A stretch of DNA of 64,000 bases from Veillonella sp. VA137 (GTDB taxonomy: Bacteria > Bacillota > Negativicutes > Veillonellales > Veillonellaceae). The notes under the pieces were generated by a model. That model had not been told where the DNA came from, did no database searches, and was given only the letters and a program-made list of their open reading frames with translations. A program made the translations under genes and the position numbers. Positions 1 to 64,000 of the stretch are shown piece by piece; the first letter of the stretch is position 1; each line of letters begins with the position of its first letter. The stretch is from assembly GCF_003992015.1 (NCBI RefSeq), contig NZ_RQVK01000003.1, positions 62,001-126,000 on the forward strand, written 5' to 3'.

Positions 1-352
1 AATTAGATGCACTTAGAACAATGCGATAGGCCTCAATGGCAGAACGGATGCCCACTATAATACTTACGCAAACGAGGCCGACTAATAAAGTATCTAGCCA
101 TTGAGGCTCACGTATGAAGCCTTTCACTAGCAAAATGCCTAATACATCTGCAGCCCCTGTAAAAATGATTCCGCTCATGGCCAAACCAGCCACTGCCTTA
201 GGCGAAATAAAGTTTAAAACCTCCTGCAATGCATGACCCGCATTCTCGGCTTTTTCCTCTTTTGACTCCGATTGTATCCATCTGTGAATTGACCACAATT
301 GGTATATGGTCCATGCTGTCAAATACGCTAAATACATGTGTAGTTCTGTCAT
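1..352 (-). CDS. Partial membrane protein running off the left edge
   Basis: An open frame reads from an ATG at 350-352 to the left edge without a stop (117 codons visible). The start is supported by a GGAGGG ribosome site six bases upstream. The visible protein has a first hydrophobic stretch (about residues 4-20), a charged segment (SKEEKAEN), and two further hydrophobic stretches (about residues 53-72 and 85-100), so it is an integral membrane protein with at least two or three spans. I do not recognise the family, and the C-terminus is missing. A TATAAT-like -10 lies at 483-488, implying a leader of about 130 bases. Confidence 0.7.
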   Translation of the reverse strand, partial: MTELHMYLAYLTAWTIYQLWSIHRWIQSESKEEKAENAGHALQEVLNFISPKAVAGLAMSGIIFTGAADVLGILLVKGFIREPQWLDTLLVGLVCVSIIVGIRSAIEAYRIVLSASN

Positions 353-684
353 ACAATCCCTCCATCCTGCTTTACTCACTCAAATTTGATATGCTAACTT
401 CTAAATATCTTAAGGTCTCCTCCCTTTTATTTTCTAAACTTTATCTTTGATGTACTAGCATCTATACACCAAATAAATCTACATTATACGCAGATAGTTC
501 GGCGAATCTTCTATAATCCATACTAACACAGTACGTTAAAATGTACTACTAGAAAATGATTCATGATGTCGTTAGAAACTCATTTATTTGTCGATTGTAA
601 GACTAATACAATCATTTCCTTTACTAATGAAAGAATACCTAGCCTACTAGATAGGTTAGGTATTCTTAGTCCTTTAGAAAAGTA
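353..684. other. Intergenic region, 332 bp
   Basis: This gap holds the leader and a probable -10 (483-488, minus strand) of the left-edge gene, and a hairpin at 631-667 just after the PepSY gene. No further coding sequence with a ribosome site was seen. Confidence 0.5.
631..667 (-). terminator. Hairpin terminator after the PepSY gene
   Basis: AAGAATACCTA pairs with TAGGTATTCTT around a short loop, 18 bases past the stop of the PepSY gene. The T-run on the minus strand is weak (TTCTTTC), so termination efficiency is uncertain. Confidence 0.5.
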
Positions 685-1098
685 TTAATGTCCTTCTTTA
701 ACTTGGAAGATTTCCCCAGTCACAGCGTCGATTTTAATTTCTACTTCACGTGTTAAGGTTTCCCCATCGATTTCATAATGAGCACGTCCATGATCTGTAT
801 CGAATTTAACTTTTTCAATGCGATAGTCAGGGTATGCTGCTTTAAAGATTTCCATCGCTTTTTCTTGCGTAATTTGAACTTGTTGCTGTGTTGCTTGTGG
901 CGCTACGGCTCCAGTTTGTTGTACAGTACCATTTGTCGTTCCTGTTGGTGTTCCATTCACCACTGGTGCTACTTGGACTGACCCTTTTACAGCTGGAATA
1001 GCACGTGTATACTGTTCACGATCTTGATACCAAAACCACCCCATAGCACATGCCGTCACAATGGCGCCTACAAAAAAAGAAATAATGCTTCGTTTCAT
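685..1098 (-). CDS. PepSY domain protein, membrane-anchored
   Basis: A 137-residue protein. Residues 5-24 form a hydrophobic signal anchor (ISFFVGAIVTACAMGWFW), so the rest should lie outside the membrane. A Q/T/V/P-rich linker spans about residues 40-72. The C-terminal 65 residues (ITQEKAMEIFKAAYPD ... VTGEIFQVKEG) match the PepSY pattern: a helix beginning ITxEKA followed by strands ending in VDAxTGE. PepSY domains are usually thought to bind or inhibit peptidases or to sense cell-envelope state; the partner here is unknown. The gene stands alone, with a hairpin downstream and about 300 bp upstream before pheA. The cysteine at residue 17 is not in a good lipobox, so a lipoprotein is less likely. 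Confidence 0.75.
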   Translation of the reverse strand: MKRSIISFFVGAIVTACAMGWFWYQDREQYTRAIPAVKGSVQVAPVVNGTPTGTTNGTVQQTGAVAPQATQQQVQITQEKAMEIFKAAYPDYRIEKVKFDTDHGRAHYEIDGETLTREVEIKIDAVTGEIFQVKEGH

Positions 1099-1394
1099 AC
1101 TATGTCTCCTTACTCAATTTCACAGTCTTAATACTTATATAGAAATTGGCGATCGCCTATACTACATTTACATAGTACATCTATATAACACACCTACGCA
1201 TATCTACATATTTCTATATAATTTATAAAAATATAGTATCATATCTCTATTTCTGTGAGCAAGAAGTGTTCCGAAACTTCATGAAACTTTTAAATTACTA
1301 TTATACTACCTAGCATTACAGCATCTAGAAATAGCAAGGTTTCCATCATGTCTCTATATTAGTATTCTATGGCACCAGAGTTCTGTTGAAAACC

Positions 1395-2282
1395 TCACAG
1401 TACATCATAGATTTTATAATGTCCTAAGACTTGTAAGTAATTAGACAGATCTTGAACTTCTGTTAAAGCTTGTTGTACTTCTGCTTCACGGCCTTCCCCT
1501 TCTATGTCAATGTAGAAAAAGTACTCCCACGGCGTGTGCATACATGGTCGTGACTTGATATTCACCATGTTCAGCTGATGATTTTCAAAGACTCGTAATA
1601 CTTTCACCAGTGCTCCTGGAGTATTCGGTGTTTGTACAATGATACTTAACTTATGGGCATCATGAATCACTACATCCTTGTGGGTAATAATGAAGAATCG
1701 TGTAAAGTTTTCCTTAAAGTTTGCAATGTCTGGCGCCAACAGTGTGAGACCATATAAATCTTTCGCAGATTCATTGGCAATGCATGCTTTCGTTATATCC
1801 TGGGTATCACTTACATATTTCGCGCTCATGGCTGTATTGTTCATAGGACTTAGTTGCCACGAGCTGTGAGTCGCCAAAAATTGTGAGCATTGCATGAGGG
1901 CTTGCTCATGAGAGTACACCTCTTGAATCGTATCTAGGCTAGCACCTTGCACGCCCAATAAACTATGGCTAATACGGTGGCGTACTTCTCCCACGATGTG
2001 GATATTCTTATCTTTGATTAAATCTGTGCTATCCCGCACTTCACCAACGATGGAATTTTCAATAGGCAATATGGCATAATCGATGCGTCCTTCGTGGACA
2101 GCCTGTACGAGCTCACGATGACTTTGACAGCGCTCAATCCGTTGTCCTTCCACGGATCCACCCTTTTCTATATATTTTGAAAGTACATTCTGCAACACTT
2201 CATAAGCATAGGCACCAGGTACGCCTGTATAGCCTAGTACAGAGTGTGCCAACTGTAGATCCGTAACTCGTTCATCTGACAT
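1395..2282 (-). CDS. pheA: Prephenate dehydratase
   Basis: Converts prephenate to phenylpyruvate in phenylalanine synthesis; cytoplasmic. The start at 2282 gives 295 residues and has GGAGGAG five bases upstream; the longer frame to 2345 adds a leader without a good site. The N-terminal 190 residues form the dehydratase domain and contain the catalytic TRF motif (NFTRFFII). The C-terminal 80 residues form an ACT regulatory domain with the GALV motif (TPGALVKVL) and an ESRP-type motif that reads KSRP here. This is a stand-alone enzyme, not fused to chorismate mutase, so feedback inhibition by phenylalanine through the ACT domain is expected. A TATAAT -10 lies at 2329-2334. It is transcribed singly. 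Confidence 0.93.
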   Translation of the reverse strand: MSDERVTDLQLAHSVLGYTGVPGAYAYEVLQNVLSKYIEKGGSVEGQRIERCQSHRELVQAVHEGRIDYAILPIENSIVGEVRDSTDLIKDKNIHIVGEVRHRISHSLLGVQGASLDTIQEVYSHEQALMQCSQFLATHSSWQLSPMNNTAMSAKYVSDTQDITKACIANESAKDLYGLTLLAPDIANFKENFTRFFIITHKDVVIHDAHKLSIIVQTPNTPGALVKVLRVFENHQLNMVNIKSRPCMHTPWEYFFYIDIEGEGREAEVQQALTEVQDLSNYLQVLGHYKIYDVL

Positions 2283-2467
2283 AGTAACTCCTCCTACATT
2301 CCGTTCCCAACACTGACATATGTACACTATTATACACAAAAGCACATGAAACCTTAACTAGTATATATATTTCTTTTCCCTAAAATTATACATATCTACT
2401 TTTCTCTAGCCCCCATAGCGCCCCTAAGCGATGTTAGTGATATCTAGACAACAACATATGCAAAAAA

Positions 2468-2534
2468 GCGCGGCATACTCCGGAGCAAACCTAACGATAG
2501 TATCAGTTTGTGGAGGAGTGTGCCGCGATTTTTT
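2468..2534. terminator. Long-hairpin bidirectional terminator after leuB
   Basis: GCGCGGCATACTCC pairs with GGAGTGTGCCGCG around a long inner region containing GAGCAAACC and CAGTTTGTGG. Both flanks carry six-base A/T runs. It sits just after leuB and resembles the hairpins at 14214-14283 and 43701-43772. Confidence 0.7.
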
Positions 2535-2556
2535 ATACCTTATATACTCTTACATC

Positions 2557-3630
2557 TTATCCTAAGTGCGCTATGACAGCGTCAGTCATGCCTTGGGTAT
2601 TCACTTTCGTGAATCCTTCTCGATACATATCCCCTGTACGATAGCCAGCATCAAGAACAGCTGTTACTGCTTGTTCAATGGAGTCCGCTACCGCAGGTAA
2701 GTCCAAGGAATAACGACACATCATGGCAGCAGACAAAATCGTACCTAATGGGTTAGCAATACCTTGTCCTGCAATGTCTGGCGCCGAACCATGAATTGGT
2801 TCATACAAAGAAGTGCCTGTACCGATGGAGGCAGATGGTAATAAGCCAAGGGAGCCAGAGATAACAGCCCCTTCATCACTCAAGATATCTCCAAATAAGT
2901 TAGTTGTCACTAACACATCAAATTGACCTGGATTCGTCACTAGTTGCATAGCTGTATTATCTACATAGTAGTAATCCATGGAAATATCTGGGTTAGCTTC
3001 TGCTTTTTCTTTCGCAATTTTACGCCACAAACGAGAGGATGCCAATACATTGGCTTTATCTACGCTCACCACTTTACCGGAACGTTTACGAGCTGTTTCT
3101 ACTGCTACGTCCATGATGCGTTCCACTTCATAACGAGCATAAGTCTCTTTGTCCCAAGCAAATTCTGTTGGGCCTTCTCCTTGTGCTTCTTCCCGTTCCC
3201 CAAAGTAGATGCCGCCTGTTAATTCACGAACGATAACGAAGTCAACGTTTTCTACCAATTCTGGTTTCAACGGAGAAAATTCACGCAATGCTGGATAGAT
3301 TTTCACTGGGCGCAAGTTACAGAACAAGCCCAATGCTTTGCGTAAACCAAGGATGGCTTTTTCTGGACGGATGGACGGATCTACATCATCCCATTTAGGG
3401 CCTCCTACAGCACCTAATAATACAGCATCTGCTGCTTGGCATGCATCGATAGTATCTTGTGGTAATGGTTCACCAAAGGCATCGATAGCCGCACCGCCAG
3501 CTTTTTTCTCAATCCAGTTGGCTGTTACACCAGCTTTGGCAAAGGCTGCATCCACCACAGCACGCGCCGAATTTGTTATTTCTTCCCCAATGCCGTCGCC
3601 AGCAATTAGGACAATTTGTTTTTCACTCAT
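2557..3630 (-). CDS. leuB: 3-isopropylmalate dehydrogenase
   Basis: Oxidises and decarboxylates 3-isopropylmalate to 2-oxoisocaproate with NAD, the third committed step of leucine synthesis; cytoplasmic. The 357 residues match the usual length. Family landmarks are GDGIGEEI at the N-terminus, the NLFGDILSDE metal-binding segment, and HGSAPDIAGQGIANP near the C-terminus. It is the last gene of leuA-leuC-leuD-leuB and is separated from leuD by 132 bp, so it may also have its own ribosome loading or promoter. A strong bidirectional terminator follows at 2468-2534. Confidence 0.96.
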   Translation of the reverse strand: MSEKQIVLIAGDGIGEEITNSARAVVDAAFAKAGVTANWIEKKAGGAAIDAFGEPLPQDTIDACQAADAVLLGAVGGPKWDDVDPSIRPEKAILGLRKALGLFCNLRPVKIYPALREFSPLKPELVENVDFVIVRELTGGIYFGEREEAQGEGPTEFAWDKETYARYEVERIMDVAVETARKRSGKVVSVDKANVLASSRLWRKIAKEKAEANPDISMDYYYVDNTAMQLVTNPGQFDVLVTTNLFGDILSDEGAVISGSLGLLPSASIGTGTSLYEPIHGSAPDIAGQGIANPLGTILSAAMMCRYSLDLPAVADSIEQAVTAVLDAGYRTGDMYREGFTKVNTQGMTDAVIAHLG

Positions 3631-3762
3631 AGTATTCCTCTTTTAAAAGTCTCTACACATCTACAATATACCAAGATATTCTACCTAGTTAGTATCCATA
3701 CTATAGGGAATACCTCTAGGCTAATCGATAGTAGCTTTGCCTAAGGCACCCTATTAGATATA

Positions 3763-4257
3763 TTAGTTTTGTCTTGTTTTTGCAAAGTTTACCAATCCAC
3801 CTGCTTTGGCAATATTTTGCACAAATTGTGGTAGTGCTGTTCCCTGGTAGCTTTCACCGGTAGTCACATTATGGACAACACCTGTGGCCATTTCCACTGC
3901 GATTTCGTGACCTTCTTGAATGCGCTCCACTGCATCACCAATTTCAATTACTGGTAAACCGATGTTGATAGCATTGCGGAAAAAGATACGAGCAAAGCTA
4001 TCTGCTACGATGCAGGAAATACCTTTTTCTTTAATCACTGCTGGTGCATGTTCACGAGAGGAACCACAACCAAAGTTTTTGCCAGCTACCATAATTTCAC
4101 CAGCTTTCACATTCGATGCAAATGTAGTATCAATGTCTTCCATAGCATGTTCTGCTAGTTCCGCCATATCCGCTATAGCCAAGTAGCGCGCTGGAATGAT
4201 TACGTCTGTATCTACATTGTCGCCGTAGCGCCAAATCGTTCCTTGAAAGTCTGCCAT
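3763..4257 (-). CDS. leuD: 3-isopropylmalate dehydratase small subunit
   Basis: Small subunit of the LeuCD isomerase, which interconverts 2- and 3-isopropylmalate. It is 164 residues, the short LeuD form of anaerobes and archaea. It contains NFGCGSSREHAP, the conserved swivel-domain loop that closes over substrate. The gene starts one base after the leuC stop, indicating translational coupling and equal synthesis of the two subunits. Confidence 0.95.
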   Translation of the reverse strand: MADFQGTIWRYGDNVDTDVIIPARYLAIADMAELAEHAMEDIDTTFASNVKAGEIMVAGKNFGCGSSREHAPAVIKEKGISCIVADSFARIFFRNAINIGLPVIEIGDAVERIQEGHEIAVEMATGVVHNVTTGESYQGTALPQFVQNIAKAGGLVNFAKTRQN

Positions 4258-4258
4258 A

Positions 4259-5524
4259 TTATACCTCCTCAGGGCTTGCTAAATACCCTGCTACTGCACT
4301 TGCTGCCGCCACATACGGGCTTGCTAAATATACTTCACTGTCCACGTGTCCCATACGGCCACGGAAATTACGGTTTGTAGTAGACACAGTGCGTTCTCCC
4401 TCTGCCATGATACCCATGTAACCACCTAAGCAAGGACCACACGTTGGCGTACTTACAGCACAGCCTGCTTCGATAAAGATGTCCATTAAGCCTGCTTTTA
4501 CAGCTTGGTTATATACATCTTGGGACCCTGGGATCACGATGCAACGCACGAAGTCCGCCACCTTGCGACCTTTAAAAATTTCTGCGCACATTTCTAAATC
4601 TTCAAAGCGTCCATTCGTGCAAGAACCGATGATAACTTGGTCGATTTGAATACGTTCTTCTTTCACAATGTCTTTCATGTAATGCGTATTGGAAGGAAGA
4701 TGTGGGTATGCTACCACTGGTGTTAATTCGTCCAATTGGATGGTCACTACTTGGCAATAGTCTGCATCTTCGTCTGCTGCAATCGGTTCGATAGGGCGTG
4801 TGATGCGACCTTGGATATACTCCTCTGTCACTGCATCGTATGGGAATACACCACATTTACCACCCGCTTCGATGGCCATATTACAGATCGTCAAGCGGTC
4901 TGCCATCGTCATGTATTGCACACCAGATCCATGAAACTCAAGGGCTTTATAACGAGCTCCATCCACACCAATTTTACCGATTAAGTCCAATACAATATCT
5001 TTACCGGAAATCCATTTTGCTGGTTTTCCTTCTAGAACAACCTTAATAGTTTCTGGCACTTTGAACCAAGTTTTACCTTCTGCCATAGCGACCCCAGCAT
5101 CTGTAGAACCCACACCAGTAGCAAAAGCATTCAATGCTCCGTACGTACAAGTGTGAGAGTCAGCGCCGATGATCATTTCCCCTGGCCCGATTAAACCTTG
5201 TTCTGGTAGTAATACGTGCTCAATGCCCATACGGCCTACTTCAAAATAGTGTGTAATCTTATGTTGTCGTACAAAATCACGCATCACTTTCGCTTGTGTA
5301 GCCGATTTAATATCTTTATTCGGTGTGAAATGATCCGGTACTAAGTAGATGCGATCTGCATCAAATACAGGTTTACCGATTTTTTCAAACTCTTTCTTTG
5401 CTGGTGGAAATGTAATATCGTTCATTAAGATGAAATCTAATTGACACTCAATCATTTGACCTGCTTTTACTTCTGCAAGCCCTGCATGGCGTGCCATATT
5501 CTTTTCTGTAATCGTCATACCCAT
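4259..5524 (-). CDS. leuC: 3-isopropylmalate dehydratase large subunit
   Basis: Large [4Fe-4S] subunit of isopropylmalate isomerase. Cluster-binding cysteines are visible in GSCTNGR and in TCGPCLGG. The start at 5524 ([15 protein letters not shown], 421 residues) follows AGGAGG by nine bases and lies four bases past the leuA stop; the longer frame to 5548 would place its start inside leuA without a good site. This is the shorter LeuC type that pairs with the short LeuD. Part of the T-box-controlled leucine operon. Confidence 0.95.
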
Positions 5525-5528
5525 GACA

Positions 5529-7067
5529 TTAACCCTCCTGGTTTCCAAACTCTTGTTCTAATTCTTTTGCTAAATAAATTGCGTTTACTGCGTTAATATA
5601 GGCATTCACACTAGATTTTACGATGTCTGTGCTAACACCACGACCTTGGAATCTGCGGCCATTGTAGTTGACTTTCACCACCGCTTCCCCAAGGGCATCC
5701 TTACCTACCGTTACAGAACGGATTTGGAAGTTTTCCAATACAAATGGTGTATTCACCAATCGTTCGATAGCTCTGAAAGAAGCATCTACTGGACCATCAC
5801 CAACAGCGGCATCCATGCGTTCCCCATTCGGAGTTAATACACGAATGCTAGCAAGCACGTATCCATTTTGATCGGAATGGTAATCGTGTTGTACCACGTG
5901 GAATGCTTGCTCGTGATGCATGGTATCCATCACCAAAGCGTAGATATCTTCATCGTAAACTTGTTTTTTCTTATCTGCTAAGGCTTTGAATTGAACGAAC
6001 AATTCATTCACTCGTTCTTCTTCTAACTGAAAGCCTAAATTCACTAAATGATCTTCAAAAGCATGACGGCCAGAATGTTTACCCAATACGATAGACGTTT
6101 TTTCTGCTCCTACACTAGCCGGTGTCATAATTTCGTACGTTGTAGGATTGTTCAACATACCATGTTGATGAATGCCAGACTCATGCGCGAAGGCATTGGC
6201 ACCTACGATAGCCTTATTAGGTGACACGGCAACACCGCAAAGTTTGCTCACCAATTTGCTAGTACGAGTGAATAGTGGTGTGTCGATGTGTACATCGAAT
6301 GGATAGTGATCATGGCGAGTTTTGATGGTCATTACGACTTCTTCGATAGCCACATTACCAGCTCGTTCTCCCAAGCCATTCATTGTACATTCCACTTGAC
6401 GAGCTCCCGCTTCGATAGCTGCCAACGTATTAGCATTGGCAAGGCCTAAGTCATTATGACAATGGACACTGATGATTGCCTTTTCGATACCTTTCGTATG
6501 TTCTTTAATGTAGCGAATACGATTACCAAACTCTTCTGGTGTCATGTAGCCTACTGTATCTGGTACATTCAAAATGGAAGCTCCACCTTCAATAGCCACT
6601 TCAAAGACACGACATAGATAATCTAAATCTGTACGAGATGCATCTTCTGCGGAGAACTCGATTTCATCAAATTTACCTTTCGCAAACTCAAGGATGTGTT
6701 TCACAATGTTTAACACTTCTTCACGAGTCTTTTTCAATTTATACTCTAAATGTATATCGCTAGTAGCGATAAACACATGTAGACGACTGCGCTCTGCGCC
6801 TACTAGTGCTTCTGCGGCTTTTGTCACGTCATTTTCATTAGATCGAGCAAGGGCTGCAATAGTACATCCACGTACTTCTTTAGCAATCGTAGCTACTGCT
6901 TCAAAGTCACCTTCTGATGCAGCTGGGAACCCCGCTTCGATGACATCTAATCCAAGGCGCACAAGGGCTTGTGCAATTTCTACTTTTTCTGGTGTTTGAA
7001 GGGACACACCCGGTGTTTGTTCCCCATCTCGAAGTGTTGTATCAAAAAAATAAATTCTATTGTTCAT
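5529..7067 (-). CDS. leuA: 2-isopropylmalate synthase
   Basis: Condenses acetyl-CoA with 2-oxoisovalerate, the first committed step of leucine synthesis. The 512 residues include the N-terminal TIM barrel with [14 protein letters not shown] (metal and substrate binding), the HCHNDLGLA metal-ligand motif, and a C-terminal regulatory domain (about residues 390-505) that binds leucine for feedback inhibition. It is the first gene of the operon. Its leader, more than 600 bases long, contains a leucine T-box (7501-7755) and a second terminator-like hairpin (7227-7265). Confidence 0.96.
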
Positions 7068-7226
7068 GATGATTCCTCTTTCTATCTATCGTATGTCTTA
7101 ATTTCATTATCATGAAGTATCTCTACAAAACTGGATATGTCGCGACCATATCTCACCTTTGCGGCGATCCCTCTTGTGGTGGTTGTATTCCTATGTTCTG
7201 TGAAAATAACTTTCAGAGAATAGAAA

Positions 7227-7265
7227 AACGCCCCCAGAGATGACAATGCATCCCTAGGGGCGTTA
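7227..7265 (-). terminator. Second terminator-like hairpin in the leuA leader
   Basis: On the minus strand CGCCCCTAGGGATG pairs with CATCTCTGGGGGCG and is followed by TTTTTCT. It lies about 160 bases before leuA and 235 bases past the T-box terminator, so it would stop transcripts that escaped the T-box. Whether it is itself regulated is unknown. Confidence 0.6.
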
Positions 7266-7500
7266 TGTATAGCGTATTGGTTTCATAGAGGTTTTTACAT
7301 TTTATATACTATAGTTTTAGTAGTACTACATCACAGATTTTTCTCTATCTTGTGTAGCGGTTTGTTCACAACCAACCGCATATTCTACTGCTAGCAAGCT
7401 ATGCTTACAACTATCAGAACATTCTAATAGAGTCTACTTGTACTGTATACCTTATACAGATCTCATCGTAAAATGTAAGAAACACTAATCAACCTATGAT

Positions 7501-7755
7501 ACAAAAAAGCCCCTCAATGTGCAGTGCACATCAAGGGGCATTATCATTTCAATAACACGGTCCCACCCTAGTTGGTTCTCACAGTTATAACGGAACTACC
7601 GTCGATGACTACTTGATTTCACCATCGCTGCTCACAGGGGAGTTTCAATATAACCGTTCTACTACTTCGCACCAACCAGTAGCTCTCTGAAAGCAACTAA
7701 CTATATCTTTATACCTGTTCATCGCATTTGCTTTATGTAACTGAAGACTATTCTA
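7501..7755 (-). promoter_or_regulatory. Leucine T-box riboswitch leader of the leu operon
   Basis: A T-box leader reads on the minus strand. It has the AGAGAGCT motif (7681-7688) with the downstream GGTTGGTGCGA distal-loop motif, then a specifier region reading GAAACTCCCC with CTC (7640-7642) as the specifier codon for leucine. The T-box AGGGTGGGACCGTG (7556-7569) that binds the tRNA acceptor end follows, and then a GCCCCTTGATG/CATTGAGGGGC terminator with a T6 run (7501-7539). Uncharged tRNA-Leu should stabilise the antiterminator and switch on leuACDB. The specifier call rests on position and context, not on a folded model. Confidence 0.9.
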
Positions 7756-7778
7756 TAGCATTTTAAGTCGCTTGTCAA
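7750..7778 (-). promoter_or_regulatory. Promoter of the leu operon
   Basis: A TTGACA -35 (7773-7778) and a TAGAAT -10 (7750-7755) are separated by exactly 17 bases. Transcription should start near 7743, just ahead of the T-box leader. Confidence 0.85.
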
Positions 7779-7876
7779 TAGACTAATGTGTTTTTTATTT
7801 AAGTATATACACAATACGAATAAATTCTGTTATATAATATAAATCATTAATTTGTTCAAATAATTAATGATAAAGC

Positions 7877-8482
7877 CTACAACTCTTCTGTTTTATACAC
7901 GGTATACCCTTCATAGTAATAACTATAGTCGATTCCCTTCATATATACTGTTCTATCATTTATTCTTTCAGTTAAAGCCTTTTTTAAGAGATGCTTGATT
8001 TCAGTATCTTTAATAGGACTTCGCTCCATGGCTAGCAAATAATCATCTTTGTCAACTAAGCTCCAATCTACAACAAGATGTAGTTCTTGTTTCAATATTT
8101 GATCTAGCCAAATTCTAGCGCTTCTTCCATTGCCTTCTCTGAAAGGATGTGCCACGTTCATCTCCACATATTTTTCAATAATTTCATCAAAAGTAGATTG
8201 TGGCATGTTCTCTATACTTTCAAGGGCCACCTGTAAATACATGACAGGCGCAAACCGGAAGTTACCTTTTGCCATGTTTACCGTTCTAACTTTTCCTGCA
8301 AAGTCATAGATACCTTCAAATAAATATCTGTGTATCGCAGCTAATTGCGCAAAAGAACCTACAGGATACTTCTCTAGTACAGTAGTATCAAACAGATCTA
8401 AAGCTTTCTTCTTACTAATCCGCTCTTCCTCTCTAGCAAGTTCTACAGAGTTAGTGATTCCTAACTTATTTTGCAATACCAT
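7877..8482 (-). CDS. Fic family protein, class III-like (self-inhibited AMP transferase)
   Basis: A Fic-fold nucleotidyl transferase that would attach AMP to a hydroxyl side chain of a target protein. The catalytic motif HPFREGNGRSAR is complete, including the catalytic His and the metal-binding acidic residue (Glu). The C-terminal tail contains SYYYEGY, matching the inhibitory pattern [S/T]xxxE[G/N]; at the C-terminus this defines class III Fic proteins, which are blocked by their own helix. The start at 8482 (MVLQNKLGI, 201 residues) follows GGTGGTGAT; the longer frame to 8527 lacks a ribosome site. A short open frame that may be a remnant lies just upstream. The target is unknown. Confidence 0.85.
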   Translation of the reverse strand: MVLQNKLGITNSVELAREEERISKKKALDLFDTTVLEKYPVGSFAQLAAIHRYLFEGIYDFAGKVRTVNMAKGNFRFAPVMYLQVALESIENMPQSTFDEIIEKYVEMNVAHPFREGNGRSARIWLDQILKQELHLVVDWSLVDKDDYLLAMERSPIKDTEIKHLLKKALTERINDRTVYMKGIDYSYYYEGYTVYKTEEL

Positions 8483-8520
8483 ACTATCACCACCTTCTAG
8501 CACAAAATATACAGACGCCT

Positions 8521-8625
8521 CTAACATTCATCATTTTTATAAAAATCTTCTAAGATATATGTTGTCACTGGTGTTACAAACAATTCATATTTTATAATTA
8601 GTTCTACAAGATCATCGTCATCAAT
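8521..8625 (-). pseudogene. Possible N-terminally truncated gene ahead of fic
   Basis: A 34-codon open stretch reads DDDDLVELIIKYELFVT and on to TYILEDFYKNDEC before a stop. It looks coding by composition, but there is no ATG, GTG or TTG in frame after an upstream in-frame TGA, and the pyrG terminator abuts it. I read it as the 3' remnant of a gene that once preceded fic. It does not resemble the known VbhA/FicA antitoxin motif. Confidence 0.3.
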
Positions 8626-8630
8626 TCATA

Positions 8631-8676
8631 CAAAAGGACTGCACCCAGAATCTATTGTATTCTGTTACAGTCCTTT
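8631..8676 (-). terminator. pyrG terminator
   Basis: AGGACTG pairs with CAGTCCT, with an inner AGAATAC/GATTCT stem, and is followed by TTTTG on the minus strand. It lies 24 bases after the pyrG stop. Confidence 0.65.
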
Positions 8677-8699
8677 CTATGTTACATACTCACTATGTC

Positions 8700-10310
8700 T
8701 TATTTTTTATTCTCAATGGCCGCTTTCACAAATCCTTTGAACAATGGATGTGCATTGTTTGGACGAGATTTCAATTCTGGGTGGAATTGTACGCCTACGA
8801 ACCAAGGATGATCAGCTACTTCAACGCATTCTACTAGACGATTATCAGGGGATGTACCAGAGATAATCAAGCCTGCATCTGTCAATTGTTGACGATAGGC
8901 ATTGTTGAATTCCCAACGATGACGATGGCGCTCGTAAATCAAGTCTTCGCCGTATGCTTCATGTACTTTTGTACCAGGTACTGTTTTACATGGATATACG
9001 CCAAGACGCATTGTACCGCCTTTTTCATCTACATCTACTTGGTCATCCATTAAGTCGATGACAGGGAACTGGCAACTTTCATCAAATTCTGTGGAAGTAG
9101 CGCCTTTCATATCTAAAACGGAACGAGCAAATTCCATCACAGATGTTTGCATGCCCAAGCAAATGCCAAGGAACGGCACTTTGTGCTCACGAGCATATTG
9201 GATGGTCGAAATTTTACCTTCTACACCACGGCAACCAAAACCGCCTGGTACTAAGATACCATCTACATCTTTATATACTTCGGCTAAATCAGTACCTTCA
9301 GCTTCTACCGCTTCAGAATCAACCCATTTAATGTTCACTTTTGTATCTTCTACGATACCTGCATGACCCAACGCTTCTGCTACAGAAATATACGCATCAT
9401 GTAATGCTACGTATTTACCAACAAGAGCGATGGTAATTTCTTGTTTAGGATGTAAGATTTTATGAACCATTTCTTTCCATTCTGTCATATCTGCAGGACG
9501 ATCTTCTAGGTTCAATTTGCGTACAACAATGCTGTCTAATCCTTCATCTTGCATCATCAAAGGCACTTCATAGATTGTGCTGCAAGTGCGGTTTTCCACG
9601 ATAGCATCTGGATCCACGTCACAGAATAATGCCAATTTATCTTTCATTTCACGGGAAATTTCTTTTTCCGTACGGCATACAATGATATCTGGTTGAATAC
9701 CGATGCCACGAAGTTCTTTTACGCTATGTTGTGTTGGTTTTGTTTTCAACTCACCAGCTGCACTAATATATGGTACCAATGTTACGTGGATATATAACAC
9801 ATCATCACGGTTCACTTCTTTTTTCACTTGGCGGATAGCTTCCAAGAACGGTAAGCTTTCAATATCACCTACAGTACCGCCGATTTCTGTAATTACCACA
9901 TCAGCATTGTCTTCTTTACCTACACGGAACACAGCATTTTTGATTTCATTCGTAATGTGAGGGATAACTTGCACAGTAGAGCCAAGATATTCACCTTTAC
10001 GTTCTTTATTGATCACAGACCAATACACTTTACCAGCTGTAATATTGGATGTTTTACCTAAGTTAATGTCGATGAAACGTTCATAGTGGCCTAAATCTAG
10101 GTCAGTTTCTGCACCGTCGTCAGTGACGAACACTTCACCATGTTGATAGGGACTCATTGTACCTGGGTCAATATTAATATATGGATCAAATTTTTGAATT
10201 GTCACCTTATATCCACGGTTTTTCAACAAACGTCCCAAGGATGCTGCAGTAATGCCTTTACCTAATGATGATACGACGCCACCTGTTACGAAAATATACT
10301 TTGTTGACAT
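8700..10310 (-). CDS. pyrG: CTP synthase
   Basis: Makes CTP from UTP, ATP and glutamine. The 536 residues match the family. The N-terminal synthetase domain (about 1-265) starts with the P-loop-like [10 protein letters not shown]. The C-terminal class I glutamine amidotransferase domain (about 285-530) has the nucleophilic Cys in GICLGMQ and the catalytic HPE (FHPEL). It follows argS by 31 bases on the same strand and may be cotranscribed with it. Confidence 0.97.
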
Positions 10311-10341
10311 GATGCCTCCCTAATAAATTATGCGCTTCTGA

Positions 10342-12006
10342 TTACATTTTTTCAGGAGCAGAAATACCTAAGATACCAAGACCATGTTGTAATACATGTG
10401 CTGTTGCCGTAATCAAGCCTAATCGAGCTTGTTGCAATTCTGGTTCAACGCCCATGATACGACCTTGTTTATAGAAGGAATGGAATAGACTTGCTACATC
10501 GTACAAGTATTTAGCGATACGATGTGGCGCTTTATTATTAGCAGATAGTTGAACTTCTTCTGGATAAGCCGCTAATTTTTTAATCAATTCCACTTCTTGT
10601 TCACTTTGCAATGCTGTGAAAGATGTATTTGCCCAGTCACCATAGGCAATACCTGCTTCTTTTACTTGCCCAAAAATACTATGAATACGAGCATGTGCAT
10701 ACTGGATATAGTACACTGGATTGTCGTTAGATTTAGAGGATGCCAAGTTGATATCGAAGTCCAATTGACTATCTAAGGAGCGCATCAAGAAGAAGTATCT
10801 TGCTGCATCCACCCCTACGTCTTCAATCAATTCGTCCAACGTTATGGTTTCACCAGTACGTTTGGACATTTTTACAAGCTCTCCATCACGGTATAAGAAT
10901 ACCATTTGTAATAATAGAACTTCTAGTTTATCTGGATTGAATCCAAGTGCTTCCATGGCTGCTTTCACACGGGCAATATACCCATGATGGTCAGCACCCC
11001 AAATGTTAATTAATTGTTTGTACCCACGTTCGTATTTATCTTTGTGGTATGCAATATCTGCGGCTAAGTATGTTGGTTCTCCATTGTCACGGATAACCAC
11101 TCGATCTTTGTCATCTCCATATTGCATAGACGCCAACCAGTAGGCTCCATCTTTTTCATACATTCCGCCAGATTCTAATAGCTGATTCACCAACGTACGA
11201 ATTTCACCACTTTTATGCAAACTACGTTCACTGAACCAACGATCAAACCCAACGCGGAAATTACGTAATGTTTTGCGTAGTCCATTTAATTTTTCTGTTA
11301 AAGCAAATTCTTTAAAGAACGGAACACGCTCTTCTTCTGGAAGTACTGCGAAGAAGTCGCCTCTCCAGTTAATCAATTCTTGTGCTGTATCGATGACATC
11401 TTGACCACGATAGCCAGACTCAGGGAACTCATGTTTCATATCTAATAATTCTAAATAACGAGCATTCACAGAAGCCGCTAAATTATCGATTTGTTTACCT
11501 GCATCATTGATGTAATATTCAGCAAACACATTAAAACCAGCTGCACGCATCAAATTCACCAAAGCACTACCATAGGCAGCACCACGACCATGTCCTACAT
11601 GTAACAACCCTGTTGGGTTTGCACTAACATACTCGATTTGCACTGTATCTTCTTCACGAAGTGGTGCATTACCATATGTGTCCCCTGTTGTTAATATATT
11701 TTTTAAAGTATCGTAAATCACATCCGATGCTAAAAAGAAATTGATAAATCCAGCACCTGCTACTTCAGCACGCGTTAACCAATCATAATTCATATGAGAA
11801 ATAATTGTTTCTGCGATCGCTCTTGGATTCGATTTCGCTACCCGTGCAGATTGCATAGCAATATTCGTAGAAAAATCGCCAAATTCTTTCTGCGGAGGCA
11901 CTTCCAACTGTGCCTCTGGATAGGTACCTTCTGGTAGTTCTCCTTGTTCCAAAGCTATCTGCAAAGCATCCTTAATGGCTGCCTTCAAAACTTCTTTCAT
12001 GTCCAT
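10342..12006 (-). CDS. argS: Arginyl-tRNA synthetase
   Basis: Charges tRNA-Arg with arginine. Class I motifs are visible: the HIGH variant HVGH (TGLLHVGHGRG) and the KMSKR loop (VKMSKRTGET). The N-terminal Add1 domain and the C-terminal DALR anticodon-binding domain are both present. The start at 12006 (MDMKEVLK, 554 residues) lies nine bases after GGGAGG; the upstream ATG at 12015 touches that site and cannot be used. The gene overlaps the 3' end of the DUF1934 gene by about 35 bases, suggesting coupled translation. Confidence 0.96.
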   Translation of the reverse strand: MDMKEVLKAAIKDALQIALEQGELPEGTYPEAQLEVPPQKEFGDFSTNIAMQSARVAKSNPRAIAETIISHMNYDWLTRAEVAGAGFINFFLASDVIYDTLKNILTTGDTYGNAPLREEDTVQIEYVSANPTGLLHVGHGRGAAYGSALVNLMRAAGFNVFAEYYINDAGKQIDNLAASVNARYLELLDMKHEFPESGYRGQDVIDTAQELINWRGDFFAVLPEEERVPFFKEFALTEKLNGLRKTLRNFRVGFDRWFSERSLHKSGEIRTLVNQLLESGGMYEKDGAYWLASMQYGDDKDRVVIRDNGEPTYLAADIAYHKDKYERGYKQLINIWGADHHGYIARVKAAMEALGFNPDKLEVLLLQMVFLYRDGELVKMSKRTGETITLDELIEDVGVDAARYFFLMRSLDSQLDFDINLASSKSNDNPVYYIQYAHARIHSIFGQVKEAGIAYGDWANTSFTALQSEQEVELIKKLAAYPEEVQLSANNKAPHRIAKYLYDVASLFHSFYKQGRIMGVEPELQQARLGLITATAHVLQHGLGILGISAPEKM

Positions 12007-12430
12007 AATGTACATCCTCCCGAATCTCTACATATAGTTGGTTGTAAAATTGCCACTCACCACCAACAGAGATATCATATCCTAAACAAATATGGCCCTT
12101 GCCATCTTTCAAATCTATGTCTAATTCATGGGTTAACATAGCTAGTTCTACCGCCCCATATGACGTTTCCAAACTTGCAATGTTAGTCTTCCCTAGTTGA
12201 TACTCATGGCGCATAGAAAATTCACCAGTTCTTAGGAGTACCACCGAATCCTTATAAGCTTTAATGGTTGTTTTTGTATTCCCCAAACCAGTGACTTCAC
12301 TTTCATCATAAATGATGTGTTTCGCCAAGGCTGTTTCATAATACTTACCAGAGGATACTAATTCCACCACCGTATCTTCTCCATCCGCATCACGTTGCGT
12401 ACTTTTCACGGACACAATGACTCGTTTCAT
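11972..12430 (-). CDS. DUF1934 beta-barrel protein (YwiB-like)
   Basis: A 152-residue protein starting MKRVIVSVKSTQ. It matches the DUF1934/YwiB pattern: an N-terminal strand, YYETALAKHIIYDESEVTGL, a central TTIKAY strand and a GELxL-type end, predicted as a small lipocalin-like barrel. The function is not established, but the position immediately before argS is the conserved one for this family (ywiB-argS). The start at 12430 follows AGGAGG by seven bases and replaces the longer frame to 12454. Its 3' end overlaps argS. Confidence 0.8.
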   Translation of the reverse strand: MKRVIVSVKSTQRDADGEDTVVELVSSGKYYETALAKHIIYDESEVTGLGNTKTTIKAYKDSVVLLRTGEFSMRHEYQLGKTNIASLETSYGAVELAMLTHELDIDLKDGKGHICLGYDISVGGEWQFYNQLYVEIREDVHYGHERSFEGSH

Positions 12431-12466
12431 TAGCATTCCTCCTCTCGTATTCACGCACTATCTGTA

Positions 12467-12739
12467 TCATTTCATTATATCACAACTTGCCGCAATGAGG
12501 GCATCTTTTTGGGACCGTTCCATGCGCTTTACTTGCTGTTCCATGGATTGAGCGTCTTGCTTTCTACTGAAAGCTGTGCTCCATACCAAAGTGACTGGTC
12601 TTCGACTTCGTGTATATTTGGCGCCCCCTTTAATTTCACCATTATGGGCTCGTATACGTTTTTCTAAATCCGTAGTCCATCCCGTATAGAGAGAGCCATC
12701 TGCACAGCGTACCATATAGGTGTAAAATTTTTCTTCCAT
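12467..12739 (-). CDS. GIY-YIG nuclease family protein
   Basis: A small single-domain protein (90 residues from the ATG at 12739). It has the GIY-YIG core in degenerate form, YTYMVRCADGSLYTGWT, followed by the conserved Arg (LEKRIRAHN) and a late Glu (MEQQVKRME). This is the YhbQ/UPF0213 type, with possible structure-specific nuclease activity; the biological role is poorly defined. A GTG at 12748 overlaps the upstream stop and has no site, whereas the ATG at 12739 has GGTGA close by. Confidence 0.82.
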   Translation of the reverse strand: MEEKFYTYMVRCADGSLYTGWTTDLEKRIRAHNGEIKGGAKYTRSRRPVTLVWSTAFSRKQDAQSMEQQVKRMERSQKDALIAASCDIMK

Positions 12740-12740
12740 C

Positions 12741-13367
12741 TTATTCACCAGCTGGGATTGGTGCTAAGTCAATAGACTGAATCACTACTGGTTCTTTTGG
12801 AGTATCCCGTTTATCTCTAGGCACACGACTGATCGCTTCTACCACATCCATACCCTGTACAACCACTCCAAAGATGGTGTGTTTGTTATCTAACCATGGG
12901 GTTGGCGCCACTGTAATAAAGAACTGAGCATTCCCTGTATTAGGGCCTGCATTAGCCATCGCCAAGATTCCCATTTTATTAAAGTGTAAATCATTGCTCA
13001 CTTCATCAGGAATTGTATACCCTGGACCACCTTTTTTATTATCTCCACCTTGGATCATGAATCCATCGATAACACGATGAAAGGTTAGATTATTATAATA
13101 TCCTTGCTCAATTAAACTTTTAAAGTTTTTTACAGTAATAGGTGCCTTGCTACCATATAGACGCACTTTGATATCACCTTTATTCGTATGAATCGTAGCA
13201 TATTCATCAGCAATTGGTGTCGCATCAAAGCTAGGCATTTTTATTTCTACTTTCACTTCTTTCCCTACTTCAGATTTTGCTTGCTGAGCTGCGTCAGTAC
13301 CACAAGCAGCCGTCACTACTAACGTTGCTCCTAATAGCGCACTCAGTAAGATACGTTGTATATTCAT
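12741..13367 (-). CDS. Cyclophilin-type peptidyl-prolyl isomerase, lipoprotein
   Basis: Catalyses proline cis-trans isomerisation during protein folding outside the cytoplasmic membrane. Residues 1-22 form a lipoprotein signal peptide with the lipobox VTAAC, so the mature N-terminal Cys should be lipidated. The cyclophilin domain (about 58-200) has NLTFHRVIDGFMIQGGD and the active-site NAQFFIT segment. It ends about where the GIY-YIG gene begins and is probably cotranscribed with it and with the DUF1934-argS genes. Confidence 0.92.
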   Translation of the reverse strand: MNIQRILLSALLGATLVVTAACGTDAAQQAKSEVGKEVKVEIKMPSFDATPIADEYATIHTNKGDIKVRLYGSKAPITVKNFKSLIEQGYYNNLTFHRVIDGFMIQGGDNKKGGPGYTIPDEVSNDLHFNKMGILAMANAGPNTGNAQFFITVAPTPWLDNKHTIFGVVVQGMDVVEAISRVPRDKRDTPKEPVVIQSIDLAPIPAGE

Positions 13368-13388
13368 TAATTATCTCCATTTCTAAAT

Positions 13389-13428
13389 ATAAAAACCACC
13401 GTTAGATGAAACCTCTAACGGCGGTCTT
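13389..13428 (-). terminator. Terminator after the flavin-binding split-barrel gene
   Basis: ACCGCCGTTAGAGG pairs with CTAACGGTGGT and is followed by TTTTTATA on the minus strand, 47 bases after the stop at 13475. Confidence 0.75.
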
Positions 13429-13474
13429 TACTTATTGTATCATACTTGACGCAGATGTGCAAAAAGAATCTACC

Positions 13475-13969
13475 CTATCTCTCCAAGACTTGACGAATAT
13501 AATAGCCACGTGCTCGCAAAGAACCATTCAAGTAAACAATCTCATTCGATTTCACACGAACCAAATACAATGGATCATCACGGTCTAATAATTTTTCCAT
13601 ACCAATTTCTGTTAGTACCTTAGCATACTCTTCATCATCAGGACCTAGCACCGTTGCTACACCTTGAATCTGAACACTCTTCGCCGTACCTGGACCCTCA
13701 TAAGGATCGAACACCGTAAGAGATACGTTTTTATCTTCTTCTAAGTGAAAGAATTTCTCACCACCTTCAGAGAAAATATCAATGTATCCACCATGCACAG
13801 TATACGATAATGTAGTGCAACGAACTCCCGTTTCACTATGCGTCGCTAAAGCACATGTATGATGAGCTTTCAAAAAATCAACAATCTCAACATGCAATTC
13901 ACGTGGGTCCATCTTTCTTGCAGTTTTATCCTTCTCTGTCCAAAAAGAAGCTGCTACTTTATAATCCAT
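13475..13969 (-). CDS. Pyridoxamine 5'-phosphate oxidase-like flavin-binding protein
   Basis: A 164-residue split-barrel flavoprotein. Residues 25-145 show the family pattern: CALATHSETGVRCTTLSYTV, GYIDIFSEGGEKF, then LTVFDPYEG with a final short barrel strand. These proteins bind FMN or F420-like cofactors; the substrate cannot be told from sequence, and it lacks the signature needed to call true PdxH. The start at 13969 (MDYKVAASFW) follows AAAGGAGAATTG. It stands alone between two terminators. Confidence 0.75.
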   Translation of the reverse strand: MDYKVAASFWTEKDKTARKMDPRELHVEIVDFLKAHHTCALATHSETGVRCTTLSYTVHGGYIDIFSEGGEKFFHLEEDKNVSLTVFDPYEGPGTAKSVQIQGVATVLGPDDEEYAKVLTEIGMEKLLDRDDPLYLVRVKSNEIVYLNGSLRARGYYIRQVLER

Positions 13970-14363
13970 CAATTCTCCTTTCAACCCCTGCACGAACTTA
14001 CCTCATTCTATTATAGCACTAACAGCCATGTCCATTTCAAGTACTTACAGAATAATTTTGAAAGTTATTATTAAAAACTTAGCTCAACAAAAGTAAATAC
14101 GATACATTCGAAGCAAACTAAGCAAAGCATAAGTTTGCGATTCCCCTTGAGGAACGCAGTTAGGCGTAGCAGTCTTGTGGCGTTCCTTTACTGACCAAAT
14201 CACACAAATGCAAGAAGAGCACGGTGTGCCCCCGAACAAACATTATAAAATACCGTTTGAGAGGGGGTATACCGTGCTCTTCCCTTTATCTTATTAAGAC
14301 CGCCACAGGCTGCATAGCAAAACAAGAGACGACCTACAGGCTACATAGCATCACCAGTGACGC
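13970..14363. other. Intergenic region with three hairpins
   Basis: No supported gene. Hairpins lie at 14113-14138 (GCAAACT/AGTTTGC), 14151-14186 (GGAACGC/GCGTTCC) and the long terminator hairpin at 14214-14283. A short direct repeat, ACAGGCTGCATAGCA / ACAGGCTACATAGCA, lies at about 14305-14350. Confidence 0.5.
14214..14283. terminator. Long-hairpin terminator after ecfT
   Basis: GAAGAGCACGGTGTGCCCCC pairs with GGGGGTATACCGTGCTCTTC. The reverse complement is almost the same sequence as 43701-43772, including the inner TGTTTGTTCGGGG, so this is a repeated terminator element in opposite orientation. Confidence 0.7.
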
Positions 14364-15035
14364 TTAGAAGATGATATACTGAATGACAGCATAGGTAACT
14401 GCCAGCATCACGAAGAATGCCACATAATCCACTGCTTGCAAGCTCACTTTCCGCATAAATGTATGTTGCTGATTCCCAAAACCTCGAAGTTCCAAGGACA
14501 ATGCCATCGTCTCCGAACGACTCAATGATTTCAGCATCAACGGTTGAATGACCGTCATGTAAGATTTTATCTTTGTCAGCCAATTCCCTTCTAACGACAT
14601 ACCTCGACAGGCCTGTGCTTCTTGCACCGCTTTACTTTCACGTAAAAAATCTGGTACAAAGCGTAACGCCGCTGTAAACATAAAGGCATACGCATAGGGA
14701 ATGCGACATTGTTGAACGAGCGCCACTGTTAAATCTTGTGTTTTTGTTGTTACAATGAGCATCATAAAGATGGTAGTCATCGTCAACATGCGCAACGCTG
14801 TTACAACAGCAGAGTCTACAGACCAACTACCTAAGTACTGCACAATTCCTAAGAATGCTGAAAATCCGATCAATGCCAACAAGGGTTTCCATTGACGGAA
14901 TAGAATACCGCCGATAAGCATCAACAGCACTTCTACACCGAATAAAGCTAACAATAATTCTGGAGTTTTCATAGCAATGGCTAAGATGGACACGAAGATC
15001 GTTGCCCAAATTTTTGTTAATGGTACAAATTTCAT
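14364..15035 (-). CDS. ecfT: ECF transporter transmembrane protein EcfT
   Basis: Membrane coupling subunit of an energy-coupling factor importer, linking two ATPases to a substrate-binding S component. The 223 residues have several hydrophobic spans and, in the cytoplasmic C-terminal part, the two Arg-Gly signature segments of EcfT (ACRGMSLEG and LELRGFGNQ), whose helices insert into the ATPases. It follows the ecfA gene by ten bases as the last gene of a three-gene operon (S-ATPase fusion, ATPase, EcfT), and a long terminator lies downstream. Confidence 0.9.
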   Translation of the reverse strand: MKFVPLTKIWATIFVSILAIAMKTPELLLALFGVEVLLMLIGGILFRQWKPLLALIGFSAFLGIVQYLGSWSVDSAVVTALRMLTMTTIFMMLIVTTKTQDLTVALVQQCRIPYAYAFMFTAALRFVPDFLRESKAVQEAQACRGMSLEGNWLTKIKSYMTVIQPLMLKSLSRSETMALSLELRGFGNQQHTFMRKVSLQAVDYVAFFVMLAVTYAVIQYIIF

Positions 15036-15045
15036 CGGTCTCCTC

Positions 15046-15852
15046 CTATCCTTTCACATACTCTGCATAGCGCAGTTCAAATTCTTTCATAGATTTGCAA
15101 TACCCTAAGGCTGGTACCGTTTCACTAAGCACCACACTCGGTGGCTTCGTCAAACCTAGCTCTAATAAATCATCTCGATTTGTAAATAGTTCTTCAGGAG
15201 AACCATCAAAAGCTTTTGTGCCATATCCCATAATGATCACTCGTGTAGAATATTCTGCCATAATTTCCATATCATGGGTAATAAGTAATATGGTCAAACC
15301 TTGGGCTTGTAATTCTTGCAATAATGCCAACAAGCCTTTTGTTTCTGTTCCATCTTGTCCACTAGTAGGTTCGTCAAGAATCAACAGTTTAGACTGCATC
15401 GCTAAGGCTGAGGCAATCGCTACTCGCTGCTTTTCTCCACGGCGTAAACCTAATGGATAGGATTCTGCTAAATGGGAAATACCTACTCTTTCTAAAGCAT
15501 CTTGTACGATACGGTCTACTGTTGCTTTGTCGTATCCCAATTGTTCAGGACCAAATGCCACCTCTTCTGCCACCGTTTGGCGGAACATTTGACGATCTGG
15601 TTGTTGGAACACATAGCCAATAAAACGCCCTCTTTCAGAGGTAGGCATATTCGTAATATCTTGGCCGTCGTAAGAAATCTTACCTTCTACAGGCGTTTCT
15701 AAACCGACTAATAAACGGGTTACCGTAGTTTTCCCACAACCATTACGACCACCTAATGTGATGAACTCACCATTCCCAATTGTGAAAGTTACATCTTTCA
15801 TAATAACTTGTCCCGGTACATAGGAAAAGCGCAAATTTTCAACTGTTAACAT
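15046..15852 (-). CDS. ecfA: ECF transporter ATPase with degenerate signature motif
   Basis: A 268-residue ATP-binding cassette subunit. Walker A is GRNGCGKTT, the Q-loop is intact (YVFQQPDRQ), Walker B is LLILDEPTSGQD and the switch His is present (LLITHD). The signature motif, normally LSGGQ, reads LRRGE (LGLRRGEKQRVAIA), so this subunit contributes a defective signature to its partner's ATP site. The partner is most likely the ATPase half of the upstream fusion, one base away, whose defects are complementary. Cytoplasmic face of the membrane. Confidence 0.9.
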   Translation of the reverse strand: MLTVENLRFSYVPGQVIMKDVTFTIGNGEFITLGGRNGCGKTTVTRLLVGLETPVEGKISYDGQDITNMPTSERGRFIGYVFQQPDRQMFRQTVAEEVAFGPEQLGYDKATVDRIVQDALERVGISHLAESYPLGLRRGEKQRVAIASALAMQSKLLILDEPTSGQDGTETKGLLALLQELQAQGLTILLITHDMEIMAEYSTRVIIMGYGTKAFDGSPEELFTNRDDLLELGLTKPPSVVLSETVPALGYCKSMKEFELRYAEYVKG

Positions 15853-15853
15853 A

Positions 15854-17320
15854 TTAGCGTTCTCCTTTCATCAGACTAGATTGAGCAGATGTTAACGACA
15901 ACCATGGTGTATCTAAATCAATCCCTTTTGCTGCTAATGATTTATAGGTTACAAATAAGGATGGTAATGCATCTACATAAGTATTGGTATCATACATGTA
16001 GGACAACACATCTTCTACGGAACTATCGATTTTTAGCTCCCCACCATCGATTAATACCATACGATTTGCGTACGGTAAGACAGCGTGTAAATCGTGGTCA
16101 ATAACCACAACGGTAATACCATGGTCACGATTCAAGGAACCTACTAAGCGATATAACTCTTCTGTGCCTTCTGGATCTAAAGAACTAGTCGGTTCATCTA
16201 AGACTAAAATGGATGGGTTGACCGCTAATACAGAGGCAATGGCCAACCGTTGACGTTGTCCTCCAGACAAGCTGTACACATTGCGGTCTTCTAATCCAGT
16301 TAAGCCTACTTGTTCTAACACGATGACTATACGCTCTTGAATTGCCTCCGCTGTATAACCACGATTTTCAAGGGCAAAGGCTACTTCCTCTGCCACCGTC
16401 ATGGTCACTAGTTGTGTATCATAGTCGGCTAGGACGATACCGATATCATCTGCTACATCTGGAATTTCTAATTGCGTCACTGCTTTTCCATTGATGAATA
16501 CCATGCCTTCCATGGTACCACCATAGAACTTCGGTACAGCTCCTGCCATAGCCATGCAGATGGTAGATTTACCACAGCCTGCTGGTCCCGTAATGACAAG
16601 GAAATCGCCTTCGTTCACCACTAAGTTAATATCTTTCACGGCATACTCGCTTTGATTCCCATAGCGATAACTCATATGGTCGATGACGATAGGTGCTTTC
16701 ACAGACGGTACAATACGTAAATCACTGTGGTCACTGCTATCTGTCAATTGCTGACCCTTTGCTGTTTGACGAGCTAACAATTTTTGTGCTGGAATGTACA
16801 AGAATGGTGCCACTACCGCATTACAAAGGGATACCATCAACACCAATGGCCACATAGCATTCCAATACACATTGCTAGGCAATCCTAACACGAGATATAA
16901 GCAAGTAATAAAAGCTCCACCAGATGCTACAGTACTGATGAAAGCACTTAAAATCGGCATTATATTTAGCCTACCAATTTTCAGATTAGAAATATAATGC
17001 ACTAACACGGCGCAAGTGAAAGCCCCCAAAGGCTCACTAATCAGGTTCCCATATGGCAATGCCGATTTTGACGTGAATACATTAATCAAGGCCGCTACCA
17101 AACCAATCCCCAAACTTTGTCTAAGAGTTGGGCGAGTTAAATTGATAGCTACGCAATAGGTCGCTATGGTCCAGTTCGGTGTGACCCCTGCCACACTTGG
17201 AGATACAGCATGTAAAATCGTTCCCAATGCTAGCATGATGGTACTCACCGTTATCCAACGAAACTGACCTCCTTGTACATGCGTGTAAGTCAGTTTCGAC
17301 ACATCTTTGATTTCTTTCAT
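15854..17320 (-). CDS. Fusion of an ECF S component with an ECF ATPase
   Basis: A 488-residue two-part protein from the start at 17320 (MKEIKDVSK, after GGGAGGA). Residues about 20-195 are hydrophobic with roughly six spans and resemble small S components such as TrpP-like proteins (ALGTILHAVSPSVAG, ISEPLGAFTCA). Residues about 215-470 form an ABC ATPase: Walker A GPAGCGKST, signature YSLSGGQRQR, Walker B ILVLDEPTSSLD, switch His VVIDHD. The Q-loop is degenerate (IVLADYDTQ instead of VFQxPDxQ). ECF S components are normally separate polypeptides, so this fusion would tie one substrate permanently to this ATPase. The substrate is unknown; tryptophan-like is only a guess. First gene of the operon with ecfA and ecfT. 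Confidence 0.85.
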   Translation of the reverse strand: MKEIKDVSKLTYTHVQGGQFRWITVSTIMLALGTILHAVSPSVAGVTPNWTIATYCVAINLTRPTLRQSLGIGLVAALINVFTSKSALPYGNLISEPLGAFTCAVLVHYISNLKIGRLNIMPILSAFISTVASGGAFITCLYLVLGLPSNVYWNAMWPLVLMVSLCNAVVAPFLYIPAQKLLARQTAKGQQLTDSSDHSDLRIVPSVKAPIVIDHMSYRYGNQSEYAVKDINLVVNEGDFLVITGPAGCGKSTICMAMAGAVPKFYGGTMEGMVFINGKAVTQLEIPDVADDIGIVLADYDTQLVTMTVAEEVAFALENRGYTAEAIQERIVIVLEQVGLTGLEDRNVYSLSGGQRQRLAIASVLAVNPSILVLDEPTSSLDPEGTEELYRLVGSLNRDHGITVVVIDHDLHAVLPYANRMVLIDGGELKIDSSVEDVLSYMYDTNTYVDALPSLFVTYKSLAAKGIDLDTPWLSLTSAQSSLMKGER

Positions 17321-17543
17321 TCGTTCCTCCCTATCATCTTCTATATCACTTGTATCGTATATTCTAAAATACAATTATACTATTTTTTTACGATTCATGC
17401 TATCGCTAAGACAACATTTATATCCGATACCCTTACATCATTTTTATGATTCATAGCATTGCTAATGCAAGATTTACATCTATACGATTAAGATGCCTAC
17501 GTGTTGTTCATACCAGTATGAGATCTACAGCACAAACGACAAA
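17321..17543. other. Upstream region of the ECF operon with imperfect direct repeats
   Basis: Two imperfect copies of a roughly 35-bp unit (about 17389-17423 and 17446-17480, both containing GATTCAT, GCTAA and ATTTA) lie about 57 bases apart. A TATAAT-like -10 reads on the minus strand near 17374-17380. The repeats could be operator sites; no riboswitch was recognised. Confidence 0.4.
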
Positions 17544-17586
17544 AGACCGCAACAACTTCTTTACTAAGAAACTGTTGCGGTCTTTG
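17544..17586. terminator. Terminator after the Opp/Nik ATPase genes
   Basis: AAAGACCGCAACAAC pairs with GTTGCGGTCTTT around a 17-base loop. T-rich sequence on the minus side places it as the end of the 20924-17608 operon. Confidence 0.7.
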
Positions 17587-17607
17587 TTATATCATGGATA
17601 CAGCCAT

Positions 17608-18357
17608 TTACCCACGGCTAGCTGCCAATAATTGTTTTGTATACGGATGTGTTGCCAATCCCAAATCTTTTGATGCCAAGGTTTCTACAATCGCACCTTC
17701 TTTCATCACAATAATACGATCGGTGAGAGTTTGCAAAACGCCTAGGTCATGGCTGACGAACACATAGGTAAACGGTTGCTCTTCGTAAACATCTTGAATC
17801 AATTCGATGACCCGTGCTTGATTGCACACATCGAGGGCACTCGTCGGCTCATCAAATAAGACAAGCTCAGCCCCGACTGCCATCATGCGGGCTAACACCA
17901 ATCGCTGTAACTGGCCTCCGCTCAATTCATGGCGGTATTTCTTCCACACAGATGTATCCAATCCCACTTTTGAAAGCCACCATTCACAGCGCTCTTTCGC
18001 CTCTTGTTTTGTGCCTATCCCAAAATTCACGCAAGGTTCTAGCATAAATTCCCCTACTGCCATGCGAGGGCTAATGCTGTGAAAGGAGTTTTGGAACATC
18101 ACTTGCAAGGAACGATAGAGCTCTCTCTCATTTCCTTTCCATTGGGAAATAGATTTTCCAAACAAAGAAAGGTTCCCTGAAGTTGGCTCTTCTTGCAAGG
18201 ACAGCAATCGCAATAAGGTACTTTTACCAGATCCACTGCCACCTGCAATTCCGATGCGCTCTCGTTCTTGCACGGACAAACTCACATCTTGCAGTGCTGT
18301 CACCGTTTCCCCTTTGCGGGTATATAGTTTGCTGACGCCCTGAACTTCTAGTATCAT
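17608..18357 (-). CDS. Nik/Opp-type ABC transporter ATPase (second)
   Basis: A 249-residue ATPase of the DppF/NikE group. Walker A is GGSGSGKST, the Q-loop MFQNSFHSISP, the signature LSGGQLQR, Walker B LVLFDEPTSALD and the switch His VFVSHD. It is shorter than peptide-specific OppF because it lacks the C-terminal oligopeptide-transporter extension, which is more usual for nickel/metallophore systems. The gene overlaps the preceding ATPase by four bases. Last gene of a permease-permease-ATPase-ATPase operon. Confidence 0.88.
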   Translation of the reverse strand: MILEVQGVSKLYTRKGETVTALQDVSLSVQERERIGIAGGSGSGKSTLLRLLSLQEEPTSGNLSLFGKSISQWKGNERELYRSLQVMFQNSFHSISPRMAVGEFMLEPCVNFGIGTKQEAKERCEWWLSKVGLDTSVWKKYRHELSGGQLQRLVLARMMAVGAELVLFDEPTSALDVCNQARVIELIQDVYEEQPFTYVFVSHDLGVLQTLTDRIIVMKEGAIVETLASKDLGLATHPYTKQLLAASRG

Positions 18358-19124
18358 ACTTTCACCTCCTGCAAGGACTGTAAAAGTAGTTTCGTATATT
18401 CATGTTGCGGATTCGATAAAACCTCTTCGGTCTTACCGATTTCCACTAACACTCCTTCATGCATAATGCCTACGCGATCCGCCAATCTACGGGCTATCTG
18501 AATATTGTGTGTGATAAACAGCAACGTATTCTGCAATCGCTGTTGCACCTCTTCTAGGACTTTCACAATATCCTGTTGCACCAATACATCAAGAGCGCTA
18601 GTCGGTTCATCTGCAATAAGTAGTTGTGGATGTATGAGTAAACTCATAACGATGGCCACACGCTGTTGCATGCCCCCACTCAGTTGAAATGGATAGGACT
18701 CAAGCAATGCCTTTCCTCGTGGTAAGGAAACAGCCTCTAGCAGATTCAAAATATCGCCTTCATCATAGGCCTTTCCATGAGAGGCTAAGATTACTTTCAT
18801 CTGCTCTCCAATGCGTTTGAATGGGTTTAAATAATTACCTGGATTTTGGTAAATCATGGCTATATCCACACCACGCACACCTTGCCATTCCTTAGGTCCA
18901 TAAGTGAGCAAATTATCTCCCCCATAGTGGATGGCTCCCGTTAGGTCTGCCTGTTCTAACAAACCTAAGAGAGCTTTCGCTACAGTAGATTTTCCGGACC
19001 CACTTTCACCAATGATGGCAAAGGTTTCATTCTGTTTTAACGTGAAAGATACCTCTTTCACGACCTTTACTCCATCGTAAGAGACGGATAAATTGTCTAC
19101 GCTTACTAAATCTGTATTAGTCAA
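18354..19124 (-). CDS. Nik/Opp-type ABC transporter ATPase (first)
   Basis: A 256-residue ATPase of the DppD/NikD group. Walker A is GESGSGKST, the Q-loop MIYQNPGNYLNP, the signature LSGGMQQR, Walker B LLIADEPTSALD and the switch His LFITHN. All motifs are canonical, so both ATP sites of the heterodimer should work. It starts 55 bases after the second permease and ends in an ATGA-type overlap with the next ATPase. It energises uptake of the ligand bound by the divergently transcribed lipoprotein at 21157. Confidence 0.88.
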   Translation of the reverse strand: MTNTDLVSVDNLSVSYDGVKVVKEVSFTLKQNETFAIIGESGSGKSTVAKALLGLLEQADLTGAIHYGGDNLLTYGPKEWQGVRGVDIAMIYQNPGNYLNPFKRIGEQMKVILASHGKAYDEGDILNLLEAVSLPRGKALLESYPFQLSGGMQQRVAIVMSLLIHPQLLIADEPTSALDVLVQQDIVKVLEEVQQRLQNTLLFITHNIQIARRLADRVGIMHEGVLVEIGKTEEVLSNPQHEYTKLLLQSLQEVKV

Positions 19125-19179
19125 TGGTACTATCCTTTGTCATTACATAAGAATCAAATTGGGGCTACTATTTCGCCCT

Positions 19180-19989
19180 TTACACATGCCTACCATCTTG
19201 TAAGGCATCACTAATGTAATTTAATAACACAACAGTGATAAAAATTGCTAACCCTGGATAGATCAACAGCCAAGGCGCTGTTTGCAAGAAATCTCGAGCA
19301 TTCAGCAAGATAGCACCCCATTCTGGTGTAGGCGGTTGTACGCCAATGCCGATCAAGGAAAAGCTTGCCACCGTAATAATCGTGTCCCCCATATGTTGAA
19401 TGATGACCAACAATAGAGTCCCTCGAAGATTGGGAATCATGTAGCGACGGATAATGCGCCACAAGGACGCCCCAGACATACGTGCTACAACCACATATTG
19501 TGCTTGTTTTTCCAAATTCACCAAGTTCCGCGTAATCTTTGCGTATTCTGCCCAACGAGTTAGGCACAGTGAAATGATAATATTTTCTACAGATGGTCCC
19601 AATATACCGATGCAGGCGATGGCCACGATCATGCTAGGGAACCCTAGTAACATATCGATGCAACGTGATCCCAATTCATCAATATACCAAGGACTCATAC
19701 TTAGCAAACCACCAATACAAATGCCAATGATACTACTAATGGCAATGATGGATATGGCTATGAACAACGAATCTTGTCCGCCCCATAATATCCGTGAAAG
19801 TACATCACGCCCCAATTGGTCCGTGCCTAATAAATGCGTTGCACTAATATCTTGTAATCTAGCCCCTAAATTTGTCTCATTAGGGTCAAAGGGAGCTAAC
19901 TGAGAACCAAATAGAAAGAGTCCCATCCAAAGTATAGTCAGTAAAATGGCCCCTAAGAGTAGCTTATCTTGTTTCCATATACGAATCAT
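19180..19989 (-). CDS. Nik/Opp-type ABC transporter permease (NikC-like)
   Basis: A 269-residue membrane subunit with an N-terminal span, an extracellular segment (DPNETNLGARLQ ... HLLGTDQLGRDVLSR, the DppC/NikC signature), five more hydrophobic stretches and the EAA-loop region (MSGASLWRIIRR) that contacts the ATPase. It overlaps the upstream permease by four bases. The last codons (DALQDGRHV) are repeated as a degraded relic at 24396-24450. Confidence 0.9.
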   Translation of the reverse strand: MIRIWKQDKLLLGAILLTILWMGLFLFGSQLAPFDPNETNLGARLQDISATHLLGTDQLGRDVLSRILWGGQDSLFIAISIIAISSIIGICIGGLLSMSPWYIDELGSRCIDMLLGFPSMIVAIACIGILGPSVENIIISLCLTRWAEYAKITRNLVNLEKQAQYVVVARMSGASLWRIIRRYMIPNLRGTLLLVIIQHMGDTIITVASFSLIGIGVQPPTPEWGAILLNARDFLQTAPWLLIYPGLAIFITVVLLNYISDALQDGRHV

Positions 19990-20924
19990 GGGCGCCCTCC
20001 ATATCTTCTTTCAGGATGAAGTAAGTACATCCATATATCCACCGATGTATTGACCACCACATAGACTAGAGAAATCCATACGATATAGCTTTGAATCACA
20101 ATATAATCACGACTAATAATACCATGCACCATGAGTTGGCCCATCCCTTTGACAGAAAATACCGTTTCAATCACTGCAGAACCGCCCAACATAGCGCCGG
20201 TCGTAATCCCTAACATGGATAACAGCACAAGGCGCACTTGAGGAATGATGTAATCACGATAGATATATGCAGTACGTATACCCATCGTTTTTGCTCCTAT
20301 CACCGGCAATGATGCATACGCTTGCACCACTGCATTGCGAACGCGACGAATGTATAAGCCACAAAACCAAATCGCCAAGGTAATACTCGGCAACACGTAA
20401 GCACTTAACCCCTTCGTATTTGTCACAGAGAAAATAGGAATCTTCACAGCTAGCGCATATAATAACAACAATCCTACCCAAAATGCTGGTACTGCCAATG
20501 CTAGAAAAGATACTATACGCACCACATAGTCGACCCAAGTATCTTTATAATGCGCTGCCAGTCCTCCTAACCCTATCGATAGGATACTGCCTAAACCAAT
20601 GGAAACCGCCACCAAGGATAAGGTCCTTGGCAAAGCACTTTGCAACAAATCTACAACGGGTACATTCAGGAAGATAGACTGCCCAAAGTCTCCATGTAAC
20701 ATTTGCCACAACCAACGACCATATTGTATATACCAAGGATCATTAAGGCCTAACTCTTGTCGAATTTGTTCCACTATAGTGGGATCTGGTGTCATACCTT
20801 GCAGATAAAACCGTGCCGACACTGGATCTACAGAAGACATTTGCATTAAGAGAAACGTTCCCAATGTGACTGCCAATAATACACCTACCATAGATGCCAA
20901 TTTATATAATAATACCCGTACCAT
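19986..20924 (-). CDS. Nik/Opp-type ABC transporter permease (NikB-like)
   Basis: A 312-residue membrane subunit of the DppB/NikB group. It has a first span, the periplasmic segment DPTIVEQIRQELGLNDPW typical of the family, five further spans and the EAA-loop (AKTMGIRTAYIYRDYIIPQ). First gene of the four-gene minus-strand operon. A promoter reads TTACAA-17-TATACT at 20960-20988, and the start has GAAAGGTGG nearby. Confidence 0.9.
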   Translation of the reverse strand: MVRVLLYKLASMVGVLLAVTLGTFLLMQMSSVDPVSARFYLQGMTPDPTIVEQIRQELGLNDPWYIQYGRWLWQMLHGDFGQSIFLNVPVVDLLQSALPRTLSLVAVSIGLGSILSIGLGGLAAHYKDTWVDYVVRIVSFLALAVPAFWVGLLLLYALAVKIPIFSVTNTKGLSAYVLPSITLAIWFCGLYIRRVRNAVVQAYASLPVIGAKTMGIRTAYIYRDYIIPQVRLVLLSMLGITTGAMLGGSAVIETVFSVKGMGQLMVHGIISRDYIVIQSYIVWISLVYVVVNTSVDIWMYLLHPERRYGGRP

Positions 20925-20959
20925 ATCAATCCACCTTTCTTATATACATTCTCTATTAA

Positions 20960-20988
20960 AGTATATAGGATAGGGCCTCTCTTTGTAA
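20960..20988 (-). promoter_or_regulatory. Promoter of the permease-ATPase operon
   Basis: A TTACAA -35 (20983-20988) and a TATACT -10 (20960-20965) are 17 bases apart. The same promoter, equally spaced, survives in the decayed copy at 24483-24511. Confidence 0.7.
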
Positions 20989-21083
20989 ATATAACATTTT
21001 TATTTTATTCCTCATATCTGATTAAATATATAATTGCAAAAGCATTTAGCAACTTATACACTTCCAATATATATCCGCTTTTA

Positions 21084-21121
21084 TGAGAATCATTGTCTTT
21101 TATAGAAAAATACAGTATAAT
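21084..21121 (+). promoter_or_regulatory. Promoter with overlapping Fur-like box ahead of the binding-protein gene
   Basis: TTGTCT (21093-21098) and TATAAT (21116-21121) are 17 bases apart. The 15-mer TGAGAATCATTGTCT (21084-21098) matches 12 of 14 fixed positions of the Fur 7-1-7 consensus TGATAATnATTATCA and covers the -35. Metal-dependent repression of the transporter is therefore likely. Confidence 0.6.
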
Positions 21122-21156
21122 ATAGTTATTATTAAGTTTTTTTATAAGGAGGATAT

Positions 21157-22674
21157 ATGAAAAAATGGGTTGCACTAGCAATGACGCTGTTTGTTGCTAT
21201 CGGTTTAATTGCTGGCTGTGGTTCTGATGAATCAAGCAAAAATGGCAAGCATTTGAATCTTGGTTTATATTGGTTTGGTGAAACATTGAACCCTACACAT
21301 GAATGGGATGCGTGGACATTGACACGAATCGGTGCCGGTGAAACGTTGGCAACGGTAAGTTCAGATATGAAATTCGAACCTCAGTTAGCCGATTCCTGGG
21401 AAGTGGTGGATCCTTTAACATGGAAATTCCATATTCGCGAAAACGTAAAATTCCATAATGGTTCTATGATGACACCTGCGGCGGTAAAAGCATCTATTGA
21501 ACGTACAATCGCCGAAAGCAAGCGTTCCAAAGAAGCTGTAAAGATAGACTCTATTACAGTAGATGGTCAAAACCTAATCATTAAAACAACAGAACCAAAT
21601 GTTGATTTACTAGCTAGTTTAACTGAGCCTGCTTTTGTCATCGTAGATGTACAAGGTACAACAGATATGGATAATACGCCAATTTTGACTGGTCCTTACA
21701 AAATTGTAAAACATACAAAAAAAGAAGAAATTCAGTTGGCGCAGTTCAAAGAATACTGGGGTGGAACACCTGCTTTAGATTCTTTAACAGTTAAAGATCT
21801 AGAAGATAATAATAAACGTGCTATGGCTCTACAGTCTAAAGATGTAGATATGATCCAAAAGGTAGATAGTGCTAATCGAAGTTTATTTGAAAAGGGTGAT
21901 TATAACATCATTGAGTCCGCAGGGGTTCGTACATATATGCTACAGTTGAATGTCCGTAAAGGCAATGTATTATCAAATCCAACCGTACGAGCAGCTATCG
22001 CAAATATGATCGACTATGATGCATTAGCAAAAGTAATCGGTAATGGTGCCGTTACTGGAGGTGCCCCATTCCCTCCAACAGCTAACCTAGGCTTTGACGA
22101 ACTAAAAAATAAACAACATAAAGATTTAGCTAAAGCAGATGCATTACTAAAACAAGCTGGTTACACAAAACAAGGTGATACCTACATGAAAGATGGCAAA
22201 CCATTACATTTAGTGTTAGCTCTTTTTGGTAAAGATAGTAGCGTTTACGAAAAACTTCAAGATGATTTAAAACGAGCTGGTGTTGAAGTCGAATTAAAAC
22301 GTGTACAAGGTCCTGATGAATTATTAACTTTAGCTCCTAATGGTTTTGATATGGGAGAAACAAACTGGGTAACAATGTCCACAAATGATCCATATTGGTT
22401 CCTTAGCCTAGCTTTCAAAAGTGGTGCCAAATCCAATCGTGGCGACTATTCGAATCCGAAGGTTGATGAGTTAATTAATAAAATGGCAGCCACATTTAAC
22501 GAAGAAGAACGCACAGCGATTGTCAAGGATATTCAAAATGTGTTACTAGAAGATAACGCTGGTTATTTCTTATACTATCCAAGTGCCACTGTAGTAACAA
22601 CAAAACGAGTAAAAAATGTGAAAGTATTCCCTATTGACTACTATGTGATTACAAAAGACACCTCTGTAGAATAA
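21157..22674 (+). CDS. Nik/Opp-type substrate-binding lipoprotein
   Basis: A 505-residue family 5 solute-binding protein. Residues 1-21 are a lipoprotein signal with the lipobox IAGC; the mature protein should be anchored outside the cytoplasmic membrane. Family landmarks are ETLATVSSDMKFEPQLADSWEV, WKFHIRENVKFHNG and the late LYYP-type segment FLYYPSATVV. The Fur-like operator and short ATPases favour a metal or metallophore ligand (NikA/CntA group) over peptides, but the sequence alone does not prove it. It has AAGGAGG four bases before the ATG and is divergent from the permease operon. A close homologue, interrupted by a stop codon, lies at 22870-24384. Confidence 0.88.
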   Translation: MKKWVALAMTLFVAIGLIAGCGSDESSKNGKHLNLGLYWFGETLNPTHEWDAWTLTRIGAGETLATVSSDMKFEPQLADSWEVVDPLTWKFHIRENVKFHNGSMMTPAAVKASIERTIAESKRSKEAVKIDSITVDGQNLIIKTTEPNVDLLASLTEPAFVIVDVQGTTDMDNTPILTGPYKIVKHTKKEEIQLAQFKEYWGGTPALDSLTVKDLEDNNKRAMALQSKDVDMIQKVDSANRSLFEKGDYNIIESAGVRTYMLQLNVRKGNVLSNPTVRAAIANMIDYDALAKVIGNGAVTGGAPFPPTANLGFDELKNKQHKDLAKADALLKQAGYTKQGDTYMKDGKPLHLVLALFGKDSSVYEKLQDDLKRAGVEVELKRVQGPDELLTLAPNGFDMGETNWVTMSTNDPYWFLSLAFKSGAKSNRGDYSNPKVDELINKMAATFNEEERTAIVKDIQNVLLEDNAGYFLYYPSATVVTTKRVKNVKVFPIDYYVITKDTSVE

Positions 22675-22734
22675 AGGTATACTGCATTCAGTTTCTTTTA
22701 AATAAGAACTGTACAAAATATAACTATAATAAAA

Positions 22735-22816
22735 TAAAAAGAAACATAAGTGAGATACATGATATATAACTGATTTCAGGTATAACAAAGTAGCCTCACT
22801 TATGTTTCTTTTTTTA
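22735..22816. terminator. Long bidirectional terminator between convergent binding-protein genes
   Basis: AAAAAGAAACATAAGTGAG pairs with CTCACTTATGTTTCTTTTT around a long inner loop. It serves the plus-strand gene ending at 22674 and the minus-strand pseudogene ending at 22870. Confidence 0.75.
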
Positions 22817-22869
22817 TAGTTTTACGTTTCTCATCAAAAGGACATCATGAATACAATTTACTTTGCTAT

Positions 22870-24384
22870 TTAGTCAACGGTAATGTCCTTCGTCATTAAA
22901 TAATAATCGATTGGGAATGCTTGTGCATTATGAACGCGTTTGCTTGTTACCACAGAGGATACTGGGTAGTACAAGAAGTAGGCCGCATTATCTTGAATTA
23001 AGATATTTTGGATTTCTTTTGTAATGTTACGACGTTCTTCTGCATCAAAGGTATTTGTCATTTTGTCCAACAATGCATCTACACGAGGGTTAGAGTACTC
23101 ACCACGGTTTGCTTTCGTACCTGTTGCAAATAAAGCAGATAAGAAACGGAACGGGTCATTACTTGTTAAGGTAGACCAGTTATTTTCACCCATAGTTAAA
23201 TTGTCGGTAGCACCGCCTAAGACATCGTCAGCGCTTTGTACACGTTTTAACTCTACTTGTACACCAGCAGCTTTTAAGTCAGATTGGATTTTTTCATAGG
23301 ATACAGTGTCTTTACCCCATACACCCATAGTTAATTGCAATGGTTGACCATCTTTTGTGTATACGTCGCCCTCTTTTGTGTAACCAGCTTGTTTTAACAA
23401 TTCATCTGCTTTTGCTAAGTCTAGATGTTGTTTGTTTGGTAAGCTATCGAAGCCTAAGTTTGCTGTTGGAGGGAATGTAGCGCCCCCTGGAATAGCACCA
23501 TTACCCAATGCTTTTGCCAATCCTTCATAGTCGATCATATAAGAGATAGCTGCACGCACCATTGTATTCGCTAATGGAGAACCTTCTTTCATGTTGATTT
23601 GTAACATGTGTGTACGAACACCCGCTACTTCTAACAAATTGTAGTCTTTATTTTCGAATAAGCCACGGTTAGCACCATCTACTTTTTGAATAATATCTAC
23701 TTCTTTAGATTGTAATGCCATCGCACGTTTGCTGTTGTCTTCGATATTTTTAACTGTTAACGTATCTAAACCAGGTGTGCCACCCCAATACTCTTTATGT
23801 TGTTCTAGTTGAATTTCTTCTTGTTTCGTATGTTTCACGATTTTGTAAGGACCTGTTAAGATTGGTGCATTTTCCATATCTTTTGTGTCCGCCACATCCA
23901 CGATAACAAAAGCCGGTTCTGTTAAGTCTGCCAATAAATGTGCATTTGGCTCTATTGTTTTGAAGATCAAGTTTTGACCATCTACAGTGATACTTTCAAT
24001 TTTGATGGCATCCTTAGAGCGTTTGCTGTTAGCAATCGTTCTTTCGATGGATGCTTTCACCATATCTGGAGTCATCACAACGCCATTATGGAATTTTACA
24101 TTTTCACGGATATGGAATTTTCAAGTCAATGGGTCTACATTTTCCCAAGAATCTGCCAATTGTGGTTGGAATGTCATATCTTTGTCTACTGTCGCCAATG
24201 TTTCACCGGCACCAATACGAGTCAATGTCCACGCATCCCATTCATGCGTTGGATCCAAAGTTTCACCAAACCAGAATAAACCTAAGCCTGCATGCTTGCC
24301 ACTTTTACTAGTGTCTGAACCGCATCCAGCTAATAAGCCTAGGGCAACAACCAATGTCATTGCTAGTACTAACCAACGTTTCAT
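22870..24384 (-). pseudogene. Second substrate-binding lipoprotein gene with one in-frame TGA
   Basis: Over its whole length the frame is a paralogue of the 21157 protein and keeps its lipobox (LLAGC) and ribosome site (AAAGGAGG). It is broken only by TGA at 24121-24123, codon 88. The intact copy has Trp (TGG) there in DPLTWKFHIRENVKF, and the reading frame continues unchanged on both sides, so a single G-to-A change explains the stop. An 87-residue fragment and an untethered 402-residue fragment could be made. Either it is a very young pseudogene or the stop is read through at some level. Confidence 0.85.
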
Positions 24385-24395
24385 AGTTCCTCCTT

Positions 24396-24450
24396 TTACA
24401 CGTGCTTACCATCTTGTAAGGCATCGCTAACGTAATAACACAACGGTGAT
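24396..24450 (-). pseudogene. Relic of a permease gene 3' end
   Basis: These bases repeat the last codons of the permease at 19180 (SDALQDGxHV and stop, preceded by ITVVLL) with a five-base internal deletion. They are joined directly to a copy of the region upstream of the other permease (24451-24511 matches about 20925-20990). The rest of both permease genes is missing, so this is a deletion scar of a second transporter operon. Confidence 0.75.
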
Positions 24451-24482
24451 ACAATCCACCTTTCCTATATACTCTGCCTTCT

Positions 24483-24511
24483 AGTATATAGGGTATGACC
24501 TCTATTTGTAA
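24483..24511 (-). promoter_or_regulatory. Retained promoter of the decayed transporter copy
   Basis: TTACAA (24506-24511) and TATACT (24483-24488) are separated by 17 bases, as in the promoter at 20960-20988. After the deletion it reads directly into the interrupted binding-protein gene. Confidence 0.65.
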
Positions 24512-24670
24512 ATATTCCAATCATGAAATTAATGCATAACTATTCTTCTAGTATAGCTGATAGGGTGTTCATTTATATATGTTTACAGGTATTTTTCAAA
24601 ACATTTTATTAGTTTTATTCCTTTATATCGTATTAACATGTATTTGTGATGTTATATAAAGTACAAAAAA

Positions 24671-24697
24671 AATCCGCGCTCTTAGCACGGATTTTTT
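24671..24697. terminator. Hairpin terminator upstream of the small toxin locus
   Basis: AATCCGCGC pairs with GCACGGATT and has T-runs on both sides. It insulates the toxin locus from the decayed transporter copy. Confidence 0.6.
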
Positions 24698-24740
24698 ATT
24701 TTTGATAAATATCCTCATTACGTTTATCTTAAAAGTATGC

Positions 24741-24746
24741 TATACT
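24741..24746 (+). promoter_or_regulatory. Probable -10 of the Fst-like toxin gene
   Basis: TATACT lies 36 bases before the toxin ATG, with only a weak -35 (TTACGT, 24718-24723, 17 bases away). Transcription would start near 24753. Confidence 0.5.
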
Positions 24747-24781
24747 TTAATTGCCTCTTTAATAAGAAAGGAGGTGATGAC

Positions 24782-24898
24782 ATGTTCGAGGTATATCAAT
24801 CCTTAAACTTGGGATCCTTTCTTCCCCCTATTTTGCAAGGTATCGTAATACATGTAGTAGCATACATTTTAATCGATATCTATAAAAATAGAAAATAG
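24782..24898 (+). CDS. Fst-like type I toxin, 38 residues
   Basis: A short hydrophobic peptide beginning MFEVYQSLNLGSFLPP. It has one membrane span (about ILQGIVIHVVAYILIDI) and a basic tail YKNRK, and the Pro-x-x-x-Gly arrangement ahead of the span resembles Fst-family toxins. AAAGGAGGTGATGAC stands just before the ATG. The gene faces a convergent promoter and shares a bidirectional terminator with it. The start region is repeated directly at 24943-24964, inside the opposing transcript. This is the layout of the par (Fst/RNA II) locus of enterococcal plasmids. Toxicity by membrane damage is inferred from the family. Confidence 0.75.
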   Translation: MFEVYQSLNLGSFLPPILQGIVIHVVAYILIDIYKNRK

Positions 24899-24904
24899 AA
24901 AGAA

Positions 24905-24970
24905 AAAGGACGGCGGCAACCGTCCTTTTTTTGTTTGACAACATGCTCGAGTTATCAATCCTTATTTACT
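24905..24970 (-). ncRNA. Antitoxin RNA (RNA II-like) of the Fst-like locus
   Basis: A promoter TTGTAT-17-TATAAT (25000-25005, 24977-24982) on the minus strand should start a transcript near 24970 that ends at the shared hairpin, giving about 65 bases. Its 5' part is the complement of 24943-24964, which repeats the toxin's ATG region (24782-24805) with one mismatch and a two-base gap. The RNA could therefore pair with the toxin mRNA at its start codon and again at the terminator. Confidence 0.7.
24906..24934. terminator. Shared bidirectional terminator of the Fst-like locus
   Basis: AAGGACGG pairs with CCGTCCTT, with T7 on the plus side and TTTTTCTTTCT on the minus side. Both convergent RNAs end here. 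Confidence 0.8.
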
Positions 24971-25016
24971 AACCTAATTATATACTATCCACGCTTAAAA
25001 TACAAGGTATCGCAGA

Positions 25017-26312
25017 TTATAATCCAAAGCGAGCCATAATGGTATCTACATGACGTAACAATGGTATTGGATCAAAGCAAGCATCAATTTCTTCTGCGCT
25101 TAGGTATTTTGCAATCTCTGGATCAGATTTTAATCCTGTAGCGAAGTCTTTACCTTCCAACCAACGAGCCATAGCATGACGTTGCACCCAACGATAGGCT
25201 TCATCACGAACAGCCCCTTTATCCACCAAATGCGTTAAAATCGTTTGGCTAAATACAAGACCACCTGTTAAGTTCAAGTTTTTCATCATATTTTCTGGGT
25301 ATACTAACAATTTATCTACCGTACGTGTAGCTAGATGAATCATGTAATCCAATGTAATCGTTGCATCTGGTAAAATCACACGTTCTACAGAGCTGTGAGA
25401 AATATCGCGCTCATGCCACAAAGCTTGGTCTTCAAAGGCTGCTTGTGCATGACCACGTAAGATACGAGCTAAACCGCAAATTCTTTCACACGTAATTGGA
25501 TTGCGTTTATGTGGCATCGCAGAGGAACCTTTTTGTTTCGGGCTGAAATACTCTTCCGCTTCACGCACTTCAGTACGTTGTAAATGACGAATTTCCAAAG
25601 CAATACGATCCAAGGTACCACCGATAACAGCAATCATAGACAACAATTCTGCATGACGGTCGCGAGATACTACCTGTGTAGCTACTTTCACTGGTTCTAA
25701 ACCCAATTTTTCACATACATATTGTTCCACAAATGGATCGATATTAGAGTATGTTCCTACAGCACCAGACAATTTGCCTACTGCTACGGATTGACGAGCC
25801 TGTTCTAAACGAGCAATGTCACGGTCAATTTCAGACATCCAGTTCACTAGCTTCACGCCAAATGTAATAGGTTCCCCATGAATACCATGCGTACGGCCAA
25901 TCATCGGTGTATATTTGAACTCTACCGCACGACGAGCCAAGACGTCACGGAAATTACGCAAGCCTTTTAACAACAAGTCGCAAGCTTGTTTCATCATGTA
26001 TCCTAATGCAGTATCCTTTACATCTGTGGACGTTAAGCCAAGATGGATGTATTTAGCAAACTCTGGACCTACGTACTCGCCTACGGCAGTGACAAAGGAG
26101 ATGATGTCATGATTCGTTTCTCGTTCAATCTCACGAATCCGTTCTACTTGAAAGTCCCCTTTCTCACGAATCGCTACGGCCGCTTCTTTTGGGATAATCC
26201 CCAATTCTGCCTGCGCTTCCGATGCCAAAATTTCAACTAATAACATCGTATCGAACTCATTGCGTTCGCTCCAAATATGTCCCATCTCTTCACGAGTGTA
26301 GCGATTAATCAT
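25017..26312 (-). CDS. purB: Adenylosuccinate lyase
   Basis: Cleaves adenylosuccinate to AMP and SAICAR to AICAR in purine synthesis. The 431 residues carry the fumarase/aspartase superfamily signature GSSAMPHKRNP, the TSTDVKDTA loop and the catalytic-region GRTHGIHGEPITFG. It stands alone. The antitoxin promoter of the Fst-like locus overlaps the region just after its stop. Confidence 0.96.
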   Translation of the reverse strand: MINRYTREEMGHIWSERNEFDTMLLVEILASEAQAELGIIPKEAAVAIREKGDFQVERIREIERETNHDIISFVTAVGEYVGPEFAKYIHLGLTSTDVKDTALGYMMKQACDLLLKGLRNFRDVLARRAVEFKYTPMIGRTHGIHGEPITFGVKLVNWMSEIDRDIARLEQARQSVAVGKLSGAVGTYSNIDPFVEQYVCEKLGLEPVKVATQVVSRDRHAELLSMIAVIGGTLDRIALEIRHLQRTEVREAEEYFSPKQKGSSAMPHKRNPITCERICGLARILRGHAQAAFEDQALWHERDISHSSVERVILPDATITLDYMIHLATRTVDKLLVYPENMMKNLNLTGGLVFSQTILTHLVDKGAVRDEAYRWVQRHAMARWLEGKDFATGLKSDPEIAKYLSAEEIDACFDPIPLLRHVDTIMARFGL

Positions 26313-26688
26313 ACTATAACTCCTTTATCTAATCCGTTTCCTCATGGAAATCCTTTGACCATCCATTGTGAAAGTCATACCTCTTAGGGTATTCCATATT
26401 ACTCTATCATTATACAAAAATCAGGGGCAACTGTCAGCTATTAGTTGACCGTTCAACAATTATAAAGTGGTTGTCAACTATTAGTTGACAACCACTCAGC
26501 AACAGAAAGCACATTCTCAATTCTCTAAATATATCAGACTAGTGCATCACAAGAACCTCTACATCACTTCTAAAAACTGATCTACATGAAAGTTTTTAGA
26601 AGCAATACGACTATTCTAAGGAAATATATTAATTGGGCAACAAAATTTTTATAGCATCAAGACGAACTGTCAACTAACAGTTGACAGT
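26313..26688. other. Intergenic region with repeated palindromes
   Basis: No gene was seen. It contains three versions of the palindrome GTCAACTA-TAGTTGAC (see the repeat entry) and a hairpin at about 26565-26603 (ACTTCTAAAAACT/AGTTTTTAGAAG) that resembles the terminator at 28155-28222. Confidence 0.6.
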
Positions 26689-26690
26689 TC
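26429..26690. repeat. Three palindromes with the core GTCAACTA/TAGTTGAC
   Basis: Copies lie at 26429-26453 (imperfect), 26467-26495 (perfect 14-base arms around one base) and 26664-26690 (12-base arms around AAC, reaching into the MFS stop codon). None is followed by a T-run, so they look more like operators or mobile repeats than terminators. Confidence 0.7.
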
Positions 26691-28032
26691 AGTTTCGCAT
26701 ATTGCGCACACCAGCCGGAATAGCCCCTATCAAGCAAATGACGCCAAATACAACTAGTGCAACAGTGCTGTTGTATTCCATCATATCTATCTCTGATATT
26801 CCTTCTATGGTATAGGCCAATATAACCCCTATGAGTGCCATACTCATAGTTTGTCCCAATAGGCGGACAGTAGAAATAGTCGACGACGCAAAGCCAATGT
26901 ACTCTTTCGGCACAGAACTCATAATCATGTTATTATTTGGCGGTGCAAAGCAGCTAACACCTACTCCCACGACACCTAAACTAATCATAATGATGGTCAT
27001 ACTTTCAGTGAAAGTACCATAGGCCATGCTAAGCAACCCTACGCCAATAAGCACCATGCCCCAACGAGCAAATACTGCTGGATTATATCGGTCAGACAGT
27101 GCGCCCATGCGAGGTGCCAAGAACACCATAATTCCCGTTTGTATGCACAAAATCAATCCTGTCATACGTGAGTCAAATCCCATAATCATCTGTAAAAACA
27201 AAGATAATACAAAGCCTACACCAAAGGTGGCACTAAAGTTCATCATCGCGGCTATGCTAGACATAGTAAATCCTAGATTCGACACAAATATCTTAACTGG
27301 AATGAGCGGATCTTTACTATGCCATTCTATATATCCCAACACACCTAATGACACCATCCCCACTATGAAAGCATAAGGGCTCCACCAAAAGCGAACCCAT
27401 TCGGTAATACCAATCATCACTGCACTGATACCCAAGGTGTATAAAAGTAAACTTCTCGTAGAAATACTACTATCTGGTGTATGTACCCATTCCTTATGCA
27501 ACGAGCGAAAGGCCATCACATTTGCCACAACACCTAATAAAGTAGTAAATACAAAAATACTGCGCCATCCATAATAGTAATTTAGAAAACCACCTAAGGC
27601 CGGGCCTAAAGATAATCCTAAATACACCATGCCTCCAATCATACCGAATGCATAACCGCGCCGTTCTAATGGTACCGATAAAGTCAAAATAGACATAGAC
27701 GTAGTATACACAACCCCTAAGGCAATTCCTTGCAAGGCTCGATACACCGTCAACATCTCTACAGATCCAACAAAGCACATAAGACCTGATATCATTGTAA
27801 ATACAATACTACCTATATAAAACAACTTGCGCTTTCCATAAATATCCGCTAACTTACCAGCCGGAATTACCGCTACCGTACAGCATAGTAAAAACGATTC
27901 CACCACCCATGCCATATCATTCGTAGTAGCCCCAAACTCTTGCATCATATCTGGAAAAGACATCGTGAGAGAACTCGATGCAAACGGATTCAAAAACGCC
28001 GCCAGCATCATCGTATATAAAACAGCTTTCAT
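26689..28032 (-). CDS. Major facilitator superfamily transporter, DHA2-like
   Basis: A 447-residue membrane transporter with hydrophobic segments along its whole length. The early region (NDMAWVVESFLLCCTVAVIPAGKLADIYGKRKLF) has the loop 2-3 motif A (GxLaDrxGrkxxx), and the WV(E/v)S-type motif is characteristic of drug:H+ antiporters of the DHA2 group. The length is a little short for 14 spans. The substrate is unknown; export of toxic compounds is likely from the family. It is flanked by similar hairpins on both sides. Confidence 0.82.
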   Translation of the reverse strand: MKAVLYTMMLAAFLNPFASSSLTMSFPDMMQEFGATTNDMAWVVESFLLCCTVAVIPAGKLADIYGKRKLFYIGSIVFTMISGLMCFVGSVEMLTVYRALQGIALGVVYTTSMSILTLSVPLERRGYAFGMIGGMVYLGLSLGPALGGFLNYYYGWRSIFVFTTLLGVVANVMAFRSLHKEWVHTPDSSISTRSLLLYTLGISAVMIGITEWVRFWWSPYAFIVGMVSLGVLGYIEWHSKDPLIPVKIFVSNLGFTMSSIAAMMNFSATFGVGFVLSLFLQMIMGFDSRMTGLILCIQTGIMVFLAPRMGALSDRYNPAVFARWGMVLIGVGLLSMAYGTFTESMTIIMISLGVVGVGVSCFAPPNNNMIMSSVPKEYIGFASSTISTVRLLGQTMSMALIGVILAYTIEGISEIDMMEYNSTVALVVFGVICLIGAIPAGVRNMRN

Positions 28033-28154
28033 GCAAATATCACCCCTTGTTTTAATGTACTCTCATTATAGCAATACAAATGAGATTTTGAAAGTTCCCC
28101 CTCGAGTTTCCCCAGTAGAAATAACATTTCTCGCCACACAATACGATAATGCAA

Positions 28155-28222
28155 AAGAAAATCCGCATTGCTTACTAAAAACTTTAGCGGAGGTCAGTTT
28201 TTAGAAGTAATGCGGATTTTCG
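28155..28222 (-). terminator. Long-hairpin terminator after korB
   Basis: GAAAATCCGCATT pairs with AATGCGGATTTTC, with an inner ACTAAAAACT/CAGTTTTTAG stem. It lies 35 bases after korB. A related hairpin in inverted orientation lies at 26565-26603. Confidence 0.7.
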
Positions 28223-28256
28223 TATTCCCTATATCCTCAAACGAGATATGTCGTTC

Positions 28257-29129
28257 CTATTTAAACTCGTTGCAAAGAGCTGCAAACATCTCTGCATCTG
28301 GTTTCACCACATCATGTACTAATGCACGAGCATGTGGACCACCGTTGGCAGCATATAATGCTTGTTCAAAGGATGGTTTTGTTGTATCTTGGTAAATCAA
28401 TCCTGTTACAAGACCATTGGTTTCACCTAATGTAGCGAATGCTTGTGCACGGTTTGTTGGATCGTAACCTTCTGGCAAGTTCACCAAATTATCTTTGAAG
28501 TAATCATAGCCATTTTGTTTATTGTACGTTACGCAAGGGCTGAACACGTTGATGAAAGAGAATCCTTCATGTTGCATACCTTGTTTAATTAAATCCACTA
28601 ATTGCGCACGATTTACCATGTAACTTTGTGCCACGAATGTTGCACCAGAAGCGATGGCTGTTTCACAGATTGGCAATGGACTTTCAAAAGAACCATGAGG
28701 AGATGTTTTTGTCACAAATCCCACATCAGAACGAGGAGATGTTTGTCCTTTTGTCAAACCATATACATGGTTATCCATAACTACATAGGTAATATTAACA
28801 TTACGTTTGAACGCATGAATTGTATGGCCCATACCGATCGCGAAGGCATCACCGTCACCACCGCAAACCACAACATTCATATCTTCATTCGCTAATTTCA
28901 CACCTTGTGCATACGGAAGTGCACGACCATGTGTAGTATGCGCACCATAGGCATAGAAGTAACCACCGATACGGCTAGAACAACCGATGCCAGAGATAAC
29001 AGCCAACTTTTCAGGCGCAATATCAAGAGCAGCTACTGCATCAGCGATGGCTGCTTGTACCCCATAATGACCACAACCTGGGCACCAGTTAGGGCGGATA
29101 TCATTTCTATATTCATTTGCTGTTGCCAT
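28257..29129 (-). CDS. korB: 2-oxoacid:ferredoxin oxidoreductase beta subunit
   Basis: Thiamine-pyrophosphate subunit of an oxoacid:ferredoxin oxidoreductase, probably 2-oxoglutarate type. The 290 residues contain the cluster and TPP landmarks NWCPGCGHYG, GIGCSSRIGGY and CGGDGDAFAIG. The TPP motif GDG...N continues through HTIHAFKRNVNITYVVMDN. The start overlaps the korA stop in a TAATG junction. Together with korA it would oxidatively decarboxylate a 2-oxoacid and reduce ferredoxin. Confidence 0.92.
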   Translation of the reverse strand: MATANEYRNDIRPNWCPGCGHYGVQAAIADAVAALDIAPEKLAVISGIGCSSRIGGYFYAYGAHTTHGRALPYAQGVKLANEDMNVVVCGGDGDAFAIGMGHTIHAFKRNVNITYVVMDNHVYGLTKGQTSPRSDVGFVTKTSPHGSFESPLPICETAIASGATFVAQSYMVNRAQLVDLIKQGMQHEGFSFINVFSPCVTYNKQNGYDYFKDNLVNLPEGYDPTNRAQAFATLGETNGLVTGLIYQDTTKPSFEQALYAANGGPHARALVHDVVKPDAEMFAALCNEFK

Positions 29130-30880
29130 TATAAAACCTCCTTAATTGCCGCTTTTACATAAGATGTTGTAAATGGATTACCATCGTATTTTAAGCAACT
29201 AGAAAGTTTTTCTTTATTCGGCATGTTGATGCGGAATAAGTTAGTCAATTGACCTGTCGCATTTTGCTCACAAATCACAACTTTTTTAGCACTGTTATAG
29301 AATGGTAGCAATTGTTCTTTCGGGAATGGTTTAATCAAACGAAGTTGTAAATGGTTCACTTTGTGGCCTTCTGCCTCTAATTCCACCACTGCTTCTTCGA
29401 TAGCACCACGGCTAGAGTTAATACCGATCACAAGAACATCTGCTTCCTCATGTTTTGCATTGTTCAAGAATGGTTCATATACGTCTGCTACTGTAGATAA
29501 TTTGCGGAAACGTTTATCTGTTTGTGCCACGTGCATAGAAGGTGCCTCTGCTGGTTTACCTTCTTCGTTATGCTCTAGACCAGTAGACAAGAATAGACCG
29601 TTTTTCATACCTGGGATAGTACGAGGGGAAATACCGCTTTCAGTCAATTCAAAACGTTTGAAGTATTTAGGATTTTCCAATGCTGGTAAATCTTCTTCTT
29701 TCATCAAGTTCCCACGTTCAATACCAACACGGTTCAAATCGAATGTTGGTACAGATTGTTTATTCAAGCCTTGTTGTAAATCAGGCATGAAAATCACTGG
29801 ACATTGGTATTGTTCCGCTAAGTTGAAAGCATGTTGAATTTCGTAGAAACATTCTTCAATACTTGTTGGAGCAATTACGATATTGGAATAATCGCCATGC
29901 GCATTGTAGCAAGCTGCATCGATATCAGATGTTTCTACTTTTGTAGCCATACCTGTGGATGGGCCAGAACGTTGTACATCGATGATCAGCATTGGCAATT
30001 CAGCCATAGATGCCATAGACAAGGATTCCGCCATCAAGCTCAAACCAGGGCCAGATGTACATGTAAAGCCACGTACACCAGCGTATACACCGCCCATAGC
30101 CATCATGCAAGCTGCAATTTCATCTTCTGTTTGTACCACAGTAGAACCAACTTTATCCATTTTCTTAATCATGTATTCCATTACTTCAGAAGCTGGAGTA
30201 ATTGGGTAGGATGCCATAAAACGGGATCCCGCTGCAATCGCACCTAATGCTAACGCTTCATTACCAAGCAAGAACATTTGATCTTTTGGTGTTGGTTTAT
30301 CCAATGTATCTACTTCTACATCACCCAATTGGTCTTTTACTAATTGATAACCCAATTGGAATGCTTGTAAGTTTTTGTTGATAATATCTTCAGATTTTTT
30401 CGCAAAGCGAGCTTTAATCGCTGTTAAGAACAACTCTGTTTCAAAGCCCAATAATGCCACAGACATACCCAATGCCACGATATTACGCATCAACAAAGAT
30501 CCTTGTTGTAATGCTGTTTCGGAAATTGGCAATGCTAAGCATGTTACGCCAGTACCTGTGAAAGCTTCAAAATTAGGATTTACTTTGCTATCGCAAATGA
30601 TAAAGCCACCTTCACGCACTTCTTTACCGTGCATATCTACAGTTTCTTGGTCAAGTGCTACCAAGAAGTCGATATGCTCACCGACTGTCATAATTTGTTC
30701 TAATGCGATACGTAATGCAAATGTTGTGTGACCACCTTTGATACGAGATGCAAACAAACGTTGGCTGTACAAGGAATAACCTTCTTTGGCAAGAATAGTA
30801 GCTAAAATTTCGCCACAACTTTCAATACCTTCACCTTGCTGACCGCCCATTTTCCAGATAAAATCTTTACGTTTTTGCAA
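29129..30880 (-). CDS. korA: 2-oxoacid:ferredoxin oxidoreductase alpha subunit (gamma-alpha fusion)
   Basis: A 583-residue subunit in which the gamma domain (about 1-185, GGQGEGIESCGEILA) is fused to the alpha domain (about 200-580, GNEALALGAIAAGSRFMASYPITPASEVMEYM, YPITPSSE-type motif). The likely start is a TTG at 30880 (MQKRKDF), nine bases after AGGAGG; the GTG at 30889 lies directly on that site. There is no separate ferredoxin-like delta subunit here. The KorAB two-subunit type usually takes 2-oxoglutarate, which fits a branched, biosynthetic citric acid pathway in an anaerobe, but pyruvate or another oxoacid is possible. Confidence 0.9.
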   Translation of the reverse strand: MQKRKDFIWKMGGQQGEGIESCGEILATILAKEGYSLYSQRLFASRIKGGHTTFALRIALEQIMTVGEHIDFLVALDQETVDMHGKEVREGGFIICDSKVNPNFEAFTGTGVTCLALPISETALQQGSLLMRNIVALGMSVALLGFETELFLTAIKARFAKKSEDIINKNLQAFQLGYQLVKDQLGDVEVDTLDKPTPKDQMFLLGNEALALGAIAAGSRFMASYPITPASEVMEYMIKKMDKVGSTVVQTEDEIAACMMAMGGVYAGVRGFTCTSGPGLSLMAESLSMASMAELPMLIIDVQRSGPSTGMATKVETSDIDAACYNAHGDYSNIVIAPTSIEECFYEIQHAFNLAEQYQCPVIFMPDLQQGLNKQSVPTFDLNRVGIERGNLMKEEDLPALENPKYFKRFELTESGISPRTIPGMKNGLFLSTGLEHNEEGKPAEAPSMHVAQTDKRFRKLSTVADVYEPFLNNAKHEEADVLVIGINSSRGAIEEAVVELEAEGHKVNHLQLRLIKPFPKEQLLPFYNSAKKVVICEQNATGQLTNLFRINMPNKEKLSSCLKYDGNPFTTSYVKAAIKEVL

Positions 30881-31117
30881 GAGATTCACCCTCCTTAGGA
30901 TTGTAATATAGGACCACAGAAAGACTGTATTTATTCAGTGTTTTTCATACACATCAATCTCTCAAAGTTCACCTCTAATAATAGCATTTTTACCACTTTT
31001 CATCAATCACATTCCCCACATTTATAAAGTATTTTATGTTCTTACTGAGGGCTATCTATATATTCATTGTCTAAACATATACAACAGCTTCTATATATAG
31101 ATATTCCCTATAAGTAA
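30881..31117. other. Leader region of korAB
   Basis: No gene seen. AAGGAGG at 30890-30896 serves korA. The rest is AT-rich and lies between korA and the terminator of the neighbouring RNA gene. Confidence 0.4.
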
Positions 31118-31350
31118 AAAAATACAAAAACCTCGGCCAAGAGAATAAAGCCGAGGTCTTTGTATTTGAGAAAAAAGAGAGAGAACATTTGAAATAGCTT
31201 CAAATGTTTTGTTGGGGCAATGGGGGGCGCCCCTTCGGTAAAAGTAGGGTCTTTTACCTGGGAAGGTATAAGATGAACCCTTCCCTATTGTAAGTTAGGT
31301 AGATAAAGAGAGAGATCTTTATCTAGCAAAGGTAGTGTGAACCCTTTGCT
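31118..31350 (-). ncRNA. Unrecognised RNA gene made of consecutive hairpins
   Basis: A promoter (TTTACT 31380-31385, TATAAT 31357-31362, 17-base spacer) leads into about 230 bases without an open frame, ending at a strong terminator (CCTCGGC/GCCGAGG then T5). In between lie AGCAAAGG/CCTTTGCT, AGATAAAGA/TCTTTATCT, GGGAAGG/CCTTCCC, GGTAAAAG/CTTTTACC, GGGGC/GCCCC and ACATTTGAA/TTTCAAATGT, each a perfect stem with a short loop. Two loops begin GTTCA. Single-stranded parts are C- and U-rich. I do not recognise the family; it lacks features of 6S, tmRNA, RNase P or SRP RNA. A regulatory small RNA is the best guess. Confidence 0.7.
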
Positions 31351-31356
31351 TGAGTT

Positions 31357-31385
31357 ATTATAGCAAATGATTGTGTAAAAGTAAA
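31357..31385 (-). promoter_or_regulatory. Promoter of the hairpin-string RNA
   Basis: TTTACT and TATAAT are spaced by 17 bases on the minus strand. Start is expected near 31350, with no ribosome site or start codon following. Confidence 0.65.
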
Positions 31386-31486
31386 CACATGATTTTATAA
31401 ATTCCTAGGCTTTTTATATATTTTTTATATATAACGCTAGAAACTATTAGTATTACAACCTATGAATACTTTCACCGCCAAAATTA

Positions 31487-32182
31487 TTACTTTTCTTTCT
31501 GCTTCGCCAATAACTCTGCATGAGCCTTTTTAAATACAAAGGCATTCCGCACATGACCTCGCATCCGCTCTTCTGCAAGCTGTCCATTGCGATCATGAAT
31601 AGCTTCCATAATTTGTTGATGTTCTAAATCGCAAGAAATGGTACGTGTTTTATCTGACGTACTAATGTACATATCACGATTTACCATTTCCCGGAAATCC
31701 GCTAAATAATCTGCCACCCGGTCATTGCCAGAAAATTCTGCAATCAATGTGTGAAAGCGACTATTAATGGCAACCCGTTCTTCTGGATCTTCCGTATGAA
31801 TCCCTGCATCGCACACCTCTTGTAGTTCTGCTAGTTGCTCCTCTGTACATCGCTCCGCGCAAAGTCTAGCCCCTAAGCCTTCCATCACTTCACGACATTG
31901 GTACATAGCTACAATTTCCTCTGGAGAGTATCCTTTTACGGTAACACCTTTCCAAGGTTTAATGACCACAAGATTATCTTTCGCCAGTTTACGAAATGCT
32001 TCACGTACCGGAGTAGCACTCACATTTAATTGCTCTGCAATACGCACTTCACTTAACTTCATTTTTGGTTTCAAAGAACCTGTCAAAATAGCTTGCTTTA
32101 ATGACATATATACTTGTTCACTCAACGGCAATCGCCCAATTGAGTCAATACTATGCAAACGATACTCTTCTGTTTTATCCAT
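31487..32182 (-). CDS. GntR/FadR-family transcriptional regulator
   Basis: A 231-residue repressor-type regulator. Residues 17-85 form the winged helix-turn-helix (LSEQVYMSLKQAILTG ... SEVRIAEQLNVSATPVREAFRKL), and residues about 95-220 form the FCD ligand-binding domain, with the metal/acid-binding His pattern (SRFHTLIAEFSGN, LEHQQIMEAI). Such proteins sense organic acids. The target genes are not evident: the downstream neighbour is the RNA gene, and the upstream neighbour is divergent. It could act on the lipid-kinase promoter in between. Confidence 0.9.
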   Translation of the reverse strand: MDKTEEYRLHSIDSIGRLPLSEQVYMSLKQAILTGSLKPKMKLSEVRIAEQLNVSATPVREAFRKLAKDNLVVIKPWKGVTVKGYSPEEIVAMYQCREVMEGLGARLCAERCTEEQLAELQEVCDAGIHTEDPEERVAINSRFHTLIAEFSGNDRVADYLADFREMVNRDMYISTSDKTRTISCDLEHQQIMEAIHDRNGQLAEERMRGHVRNAFVFKKAHAELLAKQKEK

Positions 32183-32350
32183 CGAATCCCCCTCCAGGAT
32201 GTTACTATTCTATACTTGTACCTAGTCTTGGTATACGTAACACATTTCTTTCATTATACGTGAAATAGCTCCTAAAAATCAATGAAATCTAATGTCCCTG
32301 TGATATAATAGTAATAACTAATGTATCTGTGTATAGAATAGGAATCAACC

Positions 32351-33289
32351 ATGAGTCGTTGTCTAATTATTATAAACCCTGTATCAGGCGGTGGTCGGGC
32401 TCGCCGATACGTAATGGAACTGCAATGGCAACTAAGCGCACTCTTTGATCGCTTAGAAGTAAAATTCACCCGACAAGCCGGCGATGCTACCCGCTTTGCC
32501 ATCGAAGCCTCCGAAGAAGGATTTGATGCCATCTTTTGCATGGGCGGTGATGGTACCATCAACGAAACCGTTAACGGCATTGTGAAAGCTGGCTGTCGCT
32601 CCAAGTTCGGTTTCATTCCCCTTGGCACTGTCAACGATATGAGCCGTGCTCTGGGCATCCCCTTACAACCATTAGAAGCTATTCACGGCTTAAAACATAG
32701 CACCATCCGCCATGTAGATGTAGGTCGTTGTAACGATTCGTTTTTTTGCAACAATATCGCCATTGGGGTCATCCCTGAGGTTGTGGCCTCTGTCACGCCA
32801 AAAGAAAAACAATTACTGGGGCCTTTAGCCTACTTTGCCAAAGGTGGACAAGCTTTATTTACAACCAAGGATTATAAGTTCCGCATCACCACTGAAGAAG
32901 GGACCCAAGAATTTATGTCCCCATTGGTCATCGCCTTACTAACCAATGTAGTATCTAGCTTTGAGCATTTCATGCCCACCGCTTCCGTCGATGATGGGTA
33001 CATGCGTATTATCATCTTTAAGGAATATTTCATCATGAACCTATTCTTTATTTTGCCACTCATTCTAAGCGGTTCTATTTATAACTCAAAATATGTAACC
33101 ATACTGAAAGTCAAACAAGCACGCATCGAGGTATGCGACACCATGGAGGCCTCCACCAACATGGATGGCGATATCGGCCCTGATGCTCCAGTGGACTTGG
33201 AAGTATTGCCTAAGTTTTTACAAGTTTACGTGCCTAACAAACGTCGAAAAAAAACGCAAGGATTATTCCACAATCCATTACAAAAATAA
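32351..33289 (+). CDS. Diacylglycerol/lipid kinase family protein
   Basis: A 312-residue YegS/DgkB-type lipid kinase. The nucleotide-binding motif GGDGTINETVNGI and the following PLGTVNDMSRALGIP are intact. It would phosphorylate diacylglycerol or a related lipid at the inner membrane face to recycle it into phospholipid synthesis. It is single, divergent from the GntR gene, and followed by a terminator at 33315-33351. Confidence 0.88.
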   Translation: MSRCLIIINPVSGGGRARRYVMELQWQLSALFDRLEVKFTRQAGDATRFAIEASEEGFDAIFCMGGDGTINETVNGIVKAGCRSKFGFIPLGTVNDMSRALGIPLQPLEAIHGLKHSTIRHVDVGRCNDSFFCNNIAIGVIPEVVASVTPKEKQLLGPLAYFAKGGQALFTTKDYKFRITTEEGTQEFMSPLVIALLTNVVSSFEHFMPTASVDDGYMRIIIFKEYFIMNLFFILPLILSGSIYNSKYVTILKVKQARIEVCDTMEASTNMDGDIGPDAPVDLEVLPKFLQVYVPNKRRKKTQGLFHNPLQK

Positions 33290-33314
33290 ATCCAATAGTT
33301 TTTGAACAAGCAAC

Positions 33315-33351
33315 AGAGGAGAGTTGAATTATCAACTCTCCTCTATTTTTT
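33315..33351 (+). terminator. Terminator of the lipid-kinase gene
   Basis: AGAGGAGAGTTG pairs with CAACTCTCCTCT and is followed by ATTTTTT. It overlaps the 3' end of the convergent gene at 33332. Confidence 0.8.
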
Positions 33352-34801
33352 GTTGCTTTTGAAATGTTATCGAACTACGAATCCATTCCACAGGACTATT
33401 CCGTTTGTTACCTATATCAATTTGTTGTATGATATCTCGCAATTGTGCTTCTCGCACTACAATATCACGTATACCACCACCTATAGTTGTAGTCTCACGA
33501 ATACGCATCGCTAGCAATACATCTTCTATCGTCAATCCTTGTAGATACACATGCTGAATCCAAGTATTTCCTGTATTACTAAAGACAATGCCTACACGAC
33601 TATGGCGAATCTGTAAATTATACGCATTCCACTGTTCCGTTACACTAGATCCTACAGGATGTCCTGCTAAGACTACAATCCCTTGTTGCATACGTTCCAT
33701 GACAAGATTTTGTGTCAGTAACCCTACACCATCCCAATGCAATCCATCACCACTGTACCTACCTTCCATACGCACATCTTGGATGCTCAGTTGGTCCACT
33801 TGTGTAGCCTCCACCATGTGAGCCGATGCATTTCTTAACACCGTATTTTCCAGCAAAATATCCTTGCCATGATGGATAACCACTAAAGAAGACCGTGTAG
33901 AATTACCTTTTTCATAACTAGCTCCTCTACGCATAGCAGTTTGCACTTCCGACTTACTTAACAAACCAGTATGATCAAGCACATCTTGCGTCACTGTATC
34001 CGCTTCAGGTGTATTCTCCTCTTGTAAAAGGTCTTCTTTCCATCCATATCCATCAATAGTACCACCACGAATGACAACGTTTTCGATAGGTCCTTGCTCA
34101 TCGCCTTCTAACTGTAAAAGTCCTAAATATGGCGTACCTCCTGTCACCACATAATTAGGTTTCACAAAGGCAGAGCTATCATTAACCGCCATCAGCACAG
34201 CACCCTCATCTAATTCTAAGGTCATATAACTGTGCAAGAATAGCGTTCCTGTACGATATACCCCTTTACTAAGATGTAAAATACCTCCCGCTGGGGTATC
34301 ACGTATCGCTTTTTGTAACACTAACGTATTATCCGTGATTCCATCTCCTACAGCGCCATAAGCGGTAGCCTCTAAACGCGGTTCTTGAGGTAATGTTTTG
34401 ACTGGTATCTTGGAAGAATCAGACAAAGTAGATCCCCTATCATCCACAGCTTTTACTTGCACTAAGTATACTGTATCGGATTCTAATCCATTCAACTCTA
34501 TTCTAGGAATGATAGATACACCCTTTGCACTAGGACGAATTTCTTTCACTTTTTCTTGATTAACGTAAATATCATACCCCGCCAATCGTTCATCATCCAC
34601 TGGATTCCAAGCTAAGGAAATCGTTGTACTAGTTACGCCTAACTTAGGGATTTGCAATTCAAAATCGCCTGCTTCTACCACATATTTCGTCACCGGCGTT
34701 GTATATTTCACATACATATTCCAGCCTAATCCTAGCAAAGCCAAGATTAGACTCAATCCTATGGCCCACCACCCATAGGTTCTATATCGCTTTTGTTTCA
34801 T
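33332..34801 (-). CDS. Membrane-anchored fibronectin III / GH28-like beta-helix protein
   Basis: A 489-residue protein from the ATG at 34801. Residues about 9-30 are a signal anchor. Residues about 50-135 form a fibronectin type III domain (TTISLAWNPVDDERLAGYDIYVN). Residues about 145-480 form a right-handed beta-helix of the pectate lyase 3/GH28 type (EATAYGAVGDGITDNTLVLQKAI). The GH28 catalytic region is only partly kept: SGDGLHWDGVG stands where NTDG/DD motifs are expected, HPVGSS where HGxSxGS is, and the RIK arginine-lysine pair is not seen. It may be an altered glycosidase or a non-catalytic binding protein acting on surface or host glycans. Confidence 0.7.
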   Translation of the reverse strand: MKQKRYRTYGWWAIGLSLILALLGLGWNMYVKYTTPVTKYVVEAGDFELQIPKLGVTSTTISLAWNPVDDERLAGYDIYVNQEKVKEIRPSAKGVSIIPRIELNGLESDTVYLVQVKAVDDRGSTLSDSSKIPVKTLPQEPRLEATAYGAVGDGITDNTLVLQKAIRDTPAGGILHLSKGVYRTGTLFLHSYMTLELDEGAVLMAVNDSSAFVKPNYVVTGGTPYLGLLQLEGDEQGPIENVVIRGGTIDGYGWKEDLLQEENTPEADTVTQDVLDHTGLLSKSEVQTAMRRGASYEKGNSTRSSLVVIHHGKDILLENTVLRNASAHMVEATQVDQLSIQDVRMEGRYSGDGLHWDGVGLLTQNLVMERMQQGIVVLAGHPVGSSVTEQWNAYNLQIRHSRVGIVFSNTGNTWIQHVYLQGLTIEDVLLAMRIRETTTIGGGIRDIVVREAQLRDIIQQIDIGNKRNSPVEWIRSSITFQKQQKIEES

Positions 34802-34897
34802 TATGTCCATCCTGTTCTCATGTATTCACCATGGCTCTCGTATCTAGCACATAGCGTATATGTACCATTCTACATGATTTACAAAAATGGTCAATAC

Positions 34898-35230
34898 TCA
34901 ACCGATGGTGGTAACCCGCATAATATGAGACATAGGTACAAGCACATCTCCTACCGTCATCGTTCGATACACTGTATCAATCTGTTGTAATCGCCCTTGC
35001 ACCGTATCATACACTCGTCCATTATGATACACTACACTGACTATATTCCCTATCACTAGTCCTTTACACTGTGCATCTAATACTTCCAATTGCTCCTCTG
35101 AAAGTTCTTTTCGATTCTCTTTATATCGTGCTGTTTCCTCCAATAACTCTTGAAATCCCTTCAAGGCAGCAAAAGGCATAAATTGTTTAGCCCTCTGTAA
35201 CAATGTCATCTTCGGTCGTTTATGTTGCAT
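34898..35230 (-). CDS. YolD-like protein
   Basis: A 110-residue protein starting MQHKRPKMTLLQRAKQFMPF at 35230, directly after GGGAGGGCATA. It matches the YolD-like pattern, a small SOS-associated protein found beside Y-family polymerases of the UvrX/YqjW type. It overlaps the polymerase gene by 11 bases, so translation is coupled. It may help recruit or control the polymerase; the mechanism is not established. Confidence 0.75.
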   Translation of the reverse strand: MQHKRPKMTLLQRAKQFMPFAALKGFQELLEETARYKENRKELSEEQLEVLDAQCKGLVIGNIVSVVYHNGRVYDTVQGRLQQIDTVYRTMTVGDVLVPMSHIMRVTTIG

Positions 35231-36482
35231 TATGCCCTCCCACCAAGGTGTTACGAAACTGCATGGTCCCCTCTTCTTGCAAACTGCTAGCACGAAGTAT
35301 GGAATTGCCGCCAAACTTTTCCTTAATCGTTAATACGGTCCGTTCCACTTGGTATGCCTTTTCTTCCCTATCTTGAAACGTAGAAAACAAATCTTCTTCC
35401 CAAGGTACGGCCTCACGACTCACTAAATCATCAAACCCCACCGACAGCTGCCGTATCTCCTGATGAGGATAAGTAGTTTCTTTATACAACTCCAACACAG
35501 CCTGTGAAAGTACCTCTAAGGAGCACGTATACTTCGATAACCGTCTCGATCCACCGGTACCTTTCACCGTTCTATCTGCATACCGCACCCCTAAGGAAAT
35601 ATATTTTGTCAGCGCTTCTTCTGCAATCAGTTCCAACAATAAAGATTCCACCATTTCTCGAAGGGGCACAAAACACTCCTCGTAGGAATAATTCCGCAGT
35701 AGAATTTGACCTCTCGACAGGGAATGTTTAGCCGGACGATAGGCATGAATCTCTTTCATCGTACACGTCTCACGCCCCCAAGCATGGTCAATGAGCAGTT
35801 CTGCATTGACTCCAAACTCCTTATACCATCGGTCCTCAGGTATAGTCGTAATACCATGTAAATCCACTACACCATACTTATGTAAGCGACTTGCGATTCC
35901 TCTTCCGATTTGCCAAATATCTGTAATCGGTTGATGATACCATATCTTTTCTTTAAATAATTCCTCATTAAGAATACCAATTCCCTGTGGCGCATGCTTT
36001 GCCAACACATCGAGGGCTACCTTAGCTAAAAACAAATTAGTTCCTAATCCAACCGTAGCATGAATATGAGTTTGTTCTAATACCTTATATTTGAAGAGCA
36101 ATGCTAGTTCTCGCCATGTTTTCTTATACAATCGGCTATAGGGAGTCACATCAATAAAATACTCATCAATAGAGTATACATGAATATCTTCTGGTGCCAC
36201 ATAGTCCAATAAGACGCCATAAATAGAGGCAGATACTTCCATATATCGTCGCATCCTAGGCTTCACTGCTATATACTCAATAGTAGATGGAATCTCAAAC
36301 AACCGGCATCGGTTCTTAACGCCTAATTGCTTTAATGCCGGAGAAATAGCTAGTGTAATCGCCCCTAGCCCACGTGATGCATCGGCCACAACTAATGGAG
36401 TTGTAAAGGGATCTACCCCCAAATCTGCACACTCCACAGAAGCATAAAAACTCTTCAAATCTAAACACATATACACTGCCAT
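35220..36482 (-). CDS. Y-family DNA polymerase, UmuC/UvrX-like
   Basis: A 420-residue translesion polymerase. The catalytic aspartate motif is CLDLKSFYASVEC, and the second acidic pair lies in HVYSIDEYFIDVTPY. The helix-hairpin region follows near IGRGIASRLHKYGV. It differs from the DinB at 54740 and matches the UvrX/YqjW type that pairs with YolD. It would copy past damaged bases. The upstream region has GAAC half-sites but no clear LexA palindrome. Confidence 0.88.
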   Translation of the reverse strand: MAVYMCLDLKSFYASVECADLGVDPFTTPLVVADASRGLGAITLAISPALKQLGVKNRCRLFEIPSTIEYIAVKPRMRRYMEVSASIYGVLLDYVAPEDIHVYSIDEYFIDVTPYSRLYKKTWRELALLFKYKVLEQTHIHATVGLGTNLFLAKVALDVLAKHAPQGIGILNEELFKEKIWYHQPITDIWQIGRGIASRLHKYGVVDLHGITTIPEDRWYKEFGVNAELLIDHAWGRETCTMKEIHAYRPAKHSLSRGQILLRNYSYEECFVPLREMVESLLLELIAEEALTKYISLGVRYADRTVKGTGGSRRLSKYTCSLEVLSQAVLELYKETTYPHQEIRQLSVGFDDLVSREAVPWEEDLFSTFQDREEKAYQVERTVLTIKEKFGGNSILRASSLQEEGTMQFRNTLVGGHNAT

Positions 36483-36674
36483 ACTATCCCTCCTCTATAC
36501 TAGTATAGTAGCATATTTGTTCTATGTTTTCAATATATATGTTCGATATATTAATCGTACACCAATATAGTAATTTACTATATTTTAAAAAGATTACTAC
36601 GCAATACTCCCTGTATTTGACTTGGTTTACCACTAGGAAATGCATCTCATTATATCCGACCTCAACGTTTTTAA

Positions 36675-36800
36675 AACAACTTTAACATTCAATGAGCCTA
36701 GTATTTAACTAGGCTCATTGCTATTACAACCAACTCATTTTGTCCTATAACCCAGTATTGAACTAAGCTCATTGCTATTGCAACCAACTCATTTGGGCTA
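36675..36800. repeat. Dispersed repeat, one full and one partial copy
   Basis: The unit starts with a hairpin AATGAGCCTAG/CTAGGCTCATT (36690-36718) and continues GCTATTACAACCAACTC. A second partial unit with CTCATTGCTATTGCAACC follows at about 36767-36792. A related copy lies at about 47478-47560. Confidence 0.65.
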
Positions 36801-36840
36801 TAGCCCCAATAGCCAATATACATCTATTTTGAAAATTAGA

Positions 36841-36877
36841 TAAAGAAAACAGGTTGTCCCGAGGGACAACCTGTTGT
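36841..36877 (-). terminator. Terminator of the fumarate reductase operon
   Basis: ACAGGTTGTCCC pairs with GGGACAACCTGT, followed by TTTTCTTT on the minus strand, 30 bases after the last gene. Confidence 0.8.
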
Positions 36878-36906
36878 AAGTTTGTGTAATACAATTGTAT
36901 TTCTGA

Positions 36907-37779
36907 TTATAAGAAACGGTTCAAGGAAGCAGTGCTTGCCAAGTGACGATCTGTCATACCCATTTCTGCTGGAGTGCAACCCAATGCAAGGCCAATTAAT
37001 TGGCTCATGTGGATGATAGGCATATCACCATTCATTGGAACAGTTGCTTTTGCTTCTTTTTGGAACATATCCAATTGCATTTGGCAAAGTGGGCATGGTG
37101 TTACGACACAATCAGCACCTTCTTTTTGCGCATCAGCATTGATAGAACCAGTCATTTGCATTACAGAATCATGTGCAGGATATACTGCATGGAAACCACA
37201 GCAATCTAACTTACGGGAGAAATCGATTGGAGTAGCACCTAATGCTGTAATCAAATCTGCCAAGCTTGTTGGGATTTGCATATCTTCGAAGCCCATTTCT
37301 TCTTCTGGACGAAGGATATGGCAACCATAATATTCAGCAACACGAAGACCTGTCAATGGACGAACCACTTTCGCTCTCAAATTATCTAAACCATATTCGC
37401 GGATAAGCACCCACAAGAAATGTGTCACTTCGCTAGTACCTTTGTAGTTCATACCAGCTTCGCCAAGAATGTTGTTTACTTTTTGACGAGTCACTTCATG
37501 ATCATCAAGTTCTTTTTTAGCTTCACGAAGCATTAACGTACAAGTATTACAAACTGTAAGGATATCTAAACCTTCTTTTTCAGCTAACGCGATGTTACGA
37601 GCGTTAGTGGAAAGAGCCAATAATGGATCGATATCTTGAACGTGGGATGCGCCGCAGCAAGTCCATCCATCTAATTCTTGGATTTCGATACCTAATTTTT
37701 TCGCTACTGCAACGGTTGCTAAGTAGTCTTCTTTAGATGCGCCTTCTAATACGCAACCTGGGAAAAATCCGTATTTCAT
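36907..37779 (-). CDS. Fumarate reductase subunit E/C, HdrB-like (CCG domain)
   Basis: A 290-residue protein with two CCG cysteine modules (DGWTCCGASHV and LDCCGFHAVYP, with upstream CNTCTLM and CPLCQM). It belongs to the HdrB-like third subunit of type E succinate dehydrogenases and fumarate reductases, which replaces the haem-bearing anchors and passes electrons between the quinone pool and the iron-sulfur subunit. It starts on the last base of the frdB stop. No transmembrane helix is evident, so contact with the membrane must be peripheral. Confidence 0.88.
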   Translation of the reverse strand: MKYGFFPGCVLEGASKEDYLATVAVAKKLGIEIQELDGWTCCGASHVQDIDPLLALSTNARNIALAEKEGLDILTVCNTCTLMLREAKKELDDHEVTRQKVNNILGEAGMNYKGTSEVTHFLWVLIREYGLDNLRAKVVRPLTGLRVAEYYGCHILRPEEEMGFEDMQIPTSLADLITALGATPIDFSRKLDCCGFHAVYPAHDSVMQMTGSINADAQKEGADCVVTPCPLCQMQLDMFQKEAKATVPMNGDMPIIHMSQLIGLALGCTPAEMGMTDRHLASTASLNRFL

Positions 37780-38735
37780 TATTTTCCAGCCTCCTCTACT
37801 GCACGACCGATTGTACGAACACCTTCAATACCATTCACTGGTTTATGAGGAACTACTAATTCGAATGGATTGATTTTGCCATGTTTCCATAAACGAAGAG
37901 CGTATAGACCTTGTTTTGCGGAATCCAATAATCCATCTGTTTTCAAGCTCATTGTTACTTCGTTTAGGCGACCAGTTTTTAACAAGTCTTGTTTAAACGC
38001 GATAGCATGACGAGTACCTTTGTTGGACAAGCCTGCTTGTGTCGCTACACGACGAAGGTCGGAAATATCTTTTTCTGGTTTCAAATGTTTTGGACAACGA
38101 GTGATACAGTTCATGCAATGTACACATTTCCACAAGCCATGATTGAAAGCTGGTGTAGTATGCGCCATTGGGGACACATCACGGGAATCCATTACAAAAC
38201 GATTCGCTTTTGTATATACATATGGATCCAAGAAGTCTTCACGATTAGCAGACAATTTATTACATTCGGAAGCACAGCATCCGCAAAGGATACATTCTGT
38301 GTTCATAACGAATTTTTTAAAGTCTGCAGCAGATTGGCGTGTACCAGTTTTAGTAGTGAATTCTGGTTTTACGAAAATCCAAGGAGCTACTTCTTTCAAG
38401 CGGCTAACTTTTGCTTCCCAGTCAACTACTAAGTCACGGATTACATCAAAGTTACCGATTGGAGCTACTGTGATTTCATCAGAACCGAAACGTTCTGTAA
38501 TTTCATCAATTTTAGCTTCACAACCAAGCATTGCTTGGCCGTTAACTTTCACGGAGCAAGCGCCACATACTGCAGAACGGCAAGCTGCTACGAAAGTTAA
38601 TGTTGGATCTAATGTATCTTTAATTTTTTGTAAGCCCCAAAGGATAGTACGGTCTGCTTCATAATCGAAAGTATAAGACTGTACATACGCGCGGCCTTCG
38701 TTAAAGCGGTGGATATGATAAGTAATTTGTCTCAT
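37779..38735 (-). CDS. frdB: Fumarate reductase iron-sulfur subunit
   Basis: A 318-residue electron-transfer subunit. The N-terminal 2Fe-2S domain has CRSAVCGACSVKVNGQAML-C, and the C-terminal domain has two cluster motifs, CILCGCCASECN and CVHCMNCITRCPKH. It carries electrons from the HdrB-like subunit to the flavin of FrdA. It sits between frdA (gap of one base) and the third subunit (one-base overlap). Confidence 0.93.
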   Translation of the reverse strand: MRQITYHIHRFNEGRAYVQSYTFDYEADRTILWGLQKIKDTLDPTLTFVAACRSAVCGACSVKVNGQAMLGCEAKIDEITERFGSDEITVAPIGNFDVIRDLVVDWEAKVSRLKEVAPWIFVKPEFTTKTGTRQSAADFKKFVMNTECILCGCCASECNKLSANREDFLDPYVYTKANRFVMDSRDVSPMAHTTPAFNHGLWKCVHCMNCITRCPKHLKPEKDISDLRRVATQAGLSNKGTRHAIAFKQDLLKTGRLNEVTMSLKTDGLLDSAKQGLYALRLWKHGKINPFELVVPHKPVNGIEGVRTIGRAVEEAGK

Positions 38736-38736
38736 C

Positions 38737-40455
38737 TTAGTACTTCCTTTCTTGTGGTTCGTATTTAGTGAACACTACATCGCGTTCGGACATTACGTAT
38801 TCGCCATTTTCGCCAAGTTTCCAAATAGCGTGTTTTAAGTATTGGGAATCATCACGTTTAGGGAATTCTTCACGAACGTGAGCGCCACGAGATTCTTTAC
38901 GATGTAAAGCGCCCAAAGCGATAGCTTTCGCAACTGTCAACATAGATTTGATTTCTACGTAGTTTACGAACGCCATATTGTAAGTACGGTTAGAGTCACC
39001 TACATAGCAAGTTTCATATTCTTCTGTCAAACGATCGATCACTTCAAGAGCTTCTGTGATACCTGCTTCGTTACGGAAGATACCTACTTTATTCCACATA
39101 GCCACAGCTAATTCATCACGAATTTCAGCTACTGGACGACCAGAAGTACGGGATGTAACTTCAACGAATTTAGCTTCCCATTCTTCAGCTTTTGCTTGTA
39201 ATTCAGCATCGCAATCTGCAAATCCACTAGCTTGCGCATAATCAGCAGCACCTGCACCAGATACTTTACCGAATACAACACCGTCAGCTAAAGAGTTGCC
39301 ACCTAAACGGTTAGCACCATGGATAGAGATACAAGATGCTTCACCAGATGCAAAGATACCAGGAATCTCTGTAGCACAAGTTTTGTAGTCTACTACGTCG
39401 ATACCGCCCATGATGTAATGGCAAGTAGGACGAATTGGCACTGGATCAGTTAAAGGATCGCAATGTTCAAAGCAAAGAGCCAAGTCACGGATACCATGAA
39501 GTTTTTCGATAATAACTTCAGGTCCTAAGTGACGAAGGTCAGCTACTACGTATGCATCAAGGCCAGAACCATTGAAACCACGACCAGCTGCGATTTCATC
39601 TTCGATTGCTTTTGCTACAACGTCACGAGACGCTAATTCCATTTTGTTAGGAGCGTATTTTTTCATGAAACGTTCGCCCTCAACGTTTAACAAGTATCCG
39701 CCTTCACCACGAACAGCTTCGGACATCAAGATACCAGTTTTACCAAGTCCAGTTGGATGGAATTGGATCATTTCCATATCTTTCAAGCCTACACCAGCAC
39801 GGAAAGCTACTGCCATACCGTCACCAGTGGAAAGGAATGGGTTAGTTGTACGAGTCCAGAATACACGGCCAGCACCACCAGTAGATAATACGATGGATTT
39901 AGCTTTGATAATTTCTACTTTACCTTTTTTCATATTCCAGATAATAGCACCACCAGCTTTACCATCTTTTACAACGATATCTAATAGGTACCATTCTTGT
40001 AAGAAATGTACGCCTTCTTTAAGACATTGTTCATATGTTGTATGAAGAATTACGTGACCAGTTTTATCCGCACTGTAGCATGTACGTGGATAAGATTGTC
40101 CACCAAAGTTACGTTGTGCGATTTTGCCTTCGTCTGTACGAGAGAAAGGAGTTCCCATGAAATCCATTTCTAATACCCCTTCTGGGCAACGTTGACAGAA
40201 GAATTCGATAGCATCTTGGTCGCCAAGATAGTCAGAACCTTTTACTGTATCGAATGTATGAACTTCTGTGGAGTCTTCTTTTGCTACGTTATTCAACGCC
40301 GCATTAACACCACCTTGTGCCATTGCTGTGGCAGAACGTGTTGGGAAAATTTTTGTGATCAATGCTACACGCAAACCATCGCGTCGTGCAGCTTCTAAAG
40401 CAGCTCGTTGGCCTGCTCCACCACTACCTACTACGAGAACATCATATTGTTCCAT
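38737..40455 (-). CDS. frdA: Fumarate reductase flavoprotein subunit without the FAD-linking histidine
   Basis: A 572-residue catalytic subunit that reduces fumarate to succinate. The FAD-binding VVGSGGAGQRAALEA, the substrate motif FHPTGLGKTG, the HYIMGGI segment and the active-site Arg in ANRLGGNSLADG are intact. In the segment where FrdA/SdhA proteins read RSHT and attach FAD covalently to the His, this protein reads TRSATAMAQGG, with Ala in place of His. Non-covalent flavin is known to keep fumarate reduction while losing succinate oxidation. There is no Tat signal, so it works in the cytoplasm. First gene of frdA-frdB-third subunit; GAGGAGG precedes the start. Confidence 0.93.
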   Translation of the reverse strand: MEQYDVLVVGSGGAGQRAALEAARRDGLRVALITKIFPTRSATAMAQGGVNAALNNVAKEDSTEVHTFDTVKGSDYLGDQDAIEFFCQRCPEGVLEMDFMGTPFSRTDEGKIAQRNFGGQSYPRTCYSADKTGHVILHTTYEQCLKEGVHFLQEWYLLDIVVKDGKAGGAIIWNMKKGKVEIIKAKSIVLSTGGAGRVFWTRTTNPFLSTGDGMAVAFRAGVGLKDMEMIQFHPTGLGKTGILMSEAVRGEGGYLLNVEGERFMKKYAPNKMELASRDVVAKAIEDEIAAGRGFNGSGLDAYVVADLRHLGPEVIIEKLHGIRDLALCFEHCDPLTDPVPIRPTCHYIMGGIDVVDYKTCATEIPGIFASGEASCISIHGANRLGGNSLADGVVFGKVSGAGAADYAQASGFADCDAELQAKAEEWEAKFVEVTSRTSGRPVAEIRDELAVAMWNKVGIFRNEAGITEALEVIDRLTEEYETCYVGDSNRTYNMAFVNYVEIKSMLTVAKAIALGALHRKESRGAHVREEFPKRDDSQYLKHAIWKLGENGEYVMSERDVVFTKYEPQERKY

Positions 40456-40574
40456 ACGTACCTCCTCAAAAACACTTGTCTTATTTTGAACTATACCTCT
40501 TACATACTGTTCTTAAAATAAGGAACTATGTTTAACTGCATACATGACTGATATATGCATCAATCTATAGCCTT

Positions 40575-40613
40575 ATTATATACGCTATTTCAAAGTGTTA
40601 CAATTGTCACACT
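40575..40613 (-). promoter_or_regulatory. frd promoter with CRP/FNR-like palindrome
   Basis: TTGTAA (40598-40603) and TATAAT (40575-40580) are 17 bases apart. AGTGTTACAATTGTCACACT (40594-40613) is palindromic except for one base pair and covers the -35. Its core TGTGA-N6-TAACA is one base from a CRP-type site. Confidence 0.6.
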
Positions 40614-41130
40614 ACCTCCTTAAAAACCCCTCTTTTACAAGGGATTAAGCGGTTTTGATAACGTTTTTCATAGGTTCTATATAGATATATAACAATAATA
40701 ATATTTCAAGCTAACTCCCACTCAATTTATACTTATACAGTGTACTTTTATCTTTTCCCTCAACTATCTTGTTATTACACAATTTTTTAGGTTATATAAA
40801 TTTTTGTCATTATTAAATATTATTTCACAAGTATATTAATTAAATACTTTTAAATTATTTACTTTTCTCTATATGATATTTTTTCTCATCAATTATTTTC
40901 ACATCCTATTATACTTATTTAGCATTAATAGTATGACTTTATTTTATAATACAACATATTGATTTTTATCACATCTTGACTACAAGTCATATCTATTTTT
41001 TTCCATTTTCTTTTTCTGAAAGTACCCATTACAAATTATCTTATACAAAAGCGGCAAAATTTTTCATCCTCTTTATTTTGTAAAGTATCTTTTCCTCATT
41101 ATGGTATGCATTTTTGACATGCTGAGGGCG

Positions 41131-41389
41131 TTGTGAAAAAATGACTGATATAGTATAATTTTAGAAGATGTTGTGCCAAAGCACTTTATCTCTATACAAC
41201 ATATTGATATTGAGTCCGTGTGAAAACATATCTATGCACTCTCATTTGCGATTTGTAAATGGGAGTCCTTTTATGGTCAAGGCCTAATACATATGTTAAA
41301 CGGATATGCTTTCACATATATTCAATATATGTGGATAATCTTAACAATGGATACAAGTATCCTACACTTTTAGAAAAGGGAGAACTTTC
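41131..41389 (+). promoter_or_regulatory. nrdA promoter and long structured leader
   Basis: TTGTGA (41131-41136) and TATAAT (41154-41159) are spaced by 17 bases. The leader of about 220 bases contains a hairpin CTCTCATTT/AAATGGGAG followed by TCCTTTTAT (41238-41272), which resembles a terminator, and a palindrome CACATATAT/ATATATGTG near the gene. Control by attenuation or by NrdR is possible but not shown. Confidence 0.5.
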
Positions 41390-43672
41390 ATGAGCATTAT
41401 GATCAAGAAACGTGATGGCCATTATGAGCCATTGTCGGTAGAAAAAACGAAGAAAATGGTTGCCTTTGCTTGTTTAGGCTTAGACTCTTGTGACCCTATC
41501 GAGCTTGAAATGGACTGTAAATTGCAGTTCGTGGACGGCATGACTACGAAACAAATTCAACAAACTCTTGTTCAAACTGCCATCGAGAAAGTCATCCAAA
41601 AGGTAGACGATGGTTTTGGCAACATGGTAAACCGCATGAACCAAGATTGGCAATTCGTGGCTGCTCGTCTATACTTATTCGATTTATACAAAGAAGCTGC
41701 TATTAACCGCAAGTATAAAGCTTTTGGGTATGGCAACTTCACTAATTTAGTAAAAACCTTAGTTGCTGCTGGTCGCTATGCAGACTTTTTCTTAACACAA
41801 TATACAGAAGCTGAATTAGAAGAACTTGGCGACTATATCAAGCCGAAACGAGACTACTTGTTTAACTATGAAGGTATTAAACTATTAGCAGACCGTTATT
41901 TAGTAAAAGGCTTCAACAAAGAAATTTACGAACTTCCACAAGAGCGTTTCATGGCTATCGCTATGCATTTAGCTGTCATCGAAGGGGACAAAAAAGTTTA
42001 CTACGCTAAAAAGTTCTATGATTTGATGAGCGAGTTAAAGATGACTACTGCTACTCCAACATTGGCGAATGCTGGTACACCATTCCATCAACTAAGCTCT
42101 TGCTTTATTTCTGGTGTAGAAGATAATCTATGGTCCATTTACGATGTGAACGCAAAGTTCTCTCGTGTATCTAAGCATGGTGGCGCTCTTGGTATTTATC
42201 TTGGTAAAGTACGTGCCTTGAACTCCGACATCCGTGGCTATAAAAATTCTTCTGGCGGTGTCATCCCTTGGATTCGTTTATACAACGATACTGCCGTTGC
42301 CGTAGACCAGTTAGGAAAGCGTAAAGGTGGTGCTACGGTAACACTTGACGTGTGGCACAAAGATTTCTACGAATTTGTTGAACTTCGTACGAATAATGGT
42401 GATGACCGTCGTAAAGCGCACGACATCTTCCCTGCTCTATCTGTACCAGATATTTTCATGGAACGTGTTATCAACCGTGAGCACTTCACTTTATTCGACC
42501 CACATGAAGTATCTCGTGTGATGGGCTTTCAATTAGAAGACTATTACGATGACGATACGAATAAAGCTTTCACAGAAAAATATTTAGCTTGTGAAGCTAG
42601 TCCAGATCTACACGGCATCGAAGTCAGCGCTTTGGACATGATGAAAAAAATCATGCGTTCCGCTGTAGAAACAGGCACACCGTTCATCTTCTTCCGAGAT
42701 ACGACGAACCGTGCGAACCCTAATAAGCATGCAGGTATGATTTATGCGTCCAACCTGTGTCATGAAATTGCACAAAACGTTGGTTTCACTGATTTAGATG
42801 AAGAAATTATCCAAGACGATGGTTCCATCGTGACTCGTACGAAAGCGGGAGACATGGTAACGTGTAATTTGAACTCCATTAACTTGGGTAAAACATCTGA
42901 CGAAGAATTAGAGGAAAACATCGCTTTACAAGTGCGCATGTTGGATAATGTCATCACGATCAACCAATTCCCTGTGCCTGAAACTCGTGTAACTAGCGAA
43001 AAATATCGCGCTATCGGCCTTGGTACGAGCGGTTACCACCACTATTTGGTGAAACATAAAGTACAATGGGAAAGCGATGAGCATTTGGCTGTAGCTGATA
43101 CATTGTTTGAAAATATTGCCTACGCTGCCATCAAGGCATCCATGGAATTAGCGAAAGAAAAAGGTGCTTACCCTGCTTTCAAAGGTTCTCAATGGGAAAC
43201 GGGGGAATATTTTGAACGCCGTGGTTACACCTCTGAAAGGTGGCAACAACTGCGAGCAGATGTGGCAAAATACGGTATCCGTAACGGTTACTTAATGGCT
43301 ATCGCTCCAACAGGTAGTACATCCAACATCGCTAACACCACAGCTGGTATCGATCCTATCTTCAAAAAATTCTTCATTGAAGAAAAAAAAGGTAGTTTCA
43401 CTCCAAAAACAGCACCTGATTTGAGCAATGAAACCATGTGGTTCTACAAAGAAGCCCACACGATTGATCAACAATGGTCTATCAAGGCTTGCGGTATCCG
43501 CCAACGCCATATCGACCAAGCACAATCTTTCAATTTGTACATTACGCCACAAATGAAAGCGAAAGAAATTCTTGATTTATATGTGGAAGCGTATAAACAA
43601 GGCATTAAAACAATTTACTATATCCGTAACCAATCCTTAGAAATGGATGAATGCACTAGCTGTTCCTCCTAA
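41390..43672 (+). CDS. nrdA: Ribonucleoside-diphosphate reductase large subunit, class Ia
   Basis: Reduces ribonucleotides to deoxyribonucleotides. The 760 residues start with an ATP-cone (about 5-95, the allosteric activity switch). Catalytic landmarks are the redox Cys in HQLSSCF, NLCHEIAQN (radical Cys and Glu), VTCNLNSIN (second redox Cys), and the C-terminal CTSC pair that transfers electrons. A class I enzyme needs oxygen to form its radical, notable in an otherwise anaerobic gene set. Its partner nrdB lies 2.7 kb away instead of adjacent. GGGAG precedes the ATG. Confidence 0.95.
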   Translation: MSIMIKKRDGHYEPLSVEKTKKMVAFACLGLDSCDPIELEMDCKLQFVDGMTTKQIQQTLVQTAIEKVIQKVDDGFGNMVNRMNQDWQFVAARLYLFDLYKEAAINRKYKAFGYGNFTNLVKTLVAAGRYADFFLTQYTEAELEELGDYIKPKRDYLFNYEGIKLLADRYLVKGFNKEIYELPQERFMAIAMHLAVIEGDKKVYYAKKFYDLMSELKMTTATPTLANAGTPFHQLSSCFISGVEDNLWSIYDVNAKFSRVSKHGGALGIYLGKVRALNSDIRGYKNSSGGVIPWIRLYNDTAVAVDQLGKRKGGATVTLDVWHKDFYEFVELRTNNGDDRRKAHDIFPALSVPDIFMERVINREHFTLFDPHEVSRVMGFQLEDYYDDDTNKAFTEKYLACEASPDLHGIEVSALDMMKKIMRSAVETGTPFIFFRDTTNRANPNKHAGMIYASNLCHEIAQNVGFTDLDEEIIQDDGSIVTRTKAGDMVTCNLNSINLGKTSDEELEENIALQVRMLDNVITINQFPVPETRVTSEKYRAIGLGTSGYHHYLVKHKVQWESDEHLAVADTLFENIAYAAIKASMELAKEKGAYPAFKGSQWETGEYFERRGYTSERWQQLRADVAKYGIRNGYLMAIAPTGSTSNIANTTAGIDPIFKKFFIEEKKGSFTPKTAPDLSNETMWFYKEAHTIDQQWSIKACGIRQRHIDQAQSFNLYITPQMKAKEILDLYVEAYKQGIKTIYYIRNQSLEMDECTSCSS

Positions 43673-43700
43673 TCCTTGGTGGATCTAATCCTGATGAATA

Positions 43701-43772
43701 GAAGAGCACGGCATACCCTCTCACAAATGGCATTTCATGATGTTTGTTCGGGGCACGCCGTGCTCTTTTTGT
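43701..43772 (+). terminator. Long-hairpin terminator after nrdA
   Basis: GAAGAGCACGGCATACC pairs with GGCACGCCGTGCTCTTTTT around a loop containing TGTTTGTTCGGGG. It is nearly the same as the reverse complement of 14214-14283. Confidence 0.8.
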
Positions 43773-43855
43773 ATGTCTGTAGTATTGATCTTGTTAGTTT
43801 CTTTGATAATTCTATTATTAACTATTTCTAAACGTGTCGGATTGCACACGGTTAA

Positions 43856-43963
43856 AGTTTCTATCATTAAACTATTCTCAGCAAGTTTTCAGCCTCAAGA
43901 ACGCAACTAGATTTGATACAGTGGGTAAATAAACTTAAAATCGATGAAAAATTAGTCATCATT
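43856..43963 (+). pseudogene. Decayed fragment of a DUF4143-type ATPase gene
   Basis: The stretch encodes QQVFSLKNATRFDTVGK followed by frameshifted KLKIDEKL. It matches the intact neighbour's QQAFILKKVSRFDTVGK and LKIDEKYY (DNA 45318-45395). Stops and gaps break it. It is the leftover of a second copy of the ATPase now found at 44544. Confidence 0.7.
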
Positions 43964-43974
43964 TATAGGTATGT

Positions 43975-44003
43975 TTGTATTCTCTAAATAACTATGGTAT
44001 ACT
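43975..44003 (+). promoter_or_regulatory. Promoter of the antisense RNA of the second toxin locus
   Basis: TTGTAT (43975-43980) and TATACT (43998-44003) are separated by exactly 17 bases. Start is expected near 44010. Confidence 0.75.
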
Positions 44004-44009
44004 TGACTT

Positions 44010-44129
44010 AGAAACAAGAAGAGTCTTCAACGTGTCGTGGCGTTAGGCTCATCTCAAAGAAAAGCTGAAATGAAATGGCCTAACGTGTTGAGGTGGTGAG
44101 ATACCTCTTTACGTTAGGCTTTTCATTGT
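44010..44129 (+). ncRNA. Antitoxin RNA of the second type I locus
   Basis: About 120 bases from the promoter at 43975 to a terminator hairpin (GCCTAACGT/ACGTTAGGC then TTTTC, 44079-44124). It ends where the toxin stop codon begins on the other strand, so it is fully complementary to the toxin mRNA's 3' untranslated part. An alternative hairpin (CGTTAGGC/GCCTAACG, 44041-44085) competes with the terminator stem. There is no ribosome site or open frame. Confidence 0.65.
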
Positions 44130-44207
44130 CTATTTTACAAGATCAATGATTTGAATTGCTAAACTAATAATAGAAATGACTAAAGTAATCTTTTCATATT
44201 TTGTCAT
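44130..44207 (-). CDS. Holin-like type I toxin, 25 residues
   Basis: A tiny hydrophobic peptide, MTKYEKITLVISIISLAIQ followed by IIDLVK. It has one membrane span and a short polar N-terminus, as in putative holin-like toxins (TxpA/BsrE group). A very strong ribosome site, GGGAGGAGGTGG, lies just before the ATG, and a TATAAT -10 at 44276-44281 gives a leader of about 60 bases. The mRNA's 3' part contains ACCACCTC, perfectly complementary to GAGGTGGT in the ribosome site, so the full-length message could hide its own start. The overlapping antisense RNA is the probable antitoxin. Confidence 0.65.
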   Translation of the reverse strand: MTKYEKITLVISIISLAIQIIDLVK

Positions 44208-44275
44208 AGCAACCACCTCCTCCCATGGTAGGAAGAGATGAGCCCAACTCACGTTGATGACTCTTCTATGATTTT

Positions 44276-44299
44276 ATTATAGCACAAATATTTACGATA
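44276..44299 (-). promoter_or_regulatory. Promoter of the holin-like toxin gene
   Basis: TATAAT (44276-44281) on the minus strand has a TTAACG-like -35 eighteen bases upstream. Start is expected near 44269. Confidence 0.6.
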
Positions 44300-44343
44300 C
44301 GTTAATATTTTATGGTTACTGTATACAGCGCGGTTAATACTTA

Positions 44344-44521
44344 TTTCGTTTATAATCGAAACTATACTAGTATACCTTAATACTTTCGAGTATAGTCGAA
44401 ATGATATACATAAACTCTAATAATTTCGAGTGTAGTCGAAATCACTTGCAAAACATACATATATTTCGACTATAATCGAAATTAGCATTGGAATCTTTCA
44501 TTGTTTCGAGTATAATAAAAT
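44344..44521. repeat. Five palindromes at an exact 40-bp period
   Basis: Eighteen-base palindromes of the form TTTCGAnTATAnTCGAAA start at 44344, 44384, 44424, 44464 and 44504. The 22-base spacers have unrelated sequences. The last copy is degenerate on its right side (TTTCGAGTATAATAAAAT) and supplies the -10 of the ATPase promoter. This looks like a multi-site operator. Confidence 0.85.
44488..44516 (+). promoter_or_regulatory. Promoter of the DUF4143-type ATPase gene
   Basis: TTGGAA (44488-44493) and TATAAT (44511-44516) are 17 bases apart. The -10 lies inside the fifth palindrome of the upstream array, so a protein bound there would block RNA polymerase. Confidence 0.7.
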
Positions 44522-44543
44522 CAATGAAAGCGAGGTGTTAGCT

Positions 44544-45752
44544 ATGGAATATATTAAACGCCCTAAGTACTTAACCCAAATAGAACCATTCATTGATAAG
44601 CCTGTAATTAAAATTCTCACAGGTATGCGCCGTGTTGGGAAATCTACTTTATTAACGATCATCAAAGATACCATCTTACAAGAAGTATCTGATGAACGCA
44701 AAGTTTATATTAACTTTGAATCCTTAGAATTTTTAGAGATAAACAATGCCACATTATTGGCAAAATATCTCATAGAAACAACAAAGCACTTGGATGGGAA
44801 GCTTTACTATTTCTTTGACGAGATACAGTTAGTGGAAGATTGGGAAAAAGTTGTAAATGGTCTACGTGTTGGTAAAGATTGCGACATCTATATTACTGGT
44901 TCCAACTCCACCTTAATCTCTGGCGAACTTGCTACACTTCTTGCTGGCAGATATGTAGAGTTTGAAATACAGCCATTTACATTTGATGAGTTTATTGAAG
45001 TATTCCAAGAGAAACCCCTGAGTAAGGAAGAGCTGTTCACTAAGTTTATCCAATTAGGTGGCATGCCTACCTTAAAATACTTTAACTTAGAAGAAAATAG
45101 TAGTTATAAATATCTAAATGATGTGTATCATACGGTTTTGATCAAAGACGTATTGACACACAATAAAATTCGCGATGTGGATATTTTCAATCGAATCCTA
45201 TCATTTACTATACAAAATATAGGGTCCCCCGTTTCTGCAACTAGTATTAAAAAATATTTAAAGAGCGAGCATCGGGATGTTTCCATTGATACTATACTGA
45301 ATTATTTAGACTATTGTCAGCAAGCTTTCATCCTAAAAAAGGTGTCTAGATTTGATACGGTCGGTAAAAAGAATCTTAAAATTGATGAAAAATATTACCT
45401 TACGGATCATGGATTTCGGGCTGCCAAAGGGTATTCTAATACGAAAGATATTGAAAGAACCCTGGAAAATATCATATATATTGAGCTAATTTCTAGAGGA
45501 TATACCGTAGAAATTGGGAAGGTAAAAGATATGGAAATCGACTTTATTGCTACGAAGGATAAAGAACGAGTATACTATCAAGTGTCCTATCTTATGGAAA
45601 CAGAAGCTACACGACAACGTGAATTTGGTGTGTATGCGCATGTACAAGATAATTACCCTAAATTTGTTCTCTCCATGGATACCGTTGACTTTAGCCAAGA
45701 TGGAATCGTTCACAAACATGTGATTGATTTCTTGTTGGAAAACAGTTTATAA
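44544..45752 (+). CDS. AAA ATPase with DUF4143 (archaeal-type ATPase/nuclease family)
   Basis: A 402-residue protein starting MEYIKRPKYL at 44544, with GAGGTG six bases upstream; the GTG at 44535 is less likely. Residues 20-160 form the AAA domain: Walker A LTGMRRVGKSTLL, Walker B YYFFDEIQ, and the conserved ITGSNSTLISGELATLLAGRY segment. The C-terminal half is DUF4143, with LGGMPTLKYF and a nuclease-like core (EIGKVKDMEIDFIATKD ... YYQVSY). The family is common in bacteria, often near toxin-antitoxin genes, and its cellular role is unclear. A palindrome array precedes it and a decayed paralogue lies at 43856. Confidence 0.85.
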   Translation: MEYIKRPKYLTQIEPFIDKPVIKILTGMRRVGKSTLLTIIKDTILQEVSDERKVYINFESLEFLEINNATLLAKYLIETTKHLDGKLYYFFDEIQLVEDWEKVVNGLRVGKDCDIYITGSNSTLISGELATLLAGRYVEFEIQPFTFDEFIEVFQEKPLSKEELFTKFIQLGGMPTLKYFNLEENSSYKYLNDVYHTVLIKDVLTHNKIRDVDIFNRILSFTIQNIGSPVSATSIKKYLKSEHRDVSIDTILNYLDYCQQAFILKKVSRFDTVGKKNLKIDEKYYLTDHGFRAAKGYSNTKDIERTLENIIYIELISRGYTVEIGKVKDMEIDFIATKDKERVYYQVSYLMETEATRQREFGVYAHVQDNYPKFVLSMDTVDFSQDGIVHKHVIDFLLENSL

Positions 45753-45841
45753 ATGTATAAATGCTATCATAAGAATGTACAGAAATGATGATATAAGACT
45801 GTACTAAATGAATAGCCCCCACATTCTAGTATAAAGTATAC

Positions 45842-45874
45842 AAAAGCACAGGGCTCGCGTCCCTGTGCTTTTTA
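45842..45874. terminator. Terminator after the ATPase gene
   Basis: AAGCACAGGG pairs with CCCTGTGCTT around CTCGCGT, followed by TTTATAT on the plus strand. It also ends the convergent small gene. Confidence 0.75.
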
Positions 45875-46072
45875 TATACCATATTTCTTCATAAAAAATG
45901 CATCTACTTCATCTATACCATAGGTTTTATCATTCTTTAACGAATCTATTCCTTTTTGCAATTCCTTATCTAATTCTTCCTTCGATAAACTAGCTAAGGA
46001 TACTAATGTATCCGGTTTATTTTCTTTTGGTACCGCATGTGTATTTTTAGATACACGACCTATATTCCCCAT
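45872..46072 (-). CDS. Small antitoxin-like protein, no toxin partner seen
   Basis: A 66-residue protein. The C-terminal half, SLSKEELDKELQKGIDSL then YGIDEVDAFFMKKYGI, resembles the toxin-binding tail of RelB/DinJ-like antitoxins, in which a helix with Glu/Lys repeats is followed by an EVFAxxxKKYGI-like end. The N-terminal 27 residues are polar and do not give a clear DNA-binding fold. No toxin gene lies next to it. AAGGATAGG lies 9 to 14 bases before the ATG. It could be an orphan antitoxin or simply a small hypothetical protein. Confidence 0.55.
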   Translation of the reverse strand: MGNIGRVSKNTHAVPKENKPDTLVSLASLSKEELDKELQKGIDSLKNDKTYGIDEVDAFFMKKYGI

Positions 46073-46363
46073 ATTTATATACCTATCCTTTTTATTTCAT
46101 TAATGGCTTTATTTTTATAATACCGCTACTAAATACTAATACACTATTGTTTTAACTTTTATCTAATATCATTATACACTGCTGCATCAAAGCTCACAAC
46201 ACTCTACCTATTAATCATCTCTCCCCCTATCTTTTTAGTATGCATTTTTAGTATAATAAGAGGTAGTTTATAACTATATACCTATGAAAGCGTGCATTCT
46301 ATCCAGGCTTTCATAATAATTCATAAATATATTGTTATTATAGATAAGGTAGGAGTTACTTTC

Positions 46364-47392
46364 ATGGAAAAGAAACTGATTTTTAATGAACATGGTGACC
46401 GTGGCACGCAAAGTATGGTGGGCGGTAATACGACGAATTTACGGGAATGGAATCGTATTAAGTACGATTGGGCGAATACATTGTATCGCACGATGCTGAA
46501 CAATTTCTGGATTCCTGAAGAAATTTCTTTGAACGAAGATATTAAGCAATTCCCTTATTTAACGGACAGCGAGCGCCGTGCATTTGACAAAATTATTTCC
46601 TTCTTAAACTTCTTGGACTCCATTCAAAGCGAGAACTTGCCAAACTTAAGCCGTTATATTACAGCATCTGAAGTGGCTTCTTTATTGAATATCCAAGCAT
46701 TCCAAGAAGAAATTCACGCTCAATCCTATTCTTATATTTTGGATACGGTAACGAATCCAATTACTCGTGACCGCATTTATGATGAGTGGCGTACAGACGA
46801 GCATTTATTGGCTCGTAACCGTTTCATCGCCGACATTTACCAACGCTTCAGTGATGAACCATCAGAACACAATTTGATCCGTACAATCATGGCGAATTAC
46901 ATCTTAGAAGGCATTTATTTCTACTCTGGATTTAGCTTCTTCTACACATTGGCTCGCCAAGGCAAAATGACTGCTACTTCCACAATCTTTAAATATATCA
47001 ATCGTGACGAAGTAACTCACTTAGTATTGTTCCAAAACATTATCCGTGAACTTCGCATCGAACGCCCTGAATTATTCACTGCTGAACTAGAAGCTGAGTT
47101 AACACAAATGCTTCGTGAAGGTACTGAAAATGAAATTGCTTGGGGCCAATACATCACTGATGACAAAATCTTGGGCATCAACAACACATTAATCGAACGC
47201 TACATCAAATACTTAGCGAACCAACGTGCTGATTCCATCGGCTTGCAACCATTATATCCAGACATCAAGGAAAATCCTATGGCTTGGATTGAAAGTTTCT
47301 CCAACTTGAACAGCACAAAAACTGACTTCTTTGAGGCGAAAGTTACAAACTATACAAAAGCTGCTGCATTCGATTTCGACGATTTGGAGTAA
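46364..47392 (+). CDS. nrdB: Ribonucleoside-diphosphate reductase small subunit, class Ia
   Basis: Carries the di-iron centre and tyrosyl radical for NrdA. The start at 46364 (MEKKLIFNEHG, 342 residues) follows AGGAG; the frame extends upstream to 46292 without a site. Ligand-bearing helices are visible: LDSIQSENL, EEIHAQSYSYI (with the likely radical Tyr), NYILEGIYFY and NRDEVTHLVLF. The gene has its own upstream region and is separated from nrdA by accessory DNA. A terminator follows at 47418. Confidence 0.95.
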   Translation: MEKKLIFNEHGDRGTQSMVGGNTTNLREWNRIKYDWANTLYRTMLNNFWIPEEISLNEDIKQFPYLTDSERRAFDKIISFLNFLDSIQSENLPNLSRYITASEVASLLNIQAFQEEIHAQSYSYILDTVTNPITRDRIYDEWRTDEHLLARNRFIADIYQRFSDEPSEHNLIRTIMANYILEGIYFYSGFSFFYTLARQGKMTATSTIFKYINRDEVTHLVLFQNIIRELRIERPELFTAELEAELTQMLREGTENEIAWGQYITDDKILGINNTLIERYIKYLANQRADSIGLQPLYPDIKENPMAWIESFSNLNSTKTDFFEAKVTNYTKAAAFDFDDLE

Positions 47393-47417
47393 TAATGCCT
47401 ATAAGCTTATATACATA

Positions 47418-47460
47418 AAAGCTACACGTAGATATATTCTACTGTGTAGCTTTTTGTTTT
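47418..47460 (+). terminator. nrdB terminator
   Basis: AAAGCTACAC pairs with GTGTAGCTTT and is followed by a T-rich tract, 26 bases after the stop. Confidence 0.85.
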
Positions 47461-47477
47461 CCCTATTACTCTGTAAA

Positions 47478-47560
47478 TTTTACAACTTTAAAATTCAATG
47501 AGCTTTATACTTATCTAGGCTCATTGCTATTAAAACCAACTCCTGTTGACCTATAACTCT
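47478..47560. repeat. Dispersed repeat, second copy
   Basis: ATTCAATGAGC ... CTAGGCTCATTGCTATT-AAACCAACTC matches the unit at 36675-36755 over about 80 bases in the same orientation. It follows nrdB. Confidence 0.65.
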
Positions 47561-47571
47561 TATTTGATTAC

Positions 47572-47612
47572 AAAAAAATATTGGAACTACCCATATAAGA
47601 GTAGTTCCAACA
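47572..47612 (-). terminator. brnQ terminator
   Basis: TTGGAACTAC pairs with GTAGTTCCAA and is followed by TATTTTTTTG on the minus strand. Confidence 0.8.
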
Positions 47613-47626
47613 TATATAAAAGAATC

Positions 47627-48958
47627 TTAGTTTGCTTTCACCAACGCCCGATGAATCAATCCAATCACAAATCCTACACCGCCGAACACAACCCAATCCA
47701 TACCGATGCCGTGCATTGGCACTTGTGTAGCGAAGAACTGTCCTAGGCTACCTAAGTCTACGCTCGCCGTTTCTAAGCCAGATACAAGGGCTGTAATGAA
47801 GGTTGCCCCTACTGTCCAGGCATACACGCATTGGCGACCATTGAATACTGGATGTAAAAACGCCAATACAATCAATGCGATGGATAATGGGTACAGGAAC
47901 ATCAATACAGGAATGGCTGCGGTAATGATGGTTTTCAATCCAAACATGCCTACCCCGAAAGAAATCAATACGAACAGTACTGCATAGGCTTTATAGGATA
48001 AACCACCAAATTGTGTACTAAAGTACTGCCCGCAAGAGGTAACCAGTCCAATGCTCGTCGTCAAACACGCTAGCAATACGATAACTGCCAAGATCATAGC
48101 CCCTAAGTCGCCGAATAATAAGCGAGCTGATTCTGCTAATACAGGTGCTCCCGTATCTAGGATGCCTAGCTGTTCTACGCTAGTAGCGCCTAAGCTGGCA
48201 ATGAATACATAGACCACACCTAAGCAACCTACGGCGATTAAGCCAGCTTTCAGTGTAGCACGTGTAATTTCATCACGTGTTTGTGCCCCTGAAAGCGTCA
48301 CAAATTCGATGACCAAAATGCCAAATACGAAGGATGCCAACGCATCTAATGTGTTGTACCCATCTAAGAACCCTTGTAAGAAAGCTGTTCCACTAGTAGC
48401 GTAAGCCTCTGTTGGCGTACCGTAGCTCCCCAAAGGAGTAATCAAAGATTTAATAATCAACACCACAATTGTCACTAACAAGGCTGGTGTTAACACTTTA
48501 CCAATGCGATTCACCAGTTTTTGTGGATTAATAGATAGCCACAAGGTCAATAGGAAGAAAGCAATGAGGAACAGGGTTTGTGCTGTATCCGAGGCAGCAC
48601 CGCCTAAGAATGGTTTTACTGCAATTTCATAGGATACAGTCCCCGTACGAGGAATCGCAAAGGCAGGGCCGATAGATATATATAATGCCAATGTAAATAA
48701 GACCCCAAATACTGGATGTACGCGGCTAGCCAAACTTTGTACATTGCGACTACCAGAGTAGCCCATAGCCATTACCCCTAATAATGGCAGGCCTACACCA
48801 GTGACGATAAACCCTAAAATAGCCCACCACACATTAGTACCAGCATGTTGACCTAAGGTAGCGGGGAAGATTAAGTTACCTGCCCCAAAGAATAAAGCAA
48901 ACAGCATCAGGCCGATAGCAATATAGGCTCGCCCTGATAATTGAGTATGATCTGACAT
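47627..48958 (-). CDS. brnQ: Branched-chain amino acid:cation symporter
   Basis: Takes up leucine, isoleucine and valine with sodium or protons. The 443 residues from 48958 (MSDHTQLSGRAY, after AAAGGAG) have about twelve hydrophobic spans. Typical landmarks are FALFFGAGNLIFPATLG near the N-terminus, GPAFAIPRTGTVSYEI and YNTLDALASFVFGI. It stands alone and complements the leucine synthesis operon. Confidence 0.93.
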   Translation of the reverse strand: MSDHTQLSGRAYIAIGLMLFALFFGAGNLIFPATLGQHAGTNVWWAILGFIVTGVGLPLLGVMAMGYSGSRNVQSLASRVHPVFGVLFTLALYISIGPAFAIPRTGTVSYEIAVKPFLGGAASDTAQTLFLIAFFLLTLWLSINPQKLVNRIGKVLTPALLVTIVVLIIKSLITPLGSYGTPTEAYATSGTAFLQGFLDGYNTLDALASFVFGILVIEFVTLSGAQTRDEITRATLKAGLIAVGCLGVVYVFIASLGATSVEQLGILDTGAPVLAESARLLFGDLGAMILAVIVLLACLTTSIGLVTSCGQYFSTQFGGLSYKAYAVLFVLISFGVGMFGLKTIITAAIPVLMFLYPLSIALIVLAFLHPVFNGRQCVYAWTVGATFITALVSGLETASVDLGSLGQFFATQVPMHGIGMDWVVFGGVGFVIGLIHRALVKAN

Positions 48959-49055
48959 ACGCTCTCCTTTCAAATACATTCTATACTAACAAATATACAC
49001 TGTATAAAAACAATTTTTATGCTTATTTTCTTATTATATCTAATTATAGACGAAA

Positions 49056-49088
49056 TAAAAAGCCATTTCCCTCGTCGGAAATGGCTTT
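49056..49088 (-). terminator. Terminator after the molybdopterin oxidoreductase gene
   Basis: AAAGCCATTTCC pairs with GGAAATGGCTTT, followed by TTATTTCG on the minus strand. Confidence 0.7.
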
Positions 49089-49165
49089 GTCTATACTGAT
49101 TATGCATATACAGGCGAGCTATAATTGATAGATAAATTACATGGATTAACTATAGCCTACCCTTT

Positions 49166-51169
49166 TTAATCGCATGGTTCTACATCCACTTTTACATCGT
49201 AAAATGTACTTCCCCAACCATAGTCAGTAGGTCGTGAGGCAGTCAGCACATTCATAGTATATGTTGGATCATGAGACTGCGATTGCCACCATACGCCACA
49301 GCTCACAATCGTCCCTTTAGCCACCGTGTCGTCAATGCCCAAAGCAATTCGCAAGGACCCTCGCTCATTATACAAGCTCACAAACTCGCTGTGTAATACC
49401 CCTTTGCTGAGAGCATCCTCTGGATGCATGCGAGCCATCATCTGAGGTACATCCGCTTGTAACTCGCAAAAAGAAGAGTCCAATATGCGTGGGTCTGTTC
49501 CATTGATGAGGAAGAACTCCGCCGTATCCCCATGAGCTTCACGATACACAGGATATGGATCAGCCTCTATTGGATTGTATAACTCGATTTTACCTGATGG
49601 TGTACCGTACTCCAGCTTATACGTGTCTGATAAGTCCATTTCCACCAGCTCCCCTGCCAAGATTCTATCTTGTATATCTACTGGAATCGATGCATGTCGT
49701 ACAATGTCTTCTATCATCTCTAGCTCTGACATGGCAAACACAGGATTATCAATACCCATCGCTTTGGCAATGCTACAGATAGTATTCCAATTAGAACGAC
49801 TTTCACCAACTGGAGGAATGGCTTGATACCCACAACCGATGGTGTAATGTCCGTAGGAATTATATACATCATTGTGCTCTACAGACGATGTGGCAGGGAG
49901 TACAATGTCCGCATACTTCGCCGTATCTGTCATAAATCGTTCATGAACGACTGTGAACAGGTCCTCTCTCGATAATCCTTTACGCACCACTGTTTGGTCC
50001 GGCGATGTCACCGCTGGATTACTAGAGTATACATATAAGGCTTTAATCGGTGGGTTAGCTGCTTCTGTTAACATCGGTCCTAAATGAATCATTGGGTTCA
50101 ATCGGGTTTCTTTCGTCTGAAAGCGCTCCCAGCTGACACACTTACCGCCAACAAATTGACTACCTGATGCACTCGATAACAAGCCCCCTCCTTTTTGTAG
50201 ATATGCGCCCACCAAAGCCGGTAGTGCTACCACACACCGCACTGTATTGGCTCCATTTCCATACCGCGAAAGCCCACTACCTAGGCGAATAAATGGTGCC
50301 ATCGCACTTCCATAGGCACGAGCAAACTGAATGATTCGTTCCTCTGGCACGCCTGTGATTTGCGCTACTTTCGATGGAGGATACTGAGAAATGACAGTAT
50401 CCCGGAATCCTTCATAGCCTTGTACATAACGATCGATAAACTCCTCATTCACCAATCCTTCTTTGGCTAACACATGAGCTACCCCCAAGGCGAAAGCGCC
50501 ATCTGTGCCCGGCCGCAAAATAATGACTTCATCCGCTAATTTTGTTGTCTCTGTGTGGTGGGTATCAATTACCCACAGCTTAGCACCTTGTTGACGAGCT
50601 ATGGTCACATCGTGTAAGACATGTACATCCGTCGCCACTGCATTGAGGCTCCACAGCACCACGCAATCACTGTGTTGTATATCTTGTGGACGATTCCCCA
50701 ACGTGTTTCCCATAAGGCTAGCCCAACCATATCGCTTTGCGGGGGAACAAATTCCCTTATCTTGACGGGTAGCACCTAATATAGCAAAGAGCGGATCCCC
50801 TGCGCTTTTTTGTAAAATTCCCATGGTTCCTGCATAGGAATAAGGCATGATACTTTCAGAACCATAGGTGTCGATACAATATTGAAATCGCTCTGCAATT
50901 TCTTGTAATGCTTCGTCCCATGTGATAGGTGTAAATTGGCCGCTTCCCTTAGGGCCTGTACGGCGCAAAGGGGTGGTCAGACGTCCACTATGGTGGACGG
51001 TTCGTTCATAATGTTGCATTTTTTGGCACAGTGTTCCTCGTGTGAAACTATGCGTTTTCATACCTCGTACCTGTTGCAACTGGTCTCCCTCAATGGTCAA
51101 GGTCAATCCACAGGCATCTGGGCAATCATAGGGACATACTGATGTCCTTGTCTGTATGGGCTTCATCAT
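49166..51169 (-). CDS. Molybdopterin-dependent oxidoreductase
   Basis: A 667-residue catalytic subunit of the DMSO reductase superfamily. The N-terminal 4Fe-4S motif is CPYDCPDACG followed by the fourth Cys in TLCQKM; molybdopterin-binding regions follow (SYAGTMGILQKS, GICSPAKRYGWASLMG, SNPAVTSPDQ). No twin-arginine signal is present, so it should stay in the cytoplasm. No electron-transfer or membrane subunit and no cofactor gene is nearby. The active-site ligand region has neither Sec nor an obvious Cys, so it is not a standard formate dehydrogenase. The substrate is unknown. A very acidic protein is encoded 13 bases upstream. Confidence 0.85.
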   Translation of the reverse strand: MMKPIQTRTSVCPYDCPDACGLTLTIEGDQLQQVRGMKTHSFTRGTLCQKMQHYERTVHHSGRLTTPLRRTGPKGSGQFTPITWDEALQEIAERFQYCIDTYGSESIMPYSYAGTMGILQKSAGDPLFAILGATRQDKGICSPAKRYGWASLMGNTLGNRPQDIQHSDCVVLWSLNAVATDVHVLHDVTIARQQGAKLWVIDTHHTETTKLADEVIILRPGTDGAFALGVAHVLAKEGLVNEEFIDRYVQGYEGFRDTVISQYPPSKVAQITGVPEERIIQFARAYGSAMAPFIRLGSGLSRYGNGANTVRCVVALPALVGAYLQKGGGLLSSASGSQFVGGKCVSWERFQTKETRLNPMIHLGPMLTEAANPPIKALYVYSSNPAVTSPDQTVVRKGLSREDLFTVVHERFMTDTAKYADIVLPATSSVEHNDVYNSYGHYTIGCGYQAIPPVGESRSNWNTICSIAKAMGIDNPVFAMSELEMIEDIVRHASIPVDIQDRILAGELVEMDLSDTYKLEYGTPSGKIELYNPIEADPYPVYREAHGDTAEFFLINGTDPRILDSSFCELQADVPQMMARMHPEDALSKGVLHSEFVSLYNERGSLRIALGIDDTVAKGTIVSCGVWWQSQSHDPTYTMNVLTASRPTDYGWGSTFYDVKVDVEPCD

Positions 51170-51182
51170 TATTCATTCCTTA

Positions 51183-51659
51183 CTAGTCATCATCAAAGTC
51201 ATCAAACAAGTCAACGTCAACGTCAAAGTCGAAGTCAAAACTATCTCCAGAATCATGACTGTAGTGATCAGAGTCTTCGGACTCTCGCTCGTCATATTCT
51301 AACTCATCTTCCATAATATCATTATAGTTGTCACGGAAAAACCGGTCTTGTTCTGTTTCATTTGCATCGGGAGAATCATAGTCTTCATTAGAGTCTTCTG
51401 ACAATACATCTGATTGTCTATAATCGCGAATCGTCATGGATGCATAAGGGTCCACAGGTCCACTGTTTTCCGCTGAATCTTCAATTTCTACCATATCCAT
51501 AGCTCGATTCAAATCTTTAGGCGTTCCCTCTTGTTGCACCATATCCAAAAACTCATCCGAACTTACTTCACTTACTAGGGTATCCATATCTTCTACCACT
51601 GATGGATCCTTTTGTGGTTCTATGGTTTGTAATTGACCTTTTTGTAAAAATCGATTCAT
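51183..51659 (-). CDS. Very acidic protein with Asp/Phe-rich tail
   Basis: A 158-residue protein of unknown family. About a third of residues are Asp or Glu, and the last 20 alternate Asp with Phe or Val (DSFDFDFDVDVDLFDDFDDD). No membrane segment, cysteine cluster or globular domain was recognised, so it is probably disordered. It lies 13 bases before the molybdopterin oxidoreductase gene and is likely cotranscribed. It could be a chaperone-like or metal-binding partner, but that is a guess. Confidence 0.65.
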   Translation of the reverse strand: MNRFLQKGQLQTIEPQKDPSVVEDMDTLVSEVSSDEFLDMVQQEGTPKDLNRAMDMVEIEDSAENSGPVDPYASMTIRDYRQSDVLSEDSNEDYDSPDANETEQDRFFRDNYNDIMEDELEYDERESEDSDHYSHDSGDSFDFDFDVDVDLFDDFDDD

Positions 51660-51774
51660 TCTCTGCCGCCCCTTTCTCCATCTCTCAACTATTATATGTA
51701 TTATACCACCTATAGCTAGATTTTCACTATATCCCCTTATCTATCACCTTGTAAAGGTATCCCCTATATACTGA

Positions 51775-51800
51775 AAGGACCCCTGAACAGGGGTCCTCAT
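51775..51800 (-). terminator. dps terminator
   Basis: GGACCCCTG pairs with CAGGGGTCC around AA, with a short TTTC after it on the minus strand, about 100 bases past the Dps stop. Confidence 0.55.
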
Positions 51801-51901
51801 GTATAGTTGTATAGTATAGTTGTATAGTGTTAGTAATGTTCAGGATAGTATCACATATAATGGAGTGTATGTGATTAGTTCGATGTTACTTTCAGGAGGA
51901 G

Positions 51902-52336
51902 TTAGCCTAAAGTAGCACGTAAGAACCATAATTGTTTTTCATAGTAAGCGATGTGATCTTCCATGATAGCTACTAATCCAAAGTTGCCTTCTTCATCAGC
52001 AGATTCACGAATGGCACGAGCTTCTTTATTCAACAATTCAAAGTCTCCTACTAAGAATTTATAAACTTGTTCTACAGAGAATTTGTTGCCTGGTTCTTCT
52101 TTTAAAGATGCAATTTCTAAATATTTTGCCACATGTACTACAGGTTCTTCACCTTGCATTTTTACATGTTCAGCCACTGCATCATAATAGTCGAATGCTA
52201 CATCGTAGACTTCTTCTAAATATTTGTGAGCTGGCACAAATTGAGATCCTACTACATTAAAATGGAAATTGTGAAGTTTAATATTCCAAATTGCTAAGTT
52301 TGCAATATATTGGTTGACTGCTTGTAAGTTTTTCAT
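51902..52336 (-). CDS. dps: Dps/ferritin-like iron-storage protein
   Basis: A 144-residue protein forming a 12-subunit cage that oxidises ferrous iron with peroxide and protects DNA. The start at 52336 (MKNLQAVNQY) follows AAAGGAGAACAAG. The ferroxidase helix reads KLHNFHFNVVGSQFVPAHKYLEEVYDVAFDYYDAVAE, with the conserved His and the Asp/Glu pair in place. It is monocistronic. A peroxide-responsive regulator is plausible but no operator was identified. Confidence 0.92.
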   Translation of the reverse strand: MKNLQAVNQYIANLAIWNIKLHNFHFNVVGSQFVPAHKYLEEVYDVAFDYYDAVAEHVKMQGEEPVVHVAKYLEIASLKEEPGNKFSVEQVYKFLVGDFELLNKEARAIRESADEEGNFGLVAIMEDHIAYYEKQLWFLRATLG

Positions 52337-52475
52337 AACTTGTTCTCCTTTTCTTAGTTTTTTGCTAATTAGTATAATTAGCAATTAATAATTATTATTT
52401 GTTATGTACATATCTTAGCATAGTATATTAGAAAATGCAATAGTTTTTCATATAGTTTATCGAAATATTTGAATG

Positions 52476-52512
52476 TAAAAAGTTCCCGTTACCTATAACG
52501 CAACGAGAACTT
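52476..52512 (-). terminator. Terminator of the arsR-dinB-tauE operon
   Basis: AAGTTCCCGTT pairs with AACGAGAACTT and is followed by TTTTTAC on the minus strand. Confidence 0.65.
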
Positions 52513-52522
52513 ATATCATATA

Positions 52523-52945
52523 TTATTCACTTTTCTTAATAAATCCTTGTGTAGCGCTGTACAAGCAGAACCATACAAAGAAACTAGCCCCTGTAATAAT
52601 CAAATACATGGTGTCTGTTAACTCACCCGAACGATACATCGCCAAGGTGTAAAAGAAGGCAGTCATGGTCATCAGAATATAGGATAATACGTAGCGCATA
52701 CCACGCTCTACCTCTGCATCGGTGAACATTTCTTTCTTGAAACGCATCCAGTAAATCCCACAAAGAACTAAGCCGCCCAACATATTAGCAGCTAGTAAAC
52801 TCATGTCTGCCCTGCCATTAAAGAACCAGCACAACGCCAAATGATTGATGAATAGCATCCATTTGATCATCGTCGTCAAACGGGCTGTTGTAATCGTTTG
52901 CTGTGGCTGTGATTGGTGTTGCTTCTTTTTCTTTCCTTTTCCCAT
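52523..52945 (-). CDS. Small membrane protein of unknown function
   Basis: A 140-residue protein with a basic N-terminus (GKGKKKKQHQSQPQQ) and about four hydrophobic spans (about residues 28-42, 50-65, 84-103, 113-133). No family was recognised. It follows the TauE-type permease by 33 bases at the end of the five-gene operon and may be a companion of that permease. Confidence 0.7.
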   Translation of the reverse strand: MGKGKKKKQHQSQPQQTITTARLTTMIKWMLFINHLALCWFFNGRADMSLLAANMLGGLVLCGIYWMRFKKEMFTDAEVERGMRYVLSYILMTMTAFFYTLAMYRSGELTDTMYLIITGASFFVWFCLYSATQGFIKKSE

Positions 52946-52978
52946 AGTATCCTCTTTAATTAATCTATTCCTTGTTCC

Positions 52979-53764
52979 TTAGAACAATACGTGAGATGTG
53001 TAAATCAATCGCAACGCTAAAATGCCAACCCCAATAGATAGGCCAATCAAGATTGTTTTTGCTCGTAATCGTTTCGCAATGTAGGCACCTAGTTGCCCAC
53101 CTAGTAAGGCACCAATACCGCAAGGGATGGCCACTTCAAAATGAATATGTCCGTTCAAGAAGTGCGTTAATGTCCCTACCGATGTGGAGGTAGCTAGGAT
53201 AAAATGACTCGTAGCCGTTGCCATATGCGTAGGGAATCCCATCATATAAATTAAGGCTGGCACGTGAATCAATCCACCACCGATACCAAATAAACTGGAT
53301 AAGAACCCTACCACAACACTCACCAATACACCAACTGTTTTATTATAGGTCAATTCTTCTAACTGCAAGGATTCTTCTTTACGCTCTCCTTTTCGCATGT
53401 TTTTGTAGCCAATAAACCCGGACATGATGAGCAAGAAAGAACCAAACCAGAATCGGAACCCACTACCATCAAAGTATTCCGCCACATGAGCGCCAATGAT
53501 GGATCCAGGGAAGGTAGCAATGCTAAATAAAATTGCTGCGCTGTAGAGTATTTTTTTCTGTTTCACATAGGCAATGGTTCCAGAAATAGCATTACAAGTT
53601 ACCGTAAACAACGAAGTACCTACCACCATGGCTGGTGTCCACTCTGGAAAAAAATATAAAAATACAGGTACAAAGATAATACCACCACCAGCACCAATGA
53701 TGGTTCCTAGTGCAGCCACAGCAACGCCTAACAAGATAAACCCTAATATACTGACTACATCCAT
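52979..53764 (-). CDS. TauE/SafE family membrane permease
   Basis: A 261-residue membrane protein with about eight spans in two repeats, each beginning with a Gly-rich GxxxGxxGGGG-type helix (GTIIGAGGGIIFVPVFL and SSLFGIGGGLIHVPALIY), the TauE/SafE hallmark. Family members export sulfite, sulfoacetate or other small organosulfur anions. The substrate is not shown. It starts four bases after the hypothetical gene upstream. Confidence 0.87.
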   Translation of the reverse strand: MDVVSILGFILLGVAVAALGTIIGAGGGIIFVPVFLYFFPEWTPAMVVGTSLFTVTCNAISGTIAYVKQKKILYSAAILFSIATFPGSIIGAHVAEYFDGSGFRFWFGSFLLIMSGFIGYKNMRKGERKEESLQLEELTYNKTVGVLVSVVVGFLSSLFGIGGGLIHVPALIYMMGFPTHMATATSHFILATSTSVGTLTHFLNGHIHFEVAIPCGIGALLGGQLGAYIAKRLRAKTILIGLSIGVGILALRLIYTSHVLF

Positions 53765-53767
53765 ATC

Positions 53768-54730
53768 TTAGTCCTCCTTAGTTAGTTTCGCAAACCGGTC
53801 TAACTTATGCTTCTTAAAGATTGCTTTCATCCCACGCTTTTCCGCTTTTTTCTCTGCCTTTTTCTCTGCTTTTTTGGCTACTTTTTGTAAGACTTTTTCC
53901 GTCCATGCGTCGCCATGCTCTTCTGCATAGCGTTCCCATTTGGACAATTTTTTCGCCCATTTGTCTATAGAAAGAGTCTCTTTTTTATGTTTCGACTTAT
54001 CCTTGCTTTTTTCCTTCTTTTTCTTTTTTTCGTGTTTCACAATGCAACATTTTTCTCGTTCTTCTGGAATAGGAGAATTTTCCGTGCAATGTTTACAACG
54101 TTTTTTATGTTCTTTTTTAGGTTTTACCGTCTCGAAGGTATCATACAAGTGAGACTCTGTACTAGTTTGTTTTGTTAGGTCTATAGCAGTCTCCTCTTGA
54201 CTAACATCTGCACGGTCCTCTTCTGCCAACTCCCAGTCTTCATAGTCATATTCATGGATACGCTTCGTTTCGCTAGTACTGCTAAATAAATCCATAAACG
54301 AACTTGATACTGGCTTTAGTTCAACGGTTTCCACAACTTCTTCGACAGATTCTTCCCCTTGCCAGCGGTCAGCCATCACAAAGTCTACACCTAAAGCAAC
54401 ACCTACATCATAGCCTTCCACACCTTCCTCAGCCATAGGTTCTACTGCTGTTGGCTCTTCTAAGGAAGATATCATATCATACAGATAGTGCTCTGTTACC
54501 ATACTTTGGAGACTACGTAGTTCTTCCCATTGTTTTCCTAGCAGCGCCAACATATGAGCAAAGTTTTCTAAATCTTCTACCACTTCCATAGCCATTTCAG
54601 GGGACTCCATATGTTGCGCCTCTAAATTCGCCACATATTGCTGTTGTACTTCCTTGCAATGACTATAGGCTGTCTGCAATCCTTGTAACAATTCTTCAAT
54701 CTGTTCCTGTTCCAATATATATTGTTGCAT
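53768..54730 (-). CDS. Hypothetical protein with acidic front, Cys motif and lysine-rich tail
   Basis: A 320-residue protein of no recognised family. The first 190 residues are helical and acidic (coiled-coil-like to about residue 100). A Cys-rich stretch follows at about 235-252 (RCKHCTENSPIPEEREKCC), which could bind a metal. The rest is dominated by lysines (KKKKKEKSKDKSKHKKE and repeated KAEKKAEKK), likely to bind nucleic acid or acidic surfaces. It lies between dinB and the TauE permease in one operon with arsR. Confidence 0.6.
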   Translation of the reverse strand: MQQYILEQEQIEELLQGLQTAYSHCKEVQQQYVANLEAQHMESPEMAMEVVEDLENFAHMLALLGKQWEELRSLQSMVTEHYLYDMISSLEEPTAVEPMAEEGVEGYDVGVALGVDFVMADRWQGEESVEEVVETVELKPVSSSFMDLFSSTSETKRIHEYDYEDWELAEEDRADVSQEETAIDLTKQTSTESHLYDTFETVKPKKEHKKRCKHCTENSPIPEEREKCCIVKHEKKKKKEKSKDKSKHKKETLSIDKWAKKLSKWERYAEEHGDAWTEKVLQKVAKKAEKKAEKKAEKRGMKAIFKKHKLDRFAKLTKED

Positions 54731-54739
54731 ACTATCCTC

Positions 54740-55921
54740 CTAAGACGATGTCGTATCATCCTTCAATTTTCGTTTCCACAGAGCTCCCGTGGTAACAATA
54801 TCTTCTCCAAACCGTTCTTCCAAAGTATCTAGCACTTGCGCTAATCGATCTGGCTCTGTTTCTTCACTCTGAAAAAGCGACTCTTGTTCCACCTCTTGGT
54901 GAAAGCCACTGACCGTAATCCCCAATAACCGGAACGGCCCTTGTACATTAAGTTTATTATATAATACACACGCCGTCTCATACAATACATCTTCTCGGTC
55001 CGTCTGATAGGATAATCGTTTTTGCCGTGTTTTAGTGGTAAAATCTGGCAATCGCACTTTGATAGCTATCGTATGACCTTTGAGCCCCTTCTGGCGTAAT
55101 CGTTTAGCCACGTGATGCGCAAAATATCGCCATTCATGGTCGATTTCCTCTGGATCCACTAAATCCCTTTCATAGGTCAGTTCATTGCCTACGGATTGCA
55201 ACTCACGATTCCACTCAATAGGACGCTCATCAATGCCTTTGGATAACAAATAAATACGTTCACTTTGATGACCGCAATAGGGTTCTAACTCGTGATAGGA
55301 CTCTAGGCGCGCAACATCTTGAATCTGATGAAAGCCACCTCGTTGTAAAGCTTGTTCCATATGGGCCCCTACGCCCCACAATCTACGCACTGGTAAGCGC
55401 CCAATATGTGCTACCTCTTGCCCATGAGGAATAATGTATAAGCCATCTGGTTTTTTCAAATCCGATGCAAGCTTCGCTAAAAACTTATTCGGTCCAATCC
55501 CGACAGAGGCGACTAGACCGGTTAAGGACCTAATTTGCTCTTTCACAGCACGTCCTACTGCCATAGGCGATTCATAGAGTTTTCCTAGTCCTGAAATATC
55601 TAAAAAAGCCTCATCCAAAGAAATGGGCTCTAAATAGGGACTAAACCGATGCAACACTTCATGAATTTGATCAGAAATTTCATGATATCGTTCCATCCGT
55701 GGCAATAGATAGATACCATCTGAGCATAATTTTCTAGCCTTCCCAATAGGCATAGCAGAACGTACCCCAAATTTCCGTGCTTCATAACTGCACGTAGCCA
55801 CCACACCACGTGAAGAAAGGCCACCCACGATAACTGGATGACCTTGTAGTTCTGGACGATCATGTTGTTCTACAGATGCAAAGAAAGCATCCATGTCTAC
55901 ATGCATAATCCAACGTTTCAT
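54740..55921 (-). CDS. dinB: DNA polymerase IV
   Basis: Translesion Y-family polymerase of 393 residues. Catalytic acidic residues lie in HVDMDAFFASVEQ and ISLDEAFLDIS. The segment SVGIGPNKFLAKLASDLKKPDG is the family hallmark, followed by the HhH region and little-finger domain. The end does not show a clear beta-clamp-binding QxxLF peptide; LFQSEETEP is the nearest. It starts one base after arsR, an unusual operon partner. Confidence 0.93.
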   Translation of the reverse strand: MKRWIMHVDMDAFFASVEQHDRPELQGHPVIVGGLSSRGVVATCSYEARKFGVRSAMPIGKARKLCSDGIYLLPRMERYHEISDQIHEVLHRFSPYLEPISLDEAFLDISGLGKLYESPMAVGRAVKEQIRSLTGLVASVGIGPNKFLAKLASDLKKPDGLYIIPHGQEVAHIGRLPVRRLWGVGAHMEQALQRGGFHQIQDVARLESYHELEPYCGHQSERIYLLSKGIDERPIEWNRELQSVGNELTYERDLVDPEEIDHEWRYFAHHVAKRLRQKGLKGHTIAIKVRLPDFTTKTRQKRLSYQTDREDVLYETACVLYNKLNVQGPFRLLGITVSGFHQEVEQESLFQSEETEPDRLAQVLDTLEERFGEDIVTTGALWKRKLKDDTTSS

Positions 55922-55922
55922 A

Positions 55923-56279
55923 TTATTCTACCACCGCTTGTGGAGCATCCTCAATACGGCAGTATTTGATTTGTGCGCAAATGCACTCATCTTTTGTTTT
56001 ATATAGTTCAGGCAAGAATTTAACAAATTCATCAAATGCTTCTTCATTAATGGAGTAGCGTGTCCACAAACCGCTACGCACAGAATTCACAATACCTGCA
56101 TCAATTAAGATTTTCATGTGATAACTAAGAGTAGATTGAGATAACTCAAAGCTAGCCAAAATATCACAAGCACATAATTCATTACAAGACAACATGTCTA
56201 CTATGTGCAATCTCGTTTCATCGCTAAGGGCTTTAAAAATCGCTGCCAAACGTTCGTATGTAACTTCTAACATTCTCAT
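55923..56279 (-). CDS. ArsR/SmtB-family metal-sensing repressor
   Basis: A 118-residue winged-helix repressor. The metal site matches the ArsR type, ELCACDIL (ELCVCDL in classic arsenite sensors), and further cysteines are present near the C-terminus (ECICAQIKYC). The recognition helix is LSQSTLSYHMKIL. It is the first gene of an operon with dinB and others, so it probably represses its own operon and is released by arsenite, antimonite or a similar thiol-reactive ion. No arsenic efflux pump is adjacent. Confidence 0.88.
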   Translation of the reverse strand: MRMLEVTYERLAAIFKALSDETRLHIVDMLSCNELCACDILASFELSQSTLSYHMKILIDAGIVNSVRSGLWTRYSINEEAFDEFVKFLPELYKTKDECICAQIKYCRIEDAPQAVVE

Positions 56280-56404
56280 TCTCCTATATGTATTTTACTT
56301 GTAACCTTACCCCCTTATTATATACAAATTTCTAAACTAAATCTAATAATTTAAATGAATAAAGGATACTTTTTAGTAATACCACTATGTAATTTAAGAA
56401 AGAT

Positions 56405-56435
56405 AAAAACGACAAAGCATAGCTTTGTCGTTTTT
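56405..56435. terminator. Bidirectional terminator between ahpC and arsR
   Basis: AAAAACGACAAAGC pairs with GCTTTGTCGTTTTT around two bases. It lies about 150 bases past the ahpC stop. Confidence 0.7.
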
Positions 56436-56582
56436 ATGGGAAGTAAAGGATCTAAGATGTGTTCTTAGGAAAGTTTACAAATATAGTCAACATACTCAAG
56501 TAGTACATCATGTATTGTTGAAGATTCGAGAGAGGGAGAGGATTCTTCAACCACAACTAACTACAGGAGCTGTTTATTTACA

Positions 56583-57146
56583 TTAGATTTTGCCAACTAA
56601 GCCAAGATCTGCTGGGTTCAATGTTTTTTCACCAGGAGTCCATTTCGCTGGGCACACTTCACCATGTTTTGCAACAAATTGGCAAGCTTGTACTTTACGT
56701 ACTAACTCAGCAGCGGAACGACCTACACCCATGTCACAGATTTCTGCGGCACGAATGATGCCTTCTGGGTCTACCACGAAAGAACCGCGGTATGCTTGGC
56801 CAGACTCTTCAGAGAATGTTTCGAAAAAGTCAGCTAATTCATGTTTAATATCGGATACCATAGTGTATTCGATTTTATTGATAGTAGGAGATGCATCGGA
56901 CCATGCTTTATGAACGAATGCAGAGTCAACAGATACGGAGAATACTTCTACGCCCAAATCTTTCAATTCTGCGTATTGATCTTGTAAGTCTGCCAATTCT
57001 GTTGGACACACAAATGTGAAGTCTGCTGGATAGAATACAAACACGCTCCATTTACCTTCGATATCTTTGTTGCTTACTTTGATGATTTCTGGTTTACGGA
57101 ATGCATCTAATTCAAAAGCTGGTAGTTGTTTACCGATGATTGCCAT
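56583..57146 (-). CDS. ahpC: Peroxiredoxin, AhpC type
   Basis: A 2-Cys peroxiredoxin that reduces hydrogen peroxide and organic peroxides. The start at 57146 (MAIIGKQLPAFELD, 187 residues) follows AAAGGAG. The peroxidatic Cys lies in FYPADFTFVCPTEL and the resolving Cys in GEVCPAKWTPGEKTL. No ahpF gene is adjacent, so the reductant comes from elsewhere. It stands alone. Confidence 0.95.
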   Translation of the reverse strand: MAIIGKQLPAFELDAFRKPEIIKVSNKDIEGKWSVFVFYPADFTFVCPTELADLQDQYAELKDLGVEVFSVSVDSAFVHKAWSDASPTINKIEYTMVSDIKHELADFFETFSEESGQAYRGSFVVDPEGIIRAAEICDMGVGRSAAELVRKVQACQFVAKHGEVCPAKWTPGEKTLNPADLGLVGKI

Positions 57147-57292
57147 TCTAATATCTCCTTTATTGTTACAATCTATGCATAGCACATACTAGGTATGTAG
57201 CTATGGAATCAATCTATGTATCTATCATACACTATACTTTTACAAAAATCAATATAGAATTGTTCTCATTCTCTATACCAATAATGCATAGA

Positions 57293-58534
57293 TTATTTTT
57301 CTAACATCGTTTCTAGGATGACAACATCGGTTTGCTTCATTCCTTCACGAGCAATGGTTGCTACCGTTTGCACCGTATGGTCAATGTCTTCTTTTACAAT
57401 ACCTTGGCCTGCTTTAAAGCTATTATCCGTCTTTGCTTGTGTATAGGCTAATAAGGAATTACCAAGAGACATACCAATTTTCATAGCACAAGATGCCTTT
57501 GCCCCATCGCAAACCACACCGGATGTACCTGCCAATGCATTTGATAATGTTTCCCAAACTACTTCCTTGGATTCATTGAGCAAGAATGCTACACCAGCAG
57601 CTGTCGCAGAGGCAGCACTCACTACACCGCAGTACGCACTCAAACGACCAATGTATTGTTTAATGTATAGGGCTAACACATTGGCTAAGGCTAAAGAGCG
57701 CAACGTATGGTCACGATCGATACCGTATTCTTTAGCATACATCATGATAGGCACAGATAGCGTAATCCCTTGGTTACCACTACCGCAGTTGATCATTACT
57801 GGCATAGAACAGCCGTCCATGCGCGCATCAGAGCCAGCCGCTGCATAGGCACGTGCTCTATCCGCAATGGAAGAAGAATTGGAAATAATCAATTTACCAA
57901 TGTTAGAACCATAATTATTTTTCATACCTTCTTCGGCAATAGCCATATTCAAATCTAATTGTGGTCCTAAAATATCTTCCAACTCTTTCGCATCTACAGT
58001 ACTAGCAAATTCATAGCAAGAATCAAAGCACAATTCCATAGAGTGCTTAGCCACTTCTTCTGCAGATAAGGCAATCAACACTTCTCCGTCTTTTTCAGCG
58101 TAAGAAATAGTGGTATGTGTATTTTGAACAATGACCTTAGACGTATGCTCACCAGCCACAGCAGTAACTTCGATGAATAAGTTTTCTACCCCTTCTGCTA
58201 GCTCAATATCACAGTAATCCGCTTCAAATAAACGGTCTGCTTCTACCACTTGTTCATGAGTAAGGTCTTCTAACACTTCTAATTCTTTCGCTGCTGTCCC
58301 TACTAGGGTACCTAAAATAAGACTATAATAAATGCCCGTACGCCCTTCTGAATTAGGAATGGTCACACTTTTTGCATTTTTAATAATATTGCCACTCAAA
58401 CGACCATGAATATGATCTGGTCGAACGCCCAATAGCTCTGCCGCTTTCGCCGCTGCAAAGGCCAAGGCAATTGGCTCTGTACAACCAAAGGCCGGTTTTA
58501 CCTCACGTTTTAATAATTCTATGTACTCTGTCAT
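57293..58534 (-). CDS. cyuA: L-cysteine desulfidase family protein (CyuA/UPF0597)
   Basis: A 413-residue iron-sulfur enzyme related to serine dehydratase. Landmarks are FGCTEPIALAFAAAKAAE at the N-terminus, DGCSMPVMINCGSGNQG in the middle and CDGAKASCAMKIG near the C-terminus, which supply cluster cysteines. Family members split cysteine to pyruvate, ammonia and sulfide, and occasionally use serine. In this anaerobe it would supply pyruvate and nitrogen from cysteine. It stands alone. Confidence 0.85.
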   Translation of the reverse strand: MTEYIELLKREVKPAFGCTEPIALAFAAAKAAELLGVRPDHIHGRLSGNIIKNAKSVTIPNSEGRTGIYYSLILGTLVGTAAKELEVLEDLTHEQVVEADRLFEADYCDIELAEGVENLFIEVTAVAGEHTSKVIVQNTHTTISYAEKDGEVLIALSAEEVAKHSMELCFDSCYEFASTVDAKELEDILGPQLDLNMAIAEEGMKNNYGSNIGKLIISNSSSIADRARAYAAAGSDARMDGCSMPVMINCGSGNQGITLSVPIMMYAKEYGIDRDHTLRSLALANVLALYIKQYIGRLSAYCGVVSAASATAAGVAFLLNESKEVVWETLSNALAGTSGVVCDGAKASCAMKIGMSLGNSLLAYTQAKTDNSFKAGQGIVKEDIDHTVQTVATIAREGMKQTDVVILETMLEK

Positions 58535-58680
58535 ACAAACCTCCTACTTACTTATGTTTAAAAACGATACGTTCCACCTCTACTTGAAATGCATCATATC
58601 TGTATATATCATATAGTTTCATACACTACTGGTATATTGTATCATACCACATTCACAACCTATACAAGTATATAAATCAG

Positions 58681-59820
58681 TTATAGGTGCCATAATTTTT
58701 TATCTATGCAATACGCCTCTAACGCCTCTATATCAACGTCTACACCCAATCCAGCACCATTAGGCACCTCCACAAACTGTGAAAGTCCCTTTGCACCACA
58801 GTCTTTCATTCTACTAACAATGGGTGGACTAGTCAAATCTCGCTCAAAATAGCGCAACGAATCTGACAAATCTCCCGGCATATAGGTATCTCCTAGAGCC
58901 GCTAGTTGTACATGTATCCATTTGGAAATACTGGATTCCACCATGGAGCCAATCCAGTACTGGATGCCATGGTCACGACAATACTGAATGGCCTTGGCCG
59001 TTTCTCGAAGACCACCTAAACGCCCTACTTTTACATTGAGTACATCTAACAAGCCATGCGTATGAGCATAGACCAAGTCGTCATATTCCAAAATCGATTC
59101 ATCTAAACATATAGGAGTCGTAATCCCCCAATCATGCATTGACCTATATTGTTGATAGGTTTCTAAACTATCTATCTGAAAGGGCTCTTCTATACATGCT
59201 AAATCAAATTCATTAAATGCCCGTACCTTATCCATATCTTCATAGGTATAACTTTGATTTGCATCCACCGCTAACATAAGGTCTGGATAGGCTGAACGCA
59301 CACGCTGTACTCGTTCATAACCATCCTTGGGGGATACTTTCAGTTTAATACGCTGACACCCTTGTGATACATAAACAGACACCGCATCCACCAAAGTATT
59401 CAAAGGAACCTCGCCAATGACAATGCCCGTAGGTACGGTCGGTAGTAAGGATTGCTGTAGCACGTATTCCACTGTATTGACACCTAAGCGATGGCATTGT
59501 AGATGGAGCAAGGCATTTTCCACAGATGCCACAGTCATAGGCATGCCTTCCAGCAGCCATTGTTGTGGCAATGTGGTTGTTGTTTCTTGCCCCAACAGGT
59601 TTGGTAAATACCTAGTACATAAGGTATCCCAACAAGATGCCACCGTTTCTTTTGTATAAAAAGGGTCTACAAAGGCCACACATTCCCCGTAACCTACACA
59701 GCCCGCTTCATCTTCCAAACGAACAATGAGAGTATCCCTAATGCCTACTTCGCCCTTTGCCGTTTTGAAAGTAAACTTCATCAGTAATTGCACATGGTAC
59801 AGGGTGATATTTGTAATCAT
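58681..59820 (-). CDS. menC: o-Succinylbenzoate synthase (enolase superfamily)
   Basis: A 379-residue enolase-superfamily enzyme. It has the KxK motif (RIKLKVSPKDG), metal ligands in LAVDANQSY, CIEEPF and CLDESI, and the second catalytic Lys in LNVKVGRLGG. It dehydrates SHCHC to o-succinylbenzoate in menaquinone synthesis. The OSBS branch also includes N-succinylamino acid racemases, but the menD/menH/menF neighbourhood favours menC. It lies about 210 bases after menH, on the same strand. Confidence 0.88.
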   Translation of the reverse strand: MITNITLYHVQLLMKFTFKTAKGEVGIRDTLIVRLEDEAGCVGYGECVAFVDPFYTKETVASCWDTLCTRYLPNLLGQETTTTLPQQWLLEGMPMTVASVENALLHLQCHRLGVNTVEYVLQQSLLPTVPTGIVIGEVPLNTLVDAVSVYVSQGCQRIKLKVSPKDGYERVQRVRSAYPDLMLAVDANQSYTYEDMDKVRAFNEFDLACIEEPFQIDSLETYQQYRSMHDWGITTPICLDESILEYDDLVYAHTHGLLDVLNVKVGRLGGLRETAKAIQYCRDHGIQYWIGSMVESSISKWIHVQLAALGDTYMPGDLSDSLRYFERDLTSPPIVSRMKDCGAKGLSQFVEVPNGAGLGVDVDIEALEAYCIDKKLWHL

Positions 59821-60032
59821 AGGACACCTCTCATTTCTATCATATCACTAGAATTATATATAACTAGTTGGTTTCATAACATAGTGGAGCCCATTGTATT
59901 AAGTGGTAGATATGTGGTCGATTGCTGTACTAGATATGTTATCGAGTGTTGTCCTGCCCCGTAGATAGAATCCCTGACACCATCTATTTCCATATCCGTA
60001 CATCCTTCTAGCATATATGACCAACACATCCC

Positions 60033-60872
60033 CTAATACCTACCGGTATAAAAAAAGCATTCCAGTATCTGCTGATACGCCTCTGGTGCTTCTACATGTA
60101 CATTATGCCCTACTTTAGGCACAATGCGATGGACATCGCCAAAATACTGCGCTCCAATGGCTGTATATTTCGTATCTAATTCTCCGCTAATATAACAGAC
60201 GGGCATGGTCAATTCCGACAAACGATGGCCTACATAAGGCATACTCCCCTGTCCACTTCCTTCCAAGGTGAAAGCCAATGCATGGGGGCTATTGAGCAAG
60301 CGCCGCCCTCTAATCTGCTGTTCCACCTTTGTAGGCAAACCTTGTTGTGTCTTAAAAATCTCTAGCTTAGCCCAAGTCTCGCTAAACCACGTGATATCAT
60401 GTGCTCGAATCCGTTCAGCCAGCGCTTGATCGGCTACATAGCGGTCTTGTCGTTCTACTCTATCTTCTATCCCTACAGAGCCACTTTCCAAAACTAGGTG
60501 CGTCACTTCCTCTGGATACTCTAATGCATATAATAAAGCCATCCTCGCCCCCATGGAATACCCCATGAGAGCATATCTTTCACCGGCTACGGCATAGATA
60601 ACCGTATGCAAATCGATCAGCATCTGTGGTAATGTGTAAGGTCCTAATTCCATAGGTCGAGCCGACCTACCATGACCCATACTATCGATGCGTATCAGTC
60701 GATACCCGCTGACCTCGATGCCATCCCAAGTGGAGCCGGATTCGGAAAATCCATGGAAACAGACTAACGGTTTTCCCGTCCCCACTACAGTCACCCCATA
60801 GTGGTGCTCTCCTATGTGGATCTGCATGCGTTGCATATCTAAGGTTCGTATATCTTGAATCATTGCTCTCAT
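60033..60872 (-). CDS. menH: SHCHC synthase, alpha/beta hydrolase (MenH)
   Basis: A 279-residue alpha/beta hydrolase that removes pyruvate from SEPHCHC in menaquinone synthesis. The nucleophile elbow is GYSMGARMALL, the oxyanion region LVCFHGFSESGSTWDG, and the late catalytic His lies in VGHNVHVEAP. The start at 60872 (MRAMIQDIRTL) is one base after the menD stop; the longer frame to 60905 starts inside menD without a site. Confidence 0.88.
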   Translation of the reverse strand: MRAMIQDIRTLDMQRMQIHIGEHHYGVTVVGTGKPLVCFHGFSESGSTWDGIEVSGYRLIRIDSMGHGRSARPMELGPYTLPQMLIDLHTVIYAVAGERYALMGYSMGARMALLYALEYPEEVTHLVLESGSVGIEDRVERQDRYVADQALAERIRAHDITWFSETWAKLEIFKTQQGLPTKVEQQIRGRRLLNSPHALAFTLEGSGQGSMPYVGHRLSELTMPVCYISGELDTKYTAIGAQYFGDVHRIVPKVGHNVHVEAPEAYQQILECFFYTGRY

Positions 60873-60873
60873 A

Positions 60874-62616
60874 TTATTGCACCCGATAGACCTTATGTAA
60901 TTCACAACTACCTTCTTTGGACGTAGGCACTTCTATGAGATGTATCCCCTCTGCACCAATGTATTGTTGCATCGCCTGCTCCAATTCTGCATTGGTGGTG
61001 ACTTTCACATAGTCTAGGCCATACATGGTCGCTAACCCACTGTAATCAATACCTTGCGGTGTATTGAATAGGTAATCGAAATCGTCCGTTCCTTTTTGTG
61101 GCAAATATTGAAAAATCCCACCTCCATCATTGTTATGTAAAATGATGGTCAAATTCATACCATGTGTCTTTCCAATAGCTAGGCCGTTTAAATCGTGAAA
61201 GAAACTTAAATCTCCTGTAACCATAACAGTAGGTTTCCCATTCATGCTAAGTCCTAACGCCGTAGATACAGTTCCATCAATACCATTGGTACCACGATTG
61301 CCGTACACCATGGCTTGCGATCGTCCAGTGGCCCAGAAATAGTCCATATCACGAATAGACATGCTGTTCGCCGCTAGAATTTGGCCTTCATCGGGCATCA
61401 TTTGTTGTAACATGTGAATGGTACGACCTTCAAATAGATTCGGTTCCTCTTGGACTTTGTCTAATTGTTCACGGCTATTGGATTCGATTTGTTGCCATAT
61501 TTGTACATAGGAACTATCTGCTGCTAGCTGTCCACTATACGCACTATTTGTATCTAAGTCTCGATATGTACAATTATCTTTTTGCTCACTTATTTCATAA
61601 ATTATAGTACCTAACCCTTGTTGTAAAGATAGACCACGATATACTTCTGTTACAAATACATCCAGCGATGCCATCACATGTATGGTAGTCGTCAAACTAG
61701 GATTCACCACATCTGCATTAGGGCTGACAGTAATATAATCAATATCCGTTAAGGTCCCCATCCATTGTTGAATCCGCTTCGACACAGGGATTTGCCCCAA
61801 TTGAATGACCACATCTGGTCGCAACTCTTCCCATCGTTCATGATGAACCAAGAACGCATCATAGGTGCTAATCACGCCCTCGTATTGGCGCAAATTAGAC
61901 AAAGGGTCACCGATGACCACAGCGCCAATCCGATCGGCGAAGTCCACCACCGCTTTCGGGTTCGTAACCGACGGACCGCCCAAAATGAGTACTCGTTTTC
62001 CATCCAGCAACGATACCAAGGATGCTATCTCTTCATGTTTCACAAGTTGGAATGGTTTCGCACTACGACCTTGTTTAAAATACTCCGCCCCACGATTGGG
62101 CACCAAGGGCTCAAACAAAGGTACATTGATGTGTACAGGCCCCAGTTTGTGGTCATTCGCTTTCAAATAGGCACGGCGTGCCAATTGACGAGGGTATGTG
62201 TAATAGTAACTTTCACTAGGCACAGACAATTCCTCATAATAGTTCACGGCGGTGCCAAAATATTTCTGTTGATCAATGGTCTGCGGTGCCCCTACTTGCT
62301 GCAAGGTATACGGACGGTCGGCGGACAAAATAATCATAGGCACACCGCTGTGCTTGGCTTCCACCACAGCAGGTCCATAATGAGTCAATGCAGACCCCGA
62401 TGTACACACCAATACGGCTGGTTCCCCTTGCGCTTTGGCAATGCCCAACGCCATAAACCCAGCAGACCGCTCATCAATATTCATATACGTGTGAAAGCCT
62501 CCATGGCTTTGAAAGAGCATGGCTAATGTAGTGGACCGTGAACCAGGGCTGAACACCGCATGGCGCACCCCTAATTGGTATAACTCATCCACCAAACTTG
62601 CTATATATTCATTCAT
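60874..62616 (-). CDS. menD: SEPHCHC synthase (MenD)
   Basis: A thiamine-pyrophosphate enzyme joining isochorismate and 2-oxoglutarate. The 580 residues match the family. Landmarks are VFSPGSRSTTLAML at the N-terminus, CTSGSALTHYGPAVVEA, the active-site RGTNGIDGTVSTALG and the TPP-binding GDLSFFHDLNG...N. It is probably made as a unit with menH; menF ends upstream with its own terminator. Confidence 0.95.
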   Translation of the reverse strand: MNEYIASLVDELYQLGVRHAVFSPGSRSTTLAMLFQSHGGFHTYMNIDERSAGFMALGIAKAQGEPAVLVCTSGSALTHYGPAVVEAKHSGVPMIILSADRPYTLQQVGAPQTIDQQKYFGTAVNYYEELSVPSESYYYTYPRQLARRAYLKANDHKLGPVHINVPLFEPLVPNRGAEYFKQGRSAKPFQLVKHEEIASLVSLLDGKRVLILGGPSVTNPKAVVDFADRIGAVVIGDPLSNLRQYEGVISTYDAFLVHHERWEELRPDVVIQLGQIPVSKRIQQWMGTLTDIDYITVSPNADVVNPSLTTTIHVMASLDVFVTEVYRGLSLQQGLGTIIYEISEQKDNCTYRDLDTNSAYSGQLAADSSYVQIWQQIESNSREQLDKVQEEPNLFEGRTIHMLQQMMPDEGQILAANSMSIRDMDYFWATGRSQAMVYGNRGTNGIDGTVSTALGLSMNGKPTVMVTGDLSFFHDLNGLAIGKTHGMNLTIILHNNDGGGIFQYLPQKGTDDFDYLFNTPQGIDYSGLATMYGLDYVKVTTNAELEQAMQQYIGAEGIHLIEVPTSKEGSCELHKVYRVQ

Positions 62617-62925
62617 ATCGTATCTCCTATACCAATCTGTGGTATTGCGTTATAGTTAATAGTGACTATCTACTAGTATTATACCATTGTTTTTAGATTC
62701 TGTACGTATCCATATGAGTTGCACTGGGCATCTATCTAACACCTAGACGCCACCTACCTCGTTCATAATTAACTAGCATACATAGTCGTGAGAGCATAGC
62801 ACAAAAAAGGAATGCTGATTCCTCAACATTCCTTTTAAATTTCCTATATCTTTTCCACAAACGTATGTAGATCCATCATCCTACCTATTGCATGCCTAGT
62901 TTAACCTATACGTAGATATATCATC
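62617..62925. other. Intergenic region between menF and menD
   Basis: Apart from a hairpin terminator (62803-62836) nothing was seen. A menD promoter should lie here; no strong -35/-10 pair was identified. Confidence 0.5.
62803..62836 (-). terminator. menF terminator
   Basis: AAAAGGAATG pairs with CATTCCTTTT around a loop GTTGAGGAATCAG, followed by T's on the minus strand. Confidence 0.7.
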
Positions 62926-64000
62926 CTACAATGCATCCAATATAGTCCCCATTTTATTAATGGTTTCTTCGTACTCTTCATCGCTATTGGATTCGCTCAC
63001 AATACCACATCCAGCATAGGCATAGAGTCTGTTACCCATGATGAGGGCAGAGCGAATAGCAACCACCAGAATGCCATCCCCCATATCTTTCATAAATCCA
63101 AAGGGTGCCGCATACATGCCACGCTCATGGGCTTCATACTTCGCCAGTAAATCCATCGCCAGTTCTCGCGGCTCGCCCCCTAGGGCTGGTGTAGGGTGCA
63201 ATAATTGCCCCCATTCGATGAGCGATTTCGTACTATCCTTAGCCGTGATGATAGTCCGCAAATGGTATAACCGTGAAAGCTCCATAATCCCTGTCTCTCC
63301 TACGGTCACATCCTCCGTCACTTGCCGCATCGTATGCACAATACGATCTCGCACGATATTGTGCTCCACCCGATTTTTATGGTCATTTAGGAATCGTTCC
63401 TTCGTCCACGCCTTAGGACCAAACTTCGGTGCCGTTCCTGCCAAAGCATAGCTTAAAATTTCATCCCCTCGATGACGTACGAGAATTTCAGGGGAGGCCC
63501 CCACGAAGGTACGTCCCTCTTTTTCATAACCAAAAATAAAGCAATTCGGGTTGTTCTCCACCAAACGGTCCAATATGCTCACCACATCAAACTTTGTAGG
63601 GCTAGTAAACTCTACCTCACGAGAGGAAACCACCTTCGTCATGCGCCCTACGTGAATATTCGTCAAAATGGCATCCATCAAGGTATCCCAATCTTGTTTA
63701 TCATCACTAGTTTCTGTAAACGTATGGTCTACACGCTTAATCTTATGGCGCTGTATATCTACGCCCTCCCCTGCATGCAGGTAAAAGGACTCCCCATTTT
63801 CTACAATATAGTAATGGGTGAAAGCCACCATTTCATGGCCCATGTTATGCCATTTTTCATCTTTCACAGTCGGAAAGAAGGTGCCCCCATAAAATACGTA
63901 CGCATATTGTTCCCGATCACTGTCGTCTTGTACCACCGCCAATCGTTTAGCGCCTACCACCACACGATCGCTTTGACGGTCCCCCCAAAAGACCCGTTCC
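62926..64000 (-). CDS. menF: Isochorismate synthase, C-terminal part
   Basis: The frame is open to the right edge (at least 358 codons), so the N-terminus is missing; the upstream residues ERVFWGDRQSDRVVVG continue the protein. The chorismate-binding domain is complete, with SREVEFTSP, NCFIFGYEKEGRTFVGASPE, LAGTAPKFG and the late ALGGEPRELAMD and GIVSESNSDEEYEET segments. It converts chorismate to isochorismate, the entry step to menaquinone. Confidence 0.92.
   Translation of the reverse strand, partial: ERVFWGDRQSDRVVVGAKRLAVVQDDSDREQYAYVFYGGTFFPTVKDEKWHNMGHEMVAFTHYYIVENGESFYLHAGEGVDIQRHKIKRVDHTFTETSDDKQDWDTLMDAILTNIHVGRMTKVVSSREVEFTSPTKFDVVSILDRLVENNPNCFIFGYEKEGRTFVGASPEILVRHRGDEILSYALAGTAPKFGPKAWTKERFLNDHKNRVEHNIVRDRIVHTMRQVTEDVTVGETGIMELSRLYHLRTIITAKDSTKSLIEWGQLLHPTPALGGEPRELAMDLLAKYEAHERGMYAAPFGFMKDMGDGILVVAIRSALIMGNRLYAYAGCGIVSESNSDEEYEETINKMGTILDAL

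Follow-up and report, generated by a model that had tools for sequence, protein, structure and literature searches.

A palindrome array with a 40-bp period overlaps the promoter of a DUF4143 ATPase gene in Veillonella and is probably a cooperative auto-operator

The question raised by the locus studied here is which protein reads a set of five evenly spaced palindromes that lie directly ahead of a DUF4143 ATPase gene in Veillonella sp. VA137. The window, by which we mean the whole stretch of DNA that was analysed, comprises 64,000 nucleotides, and the array occupies a chromosomal gap adjoining nrdA, in a metabolic neighbourhood where the ATPase gene is flanked by nrdA (41390-43672) and nrdB (46364-47392). 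An earlier, sequence-only reading had placed the palindromes at an exact period of 40 bp, and had proposed that they form a cooperative operator, perhaps read by the ATPase itself. The features on which the argument turns are the following.

44344..44361, no strand: putative operator palindrome 1, TTTCGTTTATAATCGAAA, farthest from the gene and without a fifth-site counterpart in five other Veillonella genomes
44384..44401, no strand: putative operator palindrome 2, TTTCGAGTATAGTCGAAA
44424..44441, no strand: putative operator palindrome 3, TTTCGAGTGTAGTCGAAA
44464..44481, no strand: putative operator palindrome 4, TTTCGACTATAATCGAAA
44504..44521, no strand: putative operator palindrome 5, with a degenerate right arm, including the -10 hexamer
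44488..44516, plus strand: ATPase gene promoter, TTGGAA-17-TATAAT, 10 of 12 consensus bases
44532..44537, plus strand: probable ribosome-binding site GAGGTG, read from the sequence
44544..45752, plus strand: AAA_14/DUF4143 STAND-like ATPase of 402 aa, with an NBD, a winged helix and a C-terminal PD-(D/E)XK-fold domain
45279..45314, plus strand: predicted recognition helix of the winged-helix domain (codons 246-257), VSIDTILNYLDY, assigned from secondary structure and operator-core covariation

Both the positions of the palindromes and their exact period were borne out by the site search and the shuffles. The five copies of TTTCGAnTATAnTCGAAA begin at 44344, 44384, 44424, 44464 and 44504 (successive intervals of 40, 40, 40 and 40 bp), with 1, 0, 1, 0 and 3 mismatches, respectively; 0.45 matches are expected, and none of 100 shuffles reached five. 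Chance or low complexity as the source of the array was ruled out by these shuffles together with the control genes described below. The proposal that the last site contains the -10 of the ATPase promoter also holds: the -35 hexamer TTGGAA (44488-44493) falls in the spacer that separates site 4 from site 5, and the -10 hexamer TATAAT (44511-44516) falls within site 5, whose right arm is degenerate in the window as well as in the relatives. The regularly spaced palindromes, several in number, overlap the promoter of the ATPase gene itself, the final promoter base (44516) lying 28 bp ahead of the ATG at 44544 that is most likely the start codon. A second array was not found elsewhere in the same genome, where scattered matches with three mismatches are no commoner than those to a reversed control pattern, which indicates that the target of the array is the ATPase gene itself. 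The 40-bp period had also been equated with about four helical turns and taken as evidence of selection on one face of the DNA. At 10.5 bp per turn, however, it corresponds to 3.8 turns of B-DNA, so that the phasing is regular but successive sites are not exactly on one face, and that argument is imprecise.

The array has been retained within the genus. The gene (92-97% identical) and its array are present in all five other Veillonella genomes compared, each with four sites whose positions relative to the start codon are -160, -120, -80 and -40; the fifth site, at -200, is in the window and in none of these five. The spacing is exactly 40 bp throughout all six genomes, and the proximal site reads TTTCGAGTATAATAGAAT in four of the other five and CTTCGAGTATAATAGAAT, with C as its first base, in the remaining one. 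Variable spacing, or loss of the array with retention of the gene, had been named as observations that would speak against an operator; both were looked for within the genus, and neither was seen in the six genomes. The spacers had been described as unrelated in sequence, and those within the array do differ from one another, but orthologous ones can be aligned in part from one Veillonella genome to another. Among 398 sampled genomes of the phylum, the exact array occurs in one, its own, and the phage collection contains no similar DNA; the idea that the exact array came from a phage or plasmid was rejected on these grounds.

The DNA upstream of the array has features of its own. The remnant of a second DUF4143 gene, decayed and interrupted by stops, is located at 43867-43952 and shares 81% identity over 88 bp with nucleotides 763-850 of the intact gene. 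On the minus strand, 44133-44207 encodes a hydrophobic peptide of 25 aa, MTKYEKITLVISIISLAIQIIDLVK, preceded by a strong Shine-Dalgarno-like stretch and by a divergent promoter-like sequence, TTAACG-18-TATAAT, at 44305-44276. The peptide has no Pfam match and has the appearance of a type I toxin-like peptide. In some other Veillonella genomes, too, the array is preceded by DNA similar to this region.

The ATPase contains the Pfam domains AAA_14 (PF13173) and DUF4143 (PF13635), and the PADLOC PDC-S01 profile PDLC04787 matches residues 1-400 of its 402 residues (E 4.3e-149); searches for an NCBIfam match and for PDB relatives by sequence returned none. In the AF2 model (pLDDT 90.5, pTM 0.90), a STAND/Orc1-like NBD is followed by a winged helix (helices 212-224, 232-241 and 248-260; wing 264-286) and then by the C-terminal domain, the NBD and winged helix being arranged as in STAND ATPases of the SSO1545 type. 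The top structural matches of the whole protein are SSO1545 (2fna, Z 16.8) and PAB2304 (2qen, Z 16.7), over 265-266 residues, and NLR/CED-4 NBDs come next. Modelled alone, the C-terminal domain matches McrC, Can2/Card1, Hjc, TnsA, FokI and other PD-(D/E)XK nucleases (Z 6.8-9.4). Glu308, Asp333 and Gln346 of this domain are nearly invariant across the family; Gln replaces the usual Glu and is followed by no conserved Lys (Q346-V-S), because of which nuclease activity appears doubtful or atypical.

Arrays of this kind are a trait of the family. Palindromic repeats that beat all 60 shuffles are present upstream of 81 of 124 DUF4143 genes from bacteria, archaea and phages, a significant array going undetected by the palindrome scan, whose power is limited in AT-rich regions, in about one third of the homologues. 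By comparison, 9 of 150 control genes (other genes of the same loci) beat their shuffles, none of them with a period of 32-34 or 39-42 bp. Over the 124 loci scanned, the palindromic arrays have periods of 23 bp (n=10), 32-34 bp (n=35) and 39-42 bp (n=31). Direct repeats at a lag of 23, 32/33 or 39-41 bp likewise occur upstream of homologues of many phyla: a strong repeat at a class lag is found in 52% of 77 homologues, the corresponding figures being 3.1% for shuffles and 3.7% for control windows taken within these loci. The proximal copy ends approximately 15-45 bp from the start codon in most loci, and the DUF4143 genes preceded by arrays come from many phyla, archaea included, and from phage contigs and plasmids as well as chromosomes.

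The period is a trait of the protein clade, since the period class changes 8 times on a tree of 79 proteins, compared with 33.2 times when labels are shuffled. The Veillonella/Dialister-type clade, to which homologues on phage contigs also belong, makes up the 40-bp class; the 33-bp class consists mainly of Clostridia, Erysipelotrichia, Coriobacteria, Lactobacillus and Treponema, and the 23-bp class of DPANN archaea and Crocinitomicaceae. Because different clades use 23, 32-33 and 40 bp, a general rule of strict helical phasing in four turns was discarded. Within the 40-bp clade the palindromes themselves vary and include TTTCGAnTATAnTCGAAA, TTAGGTTTTAAAACCTAA, TTGGAATGGAATCCAA, TTTGGAGTGTACTCCAAA and TTGCATTnnAATGCAA, while the period stays constant, as would be expected if the distance were dictated by the protein body and the sequence by a DNA-binding element that evolves fast. 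A relative of the ATPase is encoded by 240 records of the plasmid collection, and Acinetobacter accounts for 175 of these.

The operator sequence follows the predicted recognition helix of the protein whose gene it precedes, a covariation that is partly confounded by clade, phylogeny not being fully separated from it. In the 40-bp clade, two recognition-helix residues, D249 and Y257, are the best predictors of the core dinucleotide among 313 alignment columns, and in the combined set Y257 ranks first and D249 second of 328 columns. In the 33-bp clade, helix columns 246 and 248 rank second for the inner base and fourth for the outer base, respectively, of 272. Pairs of helix and palindrome include ISKDS with TGTCGAnTATAnTCGACA, ISTDS with ATCGAnTATAnTCGAT, TSTDS with TTATCGTnTnnAnACGATAA and VSIDT with TTTCGAnTATAnTCGAAA. 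Three viral contigs (L120, L129 and L181) that were retrieved by the DNA pattern alone carry DUF4143 genes, with the helix TTSDTIDNY, which closely resembles VSIDTILNY here. Clade-specific columns that lie outside the helix are equally good or better predictors of the outer base (position 8), and sliding-window partial correlations are weak (~0.2), with seven of the eight top windows in the winged helix.

A hold-out set of 18 loci from plasmids and phage records, for which the prediction was fixed before retrieval, served to check period and core. The best period was 39-42 bp in 11 of the 18 loci (null 15%, P 1.2e-5), and the six loci that beat all 60 shuffles each had a period of 39-42 bp. 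Both informative Asp-249 proteins, encoded by Ilyobacter and Peptoclostridium plasmids, have TTTCGA sites with the predicted CG core. The rule that K gives GG failed at loci L240 and L250, the rule that R gives GC had no clear outcome at L236, and three Glu-249 proteins (L227, L234 and L243) share an ATCAG-type half-site that lies outside the prediction. As the Asp-249 prediction came true and the Lys rule failed, a residue-to-base recognition code is real in part but not complete. A general recognition code was rejected, being only partly predictive in the column rankings, the hold-out loci and the sliding windows.

Taken together, these observations suggest that the array is probably a cooperative auto-operator bound by the winged helix of the DUF4143 ATPase itself, probably in an autorepressing manner. 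The earlier proposal of a cooperative operator, perhaps read by the ATPase, is thus the best-supported reading, by virtue of family recurrence, period by clade and covariation of core and helix: the ATPase is indicated as the reader because arrays accompany most DUF4143 genes in unrelated genomic settings and because the core follows the helix of the same protein. We propose that the winged-helix domains of two ATPase protomers would bind each palindrome, one per half-site, and that adjacent bound dimers would touch via the rest of the protein, which would fix the centre-to-centre distance (40, 32-33 or 23 bp, according to clade). At the Veillonella locus, the chain of bound protein would extend into the promoter, with its -35 between sites 4 and 5 and its -10 inside site 5, and would exclude RNA polymerase, so that the ATPase would repress its own gene. 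Repression rather than activation is favoured here since autorepression would be the simplest outcome of cooperative self-binding that reaches into the promoter. A change in nucleotide or oligomeric state, for which phage infection is a possible trigger, might then release or rearrange the chain.

The array could instead be the operator of a separate regulator encoded elsewhere, with the ATPase gene merely regulated by it. Palindromes overlapping a promoter would fit any dimeric repressor equally well, and the confounding of the helix covariation by clade leaves some room for such a protein. However, this regulator would have to accompany every copy of the gene, in archaea and across many phyla, whether the copy is on a chromosome, a plasmid or a phage contig, and to shift its specificity in step with the recognition helix of the ATPase, while no conserved neighbour gene was found in the stretches examined; we consider it unlikely. 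Less probable still is an origin-like or initiator role, in which a selfish gene that encodes a nuclease domain would use the array for its replication, transposition or homing. Orc1/Cdc6-like ATPases bind repeats near their own gene, and the resemblance extends to the AAA+ NBD followed by a winged helix; the PD-(D/E)XK fold of the C-terminal domain, the decayed fragment of a second copy just upstream and the frequency of homologues on plasmids and phage contigs would also suit a selfish gene. Unlike Orc1/Cdc6, on the other hand, the family is chromosomal, multi-copy and equipped with a nuclease-fold domain, and has no replicon context. Several divergent paralogues are present per genome at ordinary chromosomal places, the array overlaps the promoter and has no counterpart on the far side of the gene, neither terminal repeats nor a target duplication came to notice, and the nuclease-like motif has Gln for Glu with no following Lys.

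Two further readings are highly improbable. The sequence-only reading had allowed for a partition- or silencing-type array, and regular sites beside an ATPase gene do recall parC/parS arrays. This centromere-like alternative found no support: the chromosome has a single array, set in a metabolic neighbourhood next to nrdA and tight to a promoter, the ATPase is STAND/AAA-like rather than ParA, ParM or TubZ, and a small adaptor gene is absent between array and ATPase. Tandem repeats preceding a gene might equally bring to mind an element that acts at the RNA level, such as type III toxin-antitoxin repeats, a CRISPR-like element or a riboswitch, but the chances of this are just as slight, given that the sole good sense-strand promoter is at the last repeat, which leaves the array mostly outside the mRNA. 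Moreover, there is no Rfam match, the repeats vary and the spacers have no common unit. A type III toxin-antitoxin system of the ToxIN type was specifically rejected from the position of the promoter at the last repeat and from the absence of a terminator between array and gene.

How does the auto-operator proposed here relate to known systems? PDC-S01 has been described as an AAA ATPase fused to PD-(D/E)XK and as a PADLOC phage-defence candidate (PMC12988326); the ATPase studied here matches its profile over the full length and has the same domain make-up, whereas no operator array, winged-helix specificity or autoregulation is described for PDC-S01 in the open-access literature searched. The archaeal STAND-type ATPases SSO1545 and PAB2304 are the closest in fold, but share only 20% and 18% identity, respectively, with the ATPase over aligned residues. 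We know of no operator array for either of them. MalT and IniR are also STAND ATPase regulators in which an NTPase is combined with a DNA-binding domain that acts at promoters, and a MalT-type structure (8bob) ranks third in the Foldseek search with the ATPase model. IniR binds the iniBAC promoter and was compared with SSO1545 by its authors (PMC5760070). MalT and IniR, however, control other operons via a C-terminal HTH, while the only target found for the ATPase is its own promoter and its predicted DNA-binding element is the central winged helix.

PDC-S01/DUF4143 ATPases are reported to be the fourth most common prokaryotic defence candidate, with 29,494 in bacteria and 9,986 in archaea (PMC12988326), and a limited search of the open-access literature found no described function for them. 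According to published surveys, most such candidates, PDC-S01 included, await validation (PMC12988326), for which reason a defence role of the ATPase is treated here as a hypothesis. The arrays provide the first concrete handle found here, as the putative DNA target of each member can be read from its own promoter, the fixed geometry would report on the oligomer, and one helix holds a partial recognition code. DNA binding, autoregulation and triggering thereby become directly testable in any member, and the array signature can be used to look for phage counter-measures.

A search of viral contigs with the 16-mer core yielded 71 stretches. Intergenic pairs of TTTCGA-type sites exactly 40 bp apart occur in three of the contigs (L142:824-881, L153:1614-1671 and L160, about 6977-7034), of which L142 and L153 are related phages; no DUF4143 gene was found in these three records, which may be fragments. 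The pair in L153, as in L142, lies between convergent genes, where a promoter operator is not expected. It might be speculated that a defence ATPase rests, already armed, as the chain bound to DNA and that isolated operator pairs serve some phages as decoys against it, although we regard this as improbable. Paired sites for the motifs of the 33-bp clade were not found in the viral contigs, which indicates that a decoy would not be general, and three relatives of the L142 and L153 phages (L254-L256) do not have the pair. Near-copy pairs 40 bp apart, with one copy having four mismatches, were also seen inside phage coding sequence (L144:66-123 and L171:1510-1567), and these may be due to chance.
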